From the NCBI GenBank assembly GCA_003139995.1, contig PLIC01000139.1, positions 2,110-45,442 on the forward strand: a stretch of DNA of 43,333 nucleotides. Reading direction: 5' to 3'. Made by a program: the position numbers and the translations under genes. Below the pieces are notes generated by a model, which made no database searches, was not told the DNA's origin, and saw only the letters and a list, made by a program, of their open reading frames with translations. The DNA comes from Candidatus Acidiflorens stordalenmirensis. Its GTDB lineage: Bacteria; Acidobacteriota; Terriglobia; Terriglobales; Acidobacteriaceae. Of this stretch, positions 1 to 43,333 are shown piece by piece (the stretch's first letter is position 1; the number at the start of each line of letters is the position of its first letter).

Positions 1-375
<375 letters not shown>

Positions 376-395
376 CACGCGACGAATCCAGGAAA

Positions 396-425
396 GGGGC
401 GACGCGAGTCGCCCCTCATTTTCTT
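396..425 (+). terminator. Rho-independent terminator after rpoC
   Basis: GGGGCGAC at 396-403 pairs with GTCGCCCC at 408-415 around a GCGA tetraloop. The stem is followed by TCATTTTCTT. The position just after the rpoC stop fits termination of the rpoBC transcript. Confidence 0.85.
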
Positions 426-443
426 GGCGGCGTCTTCCGGAAG

Positions 444-505
444 GACGTTTTTTTTGAGTGACGTTTTCTTGAACGACGTTTTCTGAATGACGTTTTTCTG
501 AAACC
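444..505 (+). repeat. Four degenerate tandem repeats starting GACGTTTT
   Basis: Units begin at 444, 460, 475 and 489, each with GACGTTTT followed by a variable tail ending in TGAN. The spacing shrinks 16, 15, 14. The array ends two bases before the ATG of the YihY-family gene, which has no recognisable Shine-Dalgarno sequence. Its function is unknown; it may be a slippage-generated array or part of a leader. Confidence 0.7.
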
Positions 506-506
506 A

Positions 507-1469
507 ATGGCTTTAGCACTGGAACCACAGCGCCACACCGGGCAGCCTCAGGACCGCAAGCCCACGCCGGAGCCGGTTCCTGGTGGACTGGTGTTGGCTC
601 CGGCGTTGGGGCGCTTCTGGCGGCTGTTCCGCTTGTCGATCTGGCGCGCCTTCGAGCATGATGCTTTCGGAACCGCCAAAGCCTCGGCCTATTCGTCCAT
701 CTTCACTTTTTTCCCGGCCTTGCTGGTGCTGGGCTCGGTTCTCGCCACCCTGAGCCGGGGCCAAGTCTACCTGCGCGAGATCTCCTACGCCCTGGGCGCC
801 ATCTTGCCTGCGGGTAGCGCAGCCGCACTTTCCTACCTGAGAGGCAGCGTGAACCGGCCGGTGAGCCTGCTCATCTCCGCTTCGTTGTTGACCATCTGGA
901 GCGCTTCCGGCGTCATCATCTCATGGATGGATGGTTTTCGACGTGCCTACCAGCTTCCCAAGACCTGGGGGATAATCCAGGAGCGCGCGATGGCGATCTC
1001 GCTGGTTTTGGTGGCGGGTTTGCCGCTGACTTTCGCCACCATTCTGGTTGCGTTCGGCAGCCGCATTGAAACGCGGATTTTGTTTCACCTCGGGCATGAG
1101 TTCGGACCTCTAATTCTGTTGTTGTGGGGCGCGATCCGCTGGGCCATCGCGATCCTGACCAGCATCGCCGTGATCCAGCTTATCTATCACAACGCGGTAC
1201 CCCGCACGCAACCCTGGCACAGCGTTTTGCCGGGCGCTGTTCTTGCGACCGCCATGTGGCTGATTTCCACCGCATTATTTGGATGGTATTTGCAGCACTA
1301 TGTCGACTACAGCGTCATCTACGGTTCGCTCGGCGTGGGTATTGCGTTGCTGGTCTGGATGTACCTGATCTCGCTGGTCGTGCTGATTGGCGCCGAATTC
1401 AATGCCATGCTCTTTCCTCGCTGTCTCAAGAAAGTTCCGCCTCCGCGGATGGACGCCGAAGCTCGTTGA
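507..1469 (+). CDS. YihY/BrkB family inner-membrane protein
   Basis: This 320-residue integral membrane protein belongs to the YihY (formerly 'ribonuclease BN') family, which is widespread but of uncertain function; the RNase assignment has been withdrawn for the E. coli member. The early segment FGTAKASAYSSIFTFFPALLVLGS and the late segment with SVIYGSLGVGIALLVWMYL plus VVLIGAEFN are family signatures. About six hydrophobic segments can be seen between residues 60 and 300. The ATG at 507 is taken because it opens the family-like region, but there is no clear ribosome binding site; a tandem GACGTTTT repeat fills the position where one would be. It is separated from rpoC by a terminator, so it is probably transcribed on its own. 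Confidence 0.88.
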   Translation: MALALEPQRHTGQPQDRKPTPEPVPGGLVLAPALGRFWRLFRLSIWRAFEHDAFGTAKASAYSSIFTFFPALLVLGSVLATLSRGQVYLREISYALGAILPAGSAAALSYLRGSVNRPVSLLISASLLTIWSASGVIISWMDGFRRAYQLPKTWGIIQERAMAISLVLVAGLPLTFATILVAFGSRIETRILFHLGHEFGPLILLLWGAIRWAIAILTSIAVIQLIYHNAVPRTQPWHSVLPGAVLATAMWLISTALFGWYLQHYVDYSVIYGSLGVGIALLVWMYLISLVVLIGAEFNAMLFPRCLKKVPPPRMDAEAR

Positions 1470-1542
1470 GTGTGAAGTTAGAGCGGATTCAGCGTTGCTG
1501 TGGCCCGCCCTAGATATCCGCGTGGCAAGTGAGGGAAAGAAA

Positions 1543-1579
1543 AGCTCTTCTCGGCGCTCTCCGCGTCTCGGCGGTGAAA
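1543..1579. repeat. 37-bp dispersed intergenic repeat, copy 1
   Basis: This segment (AGCTCTTCTCGGCGC then GCGTCTCGGCGGTGAAA) matches 42213-42249 at 33 of 37 positions by eye, in the same orientation on the + strand. Both copies lie just beyond the 3' end of a minus-strand gene. It is probably one of the short dispersed intergenic repeats of this genome. Confidence 0.6.
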
Positions 1580-1584
1580 TTGTC

Positions 1585-2424
1585 CTAATTCACCCAGCCC
1601 GATTTCGACCCACCATTTGTTTTGTCGTTATCGTCGGGAGGTATGTAGTTTCCGTGCTCGTCGAAGGTGACTTTGCGGTCGTGATCCTTCATATAGACTT
1701 CAAATTTTCTTGCAGCGCGGCGCCGCTTCCAGCGGTAGTAAGAATTTCGCACGCCGAAATAGCGCTCGGACGCCGCATAGCTCAATCCGCGAGAAGGCAA
1801 GAACTTCACCCACAGAAAGCCGAAGAGCAATCCGCCGAGATGAGCAAAGACCGCGATTTCACCCGATGGTTCAAAAGCCGCAATGATCGCGGCCACGACC
1901 AAAATGCCGACCAGGTATTTGGCCTTGATCGAGAACGGCAACGGAAACAAAAACATTTCCTGATCGCCGTAAAGCATCCCAAAGGCCATCAGCAGTCCGA
2001 GAATGCCTCCCGATGCGCCCACCGTTCCGGTTCGCGGATCCATACCAAGGAAATGGGTATAGGAAACAGCAATCGTTACCAGCGCGGCGCCCACCACGCA
2101 GAACGTATAGCACTCGATGAATCGCCGCTGTCCCCAGTCGCGTTCCAGATACGCGCCGATGAACCAAAGCATGAGCATGTTGAAAAACACGTGGCTGAAG
2201 CTCGCGTGCAGCAACGAGTACGTGACCACTTGCCACACTTTGCCATGCTCCATCACCGCAGCAGGGATCAGCGCCAGCCACTCCTGCATCAGAACGACAA
2301 CGTCCGGGGCAAACCTGCCCATCACCACCTGAAACAGGTAGATCCCCGTGCAAGTCAGGATGATGCGCTTCACCCATCCCGCAAATGGGGGGAAGCTGAA
2401 CGAGATGGTTTGGCCGCGTCTCAC
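1585..2424 (-). CDS. Rhomboid family intramembrane serine protease
   Basis: Rhomboids cleave transmembrane substrates inside the membrane with a Ser-His dyad. This 279-residue protein has the serine motif in GTVGASGGILGLL (GxSG) and the histidine in AVFAHLGGLLFG, with six hydrophobic helices between about residues 15 and 205. The conserved HxxxN-type region appears as HASFSHVFFNMLMLWFIG. A basic tail of about 70 residues with no membrane segment follows. The start is a GTG at 2424 with a weak AGAAAG upstream. It lies five bases after the stop of the small exported protein on the same strand, so the two are probably co-transcribed. The substrate is unknown. Confidence 0.93.
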   Translation of the reverse strand: MRRGQTISFSFPPFAGWVKRIILTCTGIYLFQVVMGRFAPDVVVLMQEWLALIPAAVMEHGKVWQVVTYSLLHASFSHVFFNMLMLWFIGAYLERDWGQRRFIECYTFCVVGAALVTIAVSYTHFLGMDPRTGTVGASGGILGLLMAFGMLYGDQEMFLFPLPFSIKAKYLVGILVVAAIIAAFEPSGEIAVFAHLGGLLFGFLWVKFLPSRGLSYAASERYFGVRNSYYRWKRRRAARKFEVYMKDHDRKVTFDEHGNYIPPDDNDKTNGGSKSGWVN

Positions 2425-2429
2425 GATTT

Positions 2430-2738
2430 TTATCTTTCTGGCTCGGGCACAACCGGCAGACTGCGATGTCCCGCCAAATCTATCGCCCGCACACCGAATA
2501 TCACATTATCCTTCGAAACCTTCAGGGTTGCACGCGCACCGCTGCTGGTCGTTTGGGCGTGCTCCCAATCGGGCGCGTTGTGCAAGTCGGCTGCGGAGCG
2601 CGGCGCCGGTTCCTGCGCCAGGCACAGAGGACCGCAAGACGCCAGAGCCAGGGCAATCAGCACGGGTGCCACAAGACTTGTCGAGAAATAACCAAAACGG
2701 GAAGACTTGGCAATTTCAGAATTTTCTTGGCAAGCCAC
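2430..2738 (-). CDS. Small exported or lipoprotein-like hypothetical protein
   Basis: This 102-residue ORF has a basic N-terminus and a hydrophobic stretch at about residues 20-34 ending in LASC (Cys35), which fits a lipobox; signal peptidase I cleavage after CLAQ is the alternative. No known domain is recognised in the rest. The GTG start at 2738 is preceded by GAGGGA at a good distance. The stop falls five bases before the rhomboid start on the same strand, which supports a real gene and a two-gene operon. The function is unknown. Confidence 0.6.
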   Translation of the reverse strand: MACQENSEIAKSSRFGYFSTSLVAPVLIALALASCGPLCLAQEPAPRSAADLHNAPDWEHAQTTSSGARATLKVSKDNVIFGVRAIDLAGHRSLPVVPEPER

Positions 2739-2798
2739 TTGATTTTTCCCTCACGAAGAAACTAAATATAACAGGGGCCCCCGAACGTGGAGGAAATC

Positions 2799-3011
2799 AT
2801 GGTGTACTGTCCAGAATGCGAGACGGATCTCGACATCGATGAAGATGAGGTCGACGAAGGCGCGGTCGTCTCCTGCCCGGAGTGCGGCACGGACTTCGAG
2901 GTGGTTACAGTGAATCCCATTGAACTGAAGATAGTGGGCGAAGACGAGGTCGAAGAAGACGAGGACGAAGAAGACGCCGGCAAAGAAGAGCCGGAGGACG
3001 AGGATTCCTGA
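2799..3011 (+). CDS. Small acidic zinc-ribbon protein (LysW-like)
   Basis: This 70-residue protein carries two CPEC knuckles about 24 residues apart, which should bind one zinc ion, and then a long tail made almost only of Glu and Asp. The layout resembles LysW, the amino-group carrier of lysine/arginine biosynthesis, and MJ0042-type zinc ribbons. The true LysW C-terminal EDWGE motif, whose last Glu carries the substrate, is absent, and no lysine biosynthesis gene is nearby, so a carrier role is not supported. The ATG at 2799 is chosen over a GTG at 2787 because GGAGG at 2789-2793 lies five bases before it. Confidence 0.8.
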   Translation: MVYCPECETDLDIDEDEVDEGAVVSCPECGTDFEVVTVNPIELKIVGEDEVEEDEDEEDAGKEEPEDEDS

Positions 3012-3052
3012 AGAATTCCGCACATATCCGGGCGTTCCGCCGTTTTGTCGCA

Positions 3053-3424
3053 ATGGCTTCGTCAGTCTTGTTCCTGGCGTCTCTGCTTGCCCCTGCGAGC
3101 GCGCGGGACAGCGGCCGCGAGAAGCCGCAGCCTTACGCTCTAATCTTCGGAACGGTTTGGGACCCCGACGGTCACCCGCTCTACGGGGTCAAGGTGAAGA
3201 TCCGGCGGCCCGACGAGAAAAAAGTCCGCTGGGAGCTCTATTCCAATCACACCGGCGAGTTCGCCCAGCGAGTGCCCGTCGGTAAGGCCGACTACATCGT
3301 TTGGGCGGACGTGAAAGGCTACAAGCTGCCCTCTGGCAGAAAGTTGAAGCCGGGCTCCGAAGTAACCGTGCATATCGACAATGACGAGCGTTCCGACATC
3401 GGTCTTCATTTAGACTGGTACTGA
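3053..3424 (+). CDS. Exported carboxypeptidase-regulatory-like domain protein
   Basis: The 123-residue product has a hydrophobic leader ending in APASA and one Ig-like, transthyretin-type domain (IFGTVWDPDGHPLYGVKVKI, then YSNHTGEFAQRVPVGK). Such domains are common in exported Acidobacteriota proteins and probably mediate binding or packing in the periplasm. The start is uncertain. The ATG at 3053 has no ribosome binding site and gives a leader without positive charge. In the same frame the codons just upstream read RAFRRFVA, which would supply a normal signal-peptide n-region, but no ATG, GTG or TTG is available there. A CTG at 3008 overlapping the previous stop follows GAGGA. It pairs with the similar gene just downstream. 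Confidence 0.68.
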   Translation: MASSVLFLASLLAPASARDSGREKPQPYALIFGTVWDPDGHPLYGVKVKIRRPDEKKVRWELYSNHTGEFAQRVPVGKADYIVWADVKGYKLPSGRKLKPGSEVTVHIDNDERSDIGLHLDWY

Positions 3425-3477
3425 CTCGTACTGTAATGACCGCCGACTGCGTCGGAACCGGCGGCAATGAGACACTC

Positions 3478-3870
3478 ATGAAGAAAGCGGTAATCGCCGT
3501 TGCGGTTTCGCTGCTGGTTGTGTTGTCGGTTTTCTCGACATCGGCCCTGGCGGCTCCAGCGCCGCAGTTTGGCAACTCTTCGAAGGAAGACAAGACCCGC
3601 CTGCTCACGGGCAAGGTGCTGGACGGCAGCGACAATCCTTTGCCGAATGCGGTGGTATATCTAACCAACACTCACACCCGCACCGTGAAAACCTATATAG
3701 TTGGCGCGGACGGAACCTACCGTTTCCCGGCGCTCCAGCCCAGCCTCGATTACGAAGTGTATGCGCAGTACAACAACCGCAAGAGCGGCACGAAGACGGT
3801 CAGTCAATTTGACAATCGTCCGCAGGTGTATATCAGTTTGAAAATCAACACCAAAACCGAGACCAAGTAA
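3478..3870 (+). CDS. Exported carboxypeptidase-regulatory-like domain protein
   Basis: The 130-residue product starts MKKAVIAVAVSLL, a classical Sec signal peptide cleaved near ALA-APAPQ. The mature part contains one carboxypeptidase-regulatory-like domain (LTGKVLDGSDNPLPNAVVYL, then TYIVGADGTYRFPAL). A longer reading from 3436 adds 14 residues of non-signal sequence and is rejected because MKK at 3478 opens a textbook signal peptide. It is probably a paralogue of the upstream gene at 3053, from which it is separated by about 50 bases. The ligand is unknown. Confidence 0.82.
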   Translation: MKKAVIAVAVSLLVVLSVFSTSALAAPAPQFGNSSKEDKTRLLTGKVLDGSDNPLPNAVVYLTNTHTRTVKTYIVGADGTYRFPALQPSLDYEVYAQYNNRKSGTKTVSQFDNRPQVYISLKINTKTETK

Positions 3871-4027
3871 GCTCTTTCGCTTCCGCCTGGCGACGCGTTG
3901 CCCGGTTTACTCCGCCACATTCAAGGGTTACTGAGGGCTGGCACCGGGCTGCCGGTATCCACCCGGGCGTAACTTGTTTGTGACCAGCCCTTCCGCTACA
4001 TTGGAGCTGGTCTACGCGAAAACGCTC

Positions 4028-4612
4028 ATGCCGGTTCTTACCACCACCGCCGTCGTTCTGCTGGTTACGGGTGCCGCGATCTACGCGGTCATCGTGTACA
4101 ACGGACTGGTGCGCCTGCAGAACGAAATCAAACGTGCCTGGGCCAATATCGACGTTCTGCTCAAGCAGCGCCACGACGAGATTCCCAATCTGGTGGCCTG
4201 CGTCAAGGGCTACATGGACCACGAGCGGCAGACGCTGGAGGCGGTGACAGAGGCTCGCGCGGTTTCGATAAACGCGGCCAGCATTCCGCAAAAGGCTCAA
4301 GCGGACGTGCTGCTGACGAGCGCGCTGCGATCCTTTTTTGTGGTGGCGGAGCGGTATCCGCAACTCAAGGCCAACCAGAATTTTCTGGCGCTACAGGATC
4401 GCATCTCCGAACTCGAGGAACGAATCGCCGACCGCCGCGAGTTTTTCAACGACGACGTCAACACCTACAACACGCGTATCGCACAGCTCCCCGAAGTCTT
4501 CCTGGCGCGGCCGATGAAACTGCAGCCGCGGCAGATGTTCCGCGTGAACGAGCAGGAGCGGCAGCAGGTGGAAGTGAAACTCTCACTGGCTCGGGGACAG
4601 GGCACCGCCTAG
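4028..4612 (+). CDS. LemA family protein
   Basis: LemA proteins have an N-terminal membrane helix followed by a four-helix bundle. Here a hydrophobic segment at about residues 5-22 is followed by the family signature YNGLVRLQNEIKRAWANIDVLLKQRHDEIPNLV and by the helix ending NTYNTRIAQLPE. Length is 194 residues from the ATG at 4028, normal for the family. A TTG at 3974 would add 18 residues before the membrane helix; neither start has a good ribosome binding site. LemA is often paired with a TPM-domain protein, which is missing here. The function is not firmly known; a role in envelope or lipid homeostasis has been proposed for the family. Confidence 0.87.
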   Translation: MPVLTTTAVVLLVTGAAIYAVIVYNGLVRLQNEIKRAWANIDVLLKQRHDEIPNLVACVKGYMDHERQTLEAVTEARAVSINAASIPQKAQADVLLTSALRSFFVVAERYPQLKANQNFLALQDRISELEERIADRREFFNDDVNTYNTRIAQLPEVFLARPMKLQPRQMFRVNEQERQQVEVKLSLARGQGTA

Positions 4613-4744
4613 CCACTGAGAGTTTCAACTCTTCAGCCAAGCCTCCCGCTTCGTCAGATACGCGCTCGTGCCGGACGAGAGCGCAGGCAAGGCATGACCA
4701 CAGCGGGTTGCGAAAAGATCTGAGCGGCAGCTATTCTCCAATGC

Positions 4745-5590
4745 ATGCTTAACCGTCGCGGGTTTCTTCAGTTGTCGATTGCGGCTGCCAGTGGGCTGGC
4801 CGCTGCCAGACTGCTTGCCTCGGAGCGCCGTTCTTTCGGAGTGCAGCTCTACACCGTGCGCCAAGAGGCAGAGCGCGATCTTCCCGCCGTCCTCGAAGCC
4901 ATTCGCAAGATCGGCTACACGGAGGTCGAGACCTACTGGGATATCTATGGGCATCCCGCGGCAGAACTGCGCCGGATGATCAGCGACCACGGCCTGAAGG
5001 TCCCCAGCGGGCACTTCAATTATGACGGGCTTGAGTCGAAGATCGACTACGCGAAGTTGCTAGGGGTTGAGTATGTCATTTGCCCGATGCTGTCCGAGAG
5101 CATGTGGTTCACGCTCGACGGTTACAAGCGAGCGGCCGACCAGTTCAACACCTGGGGTGAAAAGATTCATCGGGCTGGCATGCAGTTCGGATTTCACAAT
5201 CACAACTATGAGTTCCGCCGTTTCGGGGACACAACCGGTTTTGCAACAATGATGAAACGCTGCGACCCAAGACTCGTTTGCATTGAGATGGATTGTTACT
5301 GGATTGAGCAGGCCGGTGGGGATTCGCTGCAGATGTTTCAACAGTACGGCAACCGCATCAAGTTACTTCACTTGAAGGATCGCAAGCCTGGATTCCCAGC
5401 CACACAGGTGAAGGACGCGGCCGCGGAACATTTCACCGAAGTCGGAGCCGGGACGGTTCGCTGGCAGGAGATTTTAGCGGCGGCGGAAAAGAACGGTGTG
5501 AAGCATTTGTTTGTCGAGCGCGATTCGGGCGACCTTCCAGCCATGGAGAGTCTTCGAATCAGCTTCCAGAACCTGCAGAAGATTGGGTGA
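4745..5590 (+). CDS. Tat-exported sugar phosphate isomerase/epimerase-like TIM-barrel protein
   Basis: The 281-residue product begins with a twin-arginine signal (NRRGFLQLSIAAASGLAAA), so it is probably exported folded. The rest is a xylose-isomerase-like/AP-endonuclease-2 TIM barrel: FGVQLYTVR at strand 1, GYTEVETYW, GFHNHNYEFR, CIEMDCYW, IKLLHLKDRK and KHLFVERDSGD supply the usual Glu/His/Asp metal-ligand positions. Many such proteins occur in Acidobacteriota as secreted sugar isomerases or epimerases of unknown substrate. It converges on rpsA, with about 50 bases between the two genes. Confidence 0.87.
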   Translation: MLNRRGFLQLSIAAASGLAAARLLASERRSFGVQLYTVRQEAERDLPAVLEAIRKIGYTEVETYWDIYGHPAAELRRMISDHGLKVPSGHFNYDGLESKIDYAKLLGVEYVICPMLSESMWFTLDGYKRAADQFNTWGEKIHRAGMQFGFHNHNYEFRRFGDTTGFATMMKRCDPRLVCIEMDCYWIEQAGGDSLQMFQQYGNRIKLLHLKDRKPGFPATQVKDAAAEHFTEVGAGTVRWQEILAAAEKNGVKHLFVERDSGDLPAMESLRISFQNLQKIG

Positions 5591-5641
5591 AACGGCTGCA
5601 CTCAGGGTCAGGATGACAAGGTCTAGCGAATTGCGCAGAGG

Positions 5642-7546
5642 CTAGTTACTATCCCCGCCGGCGCGTTTCCACGAGATCAAGTCGCCGATGGTGGTGCTGG
5701 TCGAGGAAGAAGCCGGGTGCTTGTAGGACTCGACTTCCTTGCGCGACGCCTCTTCGCCGACCGCCCGGATACTAAGTCCAACTTTCTTCTCTTCCTGATT
5801 CATCTTGATGATCTTGAATTCGAACTCGCTGCCGGGTTCCAGATGCATCGGCTGTCCGTTCGCGTCGACGGCTTCCGAGTTGTGACACAGACCTTCGATG
5901 CCTTCGGCAATCTCGACAAATGCGCCGAAGTTCGCCACGCGCAAGACCTTGCCATGCACGATGTCGCCGACGCGATGCTGCGCGAAGAACGAATCCCAAA
6001 CGTCGGGCTGCATCTGCTTCACGCCGAGTGAAAGGCGGCGCTTGTCCGGTTCAATGGCCAGGATCACGGCCTTGACCTTGTCGCCCTTCTTCAATACCTC
6101 GGAAGGATGCTTCACACGGGTGGTCCAGCTCAAGTTGCTGACATGCACCAGACCGTCGATTCCGTCCTCGATTTCAATGAAAGCGCCAAACTCGGTCAGA
6201 TTGCGCACCCGGCCCTCGACCGTCGCCCCCACCGGATATTTGTCGTGCAACGTATCCCAAGGGTTGGACGCGAGTTGCCGCATGCCCAGCGAAATCCGGC
6301 GCTCGGTCGGGTTCACGCTGAGGACCACACAATCCACTTCGTCGTTCACGTTGACCAGCTTCGACGGATGCTTCATCCGTTTCGACCACGTCATTTCGCT
6401 CACGTGGACCAGTCCTTCAATGCCCTGCTCGAGCTCGACGAACGCGCCGTAGTCGGTGACGCTGATTACGCGTCCGTGGACGTGCGCGCCCACAGGGTAG
6501 CGGTGCTCCGCATCCAGCCACGGATCGGGCGTGAGCTGTTTAAAACCGAGCGAGACGCGCTGCTTGTCTTTGTCGTACTTCAGCACCTTCACCTGAATCT
6601 GGTCGCCGACGTTGACGAGGTCGCGCGGGTGCGTCAGACGTCCCCACGACATGTCGGTGATGTGCAGCAGTCCGTCAATTCCGCCCATATCCACAAATGC
6701 CCCATACTCGGTCAGGTTCTTGACGATCCCGGTGAGGACGCTGCCTTCTTCCAGATGTTCCAGTGTTTTGCCGCGCTTCTCGTTCTGCTCTTCTTCCAGA
6801 AGCTGTTTGCGCGAGACCACGATGTTGCCGCGCTTCTTGTTGAGCTTGATGATGGCAACTTCCATCGTCTGGCCCTTCATGCCATCCAGATTCCGGATCG
6901 GACGCAGGTCCACTTGCGAGCCCGGCAGGAAAGCGCGCGCGCCATGAATGTCGATGGTCAGGCCGCCCTTGATGCGCTCCACGACGATGCCCTTAATCGG
7001 TTTCTTTTCGTTGTAAGCGCGCTCAATTTCGTCCCACGACCGCAACCGCTGCGCCTTCAGGTGCGAGAGGTTGACGTAGCCCTCTTCGGTCTCACCCTTG
7101 TCCCGCATCACGTCGATCTCGTCGCCGGGCTGGAACTTCGGCTTGCCCTCCTGATCGAGAATTTCCGCAATCGGCGCCATGCCTTCGGATTTCGCTCCGA
7201 TATCGACGACGACGTGGGTCGCCGTCAGTTTCACCACGGTTCCTTTGATTACGTGGTCGCCGCCAACCGCTTCCTCGGTTTCGGTCTCGAAGTGCTGGAG
7301 GGCGGCGGCGAAATCGTCGCTGCCAACCGCGGCACTCTCGGTGGCGGAATTCTCAGGAGTGTTATTTCTAGGAGCGTCACTTGAAGGAGCGTCAGGGGCG
7401 GAAGCCAGTGGTTCCGCGGGAGTGGGTTGTGCTTGCTCGGGAGCGTCTACTACGGCCGGGCCGCCGGTGTGGGTGTCGTGGGCAGGTGTCATGGTTTCAA
7501 GACTGGATTCAAGATTGCGAGCGGTGCTGTCGTCGAACAAGTTCAT
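5642..7546 (-). CDS. rpsA: 30S ribosomal protein S1
   Basis: S1 binds mRNA on the small ribosomal subunit. The 634-residue product has an Ala/Pro/Glu-rich, probably disordered N-terminus of about 90 residues and then six S1 (OB-fold) repeats. The last four are very clear, each with a YGAF or FGAF motif followed by GIDGLLHI, GIEGLVHV, GIDGLVHV or GIEGLCHN. Six repeats match canonical bacterial S1, and the N-terminal extension explains the extra length. The start ATG at 7546 has AGAGG a few bases upstream; an internal ATG at 7492 is an alternative. A strong promoter lies at 7699-7728. Confidence 0.95.
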   Translation of the reverse strand: MNLFDDSTARNLESSLETMTPAHDTHTGGPAVVDAPEQAQPTPAEPLASAPDAPSSDAPRNNTPENSATESAAVGSDDFAAALQHFETETEEAVGGDHVIKGTVVKLTATHVVVDIGAKSEGMAPIAEILDQEGKPKFQPGDEIDVMRDKGETEEGYVNLSHLKAQRLRSWDEIERAYNEKKPIKGIVVERIKGGLTIDIHGARAFLPGSQVDLRPIRNLDGMKGQTMEVAIIKLNKKRGNIVVSRKQLLEEEQNEKRGKTLEHLEEGSVLTGIVKNLTEYGAFVDMGGIDGLLHITDMSWGRLTHPRDLVNVGDQIQVKVLKYDKDKQRVSLGFKQLTPDPWLDAEHRYPVGAHVHGRVISVTDYGAFVELEQGIEGLVHVSEMTWSKRMKHPSKLVNVNDEVDCVVLSVNPTERRISLGMRQLASNPWDTLHDKYPVGATVEGRVRNLTEFGAFIEIEDGIDGLVHVSNLSWTTRVKHPSEVLKKGDKVKAVILAIEPDKRRLSLGVKQMQPDVWDSFFAQHRVGDIVHGKVLRVANFGAFVEIAEGIEGLCHNSEAVDANGQPMHLEPGSEFEFKIIKMNQEEKKVGLSIRAVGEEASRKEVESYKHPASSSTSTTIGDLISWKRAGGDSN

Positions 7547-7698
7547 AGCCTCTGTGTCGACGCGCGTTCGTGCGCGACATGCGGGACCGGTGTAGCGGAC
7601 TGCTGGCGTGGTCTTTAGGTTGCGTTGAGGCCGACCTGGCGGACGACCCTAGGACAATCCCCAGCTGGTTCGAACCCGCGTCCGAAAGGGACTCTTCG

Positions 7699-7728
7699 AC
7701 TATAGCAACCGCTTTGGAACAGTGTCAA
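7699..7728 (-). promoter_or_regulatory. Sigma-70-type promoter of rpsA
   Basis: On the minus strand TTGACA (7728-7723) is followed after 18 bases by TATAGT (7704-7699). This matches the housekeeping consensus at eleven of twelve positions and points towards rpsA, leaving a leader of about 150 bases. Confidence 0.75.
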
Positions 7729-7901
7729 ACGCGAAACGCGCCGATTCGGGCGGGCGGCTAAAGAATTCATAAACTCGTCACATTGCCGTCCCTTCCGCCC
7801 CAGTTTGGGAATTAGTAACCGGTTACCGCCCTGCCTCCCGGGTGCATCTAGCGGAACACAGAGATTGGCTCCGCGCTGGCCGTTTCTGCTACGCTCCCCT
7901 C

Positions 7902-8390
7902 ATGGACCATCTCTGGACTCCGTGGCGTTACGCATATGTTACCGGCGCCGACCAGAAACCGGGGTGCATCTTCTGCAACGCTCCCAAGGAAAGCGACCAA
8001 CAAGCCCGCATTGTCCATCGCGGCGCGCATTGCTACGTCATTCTCAATACCTATCCATACACAAATGGGCATGTCATGGTCGTACCTTACGCGCACCTGG
8101 ATGAGTTACAGAGGCTCCCCGCCGATGCTGCCCACGAGATGATAGTTCTGACCCAGCGGATGGAGGCGGTGCTGCGGTCTCTGTATCGGCCCGACGGCAT
8201 CAATCTCGGCATGAATATCGGACAAGCCGCAGGCGCCGGCGTGGCCGGACACATCCACATGCACATTCTGCCACGCTGGGTCGCGGACGCGAATTTCGCC
8301 AGCGTCATCGGCGAAACAAGAGTGCTGCCCGAGGAATTGGACGTGACTTGGGAACGGATTCGGAAGGAATTTGTAATTGGCAATTTGTAA
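7902..8390 (+). CDS. HIT family hydrolase/phosphorylase
   Basis: This 162-residue protein is a histidine-triad nucleotide-binding protein. The opening MDHLWTPWRYAYV and GCIFC (Cys22, Cys25) match the subgroup annotated as Ap4A phosphorylase or hydrolase-like. The catalytic triad is H117-x-H119-x-H121 in GHIHMHILPRW. The ATG at 7902 is chosen because this subgroup starts with M-D/E-x-LW-PWR; a GTG at 7842 would add 20 unrelated residues. No Shine-Dalgarno is visible. The last residues (EFVIGNL) and the stop are encoded by a heptamer repeat array, so the C-terminus has been rewritten by repeat DNA. Confidence 0.92.
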   Translation: MDHLWTPWRYAYVTGADQKPGCIFCNAPKESDQQARIVHRGAHCYVILNTYPYTNGHVMVVPYAHLDELQRLPADAAHEMIVLTQRMEAVLRSLYRPDGINLGMNIGQAAGAGVAGHIHMHILPRWVADANFASVIGETRVLPEELDVTWERIRKEFVIGNL

Positions 8391-8465
8391 TTGGTAATTG
8401 GAAAGGCTATCCATTAGGAGAGATGGCCGTTTTGAAATTACAAATTACAAATCAGTTACAAATTT
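8369..8465. repeat. Inverted heptamer array between HIT gene and galE
   Basis: The left arm is five seven-base units (AATTTGT, AATTGGC, AATTTGT, AATTGGT, AATTGGA; 8369-8403). After about 30 bases an inverted right arm made of ATTACAA-type units runs to about 8465. The arms can pair as a long AT-rich hairpin and may end both converging transcripts. The last codons and stops of both HIT and galE lie inside the arms. Confidence 0.75.
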
Positions 8466-9430
8466 TTCTGCATCCACGCCCACGCACTCGAGACGATGTC
8501 GGCGAGATTGCGCTTGGCGGTCCATCCCAGCACGTTTTGAGCTTTCGCCGGATCGGCTACCAGAACCGGAGGATCGCCCGGCCGCCGCGGTCCGATCGTT
8601 CGCCGGACGGGGCGCCCAGTAGCCTTTTCCGCCGCCTGGATGACTTCGAGAACGGAATGTCCCCGGCCTGTTCCCAGATTGATGGCCAGCGAGTCGCCGC
8701 CCTTTTCGAGATATTGCAACGCTCGGACGTGTGCCTCGGCGAGATCGTTGACGTGAATATAGTCGCGAACGCAGGTGCCGTCCGGAGTCGGGTAGTCGGA
8801 TCCGTAGACTTGCAGCTCGGGTCCGTTCGCGGTGGAGGCGGCGAGCGCCAGTGGAATCAGATGAGTTTCCGGGTCGTGCATCTCGCCAATCTCGCCGCTT
8901 TCGTTTTTACTGCCTGCGGCTCCCGCAGCGTTGAAATAGCGCAGGCTCACCGAGCGTAGTCCGTAAGCGCGGCCGTAAGCCTCGAGCGCGTTTTCGAAAA
9001 AAAGTTTCGATGCGCGATAGGGGTTGACCGGCGCGCGCGGCGTCTGCTCGGTGATAGGAATTTGTCCGGGGATGCCGTACACGGCGCAACTGGAGGAAAA
9101 CACGAAGCGGCGAATACCGGTGTCCAGCGCGGAGTTCAGCAGGCTGAGCGCCGCGAGGACGTTGTTCTGGAAATACTTGCGTGGGTTCTCGACCGATTCT
9201 CCAACGTAGGCGTGGGCGGCAAAGTGCATCACTGCGTCCACGCGCGCGAGCACTGGCCGAAGCCTGGCTTCGTCGGCGATGTCGCCCTCCACCAGCTCGA
9301 AACCTTGCGCCAGCCGGCGAAAGCCGGTGGAGAGATTGTCGTAGAGCACGACCTCATAACCGGAACGCCGCAGCGCGTGCGCCGCATGACTGCCGATGTA
9401 GCCTGCTCCGCCCAATACCAGGATCGCCAC
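8456..9430 (-). CDS. galE: UDP-glucose 4-epimerase
   Basis: GalE interconverts UDP-glucose and UDP-galactose using bound NAD. The 324-residue product has the N-terminal GGAGYIGSH nucleotide-binding loop, YDNLSTG, the SSSCAVYG strand with its catalytic Ser region, and the YRASK motif (YxxxK) of extended short-chain dehydrogenases. RYFNAAGA and VRDYIHVNDLAEAH are typical of GalE. The start is GTG at 9430 with GAGG eight bases upstream. The C-terminus ends QKNL inside the heptamer repeat. A related nucleotide-sugar epimerase specificity cannot be excluded. Confidence 0.92.
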   Translation of the reverse strand: MAILVLGGAGYIGSHAAHALRRSGYEVVLYDNLSTGFRRLAQGFELVEGDIADEARLRPVLARVDAVMHFAAHAYVGESVENPRKYFQNNVLAALSLLNSALDTGIRRFVFSSSCAVYGIPGQIPITEQTPRAPVNPYRASKLFFENALEAYGRAYGLRSVSLRYFNAAGAAGSKNESGEIGEMHDPETHLIPLALAASTANGPELQVYGSDYPTPDGTCVRDYIHVNDLAEAHVRALQYLEKGGDSLAINLGTGRGHSVLEVIQAAEKATGRPVRRTIGPRRPGDPPVLVADPAKAQNVLGWTAKRNLADIVSSAWAWMQKNL

Positions 9431-9609
9431 GGAAAAACCTCAGATGATTCCACGACCTGAGTCATTCTACGCGATCATGTTGCCGTGGGAAGAAGTCGCA
9501 CCGTGGCAATGCCCATCGATGGCGGAACGGTTGTCCTCGCCCCGGGCTGCCGATGGTGTAGAATCTGAAAGTCAAACTTCACGCTGCCATCCTCAGCAGC
9601 GGAGTCCGT

Positions 9610-9686
9610 CGGGACGTAGCGCAGCCTGGTAGCGCACTTGCTTGGGGTGCAAGGGGTCGCCGGTTCAAATCCGGCCGTCCCGACCA
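9610..9686 (+). tRNA. tRNA-Pro (anticodon GGG), left copy
   Basis: The acceptor stem CGGGACG pairs with CGTCCCG, the anticodon stem CTTGC/GCAAG encloses TTGGGGT (anticodon GGG), and the T arm has GGTTCAAATCC. CCA is encoded at 9684-9686. A TAGAAT -10-like box lies about 45 bases upstream in host DNA, so this copy is probably the expressed one. It forms the left boundary of the mobile element. Confidence 0.96.
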
Positions 9687-9689
9687 TTT
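9610..9689 (+). repeat. attL: 80-bp direct repeat (left)
   Basis: Bases 9610-9689 are identical to 18842-18921 along all 80 positions: the whole tRNA-Pro gene plus TTT. The next bases differ on both sides. It is read as the left attachment site of the integrated element. Confidence 0.88.
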
Positions 9690-9816
9690 CAGAACACAGC
9701 AGTTACGCGGATTCCTCTCCGGCCCCGAATACTAAGGCAAGGGGTCAATCCGCGCAAGGCTTTTTCTTGCACGCTCACCCTCACGAGCTATAAGCGGGCC
9801 TACGATATTTTTGGGC

Positions 9817-9843
9817 TTGACAACAGTTCCGATATAGTAGTAA
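9817..9843 (+). promoter_or_regulatory. Possible promoter at the left end of the element
   Basis: TTGACA (9817-9822) is followed after 15 bases by TAGTAA (9838-9843), 27 bases before the first element gene. The -35 box is perfect but the spacing is short. The rest of 9690-9869 shows no gene. Confidence 0.35.
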
Positions 9844-9869
9844 TCTCGTGAATAAGGGGAGGTAGCCCG

Positions 9870-10373
9870 ATGATGATGGTGGCCGGACTACAGAAGTCAG
9901 GCGAAAAGAATCTTATGGCTCCCACGTGGACAGAAGCCGCGAAGGTCCGAAGAGTATTCAAAGCAGGACGGCAACGGCAAAAGGACCGCCTTCTCACCCC
10001 AACGGCGGCAATCTATGAAACGTGCATTCTGCTGGACAAGCTCCGTGAGGCGATGCATGACGCCAAGCTAGACCCGGATGACGTGCGTGCTTACCTCGTT
10101 GTGGGCGCTGAACCAAAGCTCGGCGCGGAATTGGTATCGGGCAAGGTCATTGTCATCCCGCCGCCAAAGCGATTGCCCGAAGTATTCCGAAAGGTGGAAG
10201 CGATAAGGGAGTCACGGATGCTAGGAATTGTCTTCCACCAAGCAGACCGCGACCCGAAGGCCAAGGCACCGTTTTCCGTGTGGGTCCATCCGTTTATTAT
10301 CGGCACCTTGGCCGAGAGAGTATTGCTGGAGGCTAGAAACAGAGTCGCGCAAGGAAAGGCGCTGGACAACTAG
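9870..10373 (+). CDS. Element protein of unknown function (167 aa)
   Basis: I do not recognise this protein. It is soluble, mixed alpha/beta and Lys/Arg-rich near the N-terminus (KVRRVFKAGRQRQKDR); a central segment reads DDVRAYLVVGAEPKLGAELVSG, followed by a Pro-rich KVIVIPPPKRLPEVFRK. There is no signal peptide or membrane helix. The start is well supported by GGGGAGG at 9856-9862, seven bases before the ATG; a second Met at residue 16 is a weaker alternative. It is the first gene inside the left end, downstream of a possible promoter, and is followed by a GC-rich hairpin near 10389-10413. Confidence 0.72.
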   Translation: MMMVAGLQKSGEKNLMAPTWTEAAKVRRVFKAGRQRQKDRLLTPTAAIYETCILLDKLREAMHDAKLDPDDVRAYLVVGAEPKLGAELVSGKVIVIPPPKRLPEVFRKVEAIRESRMLGIVFHQADRDPKAKAPFSVWVHPFIIGTLAERVLLEARNRVAQGKALDN

Positions 10374-10496
10374 AGCAGAAAGAACAATGGCCCCGGAGCG
10401 CCAACTCCGAGGCCGGGTAGCAGGTCAAAACGGACACGCGCTAACGCATCACGGTTTTGCTTTGCCATTTTTATTATACCGCGAAAGGTGAAACAG

Positions 10497-10817
10497 ATGG
10501 ACCGCATAGAACAGATCGCATGGGACTCCGAATATGCCATGGCCGTGCTTGGCAAGGGGACAGACTTTCTGCTGGTGGACCTGGATACGACGATGCCGGA
10601 GGAAGTCAGGCAAGACGCGGTGACTCGGGGCTATCGCTTCTGTGGAATTTTCGGATTCAGGAACGGACGCACGGAGTCACAATTCGAGCCGGACCCGGAG
10701 GCATTCGCCGTGATGAACTGCGCGTTGTTTCGCTTCGTGCAACTTGTGGCCTCGAAACTAACACACGTGGATACGTTGGAGCGGCTGTATCGACTCCCGG
10801 ACACGCGCGAGAACTAA
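10497..10817 (+). CDS. Element protein of unknown function (106 aa)
   Basis: This small acidic protein has no recognised domain. It shows an alternating pattern: a helix (DRIEQIAWDSEYAMAVLG), a hydrophobic strand (DFLLVDLDTTMP), then RGYRFCGIFGF and a C-terminal helix (MNCALFRFVQLVASKLTHVD). The ATG at 10497 is chosen over a GTG at 10488 because AAAGGTGA lies six bases upstream. The stop is followed at once by the self-complementary CCCCGGTTCCGGGG, whose right arm touches the ribosome binding site of the next small ORF. A virion or regulatory role is possible but not shown. Confidence 0.68.
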   Translation: MDRIEQIAWDSEYAMAVLGKGTDFLLVDLDTTMPEEVRQDAVTRGYRFCGIFGFRNGRTESQFEPDPEAFAVMNCALFRFVQLVASKLTHVDTLERLYRLPDTREN

Positions 10818-10844
10818 TCCCCGGTTCCGGGGAGGAAAACAAGA

Positions 10845-10949
10845 ATGGCGCACGCAAAATTAGATCGCTGTCGGCGCGCCCATCGTGCGAAGTACAGAGT
10901 TTTGGAGTTTGCCCTGCAAAACATCGCACGGCACGGGGCACGCGCCTAG
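10845..10949 (+). CDS. Small basic ORF (34 aa) in the element
   Basis: This 34-codon ORF encodes an Arg/His/Lys-rich peptide starting MAHAKLDRCRRAHRAKYR. It has a strong GGAGG at 10831-10835, nine bases before the ATG, immediately after a CCCCGGTTCCGGGG hairpin that could hide the ribosome binding site. No family is recognised. The support is only the translation signal, gene order and basic composition. Confidence 0.4.
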   Translation: MAHAKLDRCRRAHRAKYRVLEFALQNIARHGARA

Positions 10950-11037
10950 CGCTGCCCCACAAGTTCAAAGAGCTGCCCGACTAAACAGGGTCGGGCCTTC
11001 GCGCTAGCTGCCCCTAATACGGGGACGGGGAGGCACG

Positions 11038-11088
11038 ATGCAGCAAACCGGATTGCCCGAAATGGCGGACGGTACCTCAAAAATCTAG
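11038..11088 (+). CDS. Possible 16-codon leader ORF upstream of the capsid gene
   Basis: A 16-residue ORF (MQQTGLPEMADGTSKI) starts four bases after a GGGGAGG and stops eight bases before the capsid start codon, next to the AGGAG used by the capsid gene. It could be a translationally coupled leader peptide. The evidence is limited to the strong ribosome binding site and placement. Confidence 0.3.
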   Translation: MQQTGLPEMADGTSKI

Positions 11089-11096
11089 GAGCAGTC

Positions 11097-12380
11097 ATGA
11101 AATCGCTTTTTGAACTGAAGCAAGAACGTCAAATCGCTTTGGACGCTTGCGAGACAATCCTCGCACGTGCCGAAGCCGCCAAGCGCAATCTCACCGCGCA
11201 AGAATCTCAACTGATGGACAATAATCTGTCATCCGTCAAAGAACTCAACCCAAAAATCAAGAAAATCGAATCTGACAACACAATCCTCCGGTTTGATCCC
11301 GTCACCCTCATGGGAGGGGGCACACCATCCGCCCACACACCCACGGCGACACAGAAGCCGATGAGCACCGAGTACACTGAATCGTTCCTGAGCTTCCTCC
11401 GAAGCGGCGGAAAGCAAGCAACGAGCGCTCTCAGTGAGGGCTTCGACCCCATGTTCGGCGGCTTTGCATTGCCCAGTCTGTCTGCTGCATCATACGAAGG
11501 CGGGTCCACTGCGGGCGGCTACGCAGTCTCCGTCCCAACCGATAGTCTCATCGTGCCTTTGGCTCTCCCGGATTTAGGGGTTAGATCAGTTGCCAAAGCC
11601 ATTCCTACGCTCACCGACATCAAAATTTCAAGCCAGTCCACATTCGGAACGGCGGGCTGGAAGTCTGAGAGTTGGGGCTCCAACGCCCAAAACCTCTTCC
11701 CGGAAAGCGACCCAAGTCTCGGTCAGTTCACGCTTTCGGCGTTCATGACCGGCCTAACCGATACCGTGAGCTGGGAATTACTTCAGGACGTTGCCCTGTT
11801 TCAAGAGTTCGCGGTGCGCGACCTTTTAAACGCCGTCGATATCAACGAAGATAACGCTTTTGTTAACGGCAACGGCACCGGACAGCCGCTCGGTTTGGTT
11901 GGCAACACGGCAACCGGAACGGACTCGCCGTACCTCGTCGAATCGACTGGCGTTTATCTCCTCAACGCCATAGATGACGTACTGGGTACCCTCAAGGGAG
12001 GCTACTTCCCCTTCGCCGCTTGGCTAATGAGCCGGGCAACCGCAACAGCGATTCGGAAGGCACAGCGTCAAGCAAACTTGTTTGCACCTGTGTTTACGCG
12101 CGAGAATGGTCGAGATCTTTTGCTCGGCTTCCCGGTGAGTTACAGCTCGAACATGCCAGCACTCCCAACCGCAACCAACGCGGGCGTGGTGCCGATCTTG
12201 TTCGGGAGCTTCCAGGACGGCTATGTCATTGGTGATCGGGGCGGATCAGGGACATTTGTAAAAATTCTGGACCAACCCCTGGCCACTGCTGGACAAACCA
12301 TCCTGTTGGCTTACAAGCGAGTCGATGGACGCGTGAGACGGTCTGAAGCAATTCAGGCTATCACCATTTCTCACACCTAA
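11097..12380 (+). CDS. Phage major capsid protein, HK97 family
   Basis: The 427-residue product has the layout of an HK97-fold capsid protein. The N-terminal helical region (about residues 1-65, with AKRNLTAQESQLMDN) resembles the delta/scaffold domain normally removed by a head protease. The shell domain follows, with PTDSLIVPLALPDLGVRSVAKAIPT, the E-loop-like AGWKSESWGSNAQ, VSWELLQDV and VNGNGTGQPLGLV, and ends in the typical VDGRVRRSEAIQAI. The start has AGGAG just upstream. No capsid protease or portal gene is next to it, so maturation and DNA packaging would need factors from elsewhere, for example a helper phage. Confidence 0.9.
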   Translation: MKSLFELKQERQIALDACETILARAEAAKRNLTAQESQLMDNNLSSVKELNPKIKKIESDNTILRFDPVTLMGGGTPSAHTPTATQKPMSTEYTESFLSFLRSGGKQATSALSEGFDPMFGGFALPSLSAASYEGGSTAGGYAVSVPTDSLIVPLALPDLGVRSVAKAIPTLTDIKISSQSTFGTAGWKSESWGSNAQNLFPESDPSLGQFTLSAFMTGLTDTVSWELLQDVALFQEFAVRDLLNAVDINEDNAFVNGNGTGQPLGLVGNTATGTDSPYLVESTGVYLLNAIDDVLGTLKGGYFPFAAWLMSRATATAIRKAQRQANLFAPVFTRENGRDLLLGFPVSYSSNMPALPTATNAGVVPILFGSFQDGYVIGDRGGSGTFVKILDQPLATAGQTILLAYKRVDGRVRRSEAIQAITISHT

Positions 12381-12492
12381 CCAATATTGTCCCCACTCGG
12401 CGGGGCCCGCTGTGACTCGGTAACGGGCGCACGGGAAAGCCGGGGCGGTCTTCAGCGTACCGTTTTCAAAAAGCGCTGACCTTTTCGTACAA

Positions 12493-12540
12493 CACCGGCT
12501 CTCTCCGCTTGTGCAGAGCGAGCGGTTTTGGGGGCCGGTG
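12493..12540 (+). promoter_or_regulatory. Nested hairpin in the leader of the tape-measure gene
   Basis: CACCGGC (12493-12499) pairs with GCCGGTG (12534-12540), and inside it CCGCT (12505-12509) pairs with AGCGG (12521-12525). The gap 12381-12564 has no gene and holds further GC-rich short stems. The hairpin ends 24 bases before the ATG at 12565. It may be an RNA processing, attenuation or packaging structure; the role is unknown. Confidence 0.45.
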
Positions 12541-12564
12541 ATCTTTCTCTAAGAGGGTAGCCAC

Positions 12565-14433
12565 ATGCCAGTCATCGGAACTTTGACAGTCAACTTGGAA
12601 GCCAACACCGCGAGTTTTACCGGTGACTTGGGGAAAGCCTCGGGCAGCCTGAAGGTGCTAGCCAATGACGCCGAGGGTGCGGGTGAGACCGTAGACTTTT
12701 CCATGCGGGATGCACGCGGCTCCATGATGCTGTTAGGTGAGGAAGCCGGTATCCACGTCCCCCGCGAACTGCGTACTCTCATTGCCGAGATACCGGGAGT
12801 GGGTGAGGCCTTCGCCGCACTCGTACCCCTCATAGGCGCTGTGTTCGCCTTGGGCATGATTTACAAGTTCGTGGATGCTCACAAGCGCGCAATTCAAGAC
12901 TTGTCCGAGGATGAGAAAACGCTGTACGACAACGCCACAAAAGGCGCTGAGAAGTTTCTAAGAGCGCAGGAGGGATCAATCAAGGCCGCGTACGCGTTGG
13001 CTATTGCACAGGCGTCCGGTGATCCCGTGCGGCAAGCGCAACTCCGGGTGGACGAGATGCGAGCTATCGGAGTCGCACAAGATCAGAATATGACTCAGTT
13101 GATCGCCGAGCGTGAGGTGCTGCGCGGCATCGTGACCCAGGAAGAAAAGAAGGCCCAAGTTATAAAGGATTCAGCCGGGCACAATGCGCGCACGGGGCAA
13201 AAGTACACCGTGGATACCTCCGACGAGGATGAGAAGGCGCAGAAGGCTCGCGACAAAATTAACGAGCTTAACGATCTGATTATGGCCGCTCGGGATCACG
13301 AAAAGGAGAGCCAAGCACAGCTCATAGACGGCGAGTATCACGTGAGCGAAGTGATAGCTTCCCTGGCCTCAAAAGATGCGGCGAAACAGGCCGAGGCATT
13401 TAGAAAGTCTAGCGAGATAATGCACCGCGCCATGGAAGAGCGCAAAAAGGCAGCCGAGGAATCCGTACGGTGGGACAGAGAGACCACTGACATTGCAGAA
13501 GAACTGGATAGAAATCTCTGGCGCGACCGGGAGAAGCGAGCCAAAGAGTTCCAAACCGTGCAGCAGAAATTGGCAGAGGAAGATCTGCGACATTCCACGA
13601 CAATGGCCAGGCTGCAAGAGTCCGCCGACGAACAGGCGGACAAGCACGCCCTGGCCATGCACCAAGCCACCGCACGGCAAACAATGGAAGCGGAAATTAA
13701 GGCATCACAAGACCGCCTCACCGTCGAGCTGGCCGCGCTCGACCGCGACATCGAAATCCAGAAGCAAAAAGGCGAACAGGGCGTGGCCGCGTTGCGTGCC
13801 GACGAAAACAAGAAAACCGAGCTCATTAAACAGGCCGCTAACGAGCAAGCCAGAATCCAGAAAGATGCCGAGAAAAAGCGAGCGGACGATGTGCACGCGG
13901 CTGAGCTGGAGATGGCTAACGACATAGCCAAGACTTCGGTACAAAGCATCATGCACGGTAAGAACATGGCGCAAGCCTTTGAGCGCATGGGGTCCGAGAT
14001 GCTGGAATCCGCGGCGGAATACGCGCTCAAGATAATTCTGCTCAACAAAGAGGGGCAGTTATCGGACGCCTCGTCGGCGGCCACGGCGGCCTTTAAGGCC
14101 GTGTGGAAAGCGGTGCCCTTCCCCGCTAGTGCCGTCATGGCACCCGCCGCCGCTATCGGGGCTTTCACCGGGGCTATATCATTCGAGTCCGGCGGCGAGA
14201 TACCCGGCTTTGGCGCGGTGCCCATCGTGGGTCACGGTGGTGAGACGGTCATTACCAAGCAACTAACGGACCAAGTAAAGAACAGCGCGGGCGGGGGCAA
14301 CGTGCATCACTTCCATTTCGCCCCGCAGATACAAGCCTTGGACTCGGAAGGCATGGACCGGGTGTTGGACAAGAACATGGACAAATTTACCCGCCGGATT
14401 GGCTCTGAACTGCGCAACCGGAACCGGAGGTAG
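12565..14433 (+). CDS. Phage tail tape-measure-like protein
   Basis: The 622-residue protein opens IGTLTVNLEANTASFTGDLGKASG, a typical N-terminus of lambda/Mu-type tail length tape-measure proteins. A hydrophobic patch follows at about residues 70-100 (GVGEAFAALVPLIGAVFALGMIY), then a very long charged coiled coil at about residues 200-470. The C-terminus has a second hydrophobic patch and FESGGEIPGFGAVPIVGHGGETVI, a glycine-rich motif common at tape-measure C-termini. It lies directly after the capsid gene; the genes normally found between capsid and tape measure (connectors, tail tube, assembly chaperone) are absent. A coiled-coil structural protein with another virion role is an alternative. 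Confidence 0.8.
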   Translation: MPVIGTLTVNLEANTASFTGDLGKASGSLKVLANDAEGAGETVDFSMRDARGSMMLLGEEAGIHVPRELRTLIAEIPGVGEAFAALVPLIGAVFALGMIYKFVDAHKRAIQDLSEDEKTLYDNATKGAEKFLRAQEGSIKAAYALAIAQASGDPVRQAQLRVDEMRAIGVAQDQNMTQLIAEREVLRGIVTQEEKKAQVIKDSAGHNARTGQKYTVDTSDEDEKAQKARDKINELNDLIMAARDHEKESQAQLIDGEYHVSEVIASLASKDAAKQAEAFRKSSEIMHRAMEERKKAAEESVRWDRETTDIAEELDRNLWRDREKRAKEFQTVQQKLAEEDLRHSTTMARLQESADEQADKHALAMHQATARQTMEAEIKASQDRLTVELAALDRDIEIQKQKGEQGVAALRADENKKTELIKQAANEQARIQKDAEKKRADDVHAAELEMANDIAKTSVQSIMHGKNMAQAFERMGSEMLESAAEYALKIILLNKEGQLSDASSAATAAFKAVWKAVPFPASAVMAPAAAIGAFTGAISFESGGEIPGFGAVPIVGHGGETVITKQLTDQVKNSAGGGNVHHFHFAPQIQALDSEGMDRVLDKNMDKFTRRIGSELRNRNRR

Positions 14434-14435
14434 GA

Positions 14436-14729
14436 ATGAAATTGTCTTTTGATGTGGAACTGCCGGAGCCGTTGTTTCAGGAAATGCTTGACGCGTGCGC
14501 CGAGCGAGAGTGCCATCGCACGACACTGGCGGGCGAAGCTTTGGAATGCTTGCTGGCCGCGCGCCGCTTGCCGAGGGCTTACATACCCCGGCTCACCACA
14601 GGCACTCAATTGCGTGGTACACGCGGTCACTCCGGGCATGAGGTAGAGCGGGAATTTGAGGACGCGGAAGACGCGGGCCTCACAACGCATCGGTTGCTGC
14701 TCCCGAGGGACACTGTGGAGATGCTGTGA
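14436..14729 (+). CDS. Ribbon-helix-helix-like small protein
   Basis: The 97-residue product begins with a strand (MKLSFDVELPEPL) followed by two predicted helices (FQEMLDACAERE and TLAGEALECLLAAR), the order found in MetJ/Arc-type ribbon-helix-helix DNA-binding domains. The second half is polar and unrecognised. The start overlaps the end of the tape-measure gene region, with GGAGG at about 14427. It may regulate the element, but a binding site is not known and the family call is by pattern only. Confidence 0.55.
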   Translation: MKLSFDVELPEPLFQEMLDACAERECHRTTLAGEALECLLAARRLPRAYIPRLTTGTQLRGTRGHSGHEVEREFEDAEDAGLTTHRLLLPRDTVEML

Positions 14730-15589
14730 AGTGCGAGGTACTTGACGGGCAGCCCATATTCGTGGACACGCGCTGTCTAAGTTGCAACACCGAGATGGGA
14801 GACGACCGTCCCGCGCGCGCTCTAATATGTCGGAGGGCCACACAATTCCCCGAAACCGCTGACCGCGTTTGGCTTCTATCCCGCAATGGCCTCTCCGTTT
14901 TTCACAAGGTATGCCGCGCTAAAGCCTGTAGTAGTTTTCTGGAGAATCCGCTGTTGCGCCCGGCACCGGACCCAGATGTCATTTTCGAGGATTCCATATA
15001 TCACCGGGGGGCCATGCGGTTCCTGTCCGGGACTGTGGTGGAAAGACCGCAACCTGTCCGTGCACTGACGTTCTTTCAGGATGCCCGCAGTCTCCAGATG
15101 AAGCAATTTATCAAAGATGAATCTGGGCTGCGGAGTTTCTGTGAGTACGTGGATACTTGGGACGCTTTGCGCTGCGTAGGAGCCTGGAGCGGCCAAGAGG
15201 AAATTGACGCGGTGCATCATTACGCCTGCCTATTCGCACAAGAGACATCCAAGGACAGCGGCGTGTGGATGCCCTACTGGTTTCTAGATGCGCGGCTCAA
15301 TGGCCCCAATCGTGTTGTGTACCTAATCAAAGGCGGGGAGAGCTATCAGGGCGCGGTGATGATGGACACATTGGGTTATTCCACTCTGGCTTGGGTTTGG
15401 CTCACTCCCCGGCTTCGCAGACGGGGGATTTTTCGCGCGGTCTGGCGTGGCCTGGAAAGCTATCACAAGGGTTTCAAGGTTCTCGCGCCCCTGTCCACAT
15501 CAATGAGGGCATTTCTGAGACGCGAAGACGCCGAGGGAATACACGAAATTGTGACGGAGACGGGGTGTCCAAGTGCAGATAAGCATTGA
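14726..15589 (+). CDS. Element protein with Cys-rich N-terminus and GNAT-like C-terminus
   Basis: The 287-residue product starts at a GTG whose last two bases form part of the previous TGA, so the genes are translationally coupled. The N-terminal 70 residues hold CLSC, a lone Cys, and CRAKAC, which could form a zinc site. The C-terminal 90 residues (VVYLIKGGESYQGAVMMDT, then AWVWLTPRLRRRGIFRAVWRGL and PLSTSMRAFLRRE) resemble the GNAT acetyltransferase core, with RRRGI at the acetyl-CoA loop. Neither domain is certain. The gene overlaps the primase-helicase start by 17 bases, which suggests a shared operon and perhaps a role in replication or host takeover. Confidence 0.6.
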   Translation: MKCEVLDGQPIFVDTRCLSCNTEMGDDRPARALICRRATQFPETADRVWLLSRNGLSVFHKVCRAKACSSFLENPLLRPAPDPDVIFEDSIYHRGAMRFLSGTVVERPQPVRALTFFQDARSLQMKQFIKDESGLRSFCEYVDTWDALRCVGAWSGQEEIDAVHHYACLFAQETSKDSGVWMPYWFLDARLNGPNRVVYLIKGGESYQGAVMMDTLGYSTLAWVWLTPRLRRRGIFRAVWRGLESYHKGFKVLAPLSTSMRAFLRREDAEGIHEIVTETGCPSADKH

Positions 15590-17363
15590 CGCGGTAAAAA
15601 AGCAACGCCGTTTTGTTTGTTGGAATCGTGAGGTAGTCAAGGGCAAGGAAACCAAAGTCCCTTACATGCCCTCGGGCTGCCATGCGAAGTCCAATGGCCC
15701 AGCCACATGGTCCACGTACGCGGAATGTGAGGCCGCAACCGGCTTTGACGGCATCGGAATTGTGTTAGGCCGCGTGGATGGCGTGCCGGTTACCGGCGTT
15801 GACTTCGACGAATGCTGTGATGCCTTCGAGGGTCACTTCACGCCGGAGTCACGAAAGACGATAATCGCCCTGGACTCCTACAGCGAATACAGCCCCAACG
15901 GATACGGGGCGCACGTTCTCTGCTTGGCGGACTTTCCCGAGGAATACCGAGGCGTCAACACCGGTAAAAAAGGTGACTCCATCGTGCGGCCCGGCCCGGA
16001 CTTCAAGCAAATTGAAATCAAAGGCTCGGGATTCTATTTCACGCTGTCTGGCCGTCATCTGAGCAAGACCCCAGCGGACCTGATGCCACGGCAAGAGCAG
16101 ATTAACGCGCTGTGCAAGCACGTGGCTGGAATGCAGGCCAAGCCGGGCATCGTGGTGAGTGCGGGCACCGAGGAAGAGAAATACCGCAAGCTGATGGCCG
16201 GGGATCTCAGTGACTTCGATGGTGACCACAGCCGGGCGGACTTGACCCTGTGCAACCTTCTCGCGCGGAGACTCAACAACAATTCTTACGCTATCGACGC
16301 GGCGTGGCTCAAATCCCCGCTCTATCGGGAAAAGCTGGAGCGCGAGGATTACCGTTCCATGACCATCCTGAAGGCCATCAAGGGCGGCGCGCTGGTTTTC
16401 GACGAAGAGGAACCGATGGATGAAGACGCGCCCACAATCTGGACAATCCAACCTCTCCCGAAACGTGAGGAAGGGTGGTTTCCATTGGGTGAGGTGTCCT
16501 TGGTAGGTGGTCCGAGCGGCGCGGGCAAGACGCATTCCTTGCTGCGAATGGCTGAGGACGCGCGGCAAGGCCGAGAGACGTACGGGCACGCCACCACGGC
16601 TAGCGACTACTGCCTCCTTCTACATGACCGCAGTTCCGCATCGATGCGGCGGACGTGCAACGCGGCCAAGCTACCCGTTCCCGTTGACGAAATAATGTCC
16701 CGCGTCATCCGTCTCACGCGAGCGCAACAGAAAGAACGCCCGGCTGCTGTTATAGAGGCCATGATACAAAGCCGGCCCGGTGTGAAACTGTGGATTTTAG
16801 AGGGCTTGGACTTCTGGACTCCCGATTTGCACAAGCTTGACGCCGTGGGTGACGTGCTGGACGAATTGCAGCGCGTGGCAAAACAGTACCGGGTTGCCAT
16901 CGTGGGCACGTTGGGCAGTCCCAAACAGAAAGAGAATGACCGCTATGCCAGCGGGCGTGACCAGTTCATGGGCAGCGTAGCCTTCGGGCGCAAGAGCGAA
17001 ACCTGCATCAGCATAGAAAAAACGGCGGATAAGAATGTCCGCAAGATGAATGTCATGCCACGGAATACGGCGAAAGAGGAATTTTTCTTTACCTGGACAG
17101 ACGCAGGACTGACGCTGACCACGGAACCGAGCGAACCGGATACAAAGGATGAAAATTCGGCGCTTGCCCGAATGGAAGCACAGGTTTTCGCAGCCACACC
17201 GGTTGGTGAAGAGCTGAAATACCACAAACATTTCGGCTCGGCATCCGCGTTCTTTCGCTGGAGACGAGTGGCGCAAGCCGAGGGCAAGGTCACGCTGTCG
17301 GGCAAGAAATACTATCGCGCGTATGCCGGTGGTGTTGAATGCGGGGAGGATGCGGTTCAGTGA
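15573..17363 (+). CDS. Primase-polymerase/helicase fusion (NrS-1-like AEP domain plus RecA-like ATPase)
   Basis: The 596-residue product appears to be the element's replication protein. Residues 1-150 look like an archaeo-eukaryotic-type primase-polymerase: KVPYMPSG, GIGIVLG, the acidic GVDFDE motif, and SYSEYSPNGYGAHV (SxNGxGxH). About residues 205-270 (ADLTLCNLLARRL, then SPLYREKLEREDYRSMTI) match the helical domain found in NrS-1 phage polymerase relatives. The second half is a RecA/AAA_25-type ATPase with Walker A GGPSGAGKT and Walker B-like LWILEGLDFW. The GTG start at 15573 overlaps the previous gene. TTGACATGA repeats lie just downstream. A helicase loader rather than a helicase is possible. 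Confidence 0.82.
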   Translation: MQISIDAVKKQRRFVCWNREVVKGKETKVPYMPSGCHAKSNGPATWSTYAECEAATGFDGIGIVLGRVDGVPVTGVDFDECCDAFEGHFTPESRKTIIALDSYSEYSPNGYGAHVLCLADFPEEYRGVNTGKKGDSIVRPGPDFKQIEIKGSGFYFTLSGRHLSKTPADLMPRQEQINALCKHVAGMQAKPGIVVSAGTEEEKYRKLMAGDLSDFDGDHSRADLTLCNLLARRLNNNSYAIDAAWLKSPLYREKLEREDYRSMTILKAIKGGALVFDEEEPMDEDAPTIWTIQPLPKREEGWFPLGEVSLVGGPSGAGKTHSLLRMAEDARQGRETYGHATTASDYCLLLHDRSSASMRRTCNAAKLPVPVDEIMSRVIRLTRAQQKERPAAVIEAMIQSRPGVKLWILEGLDFWTPDLHKLDAVGDVLDELQRVAKQYRVAIVGTLGSPKQKENDRYASGRDQFMGSVAFGRKSETCISIEKTADKNVRKMNVMPRNTAKEEFFFTWTDAGLTLTTEPSEPDTKDENSALARMEAQVFAATPVGEELKYHKHFGSASAFFRWRRVAQAEGKVTLSGKKYYRAYAGGVECGEDAVQ

Positions 17364-17369
17364 GTGTGT

Positions 17370-17511
17370 GAGTGTTGACATGACACAGTGAGAATACCTT
17401 CCTATATATATATTCATGTCAACTCTCATACAAGAAGAGGGTTGATGCATTCTGTGGCAAACAAACACGTTACGGGCGCTGAAAGTCGCCTGCTACTTGA
17501 CATGACACAGT
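17370..17511 (+). repeat. TTGACATGA repeats (iteron- or operator-like)
   Basis: TTGACATGACACAGT occurs at 17375-17389 and again identically at 17497-17511. An inverted copy lies at 17414-17427, so GAGTGTTGACATGA (17370-17383) and TCATGTCAACTCTC (17414-17427) form a 14-bp inverted repeat with one mismatch. An AT-rich TATATATATAT tract lies between the arms. The sites follow the primase-helicase stop and flank the start of the next small gene, fitting an origin or an operator. Confidence 0.65.
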
Positions 17512-17645
17512 TGCTTTTTGGACCGCTGCTGACTCTATCAAGTCAAGCGGAGAGCAGAAATCAGGTCGTGTTGTGTATGGCAAAGCTGGCCGGGCTCACA
17601 CGCCCGCGCCTGGAATCGTGGCATAACACAGGCGGGGGTGGTTAA
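17445..17645 (+). CDS. Small element protein (66 aa), unknown function
   Basis: The ATG at 17445 has GAGGG six bases upstream, and the reading frame runs 66 codons. The product is helical with a hydrophobic centre (SRLLLDMTQLLFGPLLTL) and a C-terminal half (VVLCMAKLAGLTRPRLESWHN) that could be a helix-turn-helix, but no family is recognised. It starts between the repeated TTGACATGA sites, which also overlap its beginning, so it may be controlled by them or bind them. Confidence 0.45.
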   Translation: MHSVANKHVTGAESRLLLDMTQLLFGPLLTLSSQAESRNQVVLCMAKLAGLTRPRLESWHNTGGGG

Positions 17646-17663
17646 GCAATCCACATAGGGGGT

Positions 17664-17816
17664 ATGCCGTGGATGGTAAGAAATGTTAAAAGGGAAGCAC
17701 TCGAAGCCCACCGTCGACCTATTTTTTACGTGAATGAACAATTTCTCAAAATGAGATTTTTCAATAGAATCAGCAGTTTACGCCACCATAACCAGAAAAT
17801 GACCGAGCGCAGTTAA
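17664..17816 (+). CDS. Possible small basic ORF (50 aa)
   Basis: A 50-codon ORF starts after AGGGGGT at 17664 and encodes a strongly basic peptide (MPWMVRNVKREALEAHRRPI at the start). It lies between the 66-aa gene and the 3' end of the integrase, where an excisionase would be expected, but no excisionase motif is visible. A short hairpin with a T-run (TCTCA AAA TGAGA TTTTT, 17744-17761) lies inside it, which argues against it. Confidence 0.28.
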   Translation: MPWMVRNVKREALEAHRRPIFYVNEQFLKMRFFNRISSLRHHNQKMTERS

Positions 17817-17943
17817 GAAAAGCACCATTTCGGCCTCATTAGCAAGCGCAGGACGAAAAACCCATGCCAGAGTGCCATCCCGCCGCAACTATGCGCCAGA
17901 ACGCACCGGAAGGCCCGCACGGGCCATTCACAGCGAGCCGATT

Positions 17944-18792
17944 TCACGATGCCAGTAGGCTAATCCGCTGATGCACCGCCTGGAGGTCCGAGGTTACGAG
18001 ATTGCAATACCGCTTCGTCATCTCCAGCGTACTGTGGCCGAGCACCTTTTGCAGATGGAACACGGACCCACCACGGCGAAGGTAATTCACAGCGAACGTA
18101 TGCCGAAAACTGTGCAACGTGCGCCCTGGAGGGACAAACCCCAACCGCCCGCACAGTAGCTTCACGTCACGGAGCATCACCCGCCGCCCCAATCGCGTTT
18201 CATTCTTGCTCGCCAGTAAGAGCGCATCCGGCTTGCGGGCGCCATCACGGATGAATCGGAACAATGCTCTTTTCAGCTCAAAGGAAAATGGAACCATGCG
18301 CTGCTTGCGTCCCTTGCCGTCCAGCGTGATGAGCAGGTTGTCAAAATCAATCTCACTCACACGAAGACTGAGGGCCTCCGTGATTCTGCATCCCGTGTCC
18401 AGCAAGAGCAGCACAAGCACGTGCAACCGCCGCTGATAGAGATTTTTGGGTTTCCAGTTTATGAGCAAGGCTGCTTGCTGCACCGTCAACGTGGGCAGAA
18501 TCAATTGCGGCTCTTTGAGTGGTGGGATGCGTAGGTGCCGGCAACCTGGACCGCACTTACGCTCTCCCGCGCTGCTCCAGTGGAGATAGGAATTGATGGC
18601 CCGGATTACGGAGTTGCAGCCGGTTGCCTTCAGTCCGCGCTCACGCATCTTGAGCACCGCGTCTTTCAGCTCATCAGCCGAGGGGGTCTCCGTGGGCAGC
18701 CATTTCAGCGTGTGCTTGTACCACTCGATTGTTGCAGGGGAAACATTGTGCAAATACTGACGTTCACGGATGAACTGCGAAAAGCCGCCCAT
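17944..18792 (-). CDS. Tyrosine recombinase/integrase
   Basis: This 282-residue integrase would insert and excise the element at tRNA-Pro. The N-terminal SAM-like DNA-binding domain spans about residues 1-90. The catalytic domain shows the Arg of TGCRITEALSL, the Lys of GKGRKQRMVPF, HSFRHTFAVNYL (HxxR), LGHSTLEMT and the Tyr nucleophile in KRYCNL. The ATG at 18792 is chosen because GGGAGG lies about five bases upstream. A longer open frame to 18969 merely translates the antisense strand of the tRNA. It is the only minus-strand gene of the element and its 5' end lies about 50 bases from attR. Confidence 0.92.
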   Translation of the reverse strand: MGGFSQFIRERQYLHNVSPATIEWYKHTLKWLPTETPSADELKDAVLKMRERGLKATGCNSVIRAINSYLHWSSAGERKCGPGCRHLRIPPLKEPQLILPTLTVQQAALLINWKPKNLYQRRLHVLVLLLLDTGCRITEALSLRVSEIDFDNLLITLDGKGRKQRMVPFSFELKRALFRFIRDGARKPDALLLASKNETRLGRRVMLRDVKLLCGRLGFVPPGRTLHSFRHTFAVNYLRRGGSVFHLQKVLGHSTLEMTKRYCNLVTSDLQAVHQRISLLAS

Positions 18793-18841
18793 GCGCCCTC
18801 CCGAGGCAAGTACCCAATTTGGGAGGAAACCCGCATAAACG

Positions 18842-18918
18842 CGGGACGTAGCGCAGCCTGGTAGCGCACTTGCTTGGGGTGCAAGGGGTCGCCGGTTCAA
18901 ATCCGGCCGTCCCGACCA
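18842..18918 (+). tRNA. tRNA-Pro (anticodon GGG), right copy
   Basis: This copy is identical to 9610-9686 including the encoded CCA, so it is structurally complete. No convincing promoter is visible in the 50 bases upstream, which are the leader of the divergent integrase gene. It may be silent or read from within the element. Confidence 0.93.
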
Positions 18919-18921
18919 TTT
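18842..18921 (+). repeat. attR: 80-bp direct repeat (right)
   Basis: This is the identical partner of 9610-9689. Identity ends after TTT (18922 is A, 9690 is C) and before the first C (18841 is G, 9609 is T). The crossover point within the 80 bases cannot be located. Confidence 0.88.
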
Positions 18922-19082
18922 ACTTCCCCGTGTATCCGGTGGCGGGCCAGTGGCTCGGCCTGCCTCCAATTGCTGAGAGCTAAACTACAGCGGGCCGCAA
19001 CCAGTCCTTCGTGATCTCCGCTCTTGCATTTTTCCTGCGTTTGGAGCAACGTTTTCACCGTGAAAGGAGTGCCCCCGAAATC

Positions 19083-19379
19083 ATGATCAACGTTCTCATC
19101 TACCACGAAGTTGCCGACTATACGGTCTGGAAAGCGGCGTTCGACTCCGCTTTTGACTGGCGGCGCAAGAACGGCGAGTGCAGTTGCCGTATTTTCCGCA
19201 GCGCTGGAAACGCCAACGGCCTTACTCTTTTCTTCGAATGGGAGAGTCTAGAAAAGGCGCGCGCATTCATAGCTTCCGAGGAACTCAAAGCCAAAATGGC
19301 AAGCGCGGGTGTCAAAGGCGCGCCTCGAGTCGACTTCCTGACTGAGGTGCACGGCATCCGGCGCAGCGCTGCCGACTGA
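19083..19379 (+). CDS. Small ABM-like (dimeric alpha/beta barrel) protein
   Basis: The 98-residue product has the ferredoxin-like pattern of the antibiotic-biosynthesis-monooxygenase superfamily: a first strand INVLIYHEVADY, a helix TVWKAAFDSAFDWRRKNG, a strand CRIFRSAGNANGLTLFFEWES, a helix SLEKARAFIASEELKAKM and a final strand PRVDFLTEVHG. Such proteins range from small oxygenases to stress proteins, so no reaction is assigned. The ATG at 19083 is preferred over an upstream frame from 19011, with AAGGAG about 13 bases before it. It is the first host gene after the element. The gap to dps holds no gene. Confidence 0.7.
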   Translation: MINVLIYHEVADYTVWKAAFDSAFDWRRKNGECSCRIFRSAGNANGLTLFFEWESLEKARAFIASEELKAKMASAGVKGAPRVDFLTEVHGIRRSAAD

Positions 19380-19597
19380 GAGCGCACGGCAGGCACTGCT
19401 GTCCACCGACTGATCGGCATACCCTTGATCGCTATACCCTGGGATGGAGTTTCCGTTCGGGCAGGCTCGGAATCCATTCCCGGCGGTTCGCATCCAAAGA
19501 GTTGAACCGGAAAACTGGACCGGAAGCAGATACTTCTTTCTGGCAATTTCCTCGTCTTCTGGCTTGCCCCCAAAATCCGTAGTTTCAGGAGAACTTT

Positions 19598-20212
19598 ATG
19601 GCTAAGAAACCAATCTCCACCAATTCGAACAAGGCTTCAGCGCAACCCCGCTACCACCAGACAGCTCGCGAACTCCAGGCATTTGGCACGGTGACCAGTG
19701 TGTTGCCGTTGCAATTGGAAGAGCCAATCCGGCTGGAAATGACCGAGCAACTCAACCAACTGTTAGCCGACACCATGACTCTTCGGGATCTCTACAAGAA
19801 GTCCCATTGGCAGGTGTCGGGAGCGACTTTCTATCAACTCCATCTTCTGTTCGATAAGCACTATGAAGAACAGAGCGCGACCGTCGACACGATCGCGGAA
19901 CGAATCATGCTTCTGGGCGGAATCAGTATCGCCATGGCGGCCGACGTCGCCGAGTTGACCCGGATTCCGCGCCCGCCCAAAGGACGCGAAGAGGTTCCCG
20001 CACAACTGTCTCGCCTGCTTGACGCGCACGAGCTCATCATCACCGAATGCCGCGAAATCGCGGAGCTTGCCACCAAACTGGGCGACCCCGGCACGAACGA
20101 TCTGGTGGTGAGCGATGTGCTTCGCCCCAGCGAATTGCAGGCTTGGTTCCTGAGCGAACACCTGGTCAATGCGCCGCTGGTCGAAGCCGAGCCGCTGCGG
20201 AAATCGGCATAA
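19598..20212 (+). CDS. dps: Dps family DNA-protection/ferroxidase protein
   Basis: Dps forms dodecamers that oxidise and store iron and protect DNA from peroxide damage. This 204-residue member has all five ferroxidase-site residues with canonical spacing: H70, H82, D86, D97 and E101, in KKSHWQVSG, the LHLLFDKHY segment and DTIAER. The N-terminus of about 45 residues is longer than in E. coli Dps and contains Lys, which could aid DNA contact. The ATG is preceded by AGGAGA. A perfect terminator follows the gene. Confidence 0.94.
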   Translation: MAKKPISTNSNKASAQPRYHQTARELQAFGTVTSVLPLQLEEPIRLEMTEQLNQLLADTMTLRDLYKKSHWQVSGATFYQLHLLFDKHYEEQSATVDTIAERIMLLGGISIAMAADVAELTRIPRPPKGREEVPAQLSRLLDAHELIITECREIAELATKLGDPGTNDLVVSDVLRPSELQAWFLSEHLVNAPLVEAEPLRKSA

Positions 20213-20238
20213 GCCAAAATCGATTTACAATGGAATTC

Positions 20239-20267
20239 ACGCGGGCTTCCTGGCCCGCGTTTTTCTT
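20239..20267 (+). terminator. Rho-independent terminator after dps
   Basis: ACGCGGGC (20239-20246) and GCCCGCGT (20253-20260) form an eight-base stem with a six-base loop, followed by TTTTCTT. It lies 27 bases after the dps stop. Confidence 0.9.
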
Positions 20268-20376
20268 GCCTGGCCAGCGCAACTAGCGGCCCGAGTCGGA
20301 CTTTCAGGGCATCCAATCTTGCCAACGAAGGATCAATCGGCAAACTCTAACTTCTAAGTTCAGTTAGAATCCCCCC

Positions 20377-21537
20377 GTGCCTGTCCGCCTGCAGATTGAA
20401 GCCGCCCGCGACGCCGCTCGCGCCGGCAAGCTCATCACTCCTCACGGAGAGATCGAGACGCCTGTGTTCATGCCGGTCGGAACCCTGGCTTCGGTCAAGG
20501 GCGTCTCGCAGGATGTGCTCGAAGAACTCGGCGTCCAGATTCTGCTCGCCAATACCTATCATCTTTATTTGCGTCCTGGCGTAGAAACCGTTCGCCAGAT
20601 GGGCGGGCTGCACCGGTTCATGTCATGGGACCGGGCCATTCTTACTGATTCGGGCGGCTTCCAGGTTTTCAGCCTGAACGATCTCCGTGTGGTCAGCGAA
20701 GAAGGGGTGGCGTTCCGCTCGCACTTGGACGGCTCCTCGCACTTTCTGAGTCCGGAAAAAGCCATGGAGGCGCAGATCGGCCTGGGAGCCGACATCATCA
20801 TGGCCTTTGACGAATGCACTGAGTATCCGACCGACCCCCAGCGCGCGCGCGACTCGATGGAACTAAGCCTGCGCTGGGCCGAGCGCAGCAAAAATTATTT
20901 TGAAGCATACAAGGACGAGGTGCCCTGGGGGAGCAGCCATCAGCCGTCAGCCGTCAGCCATCAGGAGCGGCCAGTGGCCAGTACCCAGTCTCTGTTCGGC
21001 ATCGTGCAGGGCGGCATGGACCTTGAACTGCGCCGCGAATCCGCCGAGCGGACTATCGACATCGGCTTCCCCGGATATGCCATCGGCGGGCTGAGCGTCG
21101 GCGAACCGCGCGAGCTTACTCGCGAGATCGTCGAATTCACGCTCGAGCATCTTCCCTCCAATCAGCCGCGCTATCTGATGGGGGTGGGTACTCCCGAAGA
21201 GATCGCACAATACGCTCAGTTGGGCGTGGACATGATGGATTGCGTGCTGCCCACCCGCGCCGCCCGCCATGGGTTGCTGTTTACCTCGGAAGGCAAAGTT
21301 TCGATCAAGCAGGCCCGGTACGCGCAGGACGACAGCGCGCTCGATCCCGCCTGCGACTGCCGCGTCTGCCAGCGTTATTCACGGGCCTACCTGCGTCATC
21401 TTTATGCTTCGAACGAACTGCTGGCGCAGGTTTTGAATACGGTCCACAACCTGCACTTTTACCTGGCCACGATGCGGACCGTCCGCGCCTGGATTCGTGC
21501 CGGCCACGCACCCAGCACCGGCGGTTCCCGGCTGTAA
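20377..21537 (+). CDS. tgt: Queuine tRNA-ribosyltransferase
   Basis: Tgt swaps guanine 34 of GUN-anticodon tRNAs for preQ1. The 386-residue product has the substrate-site Asp in LTDSGGFQVF (D91), the nucleophile Asp in MMDCVLPTRAARHG (D288), and the zinc site C326, C328, C331 and H357. The start is a GTG at 20377. It carries an in-frame extra segment of about 18 residues (186-203, SSHQPSAVSHQERPVAST), encoded by heptamer repeats, just before the conserved SLFGIVQGG. It heads the common tgt-yajC-secD-secF neighbourhood. Confidence 0.95.
   Translation: MPVRLQIEAARDAARAGKLITPHGEIETPVFMPVGTLASVKGVSQDVLEELGVQILLANTYHLYLRPGVETVRQMGGLHRFMSWDRAILTDSGGFQVFSLNDLRVVSEEGVAFRSHLDGSSHFLSPEKAMEAQIGLGADIIMAFDECTEYPTDPQRARDSMELSLRWAERSKNYFEAYKDEVPWGSSHQPSAVSHQERPVASTQSLFGIVQGGMDLELRRESAERTIDIGFPGYAIGGLSVGEPRELTREIVEFTLEHLPSNQPRYLMGVGTPEEIAQYAQLGVDMMDCVLPTRAARHGLLFTSEGKVSIKQARYAQDDSALDPACDCRVCQRYSRAYLRHLYASNELLAQVLNTVHNLHFYLATMRTVRAWIRAGHAPSTGGSRL
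20934..20989 (+). repeat. Heptamer arrays inside tgt
   Basis: Four CAGCCRT units (20934-20961) are followed after a short spacer by three NNCCAGT units (20969-20989: GGCCAGT, GGCCAGT, ACCCAGT). The total inserted length keeps the tgt frame open. The sequence looks like intergenic repeat DNA that has entered a coding region at a surface loop. Confidence 0.7.
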
Positions 21538-21553
21538 ATTCGGCGTCGCGTCC

Positions 21554-21582
21554 TTGACACATGACGAGCCGTCCTGCATTCT
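21554..21582 (+). promoter_or_regulatory. Possible promoter upstream of yajC
   Basis: TTGACA (21554-21559) is followed after 17 bases by CATTCT, a poor -10. It starts just after the tgt stop. The rest of 21538-21814, about 275 bases, shows no gene and presumably is a leader. Confidence 0.3.
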
Positions 21583-21814
21583 ATTTAGCTTGGGAATAAG
21601 GTCCGTTTCTTTCTGTGCCGTTCCGATCAAAACCGGAGCGCGGTATCGCCGGTTCTAGCCACGAAGCTGTAGGATCTCCGGCCATAGAAGAAAAGAATTC
21701 CCGAAGTTAGGCGGCGAAAGAAGCAAACTTGTGCCGAGTTTTGCTTGGCTGGCCCGTAGAGGGAGCTTCAGACTGTCGCGGTTTTAATAAGGCATTTCGT
21801 TACAGAGGATCAAC

Positions 21815-22156
21815 TTGGCGGTGGAAATCATATTGTCTGGCATGCCTGGCGGATTGGCGTTTTGGATGCAGCTACCCGGTGGCACAAGTCTGCTCGGGCT
21901 GGCGCCCCTGCTGTTCATCTTTGCCATTTTTTATTTTCTGCTGATTTTGCCGCAGCAGCGGAAACAGAAAAAGTGGCAGACCATGCTGGGCGGATTGAAA
22001 AATGGCGACAAGATCGTAACCAGCGGCGGTCTGCGCGGGACGATCGTCAGCCTCAAGGACGATGCGCTGGTCTTGCGCGTGCCGCCCGACAATCTGAAAC
22101 TCGAGATCAGCCGCGCATCGGTGGTATCGGTGACGACGGCGGAAGAAGGAAAATAG
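21815..22156 (+). CDS. yajC: Preprotein translocase accessory subunit YajC
   Basis: YajC is a small single-span membrane protein that joins SecDF at the Sec translocon. The 113-residue product has a transmembrane segment LLGLAPLLFIFAIFYFLLIL, the conserved PQQRKQKKWQTML and the soluble part GDKIVTSGGLRGTIVSL. The start is a TTG at 21815 with AGAGGA a few bases upstream; an ATG at 21842 is an alternative. It is followed by secD after 85 bases that hold an inverted heptamer array. Confidence 0.93.
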   Translation: MAVEIILSGMPGGLAFWMQLPGGTSLLGLAPLLFIFAIFYFLLILPQQRKQKKWQTMLGGLKNGDKIVTSGGLRGTIVSLKDDALVLRVPPDNLKLEISRASVVSVTTAEEGK

Positions 22157-22227
22157 TCGGTGGTCGCTTGTCGTTGGCGGCTCGCGAAGCAGCTGTGGTT
22201 TTTACCAACGACCAACGACCAAAGACG
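22156..22227. repeat. Inverted heptamer array between yajC and secD
   Basis: The left arm has GTCGGTG, GTCGCTT and GTCGTTG (22156-22176). The right arm has ACCAACG, ACCAACG and ACCAAAG (22204-22224). Arms are complementary at about 17 of 21 positions and leave a loop of roughly 27 bases. The first base of the array is the last base of the yajC stop. Confidence 0.75.
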
Positions 22228-22241
22228 ATCGACTGGTTTTC

Positions 22242-23867
22242 ATGAATAAGAACCTCAGGTGGAAGTTGGCAGTTGTCGTCGGGATCCTGCTGGTCTTCCT
22301 GTTCGGCGTCTTCGGCATTCCGAAGGACTGGTCGGGCAGGGGTATGCTGGCGGCAATCACCGACCGCATTCATTTGGGCCTCGACCTCAAGGGCGGGACG
22401 CACCTGATTCTGCAGGTGCAGGTCAATGACGCGGTCAACGTCGACTCCGACAACGCGGTTGCGCGTCTCAAGGAAGGCTTGCGGACGCACAAGATCAATT
22501 ACGCCGACATCACCAAGCCCGATCCGGTGAACCATCCGGAAACGATCGTGGTCAAGGGCGTTCCTCCGGAGCAGACCACCGATTTCAAGAGCATTATTTC
22601 CGACCGGCTGCCGGAGTACGACGCGACCTCGGGCGCGGAAAATTCCTGGACCGTTTCGATGAAGGGCCAAAACCTCGCCGACTTGAAGGACCATGCGGTA
22701 ACCCAGGCCATCGAGACCATTCGCAATCGCATCGACCAGCTCGGCGTGAGCGAGCCTTACGTTGCGCCGCACGGCCTCGGCAAGTACCAGATTCTTGTCC
22801 AGCTTCCGGGCGTGGACGATCCGGCGCGCGTAAAGGAAATCATGCAGTCCACTGCGATGCTTGAAATCAAGCAATCGATCGACGGACAGGCAGCATACCC
22901 AAGCGAGCAGGCGGCGTTACAAGCGCATGGTGGCGTGCTGCCTGAGGACACTGTCGTGATGCCCGGCAAAAGCATCGGTTCGAGGCGTGACACCGAAGGC
23001 GGCGAAGCCTGGTACATAATCTCTCGCGCCTCGGCCGTGACCGGGCGCGATCTTCGCACTGCGGAACCGGGCACCGACGAAAATGGCCAGCCGGACGTCC
23101 GCTTTATCCTCACCGGTGAGGGTGGCCGCAAATTCCGTGCATTCACTTCCGCTCACGTCGGAGACTCCCTGGCGGTCGTTCTCGACAACAAGGTGCAGGA
23201 AGTGGCCGTGATCAAGGACACCATCAGTGAAAACGGCGTCATCAGCGGACGGTTCACCCAGCAAGAGACGCAAGACCTTGCAATGACGCTGCGTTCCGGC
23301 GCTTTGCCGGCCGGCATCAAGTATCTCGAAGAGCGCACGGTGGGGCCGTCGCTGGGCGCCGATTCGATTCGTTCCGGCATTCAGGCGGCCACGGTCGGCA
23401 TGCTCGCCGTCCTCATCTTCATGCTGATTTACTACCGCTGGGCGGGCGTGAATGCCGATATCGCGTTGATCCTGAACCTGGTTATTCTGCTCGGGTTCAT
23501 GGGCTACTTCGGAGCGGTGCTGACGCTGCCGGGTATTGCCGGCGTCATCCTAACGGTGGGCATGGGCGTCGATTCGAACGTCCTGATTTTTGAACGCATC
23601 CGGGAAGAGCTGAGGAATGGCAAGACGCCTCCCTCGGCCGTGGAGCAAGGATTCAGCCACGCCTGGGTCACCATCGTCGATACGCACGTCACCACCATCG
23701 TCTCGGCCGCGATTCTGTTCCTCTTCGGTACGGGGCCGGTAAAGGGTTTTGCGACGACGCTGGTCTTCGGTTTGCTCGCAAACCTGTTTACGGCGGTGTT
23801 TGTATCGCGCATGATTTTTGATTGGGTGCTGAGCAGGAAGCAACGCGGCGAAGCGCTGAGCATTTAG
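22242..23867 (+). CDS. secD: Protein translocase subunit SecD
   Basis: SecD uses the proton gradient to help pull proteins through the Sec channel. The 541-residue product has an N-terminal membrane helix, the D1 motif HLGLDLKGGTHLIL, a large periplasmic part including RIDQLGVSEPYVAPHG and IQVQLPGV-like sequence, and five C-terminal membrane helices with GIQAATVGMLAVLIFM, GVILTVGMGVDSNVLIFERI and TTLVFGLLANLFTAVF. Length is in the usual range. SecF follows as a separate gene rather than a fusion. Confidence 0.96.
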   Translation: MNKNLRWKLAVVVGILLVFLFGVFGIPKDWSGRGMLAAITDRIHLGLDLKGGTHLILQVQVNDAVNVDSDNAVARLKEGLRTHKINYADITKPDPVNHPETIVVKGVPPEQTTDFKSIISDRLPEYDATSGAENSWTVSMKGQNLADLKDHAVTQAIETIRNRIDQLGVSEPYVAPHGLGKYQILVQLPGVDDPARVKEIMQSTAMLEIKQSIDGQAAYPSEQAALQAHGGVLPEDTVVMPGKSIGSRRDTEGGEAWYIISRASAVTGRDLRTAEPGTDENGQPDVRFILTGEGGRKFRAFTSAHVGDSLAVVLDNKVQEVAVIKDTISENGVISGRFTQQETQDLAMTLRSGALPAGIKYLEERTVGPSLGADSIRSGIQAATVGMLAVLIFMLIYYRWAGVNADIALILNLVILLGFMGYFGAVLTLPGIAGVILTVGMGVDSNVLIFERIREELRNGKTPPSAVEQGFSHAWVTIVDTHVTTIVSAAILFLFGTGPVKGFATTLVFGLLANLFTAVFVSRMIFDWVLSRKQRGEALSI

Positions 23868-23872
23868 AGGGC

Positions 23873-23950
23873 GCTGTTCGTCGGTCGCTGTTCGCGAGGA
23901 TCATTTGCATGGCGAAAAGCGAATAGCGAACGACGAACAGCAAACAGCAG
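23873..23950. repeat. Inverted heptamer array between secD and secF
   Basis: The left arm is GCTGTTC, GTCGGTC, GCTGTTC (23873-23893). The right arm is AGCGAAT, AGCGAAC, GACGAAC, AGCAAAC (23918-23945). Twenty-four-base arms pair with about three mismatches. It fills most of the 107-base gap between the two genes of one operon. Confidence 0.78.
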
Positions 23951-23974
23951 ATTTTTGAAGGGATCGTAAGCAGC

Positions 23975-25195
23975 GTGGAATTTTTTAGAGACACAAGCAT
24001 CGATTTCCTCGGGAAAAAGTGGTACTTTCTCACCTTCTCGCTGATCTTCAGCGTGGCCGGAGTGCTTTCCATGGCGTTCTGGCATGGCATCCCGCTGGGC
24101 GTCGACTTCCGCGGCGGCACGCTGGTCTACGTGAAGTACGCGCACACCCCCAATGTCGCCGCCATCCACGCGGAGATCGAGCGCGCCGGATTAAAGAACG
24201 CCCGCGTCCAAGCCTACGACCAAGCGCACAATAGCAACGAGGTGCTGATCCAGCTCGATATTCAGGAGACCAGCGAACAGGCTCTCGACAAGGGTAAAAT
24301 CCAGATCATTCAGGCGCTCGAAAGCCACGCTCCAGCAGGCAAGCAGGACCTCAATAACTCCAGCTCCAAGACCATTGCCGATTATCTTCTGGAGAAAGAT
24401 CCGCTCTTCCTTGGAGCCGGCGCCGATGCCAACCCGCGCTACACCGCGCTGGCTCAGGCCATTGTCGACTATCGCGACAAGACGAAAAGCGGCGTGCTGG
24501 GCTCGATTGACGAGCTGAAGAGTGTGGCCGATCGCGCAGCCGTCGCCTCGCTCCAGGACAACTTCTACGTCTCGGACTTTGGTATCCGCAACGTCGAGAT
24601 TGTCGGCCCGCAGGTTGGGCAGCAACTGCGCGGGCAAGCCATCCGGGCCACTCTTTATTCGCTGGCCGGAATGCTGGTTTACCTGGGTCTCCGCTTCGAA
24701 TGGATCTACGGCGTGGCCGCCGTATTGACGGTCTTCCACGACACTCTGATCACGGTCGGCGCTTTCTCGCTGCTGAACTGGGAAATATCGCTGACCGTGA
24801 TCGCGGCCATCCTGACCCTGATCGGATACTCGAATAACGACACCATCGTCGTGTTTGACCGCATACGGGAGAACGTCAAGTTGCTCCGGCGGGACAGGCT
24901 GGCCGACATCGTCAACAAGAGTATTAATCAGACCTTAAGCCGAACCATCTTGACAGCGGGCCTGACTTTCCTTACTGTGCTTGCGTTGTTCCTTTTCGGC
25001 GGCGAGGTGTTGCACGGCTTCAGCTTTGCCCTGGTCATCGGAATCCTGATCGGGACCTATTCCTCGATCGCAATTGCCGCCCCGATTCTGGTCGCCTACC
25101 AGGAATGGCGGGGCGAGCGCGGCAAGAAGCCGATTGCCATGCCGCTGCGGCCCGGCAACGGCCCAACGCAGCCGAAGGAAAAAATTAAGGTCTAA
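23975..25195 (+). CDS. secF: Protein translocase subunit SecF
   Basis: SecF partners SecD. The 406-residue product has the N-terminal FLGKKWYFLTFSLIFS helix, the GVDFRGGTLVYVKY motif, and a C-terminal membrane block with GPQVGQQLRGQAI, VFHDTLITVGAFSLL, GYSNNDTIVVFDRIREN and SRTILTAGLTFLTVLALFLFGG. It is about 90 residues longer than E. coli SecF because of an extended periplasmic region (about residues 105-190, with YLLEKDPLFLGAGADANPRY). The start is a GTG at 23975 with AAGGGA further upstream than usual. Confidence 0.95.
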   Translation: MEFFRDTSIDFLGKKWYFLTFSLIFSVAGVLSMAFWHGIPLGVDFRGGTLVYVKYAHTPNVAAIHAEIERAGLKNARVQAYDQAHNSNEVLIQLDIQETSEQALDKGKIQIIQALESHAPAGKQDLNNSSSKTIADYLLEKDPLFLGAGADANPRYTALAQAIVDYRDKTKSGVLGSIDELKSVADRAAVASLQDNFYVSDFGIRNVEIVGPQVGQQLRGQAIRATLYSLAGMLVYLGLRFEWIYGVAAVLTVFHDTLITVGAFSLLNWEISLTVIAAILTLIGYSNNDTIVVFDRIRENVKLLRRDRLADIVNKSINQTLSRTILTAGLTFLTVLALFLFGGEVLHGFSFALVIGILIGTYSSIAIAAPILVAYQEWRGERGKKPIAMPLRPGNGPTQPKEKIKV

Positions 25196-25330
25196 ATACC
25201 GTCATGTGGCGTAGAATCTTCAGTTGCCCCGAGAGGCAGGAATTCGTAGAGAAAATAAGTCGAAAGAGCGGGAGCAAAGAGGATGTGGTTGGTGTCTAAG
25301 TTATCGTAGGGTTTGGTGTAGGAGAAGCCT

Positions 25331-26065
25331 ATGTTTGAAGACAGCCTCATTGTTTCAGGCAAAAGACCCGGAACCAAGCGGTTGGGTACCACCGTCTTTT
25401 CCTTCGTGCTGCAGGTAATGCTTGTCGGGGTCCTGATCCTGATCCCGCTGATTTATACCGACGCGCTGCCCAAGACGCAGCTAATGACCTTCCTGGTAGC
25501 GCCGCCGCCGCCGCCGCCGCCGCCCCCCCCGCCGGCAGCCGCTACCGTCAGGGTGGTGAAGATGCAGAGCGAACTCGTCAACGGCCAGTTGCGTCAACCC
25601 ACCAAGATTCCAAGCAAAGTTCAGATGATCAAAGAAGATGAAGCGCCCGATCTGGGTGGTGGCGGCGTCCCGGGTGGTGTCCCGGGAGGCATTCCCGGAG
25701 GCCAGGCGGGCGGTGTGATCGGCGGCATTCTCAGCTCGACCCAGATCGCAGTCCCGAAAATCGCGGTCCAGCCGCGCCAGCGCGTGTCAACGGGTGTGAT
25801 GACCGGTCTTTTGATCAAGAAGGTCACGCCGAATTATCCGCCGCTGGCAAAACAGGCCCGCATTCAGGGGCAGGTCGTGCTGCAGGCGGAAATCAGCAAA
25901 GAGGGCACGATTCAGAATCTTCAGTTGGTTAGTGGGCACCCCATGCTAGCGCCGGCGGCGATCGAGGCCGTGAAACAGTGGCGTTATAAGCCATACCTGC
26001 TCAATGGCGAGCCGGTGGCCGTGGAGACCCAGGTGATTGTGAACTTTAGCTTGACCGGAGGCTAA
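25331..26065 (+). CDS. TonB family energy-transducing protein
   Basis: TonB carries energy from ExbB-ExbD to outer-membrane receptors. The 244-residue product has a single membrane helix (about residues 20-43), a run of eleven prolines (58-68), a Gly-rich repeat linker (GGVPGGVPGGIPGGQAGG) and a C-terminal TonB domain with YPPLAKQARIQGQVVLQAEI, ISKEGTIQNLQLVSGHPML and AVKQWRYKPYLLNGEPVAVETQV. The ATG has AGGAGA just upstream. The exbB and exbD genes follow on the same strand after a gap of 282 bases. Confidence 0.93.
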   Translation: MFEDSLIVSGKRPGTKRLGTTVFSFVLQVMLVGVLILIPLIYTDALPKTQLMTFLVAPPPPPPPPPPPAAATVRVVKMQSELVNGQLRQPTKIPSKVQMIKEDEAPDLGGGGVPGGVPGGIPGGQAGGVIGGILSSTQIAVPKIAVQPRQRVSTGVMTGLLIKKVTPNYPPLAKQARIQGQVVLQAEISKEGTIQNLQLVSGHPMLAPAAIEAVKQWRYKPYLLNGEPVAVETQVIVNFSLTGG

Positions 26066-26173
26066 ACTCTCCCGGCCAGCTTGTGTTGGTTAGGTTTGTG
26101 GCGGTTTGAACAGGCTGGAGGACAAGCCGGTATTCGCTGCCCAGCCCTTAAAGGGCCGTCTGATTTCGAAAGA

Positions 26174-26249
26174 ACTTACGGCATCGCTAAAGCGATGCCG
26201 TGATGCGAAACGCGACTTTTTCCGCGGTCTGTTCGGTCGTGCCGTAAGT
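26174..26249. repeat. Hairpin-rich miniature repeat in the exbB leader
   Basis: ACTTACGGCA (26174-26183) and TGCCGTAAGT (26240-26249) bound a 76-bp unit as perfect inverted repeats. Inside, ACGGCATCGC (26178-26187) and GCGATGCCGT (26192-26201) form a perfect ten-base stem that competes with the outer one. A GACTTTTTCCGCGG tract follows. It may be a dispersed mini-element or a switchable leader. The gap 26066-26347 has no gene. Confidence 0.65.
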
Positions 26250-26347
26250 GCTACCGAATGAAGGGCGGCTGCGGATGTGCAACACGAAGACTTTTGACAA
26301 GCGTGTAGAAACAAGTTCGAAACAGTTCTGAGGAGGAAAAGCAACTC

Positions 26348-27103
26348 ATGGTAGTCAATCTGGCAGCAGTCGCACTCTGTAATTTCCATCTTTTCGCCGT
26401 CTGGCTCTTTGACGAGGGCACGGTCGGTTGGGACCCGATTTCGCTCTGGAAGCAGATGGGTATTCTGGCGAAAGCCGTGGTCATCATTCTGTTCATCATG
26501 TCGGGGTGGTCAATCGGCGTGATGATTGACCGCTGGATGGCTTTCAACGCCGCCCGCAATCAGTCCCGCTCGTTCGCTCCCGCAGTTGCCGGGGCGCTGC
26601 GCGAAGGCAAGATTGACGAAGCGATCAAAGTCGCCGAGCGCAACAAGAAGAGTCACCTGGCTAAAGTTGTCACCGCGGGCCTTATGGAATTCAGGGCCCA
26701 CCAGGATAGCCCGGGTGAAATTCCTGGCGAGACCATTGAAGCATCCAAGCGTGCGCTGGAGCGCACCGAAGCCATCGTGCACGCGGAACTGAAGCGTGGC
26801 TTGGGCGGTCTGGCGACAATCGGCTCGACGGCTCCCTTTGTGGGACTGTTCGGAACGGTGGTCGGCATTCTGAACGCCTTCAACGGTATTGCCAAGGAAA
26901 AGGCAACCGGCTTGGCAGCGGTCGCGGGCGGCATTTCCGAAGCGCTCGTAACCACCGCCGTCGGCCTGTTCGTGGCGATTCCGGCCGTCATGATGTTCAA
27001 CTATCTGACCGGCCGCGTGGAAGCGTTTGACGTCGAGATGGATAACTCCTCGAGCGAACTGATCGACTACTTCCTGAAGCGCCGGAGCATGCGCCGGTCC
27101 TAA
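26348..27103 (+). CDS. exbB: ExbB/TolQ/MotA family proton channel
   Basis: ExbB forms the pentameric channel that powers TonB. The 251-residue product has three membrane helices: an N-terminal one (ILAKAVVIILFIMSGWSIGVMI), and two in the conserved C-terminal block GLGGLATIGSTAPFVGLFGTVVGILNAF and ISEALVTTAVGLFVAIPAVMMFNYL. The region between, rich in charged helices, is cytoplasmic. The ATG at 26348 has GAGGAGG-like sequence nearby. ExbD genes follow, so it belongs to the TonB system rather than the Tol or flagellar motors. Confidence 0.94.
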   Translation: MVVNLAAVALCNFHLFAVWLFDEGTVGWDPISLWKQMGILAKAVVIILFIMSGWSIGVMIDRWMAFNAARNQSRSFAPAVAGALREGKIDEAIKVAERNKKSHLAKVVTAGLMEFRAHQDSPGEIPGETIEASKRALERTEAIVHAELKRGLGGLATIGSTAPFVGLFGTVVGILNAFNGIAKEKATGLAAVAGGISEALVTTAVGLFVAIPAVMMFNYLTGRVEAFDVEMDNSSSELIDYFLKRRSMRRS

Positions 27104-27173
27104 CGCCGCGTTTTGTGGCCGTCGCAAAACGGCGGCTGCAAAAACGAGGGTTGCAAAAATGAGTTGCTGAAGC

Positions 27174-27197
27174 GGCGCCGGCTTTCCGGCCGGCGCC
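27174..27197 (+). promoter_or_regulatory. Strong hairpin between exbB and exbD
   Basis: GGCGCCGG (27174-27181) pairs with CCGGCGCC (27190-27197) around eight bases. There is no T-run, so it is more likely an mRNA stability or processing structure than a terminator. The flanking 27104-27259 has no gene. Confidence 0.55.
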
Positions 27198-27259
27198 CGC
27201 TCTCCCTCATCGCTGCGGTCCTCCGGCCAAGGGCAAGCACACGCAGGAGACAGAATTTT

Positions 27260-27715
27260 ATGGGAATAGCAAAGCGAGACGAAGGGTCCAAAGTCAGTTC
27301 CGACATCAACGTCACGCCCATGGTGGACGTGATGCTGGTGCTGCTCATCATCTTCATGGTGGTCACTCCCATGTTGCAACATGGCATCCCCGTGGACATG
27401 GCCAAAGTCAATAGTCCCAAGGATATGAATGACGCCGACAAGGAAGACGCGCTGCTGGTTGCCATCACGCGCGATGACAAGGTCTTCTTCGGGACGGATA
27501 AAGTCAATGTCGATGAACTGACCGATAAGATCAAGGATAAGTTGGCGAACCGGACCGACAAAACCGTCTATCTCAAGGCCGACCAGCGGGCGAAGTTCGG
27601 CTGGGTGGTCGCCGTCGTCGACAATGTTCGCGCTGCCGGCGTGGATCAAGTCGGCCTTTTGACGGATCAAAAGAAGTCCGGAAGCCTTGCCCCGCCGTCG
27701 GGCGCCACTCCATAG
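27260..27715 (+). CDS. exbD: Biopolymer transport protein ExbD (first copy)
   Basis: ExbD is a single-span membrane protein that couples proton flow to TonB. The 151-residue product has SSDINVTPMVDVMLVLLIIFMVVTPML, in which the Asp of MVDVMLVLL is the proton-relay residue, and a periplasmic domain with VYLKADQRAKFGWVVAVVDNVRAAGVDQVGLLT. The ATG at 27260 is chosen because MGIAKRDEGSKVSSDINVTP is a typical start and AGGAG lies about 11 bases upstream; the longer frame from 27113 translates the hairpin region. Confidence 0.93.
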   Translation: MGIAKRDEGSKVSSDINVTPMVDVMLVLLIIFMVVTPMLQHGIPVDMAKVNSPKDMNDADKEDALLVAITRDDKVFFGTDKVNVDELTDKIKDKLANRTDKTVYLKADQRAKFGWVVAVVDNVRAAGVDQVGLLTDQKKSGSLAPPSGATP

Positions 27716-27764
27716 GCGCCGGTGGGCGGACAGTAGCATGCAATAGCAAGTAGAGGAGATCGAT

Positions 27765-28205
27765 ATGAGTATGGCAGTCGGCCCCAAAGGGGGCCAGAAC
27801 GCGAACATGAACGTCACGCCGCTGATTGACGTGTTGCTGGTCCTGCTGATCATTTTCATGGTGATCACGCCGCTGACGCCCAAGGGTCTGGAAGCGCTGG
27901 TGCCCCAGCCCCCGCCGAAGGATCAGAAGGTACAGCCCGACATAAATCGCACCATCGTGGTGCAGTTGATTGACCACGGTCCTGGCAACAATCCGGGCAT
28001 CAAGATCAATCAGGACGACGCCACTTGGGACACTCTGCAGGGCCGCTTGGAAGATATTTTCAAGACCCGCGCTGAGAAGGTCATGTTCGTGAAGGGCGAT
28101 GACAATGTGCCCTTCGCCGACGTCGCCAACGTCATTGATATCGCGCATTCGGCCGGCGTCGACAAAGTCGGTTTGATCACAGCCAAAATCGAAGCGGGCG
28201 GCTAG
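27765..28205 (+). CDS. exbD: Biopolymer transport protein ExbD (second copy)
   Basis: The 146-residue product is a second ExbD, with ANMNVTPLIDVLLVLLIIFMVITPLTPKG including the proton-relay Asp, and a periplasmic domain ending FADVANVIDIAHSAGVDKVGLIT. It has a Pro-rich stretch (VPQPPPKDQ) absent from the first copy. AGAGGAGATCGAT precedes the ATG. Two ExbDs in a row after one ExbB is common in this phylum and may produce a mixed dimer. Confidence 0.94.
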   Translation: MSMAVGPKGGQNANMNVTPLIDVLLVLLIIFMVITPLTPKGLEALVPQPPPKDQKVQPDINRTIVVQLIDHGPGNNPGIKINQDDATWDTLQGRLEDIFKTRAEKVMFVKGDDNVPFADVANVIDIAHSAGVDKVGLITAKIEAGG

Positions 28206-28321
28206 AATGCTCACCGGGCGATGAAGCGAAAAGCGGAGAGGCTCCAATTCCGAGCTTGGGCCTCCCGCATCGTCTCGGCTCAGGTTCTTAAACTCCGCGG
28301 CAAAGGGAGATTCATAAAGCA

Positions 28322-29140
28322 ATGAAAACGACTCAAAGGCTCATGGTGGTATTCGCCGCCGTGCTGGTGATGCTCTCCAGCACCGGCTGCAACAAGCTTA
28401 AGGCGCGTGACCACCTCAACAAGGGTGTGCAGGCTTACAAAAACTCCAAGTTCGAACAGGCGATTGATCACTTCCAGCAAGCCGTCGCCCTCGACCCAAC
28501 TCTCGTCAATGCCCGCCTGTATCTGGCCACAGCTTATACCCAGCAGTACATTCCGGGCGTCGATACTCCCGACAACAATCGCTTTGGCGAGGAGGCGATT
28601 GATACCTACAAGCAAGTGCTGAAATTCGATCCAAAGAACATCAACAGCATTAAGGGCATCGCCTACCTCGACTGGCAGATGAAGAAATTCGACCAATCCA
28701 AGGATTACGACAAGAAAGCCTCGGAGATCGATCCCAACGACCCCGAGCCTTATTACTCGGTGGCCGTGATCGACTGGACGCAGACCTACGTGCCTCGTCA
28801 GGAACAGCGCGCCCTGCTCGGCATGAAGCCCGATGAGTCCCTGCCTGCCAAGGACAAGAAGGTCTGTGCCGAGATAAGAGAGAAGAATGCCGCTAACATT
28901 CAGGAAGGCATCGATAACCTGAACAAGGCGCTCCAGCTTCGTCCCGACTATGACGACGCAATGGCCTACATGAACCTGATGTACCGGGAACGCGCCGATA
29001 TTCAGTGCGATGATCCGGCAGCTCGCTCCGCCGATTTAAAGACCGCCGACGACTGGGTCGACAAAACCATGGCGATTAAGAAATCGAAGGCAGAAAAACA
29101 GGCCGGCGCCGGCGGCATTGTCATGGATCAGAAGCAATAA
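28322..29140 (+). CDS. TPR-repeat lipoprotein
   Basis: The 272-residue product has a lipoprotein signal with lipobox STGC (Cys23), so it should be membrane-anchored in the periplasm. Tetratricopeptide repeats follow: ARDHLNKGVQAYKNSKFEQAIDHFQQAVALDP, then AIDTYKQVLKFDPKNINSIKGIAYLDWQMKKFDQSKDYDKKASEIDPND and IDNLNKALQLRPDYDDAMAYM. TPR domains bind proteins. Its position directly after exbB-exbD-exbD suggests it works with the TonB machinery or an associated transporter; this is an inference. Confidence 0.88.
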   Translation: MKTTQRLMVVFAAVLVMLSSTGCNKLKARDHLNKGVQAYKNSKFEQAIDHFQQAVALDPTLVNARLYLATAYTQQYIPGVDTPDNNRFGEEAIDTYKQVLKFDPKNINSIKGIAYLDWQMKKFDQSKDYDKKASEIDPNDPEPYYSVAVIDWTQTYVPRQEQRALLGMKPDESLPAKDKKVCAEIREKNAANIQEGIDNLNKALQLRPDYDDAMAYMNLMYRERADIQCDDPAARSADLKTADDWVDKTMAIKKSKAEKQAGAGGIVMDQKQ

Positions 29141-29155
29141 ATACTAGCTCGCGTG

Positions 29156-29179
29156 GGGACGGGCGCTCTCGCCCGTCCC
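29156..29179 (+). repeat. GGGACGGGCG hairpin (dispersed repeat or terminator)
   Basis: GGGACGGGCG (29156-29165) pairs perfectly with CGCCCGTCCC (29170-29179) around CTCT. Nearly the same hairpin recurs at 35733-35754 and a looser relative at 42074-42113, always shortly after a stop codon. There is no T-run. The gap 29141-29333 holds no gene. Confidence 0.7.
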
Positions 29180-29333
29180 AGCCGAGCGCAGTCCGGCCTC
29201 GCCCCTAGCGCCATCACTACCCTAAATCACAACCGCAAGCGATTTGCATGCGCGCCCCTGCTCCCAAAGGTAAAATCAGTGCGGCACGGCGCGTCCAACC
29301 AGGCGCGCGCAACCGAGCCAGATTCAACTGGAA

Positions 29334-30893
29334 ATGTTCAAGAAGATTCTGATCGCCAACCGGGGAGAGATCGCGGTGCGCATCATACGTGCCTGCCGCG
29401 AAATGGGCATCGCCACTGTCGCCGTCTATTCCGACGTCGACCGCGCCGCGCTGCACGTTCGTAAGTCCGATGAGGCTTACCCCATCGGCCCGGCTCCAGC
29501 CGCCGAGTCGTATCTTCGAATGGACAAGATCCTCGACGTAGCCAAACGCTCTCGGGCCGAGGCCATCCATCCCGGCTACGGCTTTCTCTCGGAAAACGCG
29601 AAGTTTGCCCAGGCATGCGCCGATGCGGGCGTGAAATTTATCGGGCCAACTCCGCACTCCATGGAAATGATGGGCTCGAAAACCCGCGCCCGTCGGGAGA
29701 TGGAAAAGGCCGGCGTGCCTTTTGTTCCCGGAACCGCGCGTGGCCTCGCCTCTCCCGAAGAAGGCGAAAAAGTCGCCGAGCGTATCGGCTACCCCGTGAT
29801 GCTGAAAGCCGCGGCCGGCGGCGGCGGCAAAGGAATGCGCCTGGTGCGCACCCGCCAGGAACTTCATGCTTCCTTCGCCTCGGCCCAGAGCGAGGCGCGG
29901 CGTTCTTTCGGCGACAGCGAAGTTTATATCGAAAAGGCAATCGTCAATCCCCGCCACATCGAGATGCAAGTGCTGGCCGACGAGCAGGGCAATACCGTCT
30001 GGCTCGGCGAGCGCGAATGTTCCATCCAGCGCCGCCACCAGAAGGTTCTCGAGGAGGCGCCGTCGCCGATTGTCGATACCGACATGCGCCGGCGTATGGG
30101 TGAAGTCGCCGTCAAAGTCGCGCAGGCAGCCAACTACACCAATGCCGGCACCGTCGAATTTCTGGTGGATCAGGACAAGAATTTCTACTTTCTCGAAATG
30201 AACACGCGCCTGCAGGTGGAACATCCGGTCACCGAGTTGACCACCGGGCTCGATCTCGTGCACCTGCAGATCAGGGTCGCGAGCGGCGAGAAGCTGCCCT
30301 TCGTGCAATCCGGCGTCGAGATTCGCGGGCACGCCATCGAGTGCCGCATCTACGCCGAAGACCCCGACAACAATTATTTTCCCAGCCCCGGCAAGATCAC
30401 CCTACTGCTCGCGCCCTCGGGGCCGGGAATCCGTCGCGATAGCGGCATGTACGAAGGCTGGAATGTTCCGATGGAGTACGATCCGCTGCTCGCCAAACTG
30501 ATCGGCTATGGAACCGACCGGCAGCAGGCCATCATGCGACTCCAGCGAGCGCTCTACGAATATTTCGTGGCCGGCATCAAGACCAACATTTCGCTATTCC
30601 AGCGCATCCTGGGCGACGCCGATTTTCAGGCGGCAAAAATCGATACCGGCTACCTCGATCGGTTGATCTCGAAAGGCAATCCGGCCGTCGCGTCGAGCGC
30701 GCCGGAGCGCGAGATCGAAGCGATGGAGACGATCGCCGCCATTGCCGCCGGAATGTTTGCCATGCTCGACCCAGCTTCGCCCATCAATAAGAATGGCGAC
30801 ACCGCCGCAACAGGTTCAGGTCCGGCTTCGCCGCCATCCAACTGGAAACAGAAGGGACGCTCGGAAGCGCTGCGCCGATCTTATGGTGTATGA
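29334..30893 (+). CDS. accC: Biotin carboxylase subunit of acetyl-/acyl-CoA carboxylase
   Basis: The enzyme carboxylates biotin on its carrier with ATP and bicarbonate, the first half-reaction of malonyl-CoA or related acyl-CoA carboxylation. The 519-residue product has KILIANRGEIAVRIIRA, HPGYGFLSENA, the glycine-rich ATP loop KAAAGGGGKGMRLV, YIEKAIVNPRHIEMQVL, ECSIQRRHQKVLEEAPSP and EMNTRLQVEHPVTE. It is about 65 residues longer than AccC, with a Pro/Ser/Gly-rich C-terminal tail. The BCCP gene overlaps its end by 11 bases in another frame, so the pair resembles a split acyl-CoA carboxylase alpha subunit. Confidence 0.94.
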   Translation: MFKKILIANRGEIAVRIIRACREMGIATVAVYSDVDRAALHVRKSDEAYPIGPAPAAESYLRMDKILDVAKRSRAEAIHPGYGFLSENAKFAQACADAGVKFIGPTPHSMEMMGSKTRARREMEKAGVPFVPGTARGLASPEEGEKVAERIGYPVMLKAAAGGGGKGMRLVRTRQELHASFASAQSEARRSFGDSEVYIEKAIVNPRHIEMQVLADEQGNTVWLGERECSIQRRHQKVLEEAPSPIVDTDMRRRMGEVAVKVAQAANYTNAGTVEFLVDQDKNFYFLEMNTRLQVEHPVTELTTGLDLVHLQIRVASGEKLPFVQSGVEIRGHAIECRIYAEDPDNNYFPSPGKITLLLAPSGPGIRRDSGMYEGWNVPMEYDPLLAKLIGYGTDRQQAIMRLQRALYEYFVAGIKTNISLFQRILGDADFQAAKIDTGYLDRLISKGNPAVASSAPEREIEAMETIAAIAAGMFAMLDPASPINKNGDTAATGSGPASPPSNWKQKGRSEALRRSYGV

Positions 30894-31392
30894 AGTCATA
30901 GTGGGCGACAAAGCGGGAGGCAAACCACGCCGGCTCGAGCTTGAAAAAGCCGCTGCGGGATGGGAGTGCCGCTTGGACGGGCAACCGATCCATATCGACG
31001 CGGTCATCGCGCGCCGCGACGTTTTGTCCCTCTTGGTCGATGGGCGCGCCTACGAAATCAAGCGCGAGCAGACTGCCACCGATCTCCACATGTGGATCGG
31101 CAGTTCCCGCTTCGCGGTCGAGTTGCGCGATCCGCGTTCCCTGCGCTCGCGCCAGAGAGCTGCCGGAGACGAAAGGGGCCCCAGGAAAATCCTTGCTCCC
31201 ATGCCCGGCCGCATCGTGCGGCTGCTGGCCGCGGAAAATTCCGAAGTCGAAGCCGGCCAGGGCATCGTCGTAGTCGAAGCCATGAAGATGCAAAACGAAA
31301 TCAAGTCGCCGAAAAAAGGAGTCGTGAAAAAAATCTCGGCAACTCTAGGGGCAGCAGTGAATCCCGGCGACGTGTTGGCCATCGTGGAATGA
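30883..31392 (+). CDS. Biotin carboxyl carrier protein
   Basis: The 169-residue product ends in a biotinyl domain with the EAMKMQN motif, whose Lys carries biotin, preceded by ILAPMPGRIVRLLAAENSEVEAGQ. The N-terminal half (VYEVIVGDKAGGKPRRLELEK, then VDGRAYEIKREQTATD) resembles the region linking carboxylase and biotinyl domains in fused alpha subunits. The ATG at 30883 lies inside the end of accC, so translation is probably coupled. A longer frame from 30742 would run antiparallel to sense in accC and is rejected. No carboxyltransferase gene is in the window. Confidence 0.92.
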   Translation: MVYEVIVGDKAGGKPRRLELEKAAAGWECRLDGQPIHIDAVIARRDVLSLLVDGRAYEIKREQTATDLHMWIGSSRFAVELRDPRSLRSRQRAAGDERGPRKILAPMPGRIVRLLAAENSEVEAGQGIVVVEAMKMQNEIKSPKKGVVKKISATLGAAVNPGDVLAIVE

Positions 31393-31453
31393 AGCCGCCA
31401 TTGCGGGGGCGTTCGCGTTCGCGAGCCTGCCTAAGCGAAGTTGTAGGGTCCAA

Positions 31454-31470
31454 GCCGAGCGCCGCTCGGC
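31454..31470. terminator. Hairpin between the converging BCCP and barstar genes
   Basis: GCCGAGC (31454-31460) pairs with GCTCGGC (31464-31470) around GCC, followed by TCCCCTTCT. It may stop transcription from one or both sides. The rest of 31393-31563 shows no gene. Confidence 0.4.
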
Positions 31471-31563
31471 TCCCCTTCTGGCGCCGCAATCCGACACTCC
31501 CTAGCAGGTTGCGGGAAAGCTCAGTTGAAGGGGCCGCGAAGGATATTCGACGGCGATTAACGA

Positions 31564-31983
31564 TCACCACACAAACAATAGATGGATTCTGGCCTTGCGG
31601 TCGAGAGTCGCGAACTGCCACCATTCGGTCAGCATTCCGGCGAGTCGTGCGCCAGTGCGCCACAACTCCTCCGATCCGCGAACCAGAACAACGTGCCTTT
31701 TCGCAGGAACCCATTCGTGGACATCGTCGAGATACTCAAGAAACGCTTCGGCGTTAGGTGCGAATTCTTCATCTCCGTACCACCCCTTGGGTTTCCGCAG
31801 AGCTATTGCGAACGCCCTGAATAAGTCTTCGCGTGACTGTATAGCCGCACCATCGACCTCGAAAACGGCCACATCGTCCTTCAGCAACTCTTCCATTATG
31901 GTTTCAACTTCTTCCGTTTCGCGAAAGTGAACTGAGGGGCGGCCTGCCTCCGCAGTAAGGTCAAAGAAGAGCTGTGTTTTCAT
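31564..31983 (-). CDS. Barstar-like RNase inhibitor family protein
   Basis: The 139-residue product shows the barstar layout: VAVFEVDGAAIQSREDLFRAFAIAL, then PKGWYGDEEFAPNAEAFLEYLDD and HVVLVRGSEELW. Classical barstars plug the active site of barnase-type RNases. No barnase-like RNase gene can be seen nearby, so this is an orphan immunity-type protein or a member recruited to another role. The ATG at 31983 is chosen over an upstream frame to 32076 because the domain begins shortly after it; the ribosome binding site is weak. Confidence 0.78.
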   Translation of the reverse strand: MKTQLFFDLTAEAGRPSVHFRETEEVETIMEELLKDDVAVFEVDGAAIQSREDLFRAFAIALRKPKGWYGDEEFAPNAEAFLEYLDDVHEWVPAKRHVVLVRGSEELWRTGARLAGMLTEWWQFATLDRKARIHLLFVW

Positions 31984-32164
31984 GTTCGAAAGGATACCTG
32001 TTGTAGCAGTCCTTTGCACTACCCAAGGCTTCTCCCAGCCTGCTAGTCCCGCGACCCGCAGGCCAAACCCTCCCACAGCCCCAGCACCTACGTCATCTCA
32101 AGCCAGTCTCGGCCCGCGCGTACCATAGAAGGCAGCAGAAGATAGCAACGGCGGAGGTGTCTTC

Positions 32165-32797
32165 GTGAAGCTGCAGCGGATCATTAGTTTCGCAACCTTG
32201 GCAATCTCGATTCTTACGCTCGTCCTCGTGTTAAAACGGCCCGCGCCGGTTGCACCGGCGCTCGCGCCCGCTGCGGCTGCCGCCAATGCGCAGTCCTTCC
32301 AGGAGAAGGTGAACCAGCTCGCGCAGCCCAAAGTGCCCGGGGAAGGGGAGAGCGAAGTCCGCATAAATTCCGGAGAATTGTCGGCTGCGCTCGCGCAAGC
32401 TGCCGGCCTGCTGCCCTTGGCCGCGCCTGCGAATACTTCCACCAGCTCTTCCCCCAGCTCTACCGCCGCAAGCCCTGCAATGGAGTTCCCCGGCGCGGTT
32501 CCCAATATCAAGGATTACCAGGTCTCCATGGATGGAGACATTGTGCGCGGTCAATTTCTTACCGAGATCGCCGGCAAAGATGTCTACCTCACCCTCGCCG
32601 GACATCTCGGCGCCAAAGATGGTTACGCCACGTTCGACGCCACCGAGGTCAAGATCGGCGATCTTTCGGTGCCCGCTTCGCTGGTCAACGAAGTGTTGCA
32701 GAAGAAACTTGCCGAGCAGCGCGATCAGCTCAAACTGCCGAATAACGTTAAGGACCTCAAGGTCGAAAACGGCGAGCTGGTCTTCGTCGAGAAATAA
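32165..32797 (+). CDS. Membrane-anchored hypothetical protein
   Basis: The 210-residue product has an N-terminal membrane anchor or uncleaved signal (IISFATLAISILTLVLVL), an Ala/Pro/Ser-rich linker to about residue 105, and a C-terminal beta-rich domain (GQFLTEIAGKDVYLTLAGHL, then FDATEVKIGDLSVPASLVNEVLQKKLAEQ). The last part recalls YpmS/DUF2140- or DUF2993-type lipid-associated domains, but I am not sure. The GTG start has GGAGG seven bases upstream. It converges on the peptidase gene. Function unknown. Confidence 0.75.
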   Translation: MKLQRIISFATLAISILTLVLVLKRPAPVAPALAPAAAAANAQSFQEKVNQLAQPKVPGEGESEVRINSGELSAALAQAAGLLPLAAPANTSTSSSPSSTAASPAMEFPGAVPNIKDYQVSMDGDIVRGQFLTEIAGKDVYLTLAGHLGAKDGYATFDATEVKIGDLSVPASLVNEVLQKKLAEQRDQLKLPNNVKDLKVENGELVFVEK

Positions 32798-32842
32798 CGT
32801 CATAGAGCCGACATCCACAGCCCGCAGTGCGTGATCGGAATC

Positions 32843-34315
32843 TCAGTTCTTCGCTGCGGCTTCGCGATACCTTTCGACGATTTCCTGAATTGAGGCATCA
32901 CCCACTAGAAGGTCGGAGGATTCGGCGCCGAAGATCCATTCTTTGAAGAAGCGAGATAAATCGCGCTTCGAGACGCTCTCGGCAACGCTTTGGAAATCGC
33001 TGAAGCCGGCCGGGCGCTCAGAAAATTCCGCCATAGAGGTCTGAATAATCCGGTTGAATCCTTCGTCGCCGACAATCTGGTTCAGGACATACAGCGACCA
33101 CGCACCTTTCGTATAGGAATTGTCGCCGAGTTCTTCTTTTCCGTACTCCGAAATTGGGGTCGTCGCATTGCGCGAATTCTTTCTTGCCTCGCTCCGGAAG
33201 CGCTCGCGGTATCTCGCCATGCGATCGTCGAAGGCCTTCTGCCCCGCGAATTCGCGCAGGGCGATTGCCTCGAAATAGGAGGCAAAAGCCTCGTCGAACC
33301 AGCGCGTGCGCCGCACCTCGGGCTTTGCTTTCATGTTCCAGGAGTGCCCGATTTCGTGATAAAGCTCGTGCGTGCGCTTCGGGTCCTTGAAGGCCCCCGC
33401 GTCTTGCAGGATGTAAAAATCAGACGCCTGCGAACCCGAGCCTTCTGGGATTTCAATCACCGTGTAGGCGGTCGCCCTCTTCGAAGGCCCGAACCGAAGC
33501 GTGTAGAACTCGGTCACCCTCTGCATCTCCTTCAGGAGATTCCCGGCGCCGGCTTCATCCTCCGGTAGCGCGTAGACAACGAGGTTCCCCGCATCATTCT
33601 TCAGCACTTTGAACTTTGCTGCGGCGATGTCCATCCGCCACGTCGGCACGCGGCTCGCGAACCGGAACGTTTCCGTGCCATCGCCCACGGACACCTCAAC
33701 CGGCAGCCCGCCACACGCCACGATCATGCTGGTCGGGGCTGTGATCTCCAATTCGTAAGTGAAAAGGGTGTCGTACGCGGCGAAAAGGCTCTGGGACGAC
33801 GGCCCCGCGAGCATCGGGTAGGCCAGCGCGTCCGGGCGAAGCAGCGTGTAATCTTCCCCGATATGGTCCAACACGTAACCCATCACCTCGCGGTACCCGA
33901 AGATCGCGCCGCTATACTTCAACGTGATGCGCGTCGTGCCGCCGGGCGGCAGCGGTTCACGCAACGTGAGAGTCACTAAATTTACCTGCCAGTTTTTCTC
34001 GTCGGACATGGAAACGACCGCTTGGCGGAACGCAAGCGCCGCCCCCTTTTCATCCTGGGCAGCGTCCACGGCTAGCAAGCGGTACAGAAGAAACGGAATC
34101 TCTCGCTGTGGCTCGGCGTTCGGATTGGAGAGGGTGATCTGAGCGCTCGCCGTCAAATGCTCCTCGGCGGGATTGATGCGCACGCGCAACTCGTAGCGCG
34201 TTACCTTCGCAAGATCCCCACTTGCCGCGACGCGTTGGCCCCACAGCTGCCTGGGGATTGTCGGGAAAAGCAAGACTGGAATCAGCAAGGCGATTCCACT
34301 CCTGGAAATTGACAT
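32843..34315 (-). CDS. M1-like zinc metallopeptidase, exported
   Basis: The 490-residue product has an N-terminal signal segment (SGIALLIPVLLFPTI), a beta-rich M1-type N-domain, and the zinc motif HEIGH (H320, E321, H324) followed by WFDEAFASYFE with E342 as the third ligand. Seventeen residues separate the second His and the Glu, one fewer than the usual M1 spacing. The classical GAMEN exopeptidase motif is not seen; GSGSQASDF stands near its place, so the substrate may not be free peptide N-termini. The ATG at 34315 is 213 bases from the divergent regulator gene. Confidence 0.87.
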   Translation of the reverse strand: MSISRSGIALLIPVLLFPTIPRQLWGQRVAASGDLAKVTRYELRVRINPAEEHLTASAQITLSNPNAEPQREIPFLLYRLLAVDAAQDEKGAALAFRQAVVSMSDEKNWQVNLVTLTLREPLPPGGTTRITLKYSGAIFGYREVMGYVLDHIGEDYTLLRPDALAYPMLAGPSSQSLFAAYDTLFTYELEITAPTSMIVACGGLPVEVSVGDGTETFRFASRVPTWRMDIAAAKFKVLKNDAGNLVVYALPEDEAGAGNLLKEMQRVTEFYTLRFGPSKRATAYTVIEIPEGSGSQASDFYILQDAGAFKDPKRTHELYHEIGHSWNMKAKPEVRRTRWFDEAFASYFEAIALREFAGQKAFDDRMARYRERFRSEARKNSRNATTPISEYGKEELGDNSYTKGAWSLYVLNQIVGDEGFNRIIQTSMAEFSERPAGFSDFQSVAESVSKRDLSRFFKEWIFGAESSDLLVGDASIQEIVERYREAAAKN

Positions 34316-34485
34316 GAAGATCCTCCGTTAACTCGGACGATTGAGATCCTAGTGGTGAGCACTGTTCTCGCCATTCTGGTTGGAAATGACAACCGGCAGA
34401 AAATGCCCGCCACCTACAAAATCATCCGCTTGTAAAGCAAAATTTGCCACTCGTGCTACACGATGGGTTCCTTCCGAAAGAGTCT

Positions 34486-34514
34486 TCTAATCTCCATCTA
34501 ATCTCGTTCTAATC
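34486..34514 (+). promoter_or_regulatory. Three TCTAATC direct repeats at 11-bp spacing
   Basis: TCTAATC occurs at 34486, 34497 and 34508, exactly 11 bases apart, and ends 13 bases before the ATG at 34528. Seven-base direct repeats with four-base gaps are the arrangement bound by OmpR/PhoB-type regulators. The ATG has no Shine-Dalgarno sequence. The rest of 34316-34527 has no gene. Confidence 0.55.
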
Positions 34515-34527
34515 GCACTCGTTTCAA

Positions 34528-35721
34528 ATGGACGTTATGACGAGTTACCCGATCCCGTCCAACTATGCCGACCACATTCTCGTGGCCAGCCCCAGTACCG
34601 TCGTGCGCCAGCGCGTCCTCGAAAGTCTGCGTTCTCCCCGCCGCTGCTTCGCACAGGCCACCGGCGGGGCCGAAGCCCTAGTCCATTTGGAGAGCGGCTT
34701 CTGGCAGGTGCTCTTTCTCGATCGCCGCCTGCCCGACCTCGACGCCGAGGAGCTGAGCCAGACCGTGCGTCAGCGCTTTCCCGGAATCGACGTCGTGCTG
34801 CTCGATCCGGAGGTCGATCCAAAGAGCGATGCCGAAGAAAGACCGCTTCTGGAAATGTGGCCCGTCGTGTCCCAGGACGAAGAAAGAGAAAAGGACAAGG
34901 GAAAGGACGAAGACAACGTTCTCCCCGGTGCCCAGTCCATTCTCGAAGCTCCCTTGCCCGGAATGATCGGCAACTCACGCATCATGCAACCCGTGTATCG
35001 TCTGGCGCGGCTGCTGGCGTCGCGCAACACCACCGTCCTAATCGCCGGCCCGACCGGCTGCGGCAAGGAAATCGTTGCCCGCGCCATTCATCATTTGAGT
35101 CCGCGCTCCGGGCGCGCGTTCGCGGTCGTCAATTGCGCCGCCATTCCCGAGACCCTGCTCGAAGCTGAACTCTTCGGATACGCCCGCGGCGCTTTCACCG
35201 GAGCCATGCAATCCTATGCGGGAAGAATCCAAACAGCGCAGGGAGGCACGCTCTTCCTCGACGAAATCGGCGAGATGCCGCTGAGCCTCCAGCCCAAGCT
35301 GCTCCGTTTTCTGGAGCAGAAAGAATTGCAGCGCCTGGGCAGCGCCGAAGTCGTGCGCGTGGACGCCCGCGTCATCTCCGCCACCAACGCGCACCTGCTC
35401 ACCCTCGTACGGGAGGGAAAGTTCCGCGAAGATTTGTACTACCGCCTCTGCGCCTTCCCCATGGAAATTCCGCCGTTGCGCGAGCGGCCCGAAGATATCG
35501 GGCAACTGGCCGCGCACTTTCTCGAAAAATATGCATTGCGCCTGCCCGCCCCGCAATTGTCCGCCCCTGCGCTGCAACTGCTGAAAACGCAGCCTTGGCC
35601 AGGGAACATTCGCGAACTGCAAAACGCGATCGAGCGCGCGCTGATCCTCTCCGAAGACCAAGCCGTGATTCGCCCCGAGCATCTGTTGCTCTCGGACTCC
35701 AGCTTTCGCAGTTCGCATTAG
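34528..35721 (+). CDS. Sigma-54-dependent activator without a DNA-binding domain
   Basis: The 397-residue product has a receiver-like domain (residues 15-110) and a complete sigma-54 AAA+ domain: Walker A GPTGCGKE, GAFTGA for contacting sigma-54, Walker B-like LFLDEIGEMP and the PWPGNIRELQNAIERAL helix. It ends right after the AAA+ domain, with no Fis-type helix-turn-helix, as in the FlgR proteins of epsilonproteobacteria. The receiver has the acceptor-position D65 but lacks the paired acidic residues (SPS stands there), so phosphorylation is doubtful. Position upstream of flgB suggests it regulates flagellar genes from solution. Confidence 0.88.
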   Translation: MDVMTSYPIPSNYADHILVASPSTVVRQRVLESLRSPRRCFAQATGGAEALVHLESGFWQVLFLDRRLPDLDAEELSQTVRQRFPGIDVVLLDPEVDPKSDAEERPLLEMWPVVSQDEEREKDKGKDEDNVLPGAQSILEAPLPGMIGNSRIMQPVYRLARLLASRNTTVLIAGPTGCGKEIVARAIHHLSPRSGRAFAVVNCAAIPETLLEAELFGYARGAFTGAMQSYAGRIQTAQGGTLFLDEIGEMPLSLQPKLLRFLEQKELQRLGSAEVVRVDARVISATNAHLLTLVREGKFREDLYYRLCAFPMEIPPLRERPEDIGQLAAHFLEKYALRLPAPQLSAPALQLLKTQPWPGNIRELQNAIERALILSEDQAVIRPEHLLLSDSSFRSSH

Positions 35722-35732
35722 AGCTGGTGGAA

Positions 35733-35754
35733 GGACGGGCGTCCTCGCCCGTCC
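35733..35754 (+). repeat. GGACGGGCG hairpin (dispersed repeat or terminator)
   Basis: GGACGGGCG (35733-35741) pairs with CGCCCGTCC (35746-35754) around TCCT, 12 bases after the regulator stop. It is a near copy of the hairpin at 29156-29179. Confidence 0.7.
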
Positions 35755-35771
35755 AAGGCCTAAATCGACGC

Positions 35772-35862
35772 TGTCATCCTGAGCGAAGCGAGGGACCTAT
35801 GGATTTGAATCCGCTCCAATGCATAGGTATTTCCCCTTCGGCTACGCTCAGGGTCAAGATGC
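35772..35862. repeat. TGTCATCCTGAGCG-type inverted intergenic repeat
   Basis: TGTCATCCTGAGCG (35772-35785) faces CGCTCAGGGTCAAGATG (35845-35861), with a second inverted pair ACCTATG (35795-35801) and CATAGGT (35822-35828) inside. A single arm of the same type lies at 5599-5618. It is a dispersed intergenic repeat; the rest of 35863-35994 shows no gene. Confidence 0.6.
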
Positions 35863-35994
35863 ACTCCAAATTTATGTCGCGAATTTACGGAACATACCCA
35901 GATCGAACAATAGGTCGTCTGCATACGTACTCGGCATAAGAGCGATCTAAGGCAAATTGTGCCGGGGTGGCATCGCCGTTGCAACGTGATCCGC

Positions 35995-37392
35995 ATGTCC
36001 ACCACTTTTCCAACACCGCGAGATCCCGCGCGCGACCCCGAGCATCCGCTGGCCCGCGCCTTTGCCTCGTTCACCGAGGCGGCGGGTTCGCTCGAGCGCA
36101 CCTATGGGCAACTGCAAGGGCAGGTCGCTCATCTCCGCCAGGAACTCGAAGTCACGAACCGAGACCTGGCGACGAGTCTCGAGGAAAACCACCGCATCCG
36201 CGAACGCCTGCGCCGCATTCTGGAAGGCTTGCCGTGCGGCGTTCTGGTGATCGAAGCCGGAGATCGGATTTCGACTCTCAATCCCGAGGCGGCGCGACTG
36301 CTCGGCGGCAGCTTCGAATCGGCGGACGCGTTGCCCGCCGTGCTCTCTGCGGCGCTCGACCGGGCGCGCCAGACCGGCGAAGAGCCGGAATTACCGCTCG
36401 CTGGTTTCGAGCAGTCCGCTTTAGATTTAGACCAGTTTTCTTCGAACCAGCCCTCTTCGAATCAAATCAAGTCCGTCTGGGTCGCCATCCGCCACGCCTG
36501 GCTGGAGCAAAGTCAGGCTCGTGCCACTTCGGTGTTTATCCTGCGCGATGTCAGCGAGGCGAAGAAGCTCGAACACGATCGCGAGCATTTGCGAAAGCAG
36601 CAGGCTCTGGTTGAGATGTCGGCCCTGCTCGCGCATGAAATCCGCAATCCCCTGGGCAGCCTCGAACTTTTCGCCGGACTCTTAGCCGAGGCCAATCTCG
36701 AAGGCGAAAGCCGCCGCTGGATCGAACACGTCCAGGCCGGTCTGCGCACGCTTTCCGCCACCGTCAACAATGTGCTTCACCTGCACAACACGCCCCAGCC
36801 TGAACTCGCCACAACCGACGCGGGCCAGCTCCTCGACTGGGCGTACGATTTTCTGCTGCCGCTCGCCAAGCAGGCGCGCGTCGAAATGCAAATCATCAAC
36901 GGCCTCAATGGCGTCACCATTCATGCCGACCGGCACAGCCTCGAGCAGGTGCTGCTTAATCTCGCGCTCAACGCCTTTCGCTTCATGCCGGACGGCGGAT
37001 GGCTCTCGATTCGCGGCATCGACTGCGCCTCGCGCGAGGACATGGAAAGCGGCGGCGTCGAAATTGTGGTGCGTGACACCGGGCCGGGCATTGCGCCGGA
37101 CGACCTGCCGCGCATCTTTGAAGCGGGATTCAGCACCCGGCCCGGCAGCTCCGGCCTCGGACTCGCCGTCTGCCGCCGCATTCTCGAACAGCACGGAGGC
37201 TCGATTTTGGTCGAGAGCCGCCCCGGTCACGGCGCCACCTTCCGGCTCCGCCTTCCCCACAATGGAGCGTCGGCGGCGGCTGGAACCGGACAGTCGTCCG
37301 AAGACTCATCCGAAAACTTATCCGAAGATTCGTCCGGACATTCATCCGAACAAGTTGCCGAACCTGCCGCCGCATCTGGAGCCCAGCCATGA
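35995..37392 (+). CDS. PAS-domain sensor histidine kinase (FlrB/FleS-like)
   Basis: This 465-residue soluble kinase has an N-terminal coiled coil, a PAS domain (GVLVIEAGDRISTLNPEAARLLG), a dimerisation/phosphoacceptor motif LLAHEIRNPLGSLELF with His214, and a HATPase domain with DTGPGIAPDDLPRIFEAGFS and GSSGLGLAVCRRILEQHGG. No membrane segment is seen, as in FlrB/FleS. The PAS-to-kinase part holds a repeated SSNQ linker, and the C-terminal tail is a five-fold repeat of SSED-like units. It overlaps the response regulator by ATGA. An upstream GTG at 35959 is an alternative start. Confidence 0.88.
   Translation: MSTTFPTPRDPARDPEHPLARAFASFTEAAGSLERTYGQLQGQVAHLRQELEVTNRDLATSLEENHRIRERLRRILEGLPCGVLVIEAGDRISTLNPEAARLLGGSFESADALPAVLSAALDRARQTGEEPELPLAGFEQSALDLDQFSSNQPSSNQIKSVWVAIRHAWLEQSQARATSVFILRDVSEAKKLEHDREHLRKQQALVEMSALLAHEIRNPLGSLELFAGLLAEANLEGESRRWIEHVQAGLRTLSATVNNVLHLHNTPQPELATTDAGQLLDWAYDFLLPLAKQARVEMQIINGLNGVTIHADRHSLEQVLLNLALNAFRFMPDGGWLSIRGIDCASREDMESGGVEIVVRDTGPGIAPDDLPRIFEAGFSTRPGSSGLGLAVCRRILEQHGGSILVESRPGHGATFRLRLPHNGASAAAGTGQSSEDSSENLSEDSSGHSSEQVAEPAAASGAQP
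37294..37353 (+). repeat. 12-bp tandem repeat, five units, in the kinase C-terminus
   Basis: Five consecutive 12-base units related to TCATCCGAAGAC encode SSED, SSEN, LSED, SSGH and SSEQ. The unit is a multiple of three, so unit number can change without frameshift. Confidence 0.8.
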
Positions 37393-38798
37393 AGCGCCTC
37401 CTTATCGCCGACGACGATGCCGGCATGCGTGCCGCTCTCGAAGCCCGCTTCCGGCGCCGCGGGTGGCTGGTTGATGTCGCCGTGAATGGCGCCGAAGCGC
37501 TGGCGAAGTTTCGCGCCGGCTTGCATTCGCTCGTGATCACCGACGTGCGCATGCCGGGCCGCGACGGCTTCGAGCTGATGCGCGAGGTGCAAACCTCGTC
37601 GGCGCGCACGGCTGTGATCCTGCTGACCGCCTATGGTTGCGTGCCGGATGCGGTCGAGGCCATGCGCAACGGGGCTTGCGACTACCTGGTCAAACCGGTC
37701 TGCTTCGAAAAACTCGAGCTCGCCGTGGAGCAGGTGTTGCGCCGCGCCGAGGAATTTGGCAAAGATACCGAAACGCTCATCGGCCACTCGCCGGCTTGGG
37801 AGCAGGCGCTCGATCGCGCGCGGCAAGCGGCCTCGACCGATGCCGACGTTCTGATCGAGGCCGAAAGCGGCACCGGCAAAGAGTTGATCGCCCGCCTCAT
37901 TCACCGCCTCAGCCGCCGCAAATCGGGACCGTTTGTCGCGCTGAACTGCACCGCGTTTCCCGAAACCCTGCTCGAAAGCGAATTGTTTGGACACGCCCGC
38001 GGCGCCTTCACCGGGGCCGTTGGCGCCCGGCCCGGCAAGTTCGAAACGGCCAGCGGAGGCACCTTGCTGCTCGATGAGGTGGGAGAGATGCCGCTGGCGC
38101 TGCAGCCGAAACTGCTGCGCGCCCTGCAGGAGCGCGAGTTCGACCGCCTGGGATCGAACCAGACCGTGCGCGTCGATATCCGCGTCATCGCGACCAGCAA
38201 CCGTCCGCTTGAAACCGCCGTCGCCGAAGGCCGTTTCCGCGCCGATCTTTACTATCGCCTTAACGTGATTCCGATTTCCCTGCCGCCGCTGCGCGACCGC
38301 GCGGGCGACATTCCAGAGCTGGCCGAGTATTTTGCCGGGCTCTATGCTCCATCCGAAAACCCCGGGACCCAAGCCCGCTTATCCCGGGAACTGGTGGTTC
38401 GTCTCGAAGAGCACGCCTGGCCGGGCAATGTGCGCGAGCTGGCGAACTTCGTGCGGCGGGCTGTAGCGTTGTCGCGCGGCGGCGAGATCGGCGTCGAAGC
38501 CTTCGATCACGGAAAAATCTTGCACGGAAAAATTTTGTCCCGCCCCGAGCGCTCCCCGGAGTGGAAACCCGGCCTCTCGCTCGGCGAAATGGAGCGCCAG
38601 CTTTTTGCCATGACTCTCGAATCCACCGGCGGCAACCGGGCGCGGGCGGCCGAGTTGCTAGGCGTGAGTTTGCGCACGGTGCGCAACAAAGTCCGCGAAT
38701 TTGGACTGCCTCCGCGGGATAACTATCGCAACGGCCTTCGAAACAACGGTCTTCGAAACAACGATCTTCCAAATAACAAGGAGCAACCATGTCCATGA
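37389..38798 (+). CDS. Sigma-54-dependent response regulator (FlrC/NtrC-like)
   Basis: The 469-residue product has a full receiver (acidic D8-D10, acceptor D52 in VITDVRMPGRDG, the KPV Lys near residue 104), a sigma-54 AAA+ domain (ESGTGKELIAR, GAFTGA, LLLDEVGEMP, AWPGNVRELANFV) and a Fis-type helix-turn-helix (GGNRARAAELLGVSLRTVRNKVREFGL). It forms a translationally coupled pair with the preceding kinase and should switch on sigma-54 flagellar promoters. Its C-terminus holds a 15-base tandem repeat (NGLRN-type) and overlaps flgB by ten bases. Confidence 0.93.
   Translation: MKRLLIADDDAGMRAALEARFRRRGWLVDVAVNGAEALAKFRAGLHSLVITDVRMPGRDGFELMREVQTSSARTAVILLTAYGCVPDAVEAMRNGACDYLVKPVCFEKLELAVEQVLRRAEEFGKDTETLIGHSPAWEQALDRARQAASTDADVLIEAESGTGKELIARLIHRLSRRKSGPFVALNCTAFPETLLESELFGHARGAFTGAVGARPGKFETASGGTLLLDEVGEMPLALQPKLLRALQEREFDRLGSNQTVRVDIRVIATSNRPLETAVAEGRFRADLYYRLNVIPISLPPLRDRAGDIPELAEYFAGLYAPSENPGTQARLSRELVVRLEEHAWPGNVRELANFVRRAVALSRGGEIGVEAFDHGKILHGKILSRPERSPEWKPGLSLGEMERQLFAMTLESTGGNRARAAELLGVSLRTVRNKVREFGLPPRDNYRNGLRNNGLRNNDLPNNKEQPCP
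38730..38774 (+). repeat. 15-bp tandem repeat, three units, at the end of the response regulator
   Basis: Three units related to AACGGTCTTCGAAAC lie at 38730-38744, 38745-38759 and 38760-38774 and encode NGLRN, NGLRN, NDLPN. The array ends five bases before the AAGGAG that serves flgB, so copy number changes would not move that site relative to flgB. Confidence 0.8.
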
Positions 38799-39151
38799 TC
38801 GATACCCCGCTGATGCGTGGTCTGGAGCGCGTGCTCGACGTGAGCGCGCTCCGTCATCAGGTGATTGCCTCGAATCTTGCCAACGTCGATACCCCGGGAT
38901 ACCGCACCCGCGATCTGCGTCCGTTCGCCGGCGAAATCGAGCAGGCCATGGCCGGCGACGAGCCGTCGTTCACTCCGGTCGCGCATGAAATCTCCGGACT
39001 GCTCGAGCGTCCCGACGGAAACAATGTCTCAGTCGAGCGCGAATCGCTGCTCTTGGCCCAGAACCAATTACGCTTTCAGGTGGCCGTGCAGTTCTTGAAA
39101 GCCGAGTTTCACCGTCTGTCCAGCGCTATCAGTGGAGGGAGTGCGTCATGA
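38789..39151 (+). CDS. flgB: Flagellar basal-body rod protein FlgB
   Basis: FlgB is the first proximal rod component, exported through the flagellar secretion system. The 120-residue product has the typical ALRHQVIASNLANVDTPGYRTRDL N-terminal motif and the C-terminal LLLAQNQLRFQVAVQFLKAEFHRL helix. Length is close to the family norm. AAGGAG precedes the ATG, and the gene overlaps the response regulator by ten bases and the next gene by four. With the downstream genes truncated and fused, it cannot build a rod unless other copies exist. Confidence 0.92.
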   Translation: MSMIDTPLMRGLERVLDVSALRHQVIASNLANVDTPGYRTRDLRPFAGEIEQAMAGDEPSFTPVAHEISGLLERPDGNNVSVERESLLLAQNQLRFQVAVQFLKAEFHRLSSAISGGSAS

Positions 39152-40227
39152 ACCTGTTCGGCATGTTGGAACTCAGTGGCTCGGCGCTTGGCGCCGAGCG
39201 GCAGCGCGCGGAGGTGGTCGCGAGCAACATGGCCAACGCCCAAACCACGCGCACGCCGGCGGGCGGCCCCTATCGCCGCCAGTTGGTGGTATTTCAATCG
39301 CAGCGCGTTCCCCGATTCTCGCTCGCCCTCGCCGGCCTCACACGCGGAAACTCTTCCGCCGTGCGCGTGGCCGCAGTCGTCTCCGATCAGCGGCCGCCGG
39401 TGATGCGCTACGAGCCCGGACATCCCGACGCGAACGCGCAAGGTTACGTGGCCTATCTGCGCATCGTTTTCGACTGCAGCCTGGTTTCCGCCGAGCATCT
39501 CACCTACCTCGAGTTCCTCGAGCGCCTCCCGGACAAAGCCTACGTCGCGTCCTGCGATCTCGCCCCGGCCGGCGCCACGGCTGTGCTCCAGCTCGATTTC
39601 GCCATCGCCTTCCCCATCATCGACGTCATGCTCGGTGGGGAAGGCAAGAGCAGCGAAATTACCCGCGACATCACCGAAATCGAAGAACAGGTTCTCGAAG
39701 GCATCGTCCGCATCATGTGCCGCGAGTTGCAAACGGCCTGGCAGGTGATTGCGCTTGAATTCAATTTCGGCGCGCGCCAGCAGCTCTTGCAAACCCAGCG
39801 CCTCATGCCTCCCGAAGAAAAGAACCTTTGCCTCAGCTTCGAAATCAAAATGTCGGAAACCCGCGGTACCCTCAACCTCGCCATCCCCGCCGTGGTTTCC
39901 AACGCCCTGCTCAGAAAAATTTCCGCCGACTTCAGCTATCAGCGCCGCCGGGGCTCCGCCGAAGCCCGCCTGCAGATTCAGAAAAAACTGCTCGACTGCC
40001 TCTTCCCCGTCGAACTCTCCATGCCAGACCTCCAAGTGCCTTTGCAGAGCCTCAGCGAACTCGTTCCCGGCTGCTTGCTTCCTTTTTCCAGGAGCGCCTC
40101 CGCCCCCGCCATCATGCTGGTCGAGGATGTTCGTTTATGCTTGGCCACCCCGGTGCGCGTCGGCGCCCACCGCGCCGCCCGCGTCCTCTCTATCGATGCC
40201 CCGCTCCCAACCACAGGTGAACTATGA
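39148..40227 (+). CDS. FlgC-FliM chimera (rod protein N-part joined to C-ring protein)
   Basis: Residues 1-103 match the flagellar rod protein FlgC: MNLFGMLELSGSALGAERQR, VVASNMANAQTTRT, then VMRYEPGHPDANAQGYVAY. From about residue 104 the sequence becomes FliM, a switch/C-ring protein: LRIVFDCSLVSAEHLTYLEFLERLP, FAIAFPIIDVMLGGEGKSSEITRDITEIEEQVLEGI and a C-terminal SpoA domain. Missing are the FlgC C-terminal helix (about 35-40 residues) and the first 70-odd residues of FliM with its CheY-binding motif. FlgC is exported while FliM is cytoplasmic, so the fusion is unlikely to serve either normal role. The frame is intact across 359 residues. Deletion or misassembly must be told apart. Confidence 0.88.
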   Translation: MNLFGMLELSGSALGAERQRAEVVASNMANAQTTRTPAGGPYRRQLVVFQSQRVPRFSLALAGLTRGNSSAVRVAAVVSDQRPPVMRYEPGHPDANAQGYVAYLRIVFDCSLVSAEHLTYLEFLERLPDKAYVASCDLAPAGATAVLQLDFAIAFPIIDVMLGGEGKSSEITRDITEIEEQVLEGIVRIMCRELQTAWQVIALEFNFGARQQLLQTQRLMPPEEKNLCLSFEIKMSETRGTLNLAIPAVVSNALLRKISADFSYQRRRGSAEARLQIQKKLLDCLFPVELSMPDLQVPLQSLSELVPGCLLPFSRSASAPAIMLVEDVRLCLATPVRVGAHRAARVLSIDAPLPTTGEL

Positions 40228-41090
40228 CCGATGCGCCCGCCAAAAGCCCAGCCCCCGAACTTCGCGCCGAACTGTGCAATTGGTGCGAAGCCTGGGAAAC
40301 CTGTCTCCAAAACGTGATCTCCCAGGTCTCCGGACAACCCTCCGTCTTCGAAATTTCTTCCCGGTCTCTGCCCGCCACCGATTCCGACGTGTGGTACACG
40401 GTCGTGGCCGGAGGCGCGGTCCATGGCGAGATGACCTTGCGTCTGCCTGCCGCCTCCGGTACCCTTCTCGCCCAGAAGTTCCTCGGCGAAACCGCGCCCG
40501 CGCCTGAAGGCATCGCCGCCGAACCCATCACTGCCGAGAACAAGGAAGCCCTGGAAGAACTCCTGCGCCAGATCGCCGGTTTGGCCTCCACCACCCTCGC
40601 CGCAACCGCCGGCGGCGAAGTCCAGCTTCATCTCTCCGCCTCGGCTGCTCCCTCCTGGTCCTCGGACGCCATCGTCTGCCTACAAACCAAGAACGAAGCC
40701 GAAGCCGGCGCCTCCATCACCGTCGAAATTCAGATCAGCCCCGCCCTCGCTGCCGCGCTTCAGTCGCGAGCGCAGCCCGTGCCCACCGCACAACCATCGT
40801 CTCCGTCTTCTTCGACCCTGCCCGCGCCCGCCTCCAGTTACGGCCGCCTCATGGATGTCGGCCTCAACGTCAAGCTCCGCTTCGGAACCCGCCGCATGCT
40901 GCTGCGCGAAGTGCTCGCCCTCAGTCCCGGAGTCGTCGTCGAACTCGAGAACACTCTCCATTCGCCCGTGGATCTTCTTCTCGAGGGACGCCTCATCGCC
41001 CAGGGTGAAGTTGTCGTCGTCGACGGCAAATACGGATTGCGCATCACCGGCGTCGTCGATCCCGCGCCTGCCGCCGGAGCCGCCGTCTGA
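40224..41090 (+). CDS. fliN: Flagellar motor switch protein FliN/FliY
   Basis: The 288-residue product ends in a SpoA/FliN domain: LMDVGLNVKLRFGTRRMLLREV, LSPGVVVELENTLHSPVDLLLEGRLIAQGEVVVVDGKYGLRITGV. The N-terminal 190 residues (GGAVHGEMTLRLP, ENKEALEELLRQIAGLASTTLAA) resemble the CheC-like phosphatase-type region of FliY proteins. A Pro/Ser linker joins the two. It overlaps the chimera by ATGA, as fliM and fliN normally do, which shows the fliM side of the fusion is in its native neighbourhood. Confidence 0.9.
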   Translation: MTDAPAKSPAPELRAELCNWCEAWETCLQNVISQVSGQPSVFEISSRSLPATDSDVWYTVVAGGAVHGEMTLRLPAASGTLLAQKFLGETAPAPEGIAAEPITAENKEALEELLRQIAGLASTTLAATAGGEVQLHLSASAAPSWSSDAIVCLQTKNEAEAGASITVEIQISPALAAALQSRAQPVPTAQPSSPSSSTLPAPASSYGRLMDVGLNVKLRFGTRRMLLREVLALSPGVVVELENTLHSPVDLLLEGRLIAQGEVVVVDGKYGLRITGVVDPAPAAGAAV

Positions 41091-41114
41091 TTCTTGTTTA
41101 AGGATGATTGCCCA

Positions 41115-42074
41115 ATGAAAAACTTTTTCAAGCTGCTCGCCTGGTTCACCAACTGGATCAAGCGCCACAACATCGAAGCGCAGCCCCCTTGTGCGCTCGT
41201 CTCCTGTTCGCGCTACTCGCAATCGCTCTGGCAGCGCCTCCGCCACCGCCAACGCCCGAGCGGAACCTTTCTCCAGGGCGCCTTCTATTGCCAGCCCCAA
41301 TGCCTGGAGACCGCCCTCATCAACCAGCTCTCCCGCCTGCGCGTAATCGCTCCATCGCCGCCGCCCCCCAACCGCATTCCCCTCGGGCTCCTCATGGTCG
41401 CCCGCGGCAAGCTTACCCACACCGAAGTCCGCGCCGCCCTCGAAGCCCAGCGCCGCGCCCGCTACGGAAGAATCGGGGAGTGGATTGAAAAACTTGGCTT
41501 TGCCACCGAACAGGAAGTCACCACCGCCCTCGCTCTGCAATGGGGATGCCCCGTTGCAACTTCCTTCGATCCCTCCACCGTCCAGTCACTGGCCAATATT
41601 CCGCTTCCCATCCTCGAAGCCTTTCAGATGCTGCCCCTCAACTACGCTGTCGCCACCAACACCCTCTACCTCGCCTTCGGAGAACGCGTCGACCACGCCG
41701 CTCTCTACGCCATCGAAAAAATTCTCACTTGCCGCACTCAGCCCTGCGTTGCCGGACGCAAAAGTATCGCCCGCCAACTCGAGTTCATGCGCCAACTGCC
41801 CCGCACCACCGACGTGGAATTCGGCCCCATGAACGACCTCGCCGAAATGGCCCGCATTGCCTCCAGCTACACCGCCCGACTGAGTCCCGATGAAGTCCGC
41901 CTCAGCCGCATTGGCCGTTTCATCTGGCTCCGCCTCGCTGTCCGTCCCGAACTCCGGCCCAGGACGCGTTCCGTCACCACAAACCTAGTCTTCCGCTTGC
42001 AAACCGACTCCGCCCTCCCCTTCACTCGCCCCTCACCCCGGCTTCCCCCCGCTATCCCACCACAAACCAGATAG
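41115..42074 (+). CDS. GspE/PilB N-terminal (MshEN-like) domain protein
   Basis: The 319-residue product has a central domain like the N-terminus of type II secretion and type IV pilus ATPases: LGLLMVARGKLTHTEVRAALEAQRR, IGEWIEKLGFATEQEVTTALALQWGCPV, and IPLPILEAFQMLPLNYAVATNTLYLAF. No ATPase domain follows; the C-terminal 70 residues are polar and Pro/Arg-rich. Such domains can bind cyclic di-GMP. The ATG at 41115 is chosen over a TTG at 41094, with AAGGA ten bases upstream. It follows fliN on the same strand, a common neighbour of acidobacterial flagellar genes in my recollection, but the function is unknown. Confidence 0.75.
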   Translation: MKNFFKLLAWFTNWIKRHNIEAQPPCALVSCSRYSQSLWQRLRHRQRPSGTFLQGAFYCQPQCLETALINQLSRLRVIAPSPPPPNRIPLGLLMVARGKLTHTEVRAALEAQRRARYGRIGEWIEKLGFATEQEVTTALALQWGCPVATSFDPSTVQSLANIPLPILEAFQMLPLNYAVATNTLYLAFGERVDHAALYAIEKILTCRTQPCVAGRKSIARQLEFMRQLPRTTDVEFGPMNDLAEMARIASSYTARLSPDEVRLSRIGRFIWLRLAVRPELRPRTRSVTTNLVFRLQTDSALPFTRPSPRLPPAIPPQTR

Positions 42075-42113
42075 GGACGCGCTCGGGTAGGGCCGGAGGC
42101 CCTCGCCCGTCCA
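42074..42113 (+). repeat. GC-rich hairpin after the GspE_N gene
   Basis: GGGCC (42090-42094) and GGCCC (42098-42102) form an inner stem, and GGGACG near 42074 faces CCGTCC near 42113. It is a looser relative of the hairpins at 29156 and 35733. The rest of 42114-42212 holds no gene. Confidence 0.5.
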
Positions 42114-42212
42114 TCCCGGCGAAACCCGGCAGTGCGCATCAGCGGCACACGATGCGCCGGAACTGGCTTAAGAAATTTGTCTTAGGAAGATGAACCAGAA
42201 GAAGTCACGCCC

Positions 42213-42249
42213 AGCTTTTCTCGGCGCCCCCGGCGTCTCGGCGGTGAAA
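42213..42249. repeat. 37-bp dispersed intergenic repeat, copy 2
   Basis: This segment matches 1543-1579 at 33 of 37 positions and, like that copy, lies directly beyond the 3' end of a minus-strand gene. Confidence 0.6.
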
Positions 42250-42253
42250 AGCT

Positions 42254-43333
42254 TTACAGTGTCCGCTTAAACAAGGGCACCGCCAACGTCAGCGTCGCCG
42301 CCGCAAATATCGACAGATAAATCATGTCCGGAACAATCGCCCCCAGCCCCGTTTCCTTCAGCAGCAGCGACTTGAATCCATGCACCGCATACGTAAACGG
42401 ATCTATCTTCGCAATCACCCGCAGCCACTTGGGAAACGCCTGCACCGGATAGATCGATCCGCTGGGGAAAAACAGCAGCGTATTCAGAATCCCAAACATC
42501 GCCCGCGGCACCAGCGGATCCTCGATCCGCACCATCAGCAAGAACATCATCGTGTTGAACGCCACAGAGGTCAGCGCGATCATTACCAGCAGCCCCAGCA
42601 TCGTCCCCGGATTGAATATCGTCCCCACTCCCGCCAGCAGCGACCCGATCACCGTAATCACCACCCCGGTCATTACCGCCTTGATCGCCCCCGCCCCATT
42701 CAGCCCCAACACCAGCTCCGTCTTGGTGATCGGAGTTACCAAATATCCCTCGTGCACCCCGCGCGCCTTGTCGTCGATATACAGCATCCCCCCACCGATC
42801 ATCACCGACACGAACATCGCCAGCGTGATTGACCCGGGCAGCAGGTACTTCATGTACTCGATATACGGATATAGCTCCACCACCTCCAGCGCCGTCTGCT
42901 GCAACAGCCGCGGCGAAACGTCTGGCTGGTTCAACGCGTCCGTCACTTCATTCATCTCGTCTTCGAGCGTCGAACTCATGAAGTTGTCGCTGTTGTCCAC
43001 AACCAGCGCGATCCGCGGATGATTCTTCTCGTACACCAGCTTCGAATACTGCGCCGGAATAATCACCGCTCCCTGAATCTTCCCGTTGCGCACGTCCTCC
43101 CGCGCCTGCACTTCGTTGTCATACGGGACCGCAATAAACGTCCGCATATTCGCCCGCACCGCGTCAAACGCTTCCTTGATGCGGATCGCCTGCGTCCCAT
43201 GATCCTCATCCACGAGCCCCATCTTCGCGTCGCGGATTTTTCCTCCGAACGCGTTCCCCAGCACGATCAGTTGCACCAGCGGAAAAATCATCGACGCCAT
43301 CATCAGCGCCGGCGACCGGAAGAACTTGCGCAT
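42254..43333 (-). CDS. ABC-2 type transporter permease (5' end cut by window)
   Basis: The 359 visible residues form an ABC-2 type permease: an N-terminal membrane helix (SPALMMASMIFPLVQLIVLGNAF), a large extracytoplasmic loop (about residues 35-165) as in YhhJ/DrrB-like multidrug or lipid exporters, and five C-terminal helices including SITLAMFVSVMIGGGML, GYLVTPITKTELVLG, and GSIYPVQAFPKWLRVIAKIDPFTYAVHGF. The frame is open to the last base and the family normally has residues before KFFRSP, so the true start probably lies outside. The ATPase partner is not in the window. The substrate is unknown. Confidence 0.92.
   Translation of the reverse strand: MRKFFRSPALMMASMIFPLVQLIVLGNAFGGKIRDAKMGLVDEDHGTQAIRIKEAFDAVRANMRTFIAVPYDNEVQAREDVRNGKIQGAVIIPAQYSKLVYEKNHPRIALVVDNSDNFMSSTLEDEMNEVTDALNQPDVSPRLLQQTALEVVELYPYIEYMKYLLPGSITLAMFVSVMIGGGMLYIDDKARGVHEGYLVTPITKTELVLGLNGAGAIKAVMTGVVITVIGSLLAGVGTIFNPGTMLGLLVMIALTSVAFNTMMFLLMVRIEDPLVPRAMFGILNTLLFFPSGSIYPVQAFPKWLRVIAKIDPFTYAVHGFKSLLLKETGLGAIVPDMIYLSIFAAATLTLAVPLFKRTL

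Follow-up and report, generated by a model that had tools for sequence, protein, structure and literature searches.

Based on the evidence presented here, positions 17365-17546 of the window (the whole stretch of 43,333 nucleotides that was analysed) are best explained as a candidate replication origin, a reading that we consider quite likely, in which this segment serves an integrated element of about 9.3 kb and is read by the winged helix of the element's own primase-helicase. The origin reading is favoured because relatives of the element keep a layout of paired repeats, in different letters, beside the same replication gene. According to this proposal, the primase-helicase would use its C-terminal winged helix to bind two inverted TTGACATGA pairs, 122-124 bp apart; site binding would lead to assembly of the RecA-type helicase on the DNA, the first pair's TATATA tract would melt, and the PrimPol domain would lay the first primers. 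Binding, melting, priming and origin activity are inferred by analogy with the named precedents discussed at the end of the text. The features concerned are the following.

9610-9689, plus strand: left attachment repeat (tRNA-Pro ggg), 80 bp exact
15573-17363, plus strand: primase-helicase gene, 596 aa, proposed initiator, with PrimPol domain, HBD, RecA-type ATPase (AAA_25) and C-terminal winged helix, from profile matches and structure prediction
17145-17330, plus strand: codons of the predicted C-terminal winged helix, proposed repeat reader (AlphaFold2 model m519acfa216eb, mean pLDDT 71)
17365-17383, plus strand: left arm of inverted pair A; TTGACATGA at 17375-17383 is the first part of the 15-mer at 17375-17389
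17403-17414, no strand: AT-rich tract TATATATATATT inside pair A, candidate melting site, from the AT content of 20-mers
17414-17432, minus strand: right arm of inverted pair A, with TTGACATGA at 17414-17422
17445-17645, plus strand: 66-aa ORF over pair B, probably a remnant, from the reading frame and a 16-residue match in L019
17497-17511, plus strand: left arm of inverted pair B, the exact second 15-mer, 122 bp from the first
17532-17546, minus strand: right arm of inverted pair B, the imperfect copy TTGACTTGATAGAGT
17944-18807, minus strand: tyrosine integrase of the element (PF00589)
18842-18921, plus strand: right attachment repeat (tRNA-Pro ggg), 80 bp exact

The element is an integrated, phage-like one of a soil bacterium, bounded by an exact 80-bp duplication with tRNA-Pro(ggg) genes at 9610 and 18842. 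Besides the primase-helicase and the tyrosine integrase it encodes a major capsid protein of the HK97 type (PF05065), a 622-aa product that weakly matches a tape-measure protein, two unknown ORFs and a further two ORFs; the capsid and tape-measure-like ORFs occupy 11097-14433. Among the nine ORFs scanned, the capsid protein, the weak tape-measure match, the primase and the integrase were the sole matches, and none matched a portal, protease or terminase. Two related elements deserve mention for their gene content. One, on an IMG/VR contig (L034:1844-12058), is 10 kb long, lies between two tRNA-Val genes and carries an S49 peptidase, a portal, a capsid, a frame-broken primase and an integrase of the same family; it looks like a capsid-encoding satellite. 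The other (L020:11755-16151) is a tRNA-Pro element with two large ORFs that by eye resemble type III restriction modification and restriction subunits.

The first repeat site starts 12 bp 3' of the primase-helicase stop. The exact 15-bp direct repeat on which the original prediction was built, TTGACATGACACAGT, is present at 17375-17389 and 17497-17511, and the inverted copy and the AT-rich tract inside the palindrome that it had described were likewise found, the former as TTGACATGA on the minus strand at 17414-17422 and the latter as TATATATATATT between the arms of pair A. The 20-mers around this tract are up to 80% AT, and the stretch between pairs A and B is 50% AT. The dyad had been taken for a near-perfect palindrome of 14 bases; it is real, but its length was understated, the arms (17365-17383 and 17414-17432, 30 nt apart) being 19 nt long and 89% complementary. 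A fourth copy had been overlooked: TTGACTTGATAGAGT, on the minus strand at 17532-17546, is imperfect (3/15 mismatches) and has a weaker, inverted core at 17538-17546. Read from left to right, the sites are oriented + - + -, that is, as two inverted pairs (A and B), and the step from pair A to pair B is 122 bp for the left arms and 124 bp for the right arms.

When up to three mismatches are allowed, the 15-mer has three matches in 43 kb against 0.51 expected, a number reached by 1/100 shuffles. The 9-mer TTGACATGA at up to one mismatch is not enriched window-wide (10 found against 7.0 expected; 15/100 shuffles reach 10), and 4/10 of its matches are clustered within 172 bp. For the 300 bp 3' of the primase stop, neither the best-pair nor the summed repeat score was reached by any of 200 dinucleotide shuffles; among 566 other 300-bp stretches of the window, 11 reached the summed score and three the best-pair score. 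The three overlap one another and all show a single inverted repeat, at 23873/23919, and a repeat pair as strong is found at just this one other place in the 43-kb window. The 23-nt inverted repeat at 23873-23941, between secD-like and secF-like genes, has the window's top repeat score. The GC-skew check that had been suggested lends no support to the origin reading: the cumulative maximum at ~17,696 lies beside the repeat region, but its sign would conventionally mark a terminus, and it falls where convergent genes meet.

Relatives were sought through the primase. By genome, it was matched in 8/150 (family), 11/397 (order), 12/398 (family, E 1e-20) and 6/396 (phylum), tallies whose sets overlap and whose cut-offs differ, and within single genera in 3/62, 1/15 and 1/45 genomes; the named matches (best four of six) are Acidobacteriaceae or Acidobacteria MAGs. 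An initial viral scan with the single primase protein gave no match, and in phage and plasmid records no place covered 80% of the primase query, the matches listed being to the PrimPol half. The repeat test comprised the nine loci with the helicase/winged-helix part (the window, L018, L020-L025 and L034); more distant PrimPol-only or helicase-only matches (L026, L027, L032, L033, the G139, G108, G055 and G407 matches, four genomes outside the family) were left out. L054, which was found by a 17-base pattern from L020/L034, was rejected as a relative, being unrelated and without a primase match.

The letters of the repeats are not shared by the related elements. The 15-mer is absent from all eight other primase loci examined, and its 9-mer core occurs only once among the primase relatives, in L021, ~7 kb from its primase. 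In IMG/VR the 15-mer is found in 32 stretches with one copy in each, and therefore no second element with the doubled repeat was found there. Among 24 genomes of the genus, DNA matches to 17340-17700 are confined to its own genome and a single stretch of 46 bp in the L019 contig. Shared words were compared in the primase-downstream gaps of eight loci, with L034 and L019 omitted as near-duplicates. TATTGAAAA is exact in 4/8 gaps (window 17758-17766 on the minus strand, L020, L022 and L024), a number that none of 6 shuffle sets reached (maximum 3), and GGGGCGGGT is present in 3/8. These may be further conserved words of the origin region; longer shared words, with mismatches allowed, did not clearly exceed the shuffles.

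The layout, in contrast to the letters, recurs. Repeats specific to each element are present 3' of the primase in 7/9 loci, immediately in five and, in two, 0.5-0.7 kb further on with a short ORF in between; two loci have none. In the 300 bp 3' of the stop, the repeat scores of the window, L018, L022, L023 and L024 beat shuffles (0-3 of 200 reach them), and those of L020, L021, L034 and L025 over the same 300 bp are not above shuffles. L020 and L034 appear empty just 3' of the primase because short ORFs intervene; when the whole primase-integrase gap is considered, their best pairs are reached by 0/100 and 1/100 shuffles, respectively. The two loci without significant repeats are L021 (18/100 shuffles reach its best score) and L025 (59/100), whose divergent protein lacks the PrimPol domain. 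L022 has TTGACAG as an inverted pair at +15/+48 and then ATGACAG as another at +135/+156. L023 has TGAGAC at -42/-17 and then TTGAGAC at +74/+92 facing +100/+118, and L024 has GCGTGACGA at +14, inverted at +48 and again at +162. In L018, CCTCAC is present at +2 and +60 and inverted at +67 and +175; it should be noted that the top repeat score of this locus rests mostly on an ACT-repeat hairpin and that the CCTCAC sites are weaker. L020 and L034 share a non-coding 165-bp stretch, 0.5-0.7 kb after the primase, with poorly aligning flanks, that contains an inverted GGTAC pair (701-738 in L020) and a GTAC-bearing pair 114 bp further on. Two inverted pairs are seen in the window, L022, L023 and L034, and a pair plus one more clear copy in L020 and L024. 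The like-arm step is 108-124 bp in the loci where both arms are readable. The AT content between the two site sets is 63-68% in L022 and L024 and 49-59% in the window, L018, L020 and L023. The original prediction had named the absence of the repeats from otherwise similar elements as evidence against it. This absence holds for the letters (0/8 other loci), whereas the architecture recurs, and we do not regard the former as decisive because for cognate initiator/origin pairs it is the architecture, not the letters, that counts.

The spacing was analysed by summing repeat evidence by distance over 6/9 loci, with the region fixed at -60 to +260 from the stop and with L020 and L034 (displaced repeats) and L025 (divergent) left out. 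The peak, a score of 15, lies at 120 bp and was reached by 0/2000 control-window draws from the same loci, in which the maximum was 13 over all distances and 11 at distances of at least 60 bp. An earlier run, in which the L020 region was placed by hand, peaked with 19 at ~30 bp and gave 15 at 120 bp, against at most 9 in 120 shuffles. Letters that change while the spacing is held resemble cognate protein-DNA pairs, and a hairpin, a terminator or a chance repeat would not account for the combination. That the repeats arose by chance, or are relics of a decaying element, could be argued from the fact that the exact 15-mer occurs in none of the relatives found and that the pattern is missing in 2/9 loci. 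We give this explanation very little credence: besides the shuffles of the window (0/200) and the control draws for the shared ~120-bp spacing (0/2000), it has to contend with the non-coding stretch of L020 and L034, which is 83% kept (137/165 identical) as compared to 78.7% identity for their primase genes. The inverted arms could also pair in RNA, so that the region would act not as DNA bound by a protein but as a stem-loop of the primase transcript (a terminator or another RNA element). Such a stem-loop is very unlikely, given that 17200-18000 contains no terminator-like site (GC-rich stem plus T run), that 9500-19000 has no Rfam match except two tRNAs, and that the third copy is a direct repeat; moreover, same-strand copies, needless for a hairpin, recur 114-117 bp away in L024 and L023.

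If the pairs are protein-binding sites, the question is which protein reads them. The primase is the sole one of nine window proteins that matches in L018 and L020-L025 alike. The integrase is matched in L020, L022 and L034 and weakly in L025 and L027, with both primase and integrase matched in L034, and the 66-aa and 97-aa RHH-like ORFs have no match in L018, L020-L027 or L034. As the next gene, with homologues that accompany the primase in L020, L022 and L034, the integrase might be thought to use the repeats as arm-type sites, or an excisionase might bind them, for recombination at the attachment site. This is highly improbable, since the right attachment repeat is ~1.3 kb away with the integrase gene in between, and since L023 and L024 have repeats but no integrase match (E 1e-3, 20 kb of each). 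We also consider it unlikely that the dyads are a transcriptional operator through which a small regulator (the product of the 66-aa ORF, of the 97-aa RHH-like ORF or another) controls the surrounding genes. Inverted pairs are typical of operators, and the 66-aa frame begins between repeat copies; this frame, noted in the original prediction, is indeed present at 17445-17645, inside an 85-aa frame. However, the dyads lie 3' of the primase and not ahead of the element's main genes, there is no sigma-70-like promoter at the sites (two promoter-like matches lie at 17721-17770), and the layout persists in relatives in which neither small ORF is matched. The suggestion that the 66-aa protein binds the repeats is not supported: the only relative found for it is a 150-aa ORF of L019, which neighbours a different helicase and matches over 16 residues of its C-terminal part, and the 66-aa ORF is probably a remnant and not the binder. 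The other suggestion, an origin bound by the primase-helicase, is supported by the layout, which recurs beside the same primase while other genes differ, and by the predicted winged helix.

For the C-terminal 80 aa of the primase, AlphaFold2 predicts a helix-helix-strand-strand winged helix with moderate confidence (mean pLDDT 71). The best structural alignments of the model are to a GntR regulator (Z 7.3) and to the MCM5 C-terminal domain (Z 6.9), middling values that are common for such small domains, and Foldseek gave weak matches (best E 0.065). On this evidence the winged-helix fold is likely, and the predicted domain is proposed as a natural reader of such sites. The PrimPol and HBD region matches the solved phage primases 6a9w, 6k9a and 7rr3, which we take to be NrS-1 enzymes, with profile E of about 1e-26 to 2e-26, NrS-1 type primases being the nearest solved structures to the PrimPol part. 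The RecA part gave only short Walker-region profile matches to KaiC. The full-length structure model was poor (mean pLDDT 51, PrimPol part <50) and was kept out of the fold search; families missing from the fold-match lists are not excluded by their absence there.

L019 comes from the same genome as L018 (G269). Its replication gene is a D5_N helicase (PF08706), directly 3' of whose stop an AT-rich tract is enclosed by a large, imperfect inverted repeat (0/100 shuffles). The two contigs start at the same point of a tape-measure-like ORF and end in near-identical sequence, having in common the N-terminal part of that ORF and the right-hand sequence, and their differing replication genes, PrimPol-RecA in L018 and the D5_N helicase in L019, point to an apparent cassette exchange. 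Because L019 has another helicase and its own repeat, helicase and repeats seem, in this one case, to have been swapped together. A broader picture, possible if on balance doubtful, would be that of an acidobacterial phage/satellite family with a paired-dyad origin, in which two inverted sites, separated by ~11 helical turns, would place two rings of a PrimPol-RecA-winged-helix protein that is self-sufficient, reading, opening and priming the origin alone; from element to element the letters would vary together with the winged helix at a constant spacing, and initiator and origin would be swapped between otherwise similar elements as one cassette, as in L018 and L019. With the present analysis, a lone repeat becomes a recurring layout that is recognisable in related elements by its geometry and not its letters. 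An initiator of one protein, approachable by experiment, is paired in Acidobacteriota with a candidate origin of compact size (~180 bp), and the divergent cognate pairs would be a ready set for how winged-helix initiators change specificity.

In the open-access literature we found no description of such origins, nor of a satellite origin, in Acidobacteriota. A classical iteron plasmid origin was considered and rejected: only two copies are direct, the rest being inverted, and the initiator is a PrimPol HBD plus AAA_25 protein and not Rep_3/RepA. The region resembles the origins of PICIs and SaPIs in its place and two-set plan. As described for PICIs, these lie directly 3' of the initiator gene (compare the 12 bp noted above) and consist of two sets of short, element-specific iterons around an AT-rich region (PMC6092414), and in SaPIs it is the C-terminal domain of the initiator that is reported to recognise the sites (PMC6092414, PMC7581432). 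The initiator type and the paired-dyad layout differ: the sites here form inverted pairs that recur after about 108-124 bp, the AT tract of the window is enclosed by the first pair and does not lie between the sets, and the initiator is a PrimPol plus RecA-type ATPase in place of the SaPI helicases. In SCCmec, the C-terminal domain of the helicase Cch2 is described as binding a repeat region downstream of its own gene, a putative origin (PMC7581432). Cch2, however, is a Primase_Cterm/D5-type 3'-5' helicase, for which that account gives the direct repeats as needed and the inverted repeats as not, and the D5_N helicase of L019 is closer to it than the window protein is. The Vibrio PLE, a satellite, is described as having its own initiator and, in a non-coding region required for its replication, semi-palindromic repeats (PMC7145576), but that initiator is RepA_N and, as presented there, without primase or helicase, and the layout of its repeats is another. 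The NrS-1 phage primase-polymerase shares the PrimPol and HBD region with the window protein and is reported to begin DNA synthesis at specific template sites (PMC8718748). It carries another C-terminal helicase, and its recognition sites (TTTGGTTA, GTG) are described as priming sites in the template strand, not dyads. Finally, the AEP primases of mobile elements (PolpTN2 and PrimQH families) combine, according to PMC5862659, the primase, often an ATPase, and a C-terminal winged helix in one chain, as the window protein is predicted to do, and origin recognition has been proposed for this winged helix; they differ in that the PrimPol part of the window protein is nearest to the NrS-1 type among solved structures.
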